From a virus: a DNA stretch of 21,762 bases. The notes under the pieces are model-generated. The model did no database searches and was not told where the DNA came from. It saw nothing but the letters and a program-made list of their open reading frames with translations. The DNA lies in IMG/VR virus record IMGVR_UViG_3300040816_000562, positions 1 to 21,762 of that record. One strand, 5' to 3'. Positions 1 through 21,762 of the stretch are shown here, in pieces (the stretch's first letter is position 1; the number at the start of each line of letters is the position of its first letter). A program made the translations under genes and the position numbers.

Positions 1-430
1 TTGCTCCACCTAAACTATGACCTGTAATCCATAAAGTTTTTGTTTGTTTCTTATCATGTTTTTTAAGAGCGTCATATATACCAGGCATTACTTTTTTGTA
101 TTCTGCATAAAACCCTCTATGTACTCTTCCTGATACATGATGCTTTACTGGAAACATTTTTAAGTCTGCTAGTATATCATTAATTTGTGTTGGCTCTGTA
201 CCTCTACATGCTATCAGTACATCGTCTTTATCACTCATTACATAAGCCTGTGCTCCATCTACATCTATAAATGTTGGTGGTAAAGGTTTATTTAAGAATT
301 TTTTAAGTGGTGTTAAATCTTTTATTCCAGGTCTTGCCTTTAATAAATCTTTTGGTGATTGATAACATTGATGAGCATACATGCTCAATAATAGACCGCG
401 TTCGCGGTAACTCATATCTTTTACTGCCAT
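1..430 (-). CDS. Class 3 lipase-like alpha/beta hydrolase, 3' end cut by window edge
   Basis: The reading frame starts at ATG 430 and runs off the left edge after 143 codons without a stop. It reads MAVKDMSYRERGLLLSMYAH and later has the fungal-type lipase (Lipase_3) pattern: a central stretch DDVLIACRGTEP, then GRVHRGFYAEY, then the nucleophile elbow GHSLGG at the edge. In this family the Ser of GHSLG is the nucleophile; the Asp and His of the triad would lie outside the window. A GGAG ribosome binding site lies 7 bases before the ATG, and a late-promoter-like GATAAATA lies 23 bases before it, just past the stop of the upstream hydroxylase gene. No signal peptide is visible. A role in host-envelope lipid attack or lysis is inference. 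Confidence 0.82.
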   Translation of the reverse strand, partial: MAVKDMSYRERGLLLSMYAHQCYQSPKDLLKARPGIKDLTPLKKFLNKPLPPTFIDVDGAQAYVMSDKDDVLIACRGTEPTQINDILADLKMFPVKHHVSGRVHRGFYAEYKKVMPGIYDALKKHDKKQTKTLWITGHSLGGA

Positions 431-453
431 AGTGTGTCTCCTACCTATAGCAG

Positions 454-461
454 TATTTATC
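454..461 (-). promoter_or_regulatory. T4-like late promoter element (GATAAATA) before the lipase gene
   Basis: The minus strand reads TGATAAATACTG here. This matches the T4 late consensus TATAAATA and the cyanomyovirus form NATAAATA. It lies between the stop of the hydroxylase gene and the lipase ATG, with the ribosome binding site downstream. Confidence 0.6.
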
Positions 462-463
462 AG

Positions 464-1333
464 TTATACTAGATTCAAACCTTTCAATATGTGACCCTGC
501 AATACCATTTCTGCAGGATGCATTTGACCATAAAATTCATTAGTGTACCAATATTCGTTTTCAAAGTCGTAGTCCCACCAAGGACATACATTAATTACAA
601 TATGAGTACGTGGAGAAATACAAGGTCGCATAGAAATTACTCTATGTAATGTTGCTGTATCCCAACTGTATGCAAAACCTTTTTCTAAATGTATTGGTTC
701 TGACAAAGTTTCTAAATCAAAGACATACGGAAGATGTGTTTCTATAGGTATATTTACTCGTGTACCTATAAAACTTGAAGCATCTCTATGATAAGGCCTA
801 TCTAGACCTACTGAAGGAGAATCTCCATAAATTGTAGATATTCTACTCTTTACTAATGTTCGTTCTACATTACTTAATAAAGTTCCTATGCTTTTATACT
901 TGCTTACTGATGTTCTTTGAACAAAACCTAAAGTATCACAATGATCATCTTTAGAGTAATTTGCTAGTGCATCAGTTGTATTGTATGTAAACTTACTTCT
1001 ATCACTACTACCTAAAACACTCTGATGTTCTGGAGCAAAAGGTATTTTATTCGGATTCCATGTAATGCCTAATCCTCTGTATCTACTACTGTCGCCGGAT
1101 GCATCTACAGAACTACTCCAGCCAAATTCTCCGAATTTTTCAGTTGCTTCTAAATAATCTTTGTATACTTGAGATGTATCAAATTGATGCTTAAACTTGT
1201 ATAACTTTTTTAAATTATTAAGTTTAGTATTTGATAGAACCTTTTGTTGTTGCTCTTGCTGATCGCTGTTTTTACAAATCCATTTCCAAGTTGTTAAATT
1301 TTTAGGTTGATCCTTTTTATACAACCTTATCAT
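464..1333 (-). CDS. 2-oxoglutarate/Fe(II) oxygenase of the Asp/Asn beta-hydroxylase type
   Basis: 289 residues. The C-terminal half has the metal- and cosubstrate-binding pattern of the AspH/LpxO-type double-stranded beta-helix: YHRD (His182, Asp184), then TRVNIPIETH (Arg192), then GFAYSWDTATLHRV (His230), then PRTHIVIN (Arg242, the expected 2-oxoglutarate anchor). Known members hydroxylate Asp/Asn side chains or lipid A acyl chains with O2 and 2-oxoglutarate. The substrate here is unknown. The N-terminal ~150 residues are Lys/Gln-rich and not recognised. The first 17 bases overlap the end of the 45-residue gene upstream, and the ribosome binding site is weak. The protein lies downstream of a ferredoxin, which fits a redox-gene cluster, although this enzyme class does not itself need ferredoxin. 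Confidence 0.7.
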   Translation of the reverse strand: MIRLYKKDQPKNLTTWKWICKNSDQQEQQQKVLSNTKLNNLKKLYKFKHQFDTSQVYKDYLEATEKFGEFGWSSSVDASGDSSRYRGLGITWNPNKIPFAPEHQSVLGSSDRSKFTYNTTDALANYSKDDHCDTLGFVQRTSVSKYKSIGTLLSNVERTLVKSRISTIYGDSPSVGLDRPYHRDASSFIGTRVNIPIETHLPYVFDLETLSEPIHLEKGFAYSWDTATLHRVISMRPCISPRTHIVINVCPWWDYDFENEYWYTNEFYGQMHPAEMVLQGHILKGLNLV

Positions 1334-1454
1334 TTTTTTGTTTTCTTGGGATTACTTTTGTTTTATCTTTCTGAACTTTATGCCCGTAAGGTGTATCATG
1401 CGTAAACATTTGCAAGTGCGATCTTGTTTTTGGTTTACTCGTTTTCTTCGACAT
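1317..1454 (-). CDS. Small basic protein, 45 residues, function unknown
   Basis: The ATG at 1454 lies inside the last codons of the ferredoxin gene in another frame and is preceded at 5 bases by AGGTGAG, a good ribosome binding site. The peptide begins [17 protein letters not shown] and ends QKNDKVV. It is rich in Lys/Arg, with no hydrophobic segment and no known motif. It overlaps the ferredoxin gene by 20 bases and the hydroxylase gene by 17 bases, so it fills an otherwise unexplained gap of about 100 bases. A nucleic-acid-binding role would fit the charge but is not shown. The main support is the ribosome binding site plus the exact gap filling. Confidence 0.6.
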
Positions 1455-1773
1455 GTTTCTCACCTATTCTTATTGCTTCTTCTGTACTATATGGACTAGC
1501 ATGAGTTAATGGATCTTTTGTCTCGTCTATGTTAGGCCATATTTCTGACATCTTTGCATTTATTTCTATAAATGGTATTTGTTCTGCAGGTAGTTCATCA
1601 TCACTCCAAATAGCATCTACAGGGCATTCAGGTTCACATAAAGCACAATCAATACATTCATCTGGATTAATAACCAGCATATCTGGGCCTTCATAGAAAC
1701 AATCTACAGGGCAAACCTCTACGCATTTTGTGTCTTTACATCCGACACATGGACTACCTACTACAAAACTCAT
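1435..1773 (-). CDS. fdxA: 7Fe-8S ferredoxin ([3Fe-4S][4Fe-4S])
   Basis: 112 residues, the family's usual length. Cysteines follow the Azotobacter FdI arrangement: Cys9, Cys17 and Cys50 match the [3Fe-4S] ligands, and Cys21, Cys40, Cys43 and Cys46 match the [4Fe-4S] ligands, with the two extra family cysteines at 12 and 25. The C-terminal extension ([20 protein letters not shown], then WPNI) is also typical. Proteins of this type are soluble one-electron carriers with a very low-potential [4Fe-4S] centre. No ribosome binding site precedes the ATG. Instead a TATAAATA late-type element ends 5 bases before it and a perfect sigma70 promoter lies further up. Feeding electrons to the radical SAM enzyme at 6235-7242 is an attractive inference. 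Ferredoxins known from cyanophages are plant-type 2Fe-2S, so this bacterial type is notable. Confidence 0.95.
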
Positions 1774-1778
1774 ATGTG

Positions 1779-1786
1779 TATTTATA
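1779..1786 (-). promoter_or_regulatory. TATAAATA late promoter element 5 bases before the ferredoxin ATG
   Basis: An exact match to the T4 late consensus on the minus strand. The T4 start site lies about five to seven bases downstream of this box, which would put +1 at or next to the ATG (1773) and give a leaderless mRNA. Confidence 0.55.
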
Positions 1787-1797
1787 AAAATTTATTT

Positions 1798-1825
1798 ATT
1801 ATACATTATATAACAGGTTTGTCAA
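1798..1825 (-). promoter_or_regulatory. Consensus sigma70 promoter upstream of the ferredoxin gene
   Basis: TTGACA at 1825-1820 and TATAAT at 1803-1798 on the minus strand, separated by 16 bases; both hexamers are perfect. The predicted start near 1791 gives an untranslated leader of about 18 bases. The -35 box follows directly on the stop codon of the small ORF at 1826-1984. It would allow early expression by unmodified host RNA polymerase, besides the late-type element. Confidence 0.72.
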
Positions 1826-1984
1826 CTATGTTATATAACTAGTAAGGATAAGTAACAATGATACACTTCCTAAAAACATACCTGCTACTAAAAATGCGAA
1901 TAGAATTATTCGCCAAGGATTGGGATTGAAAGAGCCGCTATTTTTGCCTACGCCTATAACGGCTCTTACTGCGTTCTTAATCAA
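1826..1984 (-). CDS. Small single-span membrane protein, TTG start, 52 residues
   Basis: The frame opens with TTG at 1984, overlapping the TGA stop of the upstream 63-residue gene (TTGA), and closes with TAG at 1826. The product starts (M)IKNAVRAVIGVGKNSGS and carries one strong hydrophobic segment from about residue 26 to 48 (IILFAFLVAG, then LLLILTSYI). It has an amphipathic basic N-terminus, as in small holin-like or membrane-anchoring peptides; no family is recognised. There is no ribosome binding site, so translation would depend on termination-reinitiation from the upstream gene. The coding sequence also contains a strong RNA hairpin (1930-1967). Confidence 0.55.
   Translation of the reverse strand: MIKNAVRAVIGVGKNSGSFNPNPWRIILFAFLVAGMFLGSVSLLLILTSYIT
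1930..1967 (-). other. Strong RNA hairpin inside the small membrane-protein ORF
   Basis: AAGAGCCG and CGGCTCTT form a perfect 8-bp inverted repeat. In the minus-strand RNA the stem extends through a G-U pair and three more pairs to 12 bp, enclosing a 14-base loop. Because one pair works only as G-U on the minus RNA, the structure favours that strand. It is unusually G+C-rich for the region. No T-run follows, so it is not a simple terminator. Confidence 0.5.
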
Positions 1985-2172
1985 AACAGAAACGTATTTA
2001 AATACATTACTGCTAACATCATTACAAATACAACTACCTGAATTACTGCTGGTATCACAACAAACATTTTCATTACATCAAAGTTTCCTGTCATAAAGAA
2101 ATCTTCTCCATTTTGCCACTTGTGAACTTCTTCTGGTGTTGCGTTTTTTATTTGTAAGGTATTGGTGTCCAT
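1981..2172 (-). CDS. Small membrane protein, 63 residues, function unknown
   Basis: The N-terminal half is polar (MDTNTLQIKNATPEEVHKWQ, then NGEDFFMTGNFDVMKM). Residues about 37-60 form one hydrophobic segment rich in Val and Met (FVVIPAVIQVVVFVMMLAVM), ending NTFLF. No lipobox or catalytic motif is present. It sits in a chain of overlapping small genes: its start lies 25 bases inside the small ORF at 2148-2222 and its stop overlaps the TTG start of the next one. GGAT precedes the ATG at a usable distance. A holin, an antiholin or a host-membrane modifier are all possible; nothing decides between them. Confidence 0.7.
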   Translation of the reverse strand: MDTNTLQIKNATPEEVHKWQNGEDFFMTGNFDVMKMFVVIPAVIQVVVFVMMLAVMYLNTFLF

Positions 2173-2222
2173 GGTGCTATCCAGTATTTGTAAATTGTTT
2201 TTAAAAGATGTTTAATGATCAT
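2148..2222 (-). CDS. Very small ORF, 24 residues, coupled by ATGA overlap
   Basis: ATG at 2222 overlaps the TGA stop of the upstream small gene in an ATGA quadruplet, and the ORF ends inside the start of the 63-residue gene. The peptide is MIIKHLLKTIYKYWIAPWTP followed by IPYK; it is basic and aromatic. It has no ribosome binding site of its own. It could be a real micropeptide, or only a relay that carries ribosomes to the next gene. Support is positional only. Confidence 0.3.
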   Translation of the reverse strand: MIIKHLLKTIYKYWIAPWTPIPYK

Positions 2223-2341
2223 TTTGTCGGCTCTAAATAAGTTAATGGTGTATTAGCATCACGGAGGCCACGTAGGATTCCTGCTAAATTGTCTGTCTGT
2301 GTTGCAAAGAGTAAGATTGTGTAACATAAGACTTTATTCAT
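2219..2341 (-). CDS. Small protein with hydrophobic N-terminus, 40 residues
   Basis: ATG at 2341 shares its A with the TAA of the upstream small gene (TAATG). TAGGAG lies about 10 bases before it, a clear ribosome binding site. The peptide begins MNKVLCYTILLFATQTDNLA and ends TYLEPTK: a short hydrophobic N-terminus followed by a polar tail, possibly a membrane-inserted or secreted peptide. There is no clear lipobox. It ends in the ATGA overlap with the next small ORF. Confidence 0.5.
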   Translation of the reverse strand: MNKVLCYTILLFATQTDNLAGILRGLRDANTPLTYLEPTK

Positions 2342-2493
2342 TATGGTGTAACTCCTAAGATAGAAACTACAAAAATAAAAAATAAACCAGTTACTTCTAA
2401 ACTTTCTCTCAGACTTTCTGTGGTTGTTTTGCTCACCTGTTTTTTTATAAAGTCTGTCATTTTTTTCTCTAGTGTGCCTACACTAAAGATCAT
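2341..2493 (-). CDS. Small C-tail-anchored membrane protein, 50 or 39 residues
   Basis: The first possible ATG is at 2493 (50 residues). An internal ATG at 2460 (39 residues, starting MTDFIKKQVSKTTTESLRES) follows a weak GAG ribosome binding site and may be the true start. The N-terminal part is a charged helix; the last ~18 residues are hydrophobic (TGLFFIFVVSILGVTP), which looks like a single C-terminal membrane anchor. It is the first gene after a TATAAATA element at 2586-2593 and is followed by a TAATG-coupled gene. Function unknown. Confidence 0.5.
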   Translation of the reverse strand: MIFSVGTLEKKMTDFIKKQVSKTTTESLRESLEVTGLFFIFVVSILGVTP

Positions 2494-2628
2494 GTACTTT
2501 GAATAAAGTAATGGATGGTTACTATATTCTCGTCTTATAATGTAGGAGGTTAATATAAACTATTCTTATAATTGTTTATAAGAGTTATTTATACCAAAAT
2601 GTTATAAACCTGCCTAAAATAGGCCTTT
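2494..2628. other. Non-coding gap between PP-loop gene and small-ORF chain
   Basis: 135 bases with no ORF supported. It holds a plus-oriented hairpin (GCCTA/TAGGC, 2612-2624) followed by five T; a TATAAATA element on the minus strand (2586-2593); an 8-bp perfect inverted repeat TCTTATAA/TTATAAGA with a 4-base loop (2564-2583); and the sequence TAGGAGGT on the plus strand (2543-2550), which becomes an anti-Shine-Dalgarno stretch in the minus-strand leader. Confidence 0.6.
2586..2593 (-). promoter_or_regulatory. TATAAATA late promoter element before the small-ORF chain
   Basis: An exact T4 late consensus on the minus strand, 92 bases before the first ATG of the small-gene chain. Its predicted start falls inside the inverted repeat at 2564-2583. 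Confidence 0.5.
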
Positions 2629-2630
2629 TT
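2612..2630 (+). terminator. Weak terminator-like hairpin
   Basis: Stem GCCTA/TAGGC with an AAA loop, followed by CTTTTT on the plus strand. No plus-strand gene lies upstream, so a plus-strand role is unclear. Read on the minus strand it follows the PP-loop gene but has only a short T stretch after the stem, so termination there would be weak. Confidence 0.3.
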
Positions 2631-3711
2631 AAAAATCAAAAGAATATTGATTTATTTGTGTTGAGTTAGTATCAAGAACTAATTGATTGAATTCTATATA
2701 TAAATCTGTAATTAGTTGATCATATATGATGTTTCGACTTTGTCCATGTCTGCGTTTACCTTTCATAACTTGATTAAAAATTCTATTTTGTATAGAATTA
2801 ATATTTTTATCACGCATAGGTTTTCTATATAAGATATCAAATTGATTATAAACTCCAGATTCCATTGCTAAAATCTTTTTAAGTTTTTCAAAACCTGTTG
2901 TTTCGCTAATCTGAGGTAATAGGCCGTTTATTATGTTATTATAATATTGAAATTTAAAAAGATATTTGTTTTGTTTATACCTTGCTTCTGGCATATTATC
3001 ATCAAGTTTTTCAAAATGTATACCTTTATTTGTAACAACTTCTAAATTATTTTTATATGCACAGTAAACTGCTTCGGGCGAATGATAATAAACATCACGA
3101 ATACATTCTACATCTATGCTTTTGCAGAATAGATGATATGGCGCCATTATATCTTGATAAAAATTTTCACCTGACATCCTAATATTGTTATCTGAAGAAA
3201 AATTAGATTGATATTGCATTAACGGTGGGTCTCCTCCTAGTAGAATATGATCTATATTATATTTGGTTTTAAGTAATTCTATAAAATAGAAATGCACAGA
3301 TAGTTGAGGACTGCTGTTAAAAAACTTTTCTCCATATTTAAAATGCTGATTAGTATTAAAAAAATTGTTTAAATCTATATCTATAATGTGGTGCGATACA
3401 TTATACTTTTTGCATAAAAGTTCAGCAATGTATACATCATCCGTATTAAGATATATGCCATTCCAAGATGTTCTGTATGTAAAAGCAGTTATATTTTTAT
3501 TAAGTTTTAAACACATTAGAAGTGAAAATTGGCTATCTAATCCGCCACTTAATGCTAAATTTATATTAGATTTATTTGCTAATATCTTATTAACTTCTTC
3601 TAAAAGAGTACTAGTAGACGTTTTTGCAAAAGTTTTAACATAATGAGTTTCAGACATATCTATTTCTATGCCCGGAGGAGAGCCTAATGCTATCATATTA
3701 TCATTATTCAT
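2629..3711 (-). CDS. PP-loop ATP pyrophosphatase, asparagine-synthetase C-domain-like
   Basis: 360 residues. The P-loop-like motif SGGLDS at residues 55-60, inside INLALSGGLDSQFSLLMCLK, marks the ATP-pyrophosphatase fold of asparagine synthetase B and relatives. A later LLGGDPPLMQY stretch (about 157-167) sits where AsnB has its second conserved Gly/Asp loop. The N-terminal glutaminase domain is absent (only ~40 residues precede the P-loop region), so another amine donor or a free amine is expected. Known stand-alone relatives adenylate a carboxylate to form amides or lactams. The substrate here is unknown. A short AAGAAGAAG precedes the ATG. It is divergent from the S8 protease gene, with a 68-base shared intergenic region. 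Confidence 0.78.
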   Translation of the reverse strand: MNNDNMIALGSPPGIEIDMSETHYVKTFAKTSTSTLLEEVNKILANKSNINLALSGGLDSQFSLLMCLKLNKNITAFTYRTSWNGIYLNTDDVYIAELLCKKYNVSHHIIDIDLNNFFNTNQHFKYGEKFFNSSPQLSVHFYFIELLKTKYNIDHILLGGDPPLMQYQSNFSSDNNIRMSGENFYQDIMAPYHLFCKSIDVECIRDVYYHSPEAVYCAYKNNLEVVTNKGIHFEKLDDNMPEARYKQNKYLFKFQYYNNIINGLLPQISETTGFEKLKKILAMESGVYNQFDILYRKPMRDKNINSIQNRIFNQVMKGKRRHGQSRNIIYDQLITDLYIEFNQLVLDTNSTQINQYSFDF

Positions 3712-3730
3712 TTTAATACTTCTTCTTTTT

Positions 3731-3738
3731 GATAAATA
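3731..3738 (+). promoter_or_regulatory. Late promoter element (TGATAAATA) for the plus-strand island
   Basis: TTTGATAAATATAC on the plus strand, 41 bases before the protease ATG at 3780. It is the only copy found pointing in the plus direction at a gene start, which supports it as a functional site rather than chance. Confidence 0.6.
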
Positions 3739-3746
3739 TACAAGTA

Positions 3747-3775
3747 ATTATCGTATTAACTATTACAAAGGACAA
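3747..3775 (-). promoter_or_regulatory. Possible sigma70 promoter for the PP-loop gene
   Basis: TTGTCC (3775-3770) and GATAAT (3752-3747) on the minus strand with a 17-base spacer, 35 bases before the PP-loop ATG. Both boxes are imperfect and the region is A+T-rich, so chance is a fair alternative. Confidence 0.3.
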
Positions 3776-3779
3776 TTAT

Positions 3780-5285
3780 ATGGCAACTTACATTATTTCA
3801 TTAGACCCAACTGCATACACAGATAATGCCGATGGGGCAACAAGTATTACTGACGCAGGTGGTACTATAACAAAAACTTATAGTTTTCCGTTTACTTATA
3901 AAGTAGATATTGAAGAAGCAGAAATGGGCGTTTTAACCATTGCGGCATCTTCATTAGAAAGCGAATCTTTAACTGCTGAAGCAAGTTATAATATAGATCA
4001 TTTAAAGTATCTATCTAATGACGCAGGCTCTTTAGCAACTGCGTATAACCCTTCAAGCACTGGTGCTACAGAAAGTGTCTATCTCATAGATACTGGTGTA
4101 AATACTACTCATGATGAATTTACAGGTGCTACAGTAACAAATTTACATACTAATTTTAGTGATTATGCAGATGCATCAGGTCACGGAACAGGTATGGCTA
4201 GTTTAATAGTTGGTCAAAACATTGGTTCTGCACCTAATGGCACACTATTTAATGTAAAAGCATTAGATTCAGTCAGCACATCTGCTACAGTAGGTAGCAT
4301 GATAGATGCCTTAGATGCAATTCTTACACATCATAATGCTAATGTTCCTTCAAAAACAAAAACAGTATGTTGTTGTTGGACTACATCAAAAAATAATTTA
4401 TTAGATCTTAAGTTTGCAGAACTAGAAGATAACAACTTAATTGTGATTTGTGCGGCAGGTAATGACGGCCTTGATACCGACAATTACTCACCAGCAGGTT
4501 TAGATAGGGTTATGACTGTTGGATCACATAATTCAAGTTACGTTGTTGGTCCTTTTGGTGCTAATGCTACATTTGGAGCAGGTTCTGTAACTAACATAGG
4601 TGAAGAAGTTGATATATACACAATTGGTAGCGGTGTAAATATAGCAAGTAATTCAGCAAATTCAAGTTACGTTGATGCAAACGGTACAAGTATATCTACA
4701 GCCATTATTGCAGGTCTATCATTACAATACATCGATGCTTACCCAGATGCTTCTGCAAGAGTTATTAAATCATATATGACATCAGAAGGTTCGGTAGAAA
4801 ATAGAGGTGCTAACTTAACAGTTGATTCTAATCTACTTACTAGTGCCAATGTTTCTATAACAGGATTAAAAAAATCAGTAGGCGTAAGTCCACAGGTTGG
4901 TGATTTAGAACTTGCGTCTGTACCATCAGGTCTTGTTTTAGAAGTTGCCAACGGAGCAGTAGCAACTGCAAATGTTGAAATAAATTCATCTGCTAGTAAT
5001 GTTGAAGTACTTGCATTTAGTCCTACTCCACCATGGGTAACATGGAATAATTCAGGTTTAATAACTGCTAACACTCAGGCTAATTTTGCTAATGTAACAG
5101 TTCCAGGAAGATACCATTTTGCAGTTAAAGGAACTGTATCAGGTGTTACACTTGTTGAAGAATATTCAATCGGTGTATATCAAACTGATGCAAATGAATT
5201 AGATACATCAAGTGAATTCTATTACGATAGCGACAATGCAAGTTATGACCAAGTTGTAAACTTTAATGCAACTAAAGGAGAATAA
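3780..5285 (+). CDS. Subtilisin-like serine protease (peptidase S8)
   Basis: 501 residues from ATG 3780, which has AAAGGA 8 bases upstream; an in-frame TTG at 3729 lies within the promoter and is rejected. The catalytic triad is complete: Asp104 in YLIDTGVNTTHDEF, His135 in ASGHGTGMASLIVG, Ser304 in NGTSISTAIIAGL, with oxyanion Asn228 in ICAAGNDG. Residues 1-75 resemble a short inhibitor-type prodomain (TYIISLDP at the start). Residues from about 375 form beta-rich, Ig-like repeats. No signal peptide is present, so it acts in the cell or on the virion. An odd Cys triplet (197-199) replaces the usual strand sequence before the substrate-binding segment. Candidate roles are a structural/adhesin protease or maturation of a modified peptide. 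Confidence 0.9.
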   Translation: MATYIISLDPTAYTDNADGATSITDAGGTITKTYSFPFTYKVDIEEAEMGVLTIAASSLESESLTAEASYNIDHLKYLSNDAGSLATAYNPSSTGATESVYLIDTGVNTTHDEFTGATVTNLHTNFSDYADASGHGTGMASLIVGQNIGSAPNGTLFNVKALDSVSTSATVGSMIDALDAILTHHNANVPSKTKTVCCCWTTSKNNLLDLKFAELEDNNLIVICAAGNDGLDTDNYSPAGLDRVMTVGSHNSSYVVGPFGANATFGAGSVTNIGEEVDIYTIGSGVNIASNSANSSYVDANGTSISTAIIAGLSLQYIDAYPDASARVIKSYMTSEGSVENRGANLTVDSNLLTSANVSITGLKKSVGVSPQVGDLELASVPSGLVLEVANGAVATANVEINSSASNVEVLAFSPTPPWVTWNNSGLITANTQANFANVTVPGRYHFAVKGTVSGVTLVEEYSIGVYQTDANELDTSSEFYYDSDNASYDQVVNFNATKGE

Positions 5286-6240
5286 TAACCTTACTGTAGA
5301 TTTAACATCTAACAATAAGGTTTTTAATTGTTTGAGTCCACAAGGCTCTTGGATTTTTCATCGCTTTGGTAAAAGAGAATATCCTTTAATCGATATCGAC
5401 ATTTCAAAAATAAAAAATCTTATTGAGTCAAATAAAATTACTACAGTAAATTTTTATAGTATCTTCGGTGATACTTTAGCACACCCTGACTTCGAAGATA
5501 TATTTAACTTTTGCAAAGAAAAAACTATACCAGTACAAATCACAACAAACGGCTTTTACAACAATATATTAAATGCAGAGCATTCATCATACAGGGTCAA
5601 ACTTTACGGTTTTACTAAAACTATAAATGATATATTGTTCGATGAAGATATCGATACTCTTAAAGAAAATTTGTTACAAATGAAAAATCTTACTATAGAG
5701 TATCATTGCTACAAACATAATTTAATTGACTTACCTGAACTACTACAATTCTGTAAAGAAAATGATATTAAAATTTTATGTGTTCCAGGTGTATGCATTC
5801 ATGACGATATAAACCACGTAATAGATGTTCCAGGTAATTGGATGCATGATATAAATGGTATACAAAAAATGGACTTAGATTACTTATACAGTGAAATTAC
5901 AGAATTTGATAAAGCAATAGAATACTTTAAACAATTTAATGCTATAGAATTAAACAAATCAGTAATAGGATATCACGTTATAAAATTAGCAGTAGGAAAA
6001 CTTGAAGGTGAGGGAATTTTAGACACTAATTTATTAGACTTTAAAAAAGGTGAAATAGTAGATGAAGGATTACATATTACAGTTACTGGTCATATCTTAA
6101 ATAATTTTAAACAATTTGTAAATGTTTCTAGTGCTATCCCAAACGATTGGAAGTTTGAAAACTTTTCACTCAAAGACGACTTTCAATCTGATTTAGTTGC
6201 TGACTTATCTAACTTTACTAACAATAGAGTATACTTATAG
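5266..6240 (+). CDS. Radical-SAM-fold protein lacking the cluster cysteines
   Basis: 324 residues. The middle of the first half reads like a radical SAM barrel: VNFYSIFGDTLAHPDFEDIF matches the usual GGEP-x-LHPDF strand, and IPVQITTNGFYNN matches the following strand with its TTNG. However, the CX3CX2C loop that should lie near residues 22-30 is CLSPQGSWIF, with only one Cys, and the GGE motif is FGD. It therefore should not bind the 4Fe-4S/SAM centre and is probably a non-catalytic partner or pseudoenzyme. The ATG at 5266 overlaps the protease gene by 20 bases; a strong AAAGGAG sits just after it with no start codon following, so the start is not secure. It converges on the intact radical SAM gene with a 6-base overlap. 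Confidence 0.65.
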   Translation: MQLKENNNLTVDLTSNNKVFNCLSPQGSWIFHRFGKREYPLIDIDISKIKNLIESNKITTVNFYSIFGDTLAHPDFEDIFNFCKEKTIPVQITTNGFYNNILNAEHSSYRVKLYGFTKTINDILFDEDIDTLKENLLQMKNLTIEYHCYKHNLIDLPELLQFCKENDIKILCVPGVCIHDDINHVIDVPGNWMHDINGIQKMDLDYLYSEITEFDKAIEYFKQFNAIELNKSVIGYHVIKLAVGKLEGEGILDTNLLDFKKGEIVDEGLHITVTGHILNNFKQFVNVSSAIPNDWKFENFSLKDDFQSDLVADLSNFTNNRVYL

Positions 6241-7242
6241 CGACTTAGAAATTGCTATATCACTAATATTATTACAAAAGTCATAAGGACAAATTGTTTT
6301 AGTTTCAGGTAATCTCCACTCAGAATTATTTATATTTCCAAAGTTTACAGCACCACACCAACTGCTATAGATATCGCCTAATGCATCTATATTAATACTT
6401 TCAAAACCTAGATGGCATTTCATTCCGCGAAACTTATTAAGTCCTTGATCTATTATTTGATGACTTTGTACATATTTTGCAGTACCGTCATCATATAAAA
6501 ATTCTGTCATCCATGATTTAGGATCCGAAGGCTCTATGTTCTGTGTTTTTTCAGCAGGTTTAACTCCAGGACGCCTTAGTACGTCTAATTCGTTGTCTGT
6601 GTACTCCCAATATGTTTCCTGCTTACTGTTGCGACCTAGTAACTTCTTATACATGGTTTTAACACATATACTTACATGATCATAATTGTTATGTTTACAA
6701 TCTTTAAACAGATCACGCAAGGTGTCAACAAATATTCCTAATTCTTCTACTCTAGAACCTATCCCTGCTATATTAATATCTATTGTGACATACTCTTTTA
6801 TTTCATTAATAACATCTATAAAATGCTTTTTGTCTTGCGATAAAGGATGATATGTTAATACAACTCCGTCCATATAGTGCTTTGCTTTAGACCACCATTT
6901 GACTGTTCTACTTGCATTAGTATATACTGTACTACTTGAATTATACTCACTAATAGTTTTTATAATGTCTTCAAACCCAGGTATTACAGTTACTTCACCG
7001 CCTATTAATTCATAGTCTGTGCGTTTATCTAATGCGTTGTAGTGCGAAGATAGTCTTTTTATAGTGTCAATGTACTTATTTGTACTTAACCAAGGCTTAG
7101 AGCCATCGTGTAATTGAGGAGGGCAATAATCACAACTGTAATTACAGTTATTGCCCATATTCCATTGAATTCTTATTGCATTAGAATTATTTCTAATGTG
7201 CGGACCTTTTACTGATAAGAGGTTAGGACCCTCGTAAGACAT
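6235..7242 (-). CDS. Radical SAM enzyme with Cys-rich C-terminal domain
   Basis: 335 residues. CNYSCDYC gives Cys33, Cys37 and Cys40, the CX3CX2C ligands of the SAM-binding 4Fe-4S cluster, and LIGGEVTVIPGFEDII (Gly81-Gly82-Glu83) is the methionine-amino-group motif. Four further cysteines (276, 296, 318, 323) in the last 60 residues suggest an auxiliary cluster domain of Twitch/SPASM type, common in enzymes that modify peptides or proteins. The substrate is unknown. The start overlaps the PAAR gene by 20 bases and lacks a strong ribosome binding site, so it is likely coupled to PAAR translation. The 7Fe ferredoxin is a plausible electron donor. Confidence 0.85.
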   Translation of the reverse strand: MSYEGPNLLSVKGPHIRNNSNAIRIQWNMGNNCNYSCDYCPPQLHDGSKPWLSTNKYIDTIKRLSSHYNALDKRTDYELIGGEVTVIPGFEDIIKTISEYNSSSTVYTNASRTVKWWSKAKHYMDGVVLTYHPLSQDKKHFIDVINEIKEYVTIDINIAGIGSRVEELGIFVDTLRDLFKDCKHNNYDHVSICVKTMYKKLLGRNSKQETYWEYTDNELDVLRRPGVKPAEKTQNIEPSDPKSWMTEFLYDDGTAKYVQSHQIIDQGLNKFRGMKCHLGFESINIDALGDIYSSWCGAVNFGNINNSEWRLPETKTICPYDFCNNISDIAISKSL

Positions 7243-7639
7243 CTGAGACTGTACCTAAACTTTCCCCGGCACTACCTATAACTTCTGCGCCTCCAAATTG
7301 AAATGCAGTATTAGCCGCTCCCATTATGCCTATAATTTTTGCTAGTCCTGGACTGCTGATAGCAAAACCTACAAATACTGTTCCCATACCCATTAATGGG
7401 TGGCCACATGTAGCAGGTGTGCCGTTAAATGTAACACTTGCTTTTGCTTGATTAATTCCTGCTCTTACTGTAGGATTTCCTACTGGTAGTATTGCCGCGG
7501 CGTGTGGCGCCTCACCGTGTGTAAATACTACATCTTTTTCTATGCTAACTGGAGTACCGTCAGCGAATACAGTAGGTGCACCAGGACCTATTACTATTCC
7601 CTGAGCATTACTTTGTGTTACTTTTCCTATTACTGGCAT
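7223..7639 (-). CDS. PAAR-domain protein, tail-spike tip
   Basis: 138 residues in the Gly/Pro-rich short-strand pattern of PAAR proteins (T4 gp5.4 type): MPVIGKVTQSNAQGIVIGPG, then GAPTVFADG, VRAGINQAKASVTFNG and TPATCGHPLMGMG. PAAR proteins fold into a small cone that caps the gp5/VgrG spike and usually bind a metal through His/Cys; His66-type (CGHP) and His41-type (THGEAPH) residues are present here. The C-terminal ~45 residues are Gly/Ala-rich and extend past the cone. No ribosome binding site precedes the ATG; a GATAAATA late element ends 6 bases before it, so a leaderless late mRNA is likely. It overlaps the radical SAM gene downstream. Confidence 0.85.
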   Translation of the reverse strand: MPVIGKVTQSNAQGIVIGPGAPTVFADGTPVSIEKDVVFTHGEAPHAAAILPVGNPTVRAGINQAKASVTFNGTPATCGHPLMGMGTVFVGFAISSPGLAKIIGIMGAANTAFQFGGAEVIGSAGESLGTVSDVLRGS

Positions 7640-7644
7640 GTAAA

Positions 7645-7947
7645 CTATTTATCTGCCAATTCTTTAGAATCTTCCTCTACTACTGTATTATAGTCGTCTG
7701 CACTGGATGGCAAACTTTCTGTGATTGATAAAACATGTGATTTATCTATAAAAATTGTTGCAGACTTACTTGTAAAAGTATAAGGAATAACTGCAATCTG
7801 CTCATTTGTAACAACAACTAATTTTGGATGGTCTAAACAAATTGTATTGTTTGTATCATCATTGCTTATTAGTTGTGCTATTATTTCCATTCCTGATACT
7901 GTTTTTATAGTAACTATTTGTCCTAATAACTTATCTATTTCGTACAT
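7645..7947 (-). CDS. Small Sm-like beta-barrel protein, 100 residues
   Basis: MYEIDKLLGQIVTIKTVSG followed by MEIIAQLISND matches the start of an Sm/LSm fold (short helix, then strands carrying a Gly turn: G-x-x-V-x-I-x-T-x-x-G). Alternating strands continue to residue ~80, and the last 20 residues are acidic and disordered. Sm-like proteins usually form rings that bind RNA. The assignment is by pattern, not a decisive motif. The start overlaps the nrdB stop by one base (TAATG), so it is translationally coupled to ribonucleotide reductase. Its 3' end contains the late element that serves the PAAR gene. Confidence 0.5.
   Translation of the reverse strand: MYEIDKLLGQIVTIKTVSGMEIIAQLISNDDTNNTICLDHPKLVVVTNEQIAVIPYTFTSKSATIFIDKSHVLSITESLPSSADDYNTVVEEDSKELADK
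7646..7653 (-). promoter_or_regulatory. GATAAATA late promoter element 6 bases before the PAAR ATG
   Basis: The element overlaps the last codons and stop of the Sm-like gene. The PAAR ATG begins at 7639, so transcription would begin at or beside the start codon. It separates a late structural gene from the early-type nrd operon upstream. Confidence 0.6.
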
Positions 7948-9041
7948 TATAAACTAAAACCTTTAAATGTGTTATCATCTACATCTTGTATTGTACCGCC
8001 TATGATATAAGATGATATTTCTGTTTCTTGCGGTGCTACTTGTACTTCCCCGCCACCTATCCATTTTTGTGTCCACGGTAAAGGATTTGTACTACTATTA
8101 TATATCGATTCTACGCCTACTGCTCTCATTCTTTTGGCGGCAATAAACTCTACATATTGCTTTAAAAGTTCTGCGTTCAATCCAATAATACTTCCGTCTT
8201 TGAACAAATAATCTGCCCAGGCCTTTTCTTGTTCAACTGCACTTACAAACATCTGTTTGCATTCTTCTGCTGTTTCTTTTTTGATCTTTGCAAAGTCTTT
8301 ATCATCTTGTGGTAAAAGTTTAAGCATTTGCTGTGTACTTGCTAGGTGAACATTTTCGTCACGTGCAATTAGTTTGATAATTTTTGCATTACCTTCCATC
8401 TTTTTAAGTTCTGCAAATGCCCAACTACATGCAAAGGATACATAAAAACGTACACCTTCTAAGATGTTTACACTCATCAAACACATCCATAAACGTTTTT
8501 TATGCTCGTACTCATCGTAACTAGCAAGTCCTCTTGATCTTAAATTATTATATTCTATAAGTCTATCATAATTCTCTGATATGCTATCTGAACAATCTAC
8601 TATTTCGTTTATATCTAACATTTCGTCGAATATTTTACTAGGATTAGCATATACATTTCTAATGATATGTGTATAACTTCTGCTGTGAATTGTTTCTGAG
8701 AATGCCCAAGTTTCAATCCATGTTTCCAGTTCAGGTATACTTACAATAGGTAATAGTGCTAAGTTAGGTGATCGACCTTGTACACTATCTAATAGTATTT
8801 GTCTTTTTAAATTACTAGTAAAAATATGTTGTTCATGATCTGATAAGTTTTTAAAGTCAGTAGCATCACGTAAAATGTCTACTTCTTCTGGCCTCCAGAA
8901 AAAACCTAACTGTTTATCAGTAAGTTTATCAAACTGTTTATACTTTAATGTATCATATCTTTGAATGTCAACTGAACCGGCTGGGTCTAGAAACATTTTA
9001 CGTTTTGTATGATCTGATTTTTTTATTTTAAATACACTCAT
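7947..9041 (-). CDS. nrdB: Ribonucleotide reductase class Ia, small (radical) subunit
   Basis: 364 residues. The diiron and radical residues of Escherichia coli NrdB are all present: Asp85, Glu116 and His119 in FSETIHSRSY, the radical Tyr123, Glu195 in LEGVRFYVSFACSWAF, and Glu229 and His232 in ARDENVHL. The protein houses the Fe-O-Fe centre and tyrosyl radical, and passes the radical to NrdA to reduce ribonucleoside diphosphates. The start is joined to nrdA by TAATG. Similarity to enterobacterial NrdB is visible over long stretches, for example PELETWIETWAFSETIHSRS. Confidence 0.98.
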   Translation of the reverse strand: MSVFKIKKSDHTKRKMFLDPAGSVDIQRYDTLKYKQFDKLTDKQLGFFWRPEEVDILRDATDFKNLSDHEQHIFTSNLKRQILLDSVQGRSPNLALLPIVSIPELETWIETWAFSETIHSRSYTHIIRNVYANPSKIFDEMLDINEIVDCSDSISENYDRLIEYNNLRSRGLASYDEYEHKKRLWMCLMSVNILEGVRFYVSFACSWAFAELKKMEGNAKIIKLIARDENVHLASTQQMLKLLPQDDKDFAKIKKETAEECKQMFVSAVEQEKAWADYLFKDGSIIGLNAELLKQYVEFIAAKRMRAVGVESIYNSSTNPLPWTQKWIGGGEVQVAPQETEISSYIIGGTIQDVDDNTFKGFSL

Positions 9042-11329
9042 TATATTTTACAACTCTCGCAATCTTCGTCATCTAATTCGCCTTGTGGCAAATCTTCTAA
9101 TTTGTCATCTTTGTTAATATCTATCTCACCTTGTCCATCGTATGTGTTATTATAATATAACTGTTTACCGCCATACTTATAAAACATCAATAGATGCTGT
9201 AATAACATACTCATTGGTACTTTTTCATCTTCGAAGTGTTCTGGATTGTAAGATGTATTTACCGAAATACCTTGATCTATGTACTTTTGTAATACAGCCA
9301 TAATCTTTAAATAGCCTTCTGGAGACTTTTGATCCCACAGTAAATCATATTTATTTTTATAATATGGATACCCTGGTACTACTTGTTTCAGCACACCATG
9401 TTTGCTTTGCTTAATACTTACAAAACTACGTGGCGGTTCAATACCGTTTGTACTATTACTAATCTGTGCTGATGTTTCAGCAGGCATAAGTGCCATTAAT
9501 GTACTATTTCTAATACCTGTTTCTTTTAGTTGCTTACGCAATCCTTTCCAATCTTGTCTTTCTTTGTGCTTAACAAGTTCGTCAACTTCTTGCTTGTATG
9601 TTTCATTAGGTGTAATACCATGTCCGTATTTAGTTTCCATGTTTTTAGGACATGCACCTTTTTCTTGTGCTAAATCTGAACTTGCTTTGATTAACCAATA
9701 ACTCCATGCTTCTGCCCATTCGTCAACTAACTCTAAGTTAGGATCTTGATAAGTGCTGTCATTTTTTGCTAACCAATATGCAAAGTTAATAATACCTATA
9801 CCTAGTGGACGTCTATTCATTGTACTTAATTGTGCGGCTAATACTGGATATTCTTGATAGTCTAATAATTCATCTAATCCTCTAACTGCTAAATTACAAA
9901 TTTTTTCGAACTCACTTGGGTCTTTAACTACACCCCAATTTACAGCACTCAATGTACACAAACTAATTTCGCCATCTGGGTCGTTGATATCGTTCAATGG
10001 ATTAGTAGGTAAATCAATTTCGCAACACAAATTACTTTGTTTTACTGGTGCTACTTCTTCTATAAATGCTCCATGTGTGTTAGCATGGTCAACATTCATT
10101 AAATAAATCCTACCTGTATCTTTACGTTCTTGTACAAAATTACTAAACAAGTCTATTGCTGATATAGTTTTCTTTTTAATACTTGTCTTACGTTCTGCTT
10201 GTTCGTATAACTCTTGGAACTTGTCTTGATCTGCAAAAAAGGCTTCGTATAGTCCAGGGACATCATGTGGTGAAAATAATGTAATGTTACCGCCACTAAT
10301 AAGTCTTTCATACATTAGTTTGTTAAACTGTACACCATAGTCCATATGACGTACACGATTGTCTTCTGTACCTTTGTTGTTCTTTAATACTAATAAATCT
10401 TCTACTTCTAAATGCCAAATAGGATAGTATAGTGTTGCCGCTCCGCCACGTACTCCACCTTGACTACAACTCTTTACTGCTGATTGGAATAGTTTATAGA
10501 AGGGGATAACTCCTGTGTGAGTTGTGTCTCCACTCCTTATGGGCGAGCCTACTGCTCTAATACTGCCAGCACCTATGCCTATGCCTGCCTTTTGACTTAC
10601 ATACTTTACTACAGCACTTGTAGTTGCATTGATGCTATCTAAACTATCACCTGTTTCAATGAGTACACAACTGCTAAATTGTCTTTGTGGTGTACGCACA
10701 CCAGCCATAACTGGCGTAGGCAAGGAAATTTTAAATGTGCTAATAGCATCGTAATATGCTTTTACATATTGTAATCTAGTTTCTGTTGGGTACTTAGCAA
10801 ATAATGTTGCCGCAATCATCATGTATGCAACTTGTGGTGTTTCGAATATTTCGCCTGTGCTTCTATTCTGCACTAAGTACTTGCCTCGGAACTGTTCCAT
10901 GGCCGCATAAGTTAATACCTCATCACGGTCATGTCTTATGAAGTCGTTGAGTTCGTTTATTTCTTCTTTTGTGTATAGTTTAGTAAACTCAGCATCATAA
11001 AACCCTGCATCTATATTATCTTGTATAATATCACATAAACAAGGAGGTTCAAATGTACCATATACTTCTTTTCTTAAATGGTAATTGATAAGTCTGCCAC
11101 CAACATATTGATAGTTTGGTGTTTCTTCTGAAATAAGATCAGCGGCACTTTTAATAAGTGTCTCTTGAATATCTTCTGTTACTATTTTATCAAAGAATTG
11201 AATTTTAGAATTAATTTCAACTTCACTTGCACTTACACCTGTAATACCTTCACAAGCATACATTACGACTTTGTGTAGTTTATCTATGTTTAAGTCTTCT
11301 AGTGTTCCGTCTCTTTTTTTAACCTGCAT
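9041..11329 (-). CDS. nrdA: Ribonucleotide reductase class Ia, large (catalytic) subunit
   Basis: 762 residues, about the same as E. coli NrdA (761). An ATP-cone occupies residues ~1-90 (VKKRDGTLEDLNIDKLHKVV). Active-site residues are Cys221 (FSSCVLIE), Asn433, Cys435 and Glu437 (SNLCCEIDLPTNP) and Cys458 (SLCTLSAVNWG). Radical-relay tyrosines 725-726 are in KQLYYNNT, and the C-terminal redox pair is CESC (757, 760), which depends on thioredoxin or glutaredoxin. No inteins or introns interrupt it. It reduces NDPs to dNDPs for phage DNA synthesis. It stands first in the nrdA-nrdB-Sm-like operon behind a perfect sigma70 promoter. Confidence 0.99.
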   Translation of the reverse strand: MQVKKRDGTLEDLNIDKLHKVVMYACEGITGVSASEVEINSKIQFFDKIVTEDIQETLIKSAADLISEETPNYQYVGGRLINYHLRKEVYGTFEPPCLCDIIQDNIDAGFYDAEFTKLYTKEEINELNDFIRHDRDEVLTYAAMEQFRGKYLVQNRSTGEIFETPQVAYMMIAATLFAKYPTETRLQYVKAYYDAISTFKISLPTPVMAGVRTPQRQFSSCVLIETGDSLDSINATTSAVVKYVSQKAGIGIGAGSIRAVGSPIRSGDTTHTGVIPFYKLFQSAVKSCSQGGVRGGAATLYYPIWHLEVEDLLVLKNNKGTEDNRVRHMDYGVQFNKLMYERLISGGNITLFSPHDVPGLYEAFFADQDKFQELYEQAERKTSIKKKTISAIDLFSNFVQERKDTGRIYLMNVDHANTHGAFIEEVAPVKQSNLCCEIDLPTNPLNDINDPDGEISLCTLSAVNWGVVKDPSEFEKICNLAVRGLDELLDYQEYPVLAAQLSTMNRRPLGIGIINFAYWLAKNDSTYQDPNLELVDEWAEAWSYWLIKASSDLAQEKGACPKNMETKYGHGITPNETYKQEVDELVKHKERQDWKGLRKQLKETGIRNSTLMALMPAETSAQISNSTNGIEPPRSFVSIKQSKHGVLKQVVPGYPYYKNKYDLLWDQKSPEGYLKIMAVLQKYIDQGISVNTSYNPEHFEDEKVPMSMLLQHLLMFYKYGGKQLYYNNTYDGQGEIDINKDDKLEDLPQGELDDEDCESCKI

Positions 11330-11381
11330 GTGTGTCCCAAAAAATTGTTGTTTGTCGTAAAGTAATATTTACCTAAATTTT

Positions 11382-11410
11382 ATTATAATATAAAACTATT
11401 TAGATGTCAA
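11382..11410 (-). promoter_or_regulatory. Perfect sigma70 promoter for the nrd operon
   Basis: TTGACA (11410-11405), a 17-base spacer and TATAAT (11387-11382) on the minus strand: both hexamers and the spacing are ideal. The -35 box lies in the last codons of the 145-residue gene. The predicted start near 11375 leaves a leader of about 45 bases before the nrdA ATG. This fits early expression by unmodified host RNA polymerase. Confidence 0.85.
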
Positions 11411-11837
11411 GAAAAATATCTTTTTTGGCTATTCGATGGTGTTGAAATGATGTTGAATTCTCTTTTAGATATTCTAACGTTTCTACTTTGCCAGGGGTAA
11501 AATTAAATACTTGATCTTCATATAACAGTACAAGTCCTGTTGACCCTGTTATATTATTACTTATCACAGGAAGAGATAATTCTTCGCATTTTAAGAATTT
11601 TTTATTCATTAATGTTGCTGTTAATACTAATGTAACACCACTTTGACATAGGTACCCTTCACTTACAATTTCAAACGGTGAGGGCCAACTTTTTGGTGTG
11701 TAGTAATCTAAATATCTAGATTCAAATTCCTGAAAAGGAAAGTTTGCTACTATCTCTGATATATCTTGGAACTCTTGCTGTCTAAACGTTCTCCAAATAT
11801 TTAATCGTTGTTCTGAGTTAAGATTTTTTGGCAACAT
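11400..11837 (-). CDS. Conserved-looking phage protein of unknown function, 145 residues
   Basis: Begins MLPKNLNSEQRLNIWRTFRQ with an N-terminal helical part (residues 1-35), followed by a mostly beta region (GVTLVLTATLMN, then TGSTGLVLLYEDQVFNFTPG). No membrane segment or catalytic motif. The start overlaps the stop of the tail-fibre-like gene by one base (TAATG), so the two are likely made together, and a fibre accessory or assembly role is possible but unproven. The -35 box of the nrd promoter is inside its last codons. Confidence 0.75.
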   Translation of the reverse strand: MLPKNLNSEQRLNIWRTFRQQEFQDISEIVANFPFQEFESRYLDYYTPKSWPSPFEIVSEGYLCQSGVTLVLTATLMNKKFLKCEELSLPVISNNITGSTGLVLLYEDQVFNFTPGKVETLEYLKENSTSFQHHRIAKKDIFLDI

Positions 11838-13891
11838 TATGTTGAAGTTTTGATTCTTCTCATTATATATTTTAATGTTGCTGGTTCACCTAAAGTACTA
11901 GTTGCTGTTACCGTTACAATGTTATTGGAAATACTTGCATCAAAACTAACATTACCAGTTTCGTTATCCCCTACGTCTGAGCCCACATCTTGGAAAGCAA
12001 TATTGTTGTTTCCACCTGCAACATTATAACCTGTTAAGTTTAATGTACCTACTTTTGTATATGCTTTTATAGGTGCACTAGAACCATAACTTACAACGTA
12101 ATCTAAGAAATATGCACCATATGTAGAAATATCAAATTGGATATCTTTTGTGCCGCCACTTGCAATACCAACTGACTCTGGTTCGTCAAACGTACTTACT
12201 TTATCTAATGTAGCCGCCGCTGTCTTAGTAAGTAATTCTAAATTTGTATTAAGTGATAACAGTCCTCTGGTATCTTTTGCAATACTTAATGCTGTATTAG
12301 TATATGTACTATATTCAAAATACAACCTATTAACTAGATCTGAGAATGCACTTGCTTCTTCTTTTGAATTAAAATACAGATATTTGTTTGCACTATCTGT
12401 TGCATCTAAGAAATCTGTATATGCAAGAGTAGTAACTTCTGAAACACCAGAGTCACTTAATGTGCTACCTACAGATATATCCGTATAAACATTAATATTC
12501 GCTTGGTTAAGATTTGTGTTTAAGAATCTTTCTAGTTTTGCTCTTACAGTAGTATTACTTGTATATTCTTGTTCTGCTAATTGTAACTCGTTAAGTGTTG
12601 TCCCGTCTTCGTGTAATCTAAAATTAAGTGGTACACTACTATAAGCCGGCTTATGTGTAACATAAACCTTTTGATTACTTGAATCAGGTAAGTATTTTAG
12701 TTGGAACCAATCATACGAACCTTGTAAATTATCTACAATAGTTATTGCCGCTGTAACATTACTTGCACTACTAAGGTCTACACTATGTATAGGAACGTGT
12801 GTAATATTTGCATTTGAAACCACAGATGATGTTGCTGAAAATACAAGTGTTGTTGTATTACTTGATGATAATTCATAATTATTACCATCAATGTTACTGT
12901 CGCCTGTGCCTGTTACATATACAAAATTTAGGTTACTTGATGCATTGTAATCTATAGCAGAATTATCATAATTAAGTGTAACCGTAGAACCGTCACTTGA
13001 ATATGTATCAGTACTAATTTTATCACTTCTACTAATAAGTAAATTACTTAATGTAACTGTAGACGGATCTGTCATGTCAGCAACACTATCGGCAGTTACC
13101 GCAATATGCTTATGATTTAATCCTATAAATCCTGTACCTGTTGTAGAGGATACAACAATGTTATTTTCAGAAAGTTTTCTAAATGTAGGAATATTTTCTG
13201 CCTCATAAAAATTTTCTTGTACGTCAGTTGATATTATTAAATTACTTGAAGGTGTATCAGGATCACCATCTAGAGTCTGTAAAACACCATTTTTATCATA
13301 GTAAGTAATTCTAATATCATCTGTAGATTCTAATGGAGATCTAAAATAGATAACATGTGCGTTGCTAGTATCTTTACTTGCAGAAAAGAAATAATCTTTA
13401 TCACTTGCAATATTATCTGGTATAGCAGATGCGTTAGCAATATAATTTATACTGCTTGGATCTAACTTTGCTTCAATTGAATTGTCGCCAACTAATACTT
13501 CGCTATTTTTAGTAACAGTAATGTCTGTAGATTTAAAAGGTAATAAAGTTCCAATGTTATGATATGTTGTAACAGTAGAATCAAAAATCGATGAGTTTGA
13601 ATTATAACTTAGTTGCCTATCACCTGCCGCTGGAACACCTAATAAACTTTTTGTTGGTAATGAAAATTTTATAATTTGATTATTATAAATGCTTTCCACC
13701 ATATCTTGTGCATTGAGTGTTTTTTCAAATGTTAATTGTTTTCCTGCTTCACTAGATGCATCTGCTCCAATATAGACTTGTCTACTATCTGTCGCAAGAC
13801 CAATCTCACCTGCTCTTAAAGGTTGCGGTAAGTCTTGTTTTAGTCCTCGTCTATTTTGAATTCTTGATACTATTACAGTATTATTAGCCAT
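11837..13891 (-). CDS. Tail-fibre-like structural protein, 684 residues
   Basis: The N-terminus (IVSRIQNRRGLKQDLPQPLR, then AGEIGLATDSRQVYIGAD) matches the short N-terminal segment common to phage fibre and structural proteins, in which R-G-x-K-x-D-L-P and GEIG-x-A-x-D-x-R-x-x-Y-I-G recur. The rest is Ser/Thr/Asn-rich, with low charge, few Cys and many short strands, as expected for an elongated trimeric or repeat fibre. No enzymatic domain is recognised. It is probably in the tail or on the capsid surface, and host recognition is possible. It has a late promoter element, and a hairpin that presents the ribosome binding site precedes it. Confidence 0.72.
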   Translation of the reverse strand: MANNTVIVSRIQNRRGLKQDLPQPLRAGEIGLATDSRQVYIGADASSEAGKQLTFEKTLNAQDMVESIYNNQIIKFSLPTKSLLGVPAAGDRQLSYNSNSSIFDSTVTTYHNIGTLLPFKSTDITVTKNSEVLVGDNSIEAKLDPSSINYIANASAIPDNIASDKDYFFSASKDTSNAHVIYFRSPLESTDDIRITYYDKNGVLQTLDGDPDTPSSNLIISTDVQENFYEAENIPTFRKLSENNIVVSSTTGTGFIGLNHKHIAVTADSVADMTDPSTVTLSNLLISRSDKISTDTYSSDGSTVTLNYDNSAIDYNASSNLNFVYVTGTGDSNIDGNNYELSSSNTTTLVFSATSSVVSNANITHVPIHSVDLSSASNVTAAITIVDNLQGSYDWFQLKYLPDSSNQKVYVTHKPAYSSVPLNFRLHEDGTTLNELQLAEQEYTSNTTVRAKLERFLNTNLNQANINVYTDISVGSTLSDSGVSEVTTLAYTDFLDATDSANKYLYFNSKEEASAFSDLVNRLYFEYSTYTNTALSIAKDTRGLLSLNTNLELLTKTAAATLDKVSTFDEPESVGIASGGTKDIQFDISTYGAYFLDYVVSYGSSAPIKAYTKVGTLNLTGYNVAGGNNNIAFQDVGSDVGDNETGNVSFDASISNNIVTVTATSTLGEPATLKYIMRRIKTST

Positions 13892-13892
13892 T

Positions 13893-13912
13893 TACTAGTC
13901 TCCTAACTAGTA
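13893..13912 (-). promoter_or_regulatory. Hairpin presenting the ribosome binding site in its loop
   Basis: The minus-strand RNA reads TACTAGT-TAGGAG-ACTAGTA: a perfect 7-bp stem whose six-base loop is the Shine-Dalgarno sequence, two bases before the ATG at 13891. It lies directly after the late element at 13914-13921. The structure would keep the site unpaired with other RNA and may raise translation of the fibre gene. Confidence 0.6.
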
Positions 13913-13913
13913 G

Positions 13914-13921
13914 TATTTATC
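13914..13921 (-). promoter_or_regulatory. GATAAATA late promoter element for the tail-fibre-like gene
   Basis: AGTGATAAATACTA on the minus strand, 22 bases before the ATG, located in the short gap after the nuclease stop codon. Same TGATAAATA form as the copies before the lipase, protease, 437-residue and 214-residue genes. Confidence 0.65.
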
Positions 13922-13925
13922 ACTT

Positions 13926-14603
13926 TTAGGAATACTTGGAATAGTAGTCGGAAAGCCTATCGGCCCATTTATTACAATACTGTTCAAATTCTTCACCTTC
14001 TATAACAAAGTCAGCATATTTGCCTTCTCTATCTATCATAAGTATTGCAACTTTTTTAATATTACTTCCAAACATTTCATTATGTGCTAATGCATATGCA
14101 CATCCTTGCATAAAGTAATCTTCAATCCACTCTCTTTTTTTAATCTTTTTAGCAGTTTTAAAATCTATTATTGCTTCGTCTCCTTCATAGATTCCAATAG
14201 CATCAGATGTACCTGCATATAAACCTTGTGCAATGAGTCCTACTTCTACGCCATATATTTCATTAACTTTAGATAATCCCTTATCTATCATTTCATTAAC
14301 CATAGTTTTTGCCATAACACTTATATGATTATTTCCTTTAATTTCGTATTCTTCTTGTAGTATATATTTTTCTAAGGCGTTGTGTACTTTTGTACCAAGT
14401 CCTGCTGATTCTGTGCTTATACGAGTTGCTTCTGCTTCTCCTACACGTTTACGCCAATTAATTAAAGCAGTTTTATCACCAGTTGCTGAAAGTATAGTTG
14501 TAACACTAGGAACAGGATTGTTATCCTCACCAGTGTATTGTCGCTGGCCACTCTTTGCTGTGACTCGTTTAAGTTTAGGGTATTCGTATTTCGATACAAG
14601 CAT
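13926..14603 (-). CDS. RecB/Cas4-type PD-(D/E)XK exonuclease
   Basis: 225 residues. The RecB-nuclease signature is complete: His74 in GTKVHNALEKY, Glu120 in GVEVGLIA, Asp134 in GTSDAIG, Asp147-x-Lys149 in IIDFKTAK, and Gln166/Tyr170 in FMQGCAYAL. The N-terminal stretch PVPSVTTILSATGDK is also typical of phage members. Such enzymes are Mg-dependent DNA exonucleases used in recombination or end processing; some carry an Fe-S cluster, but the Cys set for that is absent here. There is no ribosome binding site; an extended -10 promoter ends 5 bases before the ATG, so the mRNA may be leaderless. Confidence 0.85.
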   Translation of the reverse strand: MLVSKYEYPKLKRVTAKSGQRQYTGEDNNPVPSVTTILSATGDKTALINWRKRVGEAEATRISTESAGLGTKVHNALEKYILQEEYEIKGNNHISVMAKTMVNEMIDKGLSKVNEIYGVEVGLIAQGLYAGTSDAIGIYEGDEAIIDFKTAKKIKKREWIEDYFMQGCAYALAHNEMFGSNIKKVAILMIDREGKYADFVIEGEEFEQYCNKWADRLSDYYSKYS

Positions 14604-14608
14604 ATTTT

Positions 14609-14617
14609 ATTATAACA
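14609..14617 (-). promoter_or_regulatory. Extended -10 promoter before the exonuclease gene
   Basis: TGTTATAAT on the minus strand is a perfect extended -10 element (TGnTATAAT). No good -35 box is seen 16-18 bases upstream. The expected start is at or next to the ATG (14603). Confidence 0.45.
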
Positions 14618-14641
14618 GAAAAATTTAATTAGTAAAGATAT

Positions 14642-14962
14642 TTACCAGGAGATATTCCAATCGATGGTATTGTTTGAACTAGAATTAGTTGTAACACTAA
14701 CTCCGTAACCTAAATCTTCAAAATGTTTCTTAACATAGTTTAATTGATCTAGTTTTGTAGGGTCTGTGGATATACCATTCCACACATTATAATAAACATT
14801 ACTATTTGTCATTTCTGTCATGCTTGAGACATTTGCATACAATAGGCCAGCATCTACATTAGATAACACCTTATTTTCAATAGTAGTAACTTCAGCATGA
14901 ATAACACTATTATTTCGTGTATCTTTTCTAGCCTGAGTTGCATTAACAAATATGTTAGCCAT
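14642..14962 (-). CDS. Probable small virion-associated protein, 106 residues
   Basis: MANIFVNATQARKDTRNNSV at the start and YVKKHFEDLGYGVSVTTNSS, then NTIDWNISW at the end. The C-terminal pattern (helix with YVKK, GY-x-V, then a polar turn and D-W-x-I-x-W) is one I associate with small proteins of T4-like marine phages, but no function is known. Coupled to the 110-residue gene by TAATG, so the 437-110-106 set is probably one translational unit. Confidence 0.65.
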   Translation of the reverse strand: MANIFVNATQARKDTRNNSVIHAEVTTIENKVLSNVDAGLLYANVSSMTEMTNSNVYYNVWNGISTDPTKLDQLNYVKKHFEDLGYGVSVTTNSSSNNTIDWNISW

Positions 14963-15294
14963 TATAACTCCGATTTTATATCGCTTAGTGCTTGATCGCC
15001 TGCCATTTGACTGACATCTACACTAGGCTCTACTTCAGTATCTACGTCACCGGATAATTGATTAGCAGGAATAATTTCAATGTCGTTTGCACTACTTACA
15101 TATTCTGATTGTTGTGCCGCCAATACAATTTCTTCTATACTGACATCTTGATTTTGTTTTAATAAATGTATTCTAAGTTTTTCAGTAGATACTTTTTCTA
15201 TACCTTTTTTCATAGCAAGTGCTAAAGCATCATCTAGTTGTGCTTGTAAAGATTCGCTTTGGCTGAATTCAACTATTACTTCATTAATAAGCAT
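14962..15294 (-). CDS. Acidic helical protein of unknown function, 110 residues
   Basis: The N-terminal ~70 residues form charged helices (VEFSQSESLQAQLDDALALA, then VSTEKLRIHLLKQNQDVSIE). The tail from ~80 is acidic and disordered (DVDTEVEPSVDVSQMAG). It is coupled to both neighbours by one-base TAATG overlaps. Fixed stoichiometry with the 437-residue protein is likely. A scaffold or core component would fit but is inference. Confidence 0.6.
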   Translation of the reverse strand: MLINEVIVEFSQSESLQAQLDDALALAMKKGIEKVSTEKLRIHLLKQNQDVSIEEIVLAAQQSEYVSSANDIEIIPANQLSGDVDTEVEPSVDVSQMAGDQALSDIKSEL

Positions 15295-16607
15295 TATGCT
15301 TCAATAGGTGCTCTACCTAGAGGCTCTTCTTCTGGTCCTGCCGCCGCTGGTTCGTTGACATCCATTTCAGGCTCATCTATTGCTAAATCGTCTATTGAAT
15401 CACCGCCTAAATCTGGAGAGTCTATGTCTCCAGTGTCACCTAACCCCATTGCTGAGCCTTGACCTGTTATTTCTGCCACTAATGCATCTATTCCTTCTTT
15501 ACCTGATTTTGCACTTGAAAGTGTACTGTCAATCAGTTGCTCTGCTGTTGCTTTAAATTGTTGTGCTTTATCTAAACCAACTTCCCCTATCATTTGATCT
15601 GTAATAGCAGGTATGTCTTCATTTTTCATTCTACCTAATCTTTCAACCTGGTCTTGAATGTCGTCTGCTAATGCTCTAACAGCCATAACTACCTCTGCTT
15701 CTTCTACTGAAGTGCCTTCAATCTCTTCTGATAACATGTCATTTAAGATATCATCAAACATGCTTTCTGTAGCATCTTGCTTTTTCTCATCTTCAGTATC
15801 GCCTGTAATTTTAAATACTTTACCGTCTACTTCAAAAGAATCTTTGCCTGCCGCAATAGCATCTTTTCTTGCACCTGTGAATTTGTTTTGTTCTGCAACT
15901 TTGGCACCAAAGAATTTAATACCTTGTGGTAATGCATCTTCTTCTAAACCATTTAAGAATCCAACAACTGAGTCTCTGTTTTTGCCTGATACTTCAGCAA
16001 ACAATCCAAGTTTCTCTTCTATAGCATCTATACTGGAAGGGTCGGTAAGTTCGACACCTACTTCTTTTGCTAGTTCGCTTAGTAGATATTCGTTTAAATC
16101 TGTACTAGGGCCTTCTGTTGCAATCTCTTCTAGTGATTCACTTCTTGATCCACTACAGGATTCTACATAATCTTTTGCCGCTGTAATAATTATAGGAAGT
16201 ATATCGTCGTCTTTATATGCATATCTATTATCCATTCTGTATCTATTCATACATTCAGCACTTGCTTCGTCCATAGTGTATCCACTATCCATAAGTTCTT
16301 GGACACTAGCCATAAGCATTTCTTTCATCTCATGGTACTTAGGACTTTCTGCATACTTTCCTTCTGCAATCATTTCTTTTACTACGTACTTTACGCCCAT
16401 ATATTTTGCATACTCTGGATGTAATTGGAATTGTTTCGTAGATGATTTAAGTTGCATAATTGCTTGATCAGACATCTCTGCAATTTTTTCTAGTTTTGCT
16501 TTCTTAGGAAAACTAGAAGTAATAGACATTCCGAAATGTTCTTTTAACAAATTATTTACTTTGTCTAATTTAGTATTACTGTTTGGGTTAAAATCTCTTA
16601 TAAACAT
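15294..16607 (-). CDS. Acidic helical protein, possibly head core or internal virion protein, 437 residues
   Basis: Starts MFIRDFNPNSNTKLDKVNNL. Mostly helical and acidic; residues ~395-437 are low complexity with D, G, P and E (LGDTGDIDSPDLGGDSIDDL, then EPEMDVNEPAAAGPEEEP). There is no transmembrane segment and no enzymatic motif; a Lys-rich helix, MKEMLMASVQELMDSGYTMD, lies near residue 85. Acidity and helicity recall T4 prohead core proteins, but no sequence match is claimed. A late element at 16640-16647 and AGGAAG before the ATG support late expression. It heads a three-gene coupled unit. Confidence 0.6.
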   Translation of the reverse strand: MFIRDFNPNSNTKLDKVNNLLKEHFGMSITSSFPKKAKLEKIAEMSDQAIMQLKSSTKQFQLHPEYAKYMGVKYVVKEMIAEGKYAESPKYHEMKEMLMASVQELMDSGYTMDEASAECMNRYRMDNRYAYKDDDILPIIITAAKDYVESCSGSRSESLEEIATEGPSTDLNEYLLSELAKEVGVELTDPSSIDAIEEKLGLFAEVSGKNRDSVVGFLNGLEEDALPQGIKFFGAKVAEQNKFTGARKDAIAAGKDSFEVDGKVFKITGDTEDEKKQDATESMFDDILNDMLSEEIEGTSVEEAEVVMAVRALADDIQDQVERLGRMKNEDIPAITDQMIGEVGLDKAQQFKATAEQLIDSTLSSAKSGKEGIDALVAEITGQGSAMGLGDTGDIDSPDLGGDSIDDLAIDEPEMDVNEPAAAGPEEEPLGRAPIEA

Positions 16608-16639
16608 TGGTTCTTCCTAGATTAAATTCTATATACTCT

Positions 16640-16647
16640 TATTTATC
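16640..16647 (-). promoter_or_regulatory. GATAAATA late promoter element for the 437-residue gene
   Basis: ATTGATAAATAAGA on the minus strand in the 52-base gap after the 137-residue gene, 32 bases before the ATG, with AGGAAG in between. Confidence 0.6.
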
Positions 16648-16659
16648 AATATAAGGCGT

Positions 16660-17073
16660 TTAAAAGAGAATCAAATTCCCTTTGGTTTCTTTGAGTGCGT
16701 AAATACTTTCTTGTAATCTAGCACCTGTAGATATAACTACATTGTAATCTTTTGCCGACTTCATAGTATGTTTATAAAACATTATATCATTAACGTGTTT
16801 ATAATATCTAGATATTGAATAATCTAATCTACCTAAATGTACAGGGTCTTTTGATTTATTAACTTTATCTGCAACTTGCTTTGCTAATGATTTATAAGGT
16901 ATGTTATCTATAAGCACCTTCTTATTTACATAGTTTATTACTTTGTATCCAGGATTACTTTGAGATACTATATGTATACCTTTTTTAGCAACATTGGATG
17001 CTAATTTATCTAGTTTTTTAGAGAGGTATTCTTTATTATAAGACTTCTTTTTGCGGGTATGTTTTGTAGCCAA
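16660..17073 (-). CDS. Basic protein of unknown function, 137 residues, TTG start
   Basis: The TTG at 17073 has AAGGAGA 6 bases upstream, a strong ribosome binding site that decides this start even though it lies 38 bases inside the preceding gene. The product begins MATKHTRKKKSYNKEYLSKK and is Lys-rich throughout, with a predicted helix-strand mix and no Cys. A later segment is LGRLDYSISRYYKHVNDIMF. A nucleic-acid-binding or packaged virion role fits the charge; no family is recognised. Confidence 0.7.
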   Translation of the reverse strand: MATKHTRKKKSYNKEYLSKKLDKLASNVAKKGIHIVSQSNPGYKVINYVNKKVLIDNIPYKSLAKQVADKVNKSKDPVHLGRLDYSISRYYKHVNDIMFYKHTMKSAKDYNVVISTGARLQESIYALKETKGNLILF

Positions 17074-17257
17074 TCGATTCTCCTTTACGAACTTTTCTTA
17101 TAACATTCTTTTTATACATTTCTTCTGCTATATAAAGTTCTCTTTCGTTTAATGTATTTACATTAATAAAGCCTTCCATATTAAGTTTATTGAAAAAACT
17201 TGATTCAGGATTATTTATTAAACTTAAGATTTTGTTTTTACCTTTGACTGCTCTCAT
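17036..17257 (-). CDS. Small basic protein, 73 residues, possibly winged-helix-like
   Basis: MRAVKGKNKILSLINNPESS, then FFNKLNMEGFINVNTLNERE, LYIAEEMYKKNVIRKVRKGE. The helix-turn-helix-like order and the final basic strand-turn (VIRKVRKGESIGYKTYP) resemble small winged-helix proteins, but this is a weak assignment. It begins 2 bases after the stop of the 214-residue gene, so it is likely coupled, and it overlaps the TTG-started gene by 38 bases. Confidence 0.6.
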   Translation of the reverse strand: MRAVKGKNKILSLINNPESSFFNKLNMEGFINVNTLNERELYIAEEMYKKNVIRKVRKGESIGYKTYPQKEVL

Positions 17258-17259
17258 AA

Positions 17260-17904
17260 TTAACCGGCATGCATTGCCGCCATATGTTTTTTGTATTTTT
17301 TAGTGCCTTTTTTGTGTGGACTTTTACCTTCAACATACTTGTTAAGGTATTTTTCTTGTGCTTTATATGTAAGATTTTTAAAATCCTCTTCTGTTTTACC
17401 AGGGTTCAATCTTTTAAAATCATCTACTGCTTTTTTATAACCTGAATTAGATCTTTGCAAATACGGAACTTGTTCATTTAAAAATAATTCTAGTTTTGCC
17501 ATAGCATCTTCTATTGCTTTTCCTGTATCACGACCTCTATAGTTATCTGGCATGTTCCTTGCCATATATGATTCTACTGCATCGCGATCTATTGCACCTT
17601 GATAGTCTCTGAATTGGTCAATTCCTTTAGCCATAGTTATATTAACTAATTCTTTTACTGCTTCTTCTCTGCGTGGATTACTTTCGTCGACTTTATTTTC
17701 TTCTTTGTTCTTCTTTTTTTGAGGCTTATCATGTTTGTCTATAGTCTTAGCACCAAAGGTGTCCTCAATTCTGCCATCTTTTAATCTTCTTTTAGACTTT
17801 TTGTATATGCTAGGATTAGGTCGCTTTTGCATACCTCCTATAGGAACAGCAAAACTTCCTATTGCACCTGCCATAGTCTCAGTGATTATTTCATGTATCT
17901 TCAT
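17260..17904 (-). CDS. Putative virion protein with MKIHEI start and basic tail, 214 residues
   Basis: The start is taken as ATG 17904 (MKIHEIITETMAGAIGSFAV); an upstream TTG lies inside the late promoter and is rejected. Residues 25-75 are Lys/Arg-rich and low complexity; 85-160 are helical (FRDYQGAIDRDAVESYMARN). The tail SPHKKGTKKYKKHMAAMHAG is a basic ending of a kind I associate with T4-like marine phage proteins. No enzymatic motif. The ATG is 5 bases from a GATAAATA element and has no ribosome binding site, so leaderless late expression is likely. Confidence 0.65.
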   Translation of the reverse strand: MKIHEIITETMAGAIGSFAVPIGGMQKRPNPSIYKKSKRRLKDGRIEDTFGAKTIDKHDKPQKKKNKEENKVDESNPRREEAVKELVNITMAKGIDQFRDYQGAIDRDAVESYMARNMPDNYRGRDTGKAIEDAMAKLELFLNEQVPYLQRSNSGYKKAVDDFKRLNPGKTEEDFKNLTYKAQEKYLNKYVEGKSPHKKGTKKYKKHMAAMHAG

Positions 17905-17908
17905 ACAA

Positions 17909-18826
17909 CTATTTATCAAGTTTTTTTATTATATTGTTAGCAATTTGTCTATGTGTCATTCGGCCAAAATGTGATAGATCTCTACCCATATCCCATAATG
18001 TACCATAGTTATGTATTTCGTCTATTGACGTACTTACATATGGAACATTGAGTTCGTCTGCAATTTGTTGTAAAACTGCGTTGTAATGCATATTTCTTAT
18101 AAAATTATTTGTATTACTAGAACAAAAGTATTGTATTAGGTTTTTGCTATCAGATTCTTCATGTAAATTTAAAATTCTATCTTTATCAATAATAGATATT
18201 CTCCCCAACGGCGGCCAGGTCATTACTATTGCTTTGATATTAGAGATTTCTTGTCTCATAAAAAGCGAAGCATATAATGTAGGTATGTCTGCTCCTTTTC
18301 CAGGCATACCTAAATTCCAACATTCTAAATTAAAATGTTTTGAAACTACTTCAGGAAATGTAGCATTCTGCTCAACTCCAATCCCTAAAGTAAAACTACA
18401 TCCTAAAAATACAATTCCTGGATCATCATTAAAATTCTTGCACCTGAAACCTAAATTATTCAATTCATAAAACATAGTTTCTGAATTACTTTGCTTTTTA
18501 CCATATCCCATTTTCTCTAGTAAAGAAGCAGTAGTGCTATCTTTCATATGTTTTTCAAATGTTTCTAATGAATCAGATGGATACCATAGATACCTGAATG
18601 AATAATTACTGTCTGGCTGATCTACACGTTTTTGCGGATACCATATAAAATCTTTATGTAATGCAGAGCGGATATCTACTATTGATATTTCTTCTTGTAA
18701 ATCATGTAAATATTTTTCATTGCAATACTTTAAGAGTGCTTTATTACTATCAGACAAATGGTCTTCGTAATTGCAACTTTCAAAGAACTTTTTACCATGT
18801 GCAATGTTGTCCTGAGAATTAAGCAT
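17909..18826 (-). CDS. SGNH/GDSL-like hydrolase
   Basis: 305 residues. Block I is IVFLGCSFTLGIGVEQ with the nucleophile Ser144; block II is WNLGMPGKGAD with the oxyanion Gly; the C-terminal block V is DLSHFGRMTHRQIANNII with Asp283 and His286. Block III, normally GxND, reads MTWPPLG here, so the Asn is missing or moved. SGNH enzymes are esterases or acetyl-transfer/deacetylation enzymes on sugars and lipids; phage members often act on surface polysaccharide. The N-terminal ~130 residues are not recognised. No signal peptide. The stop overlaps the late element of the next gene. Confidence 0.75.
   Translation of the reverse strand: MLNSQDNIAHGKKFFESCNYEDHLSDSNKALLKYCNEKYLHDLQEEISIVDIRSALHKDFIWYPQKRVDQPDSNYSFRYLWYPSDSLETFEKHMKDSTTASLLEKMGYGKKQSNSETMFYELNNLGFRCKNFNDDPGIVFLGCSFTLGIGVEQNATFPEVVSKHFNLECWNLGMPGKGADIPTLYASLFMRQEISNIKAIVMTWPPLGRISIIDKDRILNLHEESDSKNLIQYFCSSNTNNFIRNMHYNAVLQQIADELNVPYVSTSIDEIHNYGTLWDMGRDLSHFGRMTHRQIANNIIKKLDK
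17910..17917 (-). promoter_or_regulatory. GATAAATA late promoter element 5 bases before ATG 17904
   Basis: CTTGATAAATAGTTGT on the minus strand overlaps the end of the SGNH gene. The 5-base gap to the ATG equals that at the ferredoxin gene and is one less than at the PAAR gene. Confidence 0.6.
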
Positions 18827-18838
18827 AGTAATATTTAA

Positions 18839-19864
18839 CTATTTCTTTTTCTTTCCTGACTTCATGTTGGCACACCAGTGATACATTTTTGACTTCTCAC
18901 CACTGCTGTTTTTTGCTTTTTTGCGTAAACTTGTCACTGAGCCATTACAACTTGCACCTGACTTCTTTACTCTGCCTGGACGACTTTTGCCTTTCACTTT
19001 GCCGTCAGCGAAATTTTCGTCCATTTGATCTGGGTCTATAGGCTCGTATCCTGTAGCACTATGACTGAATAATAGATCTTTTGGGACTTTATACCCTTCA
19101 AAATCTACAGGGTCAAAATTAGCATCAGTGAGGTACCAAGCATCATCAACAAAGTGTTGGCTGTCACCATCAGTGTTTTGACGTATGTAGTACAGTTGAT
19201 TGTCGTTACCTATTATCTCAATATCTGTATCTACAGCGGCACCGTTTAACCATTCTTCATATGCTTTTTGACTTCTCTGTGGCGAGAACAAAGGCCTCTT
19301 TGTGCCACTTGTTTGAGGTTTTAATTGTGAGACACCGCCTTCGCTATATATACTCTTTTTAGGTAGACGTTTTAAATCTTTTTCACGTTGCTTTAAGTCT
19401 GCCTCTATGCCTTTCATTAATGCACTTATGTCTTGTGATGCTTCGATAGTTTCCATTAAACTATCTAATTTTGCTTTCATTATTTCTTCATATGTGGGTT
19501 CTGGACTTGCTGTATCTGTAAAGTAGTCAATAAGTTCCTCTATTGAGGCATCTACTTTTAATACTCTGACTTTCTTTAGTTCTAATCCTCTTGCAACATC
19601 ATATCTGTGATGTCCATTTACAATATAGTTGTCTTTGTCTATGATTATAGGTCTTATCGAGCCATCTGCAAAACCTTGCTCTGCTTTATCATGCATACCT
19701 TTTACACGTTGGTTTTGTACTGGCTTCAATTTTTTAAGACTAATTTTACCTTTTTTAAATTTAAAGGGTGAGTTCTGCAAGTTGCCTTTTCTTATTTGAG
19801 GCATAATGTTACGAGGAAAGTTTTTTTCCTGATCAGGTCTGTACTTTAATTCAAAAAGTTTCAT
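18839..19864 (-). CDS. ParB/Srx-fold protein with basic Cys-containing C-terminus, 341 residues
   Basis: Residues ~45-115 match the ParB N-terminal (ParB/sulfiredoxin) fold: GSIRPIIIDKDNYIVNGHHR followed by YDVARGLELKKVRVLKV, with the NGHHRY nucleotide-binding motif (NTPase or nuclease in known relatives). The middle is helical and charged. The end (KGKSRPGRVKKSGASCNGSV, then TSLRKKAKNSSGEKSKMYHW, then CANMKSGKKKK) is a Lys/Cys-rich module of the kind seen in T4-like marine phage virion proteins. No helix-turn-helix for parS-type binding is obvious. Joined to the upstream gene by TAATG with AAGGAA before it. It starts MKLFEL, like two neighbours. Confidence 0.75.
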   Translation of the reverse strand: MKLFELKYRPDQEKNFPRNIMPQIRKGNLQNSPFKFKKGKISLKKLKPVQNQRVKGMHDKAEQGFADGSIRPIIIDKDNYIVNGHHRYDVARGLELKKVRVLKVDASIEELIDYFTDTASPEPTYEEIMKAKLDSLMETIEASQDISALMKGIEADLKQREKDLKRLPKKSIYSEGGVSQLKPQTSGTKRPLFSPQRSQKAYEEWLNGAAVDTDIEIIGNDNQLYYIRQNTDGDSQHFVDDAWYLTDANFDPVDFEGYKVPKDLLFSHSATGYEPIDPDQMDENFADGKVKGKSRPGRVKKSGASCNGSVTSLRKKAKNSSGEKSKMYHWCANMKSGKKKK

Positions 19865-20469
19865 TAAATTTTCCTTATGGTTTCATAAATACTGCCACCA
19901 AATTTAAATTTACTTTTCTTTTTCTTTTTAGATTTTTTATAGGGTGCAATAGACCCTATGCCAAGATAACCTCTACTAACAGGAGCATCACTTGTAGGAG
20001 CAGAGTCAGAGGAACCAGTGTCGCCACTGACTGCAGACCCTCCGTCTCCGCCTGAGCTTGTTGATCCACCGTCACCACCTGAACTTGCACCTGCGGCCGC
20101 ACCACCTCCAGCACCAGCACCACCTCCGGCACCAGCACCACCTCCGGCACCACCACCGCCACCGGCTTCAGCATTTAATGGTATTCTATACATAAAGTCT
20201 ATAAAATCTTCTACTGCTTCTATTTCTGAACCTGCTTCAATATCAACCTTAAGATCATTATAAATCTCTTCTTTTGAAAAATTAAATATCTGTTCCATGT
20301 GAGTAACAAGACCCAGTAAGCCGCCTTGGTTATATGCATTTGCGGCCTTCTCTTCTCTGCTCCATTGCCCTTCAGGTCTAACTAAAGGAATCAGTTGCGT
20401 AGGGCGTGTGCTAGGAATAGTAGCAGGCATACCTGGTAATGTGGGTTGACTTATTTCTCTTAATTTCAT
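19864..20469 (-). CDS. Gly/Ala/Ser-rich low-complexity protein, 201 residues
   Basis: Three parts: an N-terminal folded part (MKLREISQPTLPGMPATIPS, with helices about residues 60-95), a Gly/Ala then Gly/Ser/Asp low-complexity linker (about 101-165) encoded by tandem repeats, and a basic C-terminus (PYKKSKKKKKSKFKFGGSIY). The arrangement suggests a flexible tether between a bound N-terminus and a DNA- or RNA-binding tail. No enzymatic motif. It starts in an ATGA overlap with the upstream nuclease-like gene and ends in a TAATG overlap with the ParB-like gene. Confidence 0.7.
   Translation of the reverse strand: MKLREISQPTLPGMPATIPSTRPTQLIPLVRPEGQWSREEKAANAYNQGGLLGLVTHMEQIFNFSKEEIYNDLKVDIEAGSEIEAVEDFIDFMYRIPLNAEAGGGGGAGGGAGAGGGAGAGGGAAAGASSGGDGGSTSSGGDGGSAVSGDTGSSDSAPTSDAPVSRGYLGIGSIAPYKKSKKKKKSKFKFGGSIYETIRKI
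20105..20158. repeat. Tandem 18-base repeat in the Gly/Ala-rich gene
   Basis: Three adjacent copies of an 18-base unit (on the plus strand CCTCCRGCACCAGCACCA, third copy diverged at its end). They encode the GAGAGG-type linker. The stretch is much richer in G+C than its surroundings, and length variation by slippage is expected. Confidence 0.75.
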
Positions 20470-21762
20470 GCTTTAATTCCTATTTGTGGATAAGGGTATA
20501 TATTATTTGTACTAATAAGATAAATTGTATTTACATTTAGGTTTAAATCTTGGACTTCTTGTTCAGTTCTTACATAGTTTATAGTTTTAGTTTTTTTATC
20601 CATAAATATTATACCTTCAAGGTCTCCCTCACTTCTTTTAATATTTAGATAGTTTAGAATATTATATTTACCATATACTTGCCTAAATTCTGTATCATTT
20701 CCTGCATTTAATAATTTCAGTAGATGTTCTATTTGTTTTTTATCTAATGCTGTATTAGTTGCTTGTATTATACCTGCTGTACTGCGTAATGCTTTTTTCT
20801 TTCTTGCTGGATCAGTTGCTAGTTTAGGATTCTGTAACATCTTAATATGCATCGCACTATTTAATCCTGTTGTAGGCATATTAGCAACTTCTTCTAAATC
20901 AGCAAAGTCTAATTTAAATCCTGCTACTTTGCCTGACCAAGTTGCATCTGGTTGTACATGATAGTCCTTAAACCTGGCATCTTTTGCTGTTTTAGTTTTT
21001 AATTCTATATGATTGCCGTCAATAAGTAAGTCTCCTTTACCTTTACCTGAACCAATACCTGTAATTTTATTACTTAGTGTAGCAAGTAAAAACTCACCAG
21101 CACCTATGCCCTGTCCTATAACATCTGATAGATCATCAATAAATTCTGTAATATAATCCTCTGTTCCATATCCTATGAACACTTCTGAGAAATCATATTT
21201 ACCACCAGATAATAGTTTTTTAGTATCTACAATTTGATCTTTCTTCCATTTTGCAAGGAGTTGAGCTCGTTCTAAATTTGTCATTTCTAAACTGGCAATC
21301 ATTTTAGCAATCTTTAATTGATTCCTTTTTACTTCAGCATCGTCTATGTCGTCTAAATTAGTCATGATACTTTTTAATCTACCACCTACACCCATATCAT
21401 CTAATAAACCATCTATATACTGGACAATTCTATCTGTTTGCTCGTCATCAGGTAAATCTTCAATCTTTTGTATAACTTCATCTTTACCTTCTTTCAATTT
21501 CACATGTTTTTTAATTTGTGGATCTAATTGGTTATCCGCATAGTTTCTTAAAATACTTCTTAAATCTGCTTTATCTCCTGAGGTCCCCCTTACTGCCCTA
21601 AAGTCTGATAACATTTGTGGTATGGGTATTGCCCAGTAGGCATCCATTTGCTTTCTTAAATCTCCAGCCTCCATGGGTTCTGACAATAATTTATTTAATA
21701 GATATGGTATACTATTATCAGGCAATGCATCACTGCTAGGTCCCTCGCTTCTTTTACTTAAA
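20466..21762 (-). CDS. PD-(D/E)XK-like nuclease domain protein, 5' end cut by window edge
   Basis: The frame stays open to the right edge (LSKRSEGPSSDALPDNSIPY), so the in-frame TTG at 21725 is not necessarily the start. Counting from that codon, Glu211 (GAGEFLLATLSNK), Asp232 and Glu241-x-Lys243 (KGDLLIDGNHIELKTKT) make a good PD-(D/E)XK active-site pattern of the E...D...ExK kind seen in restriction-endonuclease-fold proteins. The ~200 residues before it are helical and charged; a long C-terminal region is unassigned. Beside the head-type genes it could be an internal or packaged nuclease or a structural protein with a nuclease fold. The 3' end overlaps the next gene by ATGA. Confidence 0.6.
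   Translation of the reverse strand, partial: LSKRSEGPSSDALPDNSIPYLLNKLLSEPMEAGDLRKQMDAYWAIPIPQMLSDFRAVRGTSGDKADLRSILRNYADNQLDPQIKKHVKLKEGKDEVIQKIEDLPDDEQTDRIVQYIDGLLDDMGVGGRLKSIMTNLDDIDDAEVKRNQLKIAKMIASLEMTNLERAQLLAKWKKDQIVDTKKLLSGGKYDFSEVFIGYGTEDYITEFIDDLSDVIGQGIGAGEFLLATLSNKITGIGSGKGKGDLLIDGNHIELKTKTAKDARFKDYHVQPDATWSGKVAGFKLDFADLEEVANMPTTGLNSAMHIKMLQNPKLATDPARKKKALRSTAGIIQATNTALDKKQIEHLLKLLNAGNDTEFRQVYGKYNILNYLNIKRSEGDLEGIIFMDKKTKTINYVRTEQEVQDLNLNVNTIYLISTNNIYPYPQIGIKA

Follow-up and report, generated by a model that had tools for sequence, protein, structure and literature searches.

The closest described systems are the SPASM/Twitch RiPP maturases, such as SuiB and SkfB; the amide-forming PP-loop synthetases, represented by carbapenam synthetase (CarA), beta-lactam synthetase, and the lasso cyclase McjC class; and the S8 proteases encoded in phage tail regions (PHROG 3677 and Sinorhizobium phage Phosso). 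At the level of whole genomes, one marine genome of T4-like type has been reported to carry 12 radical SAM genes (TARA_ERS488813_N000010; PMC5332604). It resembles the viruses considered here in being T4-like and marine and in its radical SAM gene number of about 12; the passage on it describes no PAAR/S8/PP-loop linkage (PMC5332604). The window, that is, the whole stretch of 21,762 nucleotides that was analyzed, is a piece of a large uncultured T4-like phage genome. It carries five neighboring genes (Table 1), which a first-pass annotation had read as a PP-loop enzyme, an S8 protease, a cysteine-less radical SAM-like protein, an intact radical SAM enzyme, and a PAAR protein; all five are real and were correctly identified. 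The parts of the block belong to known families, and their combination is without counterpart in the collections and literature searched, where nothing was found on a radical SAM enzyme with PAAR in phage maturation or on the combination of S8, PP-loop, and radical SAM genes.

Table 1. Features of the block and its surroundings, in window coordinates
Feature	Position	Strand	Remarks
Small ORF, 40 aa	2219..2341	-	Apparent match (by eye) to a same-place family in 26 relatives
Small ORF, 50 aa, hydrophobic C-terminal half	2341..2493	-	Belongs to a family kept in place after the PP-loop gene
PP-loop ATP-dependent enzyme, asparagine-synthetase C-domain-like	2629..3711	-	360 aa; SGGLDSQF at residues 55-62
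Late-promoter element GATAAATA	3731..3738	+	S8 gene starts 49 bases further downstream
S8 subtilisin-like protease	3780..5285	+	501 aa; no signal peptide apparent; catalytic residues intact
Pseudo-radical-SAM protein	5266..6240	+	Radical-SAM barrel, cysteine motif lost
Active-type radical SAM enzyme (predicted)	6235..7242	-	CX3CX2C and four auxiliary cysteines; accessory
PAAR-type spike-tip protein	7223..7639	-	138 aa here, ~90 aa in most relatives
Late-promoter element GATAAATA	7646..7653	-	Directly ahead of the PAAR ATG

The T4-like myovirus traits (gp23, gp21, and T4-type late promoters) are seen in a 250-kb relative, G001, and not in the window fragment itself. This relative encodes gp23 (Gp23, 2.9e-81) and, close to it and ~100 kb from the S8 gene, gp21 (Peptidase_S77, 3.3e-27). 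The cultured capsid protein closest to its gp23 is that of Pseudomonas phage PA5oct, in which none of the cassette genes was seen, and a profile search of PA5oct and Phosso, run there without a positive control, returned no relative of the PP-loop or pseudo-radical-SAM protein. Cultured phages gave no DNA match and no protein match for the radical SAM, PP-loop, or pseudo-radical-SAM proteins, their only matches being generic ones to S8, and relatives of the radical SAM and PP-loop enzymes were absent from 84,980 bacterial and archaeal genomes. The lineage is a large one, made up of uncultured T4-like viruses of bacteria that are common in fresh as well as salt water, and no cultured member of it was found among the cultured phages searched.

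The two radical-SAM-fold proteins were compared with the SPASM/Twitch maturases. Because the pseudo-radical-SAM protein lacks CX3CX2C throughout an alignment of 26 relatives while retaining the fold and a sub-cut-off Pfam match, it was named accordingly, in agreement with the first reading of a cysteine-less homologue. Its AlphaFold model (pLDDT 90) has a barrel best matched in Foldseek by SuiB, including the complex with the precursor SuiA, and by SkfB; unlike these, the phage pseudo-enzyme is without cluster cysteines. Invariant in the 26-row alignment are D12, T14, Q26, R33, G35, R37, S65, G68, D69, N152, G175, W192, D195, G275, D294, and W295. The second protein is predicted from its motif to be an active-type radical SAM enzyme: C33, C37, and C40 of CX3CX2C are invariant in 49 sequences. 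The auxiliary C276, C296, C318, and C323 are invariant too and would suffice for one auxiliary cluster; the intact enzyme with auxiliary cysteines seen at first pass stands. In the motif and the four further cysteines it resembles the SPASM/Twitch RiPP maturases, but no precursor peptide gene was recognized. Its match to PF04055 lies just under the cut-off (1.1e-6, 29.4 bits against 29.5), that to NCBIfam STM4011 far under it (47.6 bits against 200), and no SPASM model reached cut-off.

The SGGxDSQ motif of the PP-loop enzyme is invariant in all 56 loci compared, and only ~50 aa precede the PP-loop, leaving the enzyme without a glutaminase domain, as originally described. Its Asn_synthase profile matches are at E<=0.01 in 13 of 22 family members (best 3.8e-7), the window protein scoring 19.1 bits, below the Pfam cut-off of 21. 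Structure prediction was run on this protein as well as on the pseudo-radical-SAM protein; carbapenam synthetase was the best Foldseek match, closely followed by LarE and beta-lactam synthetase. The Foldseek TM-scores of both phage proteins are modest (mostly 0.3-0.5), which makes the fold class alone secure. The phage enzyme shares SGGxDS with the CarA, beta-lactam synthetase, and McjC class but lacks their glutaminase-like N-domain and is only 11-13% identical to them. The S8 protease, whose true start is the ATG at 3780 rather than the TTG at 3729 of the program ORF list, matches Pfam Peptidase_S8 at 1.9e-19 in the window and PF00082 in 22 of 22 members, and its catalytic D, H, and S and oxyanion N are invariant in 56 of 56 loci. 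The I9 propeptide model gave no Pfam hit on the S8 N terminus in the 22 members, and a propeptide reading is thus unproven. The PAAR protein keeps the metal-ligand pattern H42, H47, and C76 (alignment columns) in every one of the 56 loci, with profile matches below cut-off (T6SS_PAAR, 5.5e-4; Pfam PAAR_motif, 0.02).

Conservation of the block was counted over 56 non-redundant loci of relatives that were long enough to judge. The PAAR, pseudo-radical-SAM, S8, and PP-loop genes are adjacent in all 56, and all five genes are present in 43, which excludes a chance juxtaposition. Whichever gene served as seed (radical SAM, 23 loci; pseudo-radical-SAM, 28; PP-loop, 39; S8, 29), the four-gene block was kept in every locus with room on both sides. 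It is also kept in L241, L255, L256, and L314, where the PAAR and pseudo-radical-SAM pair is inverted. The expectation that the genes move as a block therefore holds for four of the five. The active radical SAM gene, missing from 13 loci that retain the other four, is not tied to PAAR as had been supposed; it was gained or lost independently two or more times, and there was one recent deletion besides.

Two genes of the block, S8 and PAAR, have late-promoter elements. GATAAATA lies ahead of S8 in 54 of the 56 loci, against a background of ~1.3% per 120 nt, and ahead of PAAR in 51, standing at -13 in 47; the PAAR mRNA is probably leaderless. In G001 the late element stands ahead of 43 of 220 genes, among them structural genes, for example that of the sheath. 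The late promoter first proposed for the S8 and degenerate radical SAM pair is thus present, with the pseudo-radical-SAM gene behind S8 and downstream of it, but the element is GATAAATA and not the exact T4 TATAAATA. The PP-loop gene, unlike its supposed partners, has no late promoter (GATAAATA in 0 of 56 loci, as for NrdB).

Our preferred reading, held tentatively and at somewhat less than even chances, is that the block is a lineage-specific late, virion-linked protein-maturation module, the genes of which probably process a protein of the virus particle. Of the peptide- or protein-modification cassette first suggested, the block itself, the late promoters, and the fold matches to RiPP maturases and amide-forming synthetases stand; the lasso analogy does not. 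We infer joint action, an order of reactions, a substrate, and the presence of S8 in the virion. The S8 and pseudo-radical-SAM proteins would be made from one late transcript during virion assembly; a second late transcript, convergent with the first, would supply PAAR and, in phages that have it, the radical SAM enzyme. The pseudo-radical-SAM barrel would serve as a docking subunit without catalysis, gripping a segment of a protein, while the PP-loop enzyme would adenylate a carboxylate and form an amide bond, S8 would cut itself or a tail or spike partner, and the radical SAM enzyme, where present, would add a further modification. The likeliest substrates would be those members of the module that are themselves of virion type, S8 and PAAR, with the flexible S8 tail presenting a conserved near-terminal lysine. 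A more specific version, in which the PP-loop ligase joins S8 through this tail-tip lysine to another protein of the virion, for instance PAAR, while the dead barrel docks, its pocket adapted to radical SAM pre-modification or to the lack of it, is decidedly improbable. If proteins of the spike or tail are indeed modified by the module, a phage injection device would have its own dedicated system of post-translational maturation. A radical SAM protein that is dead yet maintained by selection would then have a role, and the idea that phage tails mature through ATP-dependent amide bonds would become directly testable with four or five small genes.

A serious competitor, also given a little under even chances, is that the genes are neighbors with separate jobs and that the block persists only through genome synteny. 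S8 would then be a protease of the virion or tail that cleaves at the host surface or in assembly, PAAR would be an ordinary spike tip, the PP-loop enzyme would be auxiliary metabolic or nucleotide/tRNA-modifying, and the radical SAM proteins would be members of the phages' large stock, of which the 12 radical-SAM Pfam matches in G001, mostly far from the locus, and the similar number in the T4-like marine genome (PMC5332604) are examples. The nrdA-nrdB-LSM-like gene order is conserved as well as the block; with synteny maintained regionally across the lineage, adjacency is weak evidence and no proof of joint function. In favor of the module, the strongest correlations of distance residuals are those of pseudo-radical-SAM/S8 (0.45) and S8/PP-loop (0.39); against it, the LSM-like/PP-loop value (0.29-0.31) is as high as that of pseudo-radical-SAM/PP-loop (0.28-0.31). 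Coevolution of distances is modest and not specific. Loss of the radical SAM gene without loss of the rest also fits separate roles, as does the jumbo phage Phosso, which shares the S8 domain but carries it inside a far larger protein (open frame of 1291 codons) in the tail gene region, without detectable relatives of the PP-loop or pseudo-radical-SAM proteins; S8 here is ~500 aa with a lysine-tipped tail. Against this explanation, S8, pseudo-radical-SAM, and PP-loop genes are separated in no relative examined, despite free turnover of genes directly downstream, and pseudo-radical-SAM residues covary with the presence of the radical SAM gene (see below).

A RiPP-like system, in which a small ORF yields the modified peptide, S8 is the leader peptidase, the PP-loop enzyme a macrolactam synthetase, and the pseudo-radical-SAM protein binds the leader, is unlikely. 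The enzyme classes fit, by the Foldseek matches and a weak PatA/PatG match of S8, and the small ORF families after the PP-loop gene are conserved in 26 relatives each. However, these ORFs are mostly hydrophobic and resemble membrane proteins, L323/L325 have two of them at a distance from the block, and they go undetected in many freshwater relatives that keep it; no leader/core pattern or exporter was recognized, the small ORFs matched no family, and the proteins scanned matched no RRE model. The small ORFs at 1826-2493, once offered as substrates, are thus weak candidates, the 50-aa ORF by position only. A lasso-peptide cluster was rejected: no precursor was recognized, and the protease is a serine subtilase instead of a B2 transglutaminase-like cysteine protease. 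That S8, intact and behind a late promoter, is the lineage's prohead maturation protease, with the other genes assisting capsid maturation, is very improbable and was rejected, given the normal T4-type gp21 near gp23 in G001.

Two signals, both counted toward the module reading, were unexpected: the lysine-tipped S8 tail and pseudo-radical-SAM pocket residues that vary with the presence of the active enzyme. The S8 C-terminal tail is hypervariable and lysine-poor, residues -3 to -10 being only 9% identical between distant pairs, and a lysine is among the last two residues in 51 of 56 loci (26% of the G001 proteome); the window protein has its near-terminal lysine at -3. Counting against that reading, the terminal lysine is missing from S8 in four related phages, and no matching change was seen in their PP-loop enzymes. 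No PAAR residue convincingly tracked radical SAM presence over the 56 loci. In the pseudo-radical-SAM protein, alignment columns 68, 114, and 121 track the absence of the radical SAM gene, in two groups; column 68 is W in 13 of 13 loci without it and in none of the 43 with it, where Y or H is found. The pseudo-radical-SAM gene may have a single origin, or have been transferred jointly, among the phages that lack the radical SAM enzyme (AU p 0.127).

Loci related to the window were gathered with alignments A1–A4 and the window proteins, and near copies were removed to leave 56 loci reaching far enough to judge block content. Every locus was found through block members, and members of the lineage that have lost the entire block would escape notice. 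The window is a single 21.8-kb record of an uncultured virus with no near match to its DNA among 50,697 phage records; its relatives are many virus contigs derived from metagenomes, with contig groups and gene content suggesting marine and freshwater habitats. As the longest of these, the 250,519-base contig G001 (locus L085), encodes the T4 capsid protein gp23, for which Pseudomonas phage PA5oct and kin are nearest among cultured phages (69% identity), and the T4 prohead protease gp21, the lineage is large and T4-like, with no cultured member in the collections searched. One open frame in G001, of 6,236 codons, presumably encodes a giant structural protein.

Genes for PAAR, the S8 protease, the PP-loop protein and the radical SAM-barrel protein without CX3CX2C (pseudo-rSAM) were present in all 56 loci, whichever gene seeded the search, and stay together where the PAAR/pseudo-rSAM pair is inverted (L241, L255, L256 and L314). 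The first-pass annotation had suggested checking whether the block genes travel together; these four do. The radical SAM gene was also present in 43 loci; on the NrdB tree its distribution needs three changes, at least two forced by well-supported branches, and L135, near relatives bearing the gene, shows a further, recent loss. Given this distribution, the unit is the set of four genes, to which radical SAM is an accessory. In locus L184, the slot between pseudo-rSAM and PAAR holds two other enzyme genes, by eye probable haem- or copper-dependent oxidoreductases. A PHROG 8732 ferredoxin, a possible electron donor to radical SAM, lies near the block in many relatives and was not found beside it in the radical SAM-lacking relatives examined. 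The entire G001 contig has 12 radical-SAM Pfam matches, and a series of such genes lies close to probable fibre genes; a T4-like marine phage rich in radical SAM genes has already been published (PMC5332604).

Coordinates of features in the window and in two related contigs
Sequence	Position	Strand	Feature
Window	1435–1773		ferredoxin, PHROG 8732
Window	1826–2493		small ORFs
Window	2629–3711	minus	PP-loop
Window	3780–5285	plus	S8 protease
Window	5266–6240	plus	pseudo-rSAM
Window	6235–7242	minus	radical SAM
Window	7223–7639	minus	PAAR
Window	7646–7653		late element before PAAR
L184	11105–13649		two enzyme genes in radical SAM slot
G001	133,638–152,348		6,236-codon open frame
G001	162,000–177,000		radical SAM gene series

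Read from NrdB, the window carries LSM-like, PAAR and radical SAM genes on the minus strand; S8 and pseudo-rSAM, on the plus strand, are convergent with these, and the PP-loop gene, again on the minus strand, is divergent from S8. Family scans confirmed or weakly supported each block gene, and every part is a member of a known superfamily. Radical SAM has C33, C37 and C40 plus four invariant auxiliary cysteines. Pseudo-rSAM has lost the cysteines; a GGE-like turn (FGD) is retained, as are many invariant residues. Several of these, by predicted secondary structure, would lie at or just past the C-terminal ends of the barrel strands, the region used by radical SAM enzymes for binding SAM and substrate. 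The best structural matches were SuiB (including the form with precursor peptide) and SkfB for pseudo-rSAM, and carbapenam synthetase, LarE and beta-lactam synthetase for the PP-loop protein; because TM-scores were modest, these matches are relied on for fold class only.

Pseudo-rSAM residues track the presence of radical SAM. Column 68 is W in 13 of 13 loci without the enzyme and Y or H in 43 of 43 with it, and columns 114 and 121 behave similarly. The 13 loci form two groups on the pseudo-rSAM tree, but the AU test does not reject their being one clade (p 0.127), so either convergence or co-transfer could account for the pattern. In L135 the residue is that of its radical SAM-bearing kin.

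The late-promoter element of the lineage, GATAAATA, lies upstream of S8 in 54 of 56 loci and, exactly or as a close variant, upstream of PAAR in 51. Exact GATAAATA stands before the PP-loop gene in 0/56 and before NrdB in 0/56, against an expected rate of 1–3%. Of 220 genes in G001, 43 follow an element of this kind, among them sheath and portal as read from sequence. With the element before S8 and PAAR, and pseudo-rSAM overlapping S8, these three are late genes as judged by promoter; the PP-loop gene either has another promoter class or does not share their timing. The element stands exactly 13 bases 5' of the PAAR ATG in 47 of the 56 loci and at this distance before nine G001 genes, which would leave these late mRNAs leaderless.

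The S8 C-terminal tail spans 19–44 residues from a conserved YYD motif. Lysine occupies position -1 in 14 and -2 in 40 of 56 sequences, falls within the last two residues in 51, and is nearly absent elsewhere in the last 30. Among pairs less than 42% identical, both had the terminal lysine in 80%, with only 9% identity at positions -3 to -10; the binomial figure for this lysine ignores relatedness and is not to be read as a probability. In the window protein the last residues are KGE, placing the lysine at -3, and the lysine has been lost from a clade of four, whose tails end GGL, SGL or QGV. Neither this signal nor the pseudo-rSAM covariation was among the first-pass observations.

The best single reading of the block is a late, virion-linked maturation module, preferred because enzyme classes, timing, spike-tip linkage and tail signal agree. 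Slightly behind it stand separate jobs for genes that share a syntenic region; the synteny of the block is matched by that of nrdA, nrdB and the LSM-like gene. On membership the block does not qualify as a lasso-peptide system, the analogy drawn in the first-pass annotation: its protease belongs to a different class, and among the proteins scanned neither a precursor nor an RRE was recognised. Searches of bacterial and archaeal genomes gave no relatives of radical SAM or the PP-loop protein, searches of cultured phages gave none of these two or of pseudo-rSAM, and none of the papers found reports this gene combination. The small ORFs suggested as substrates are real, conserved genes; their candidacy is weakened in that they resemble small membrane proteins and two are located elsewhere in L323 and L325. 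They form a tight operon of tiny ORFs 3' of the PP-loop gene, and one, of 24 aa, ends KYWIAPWTPIPYK, with the core KYWIxPW recurring in relatives.
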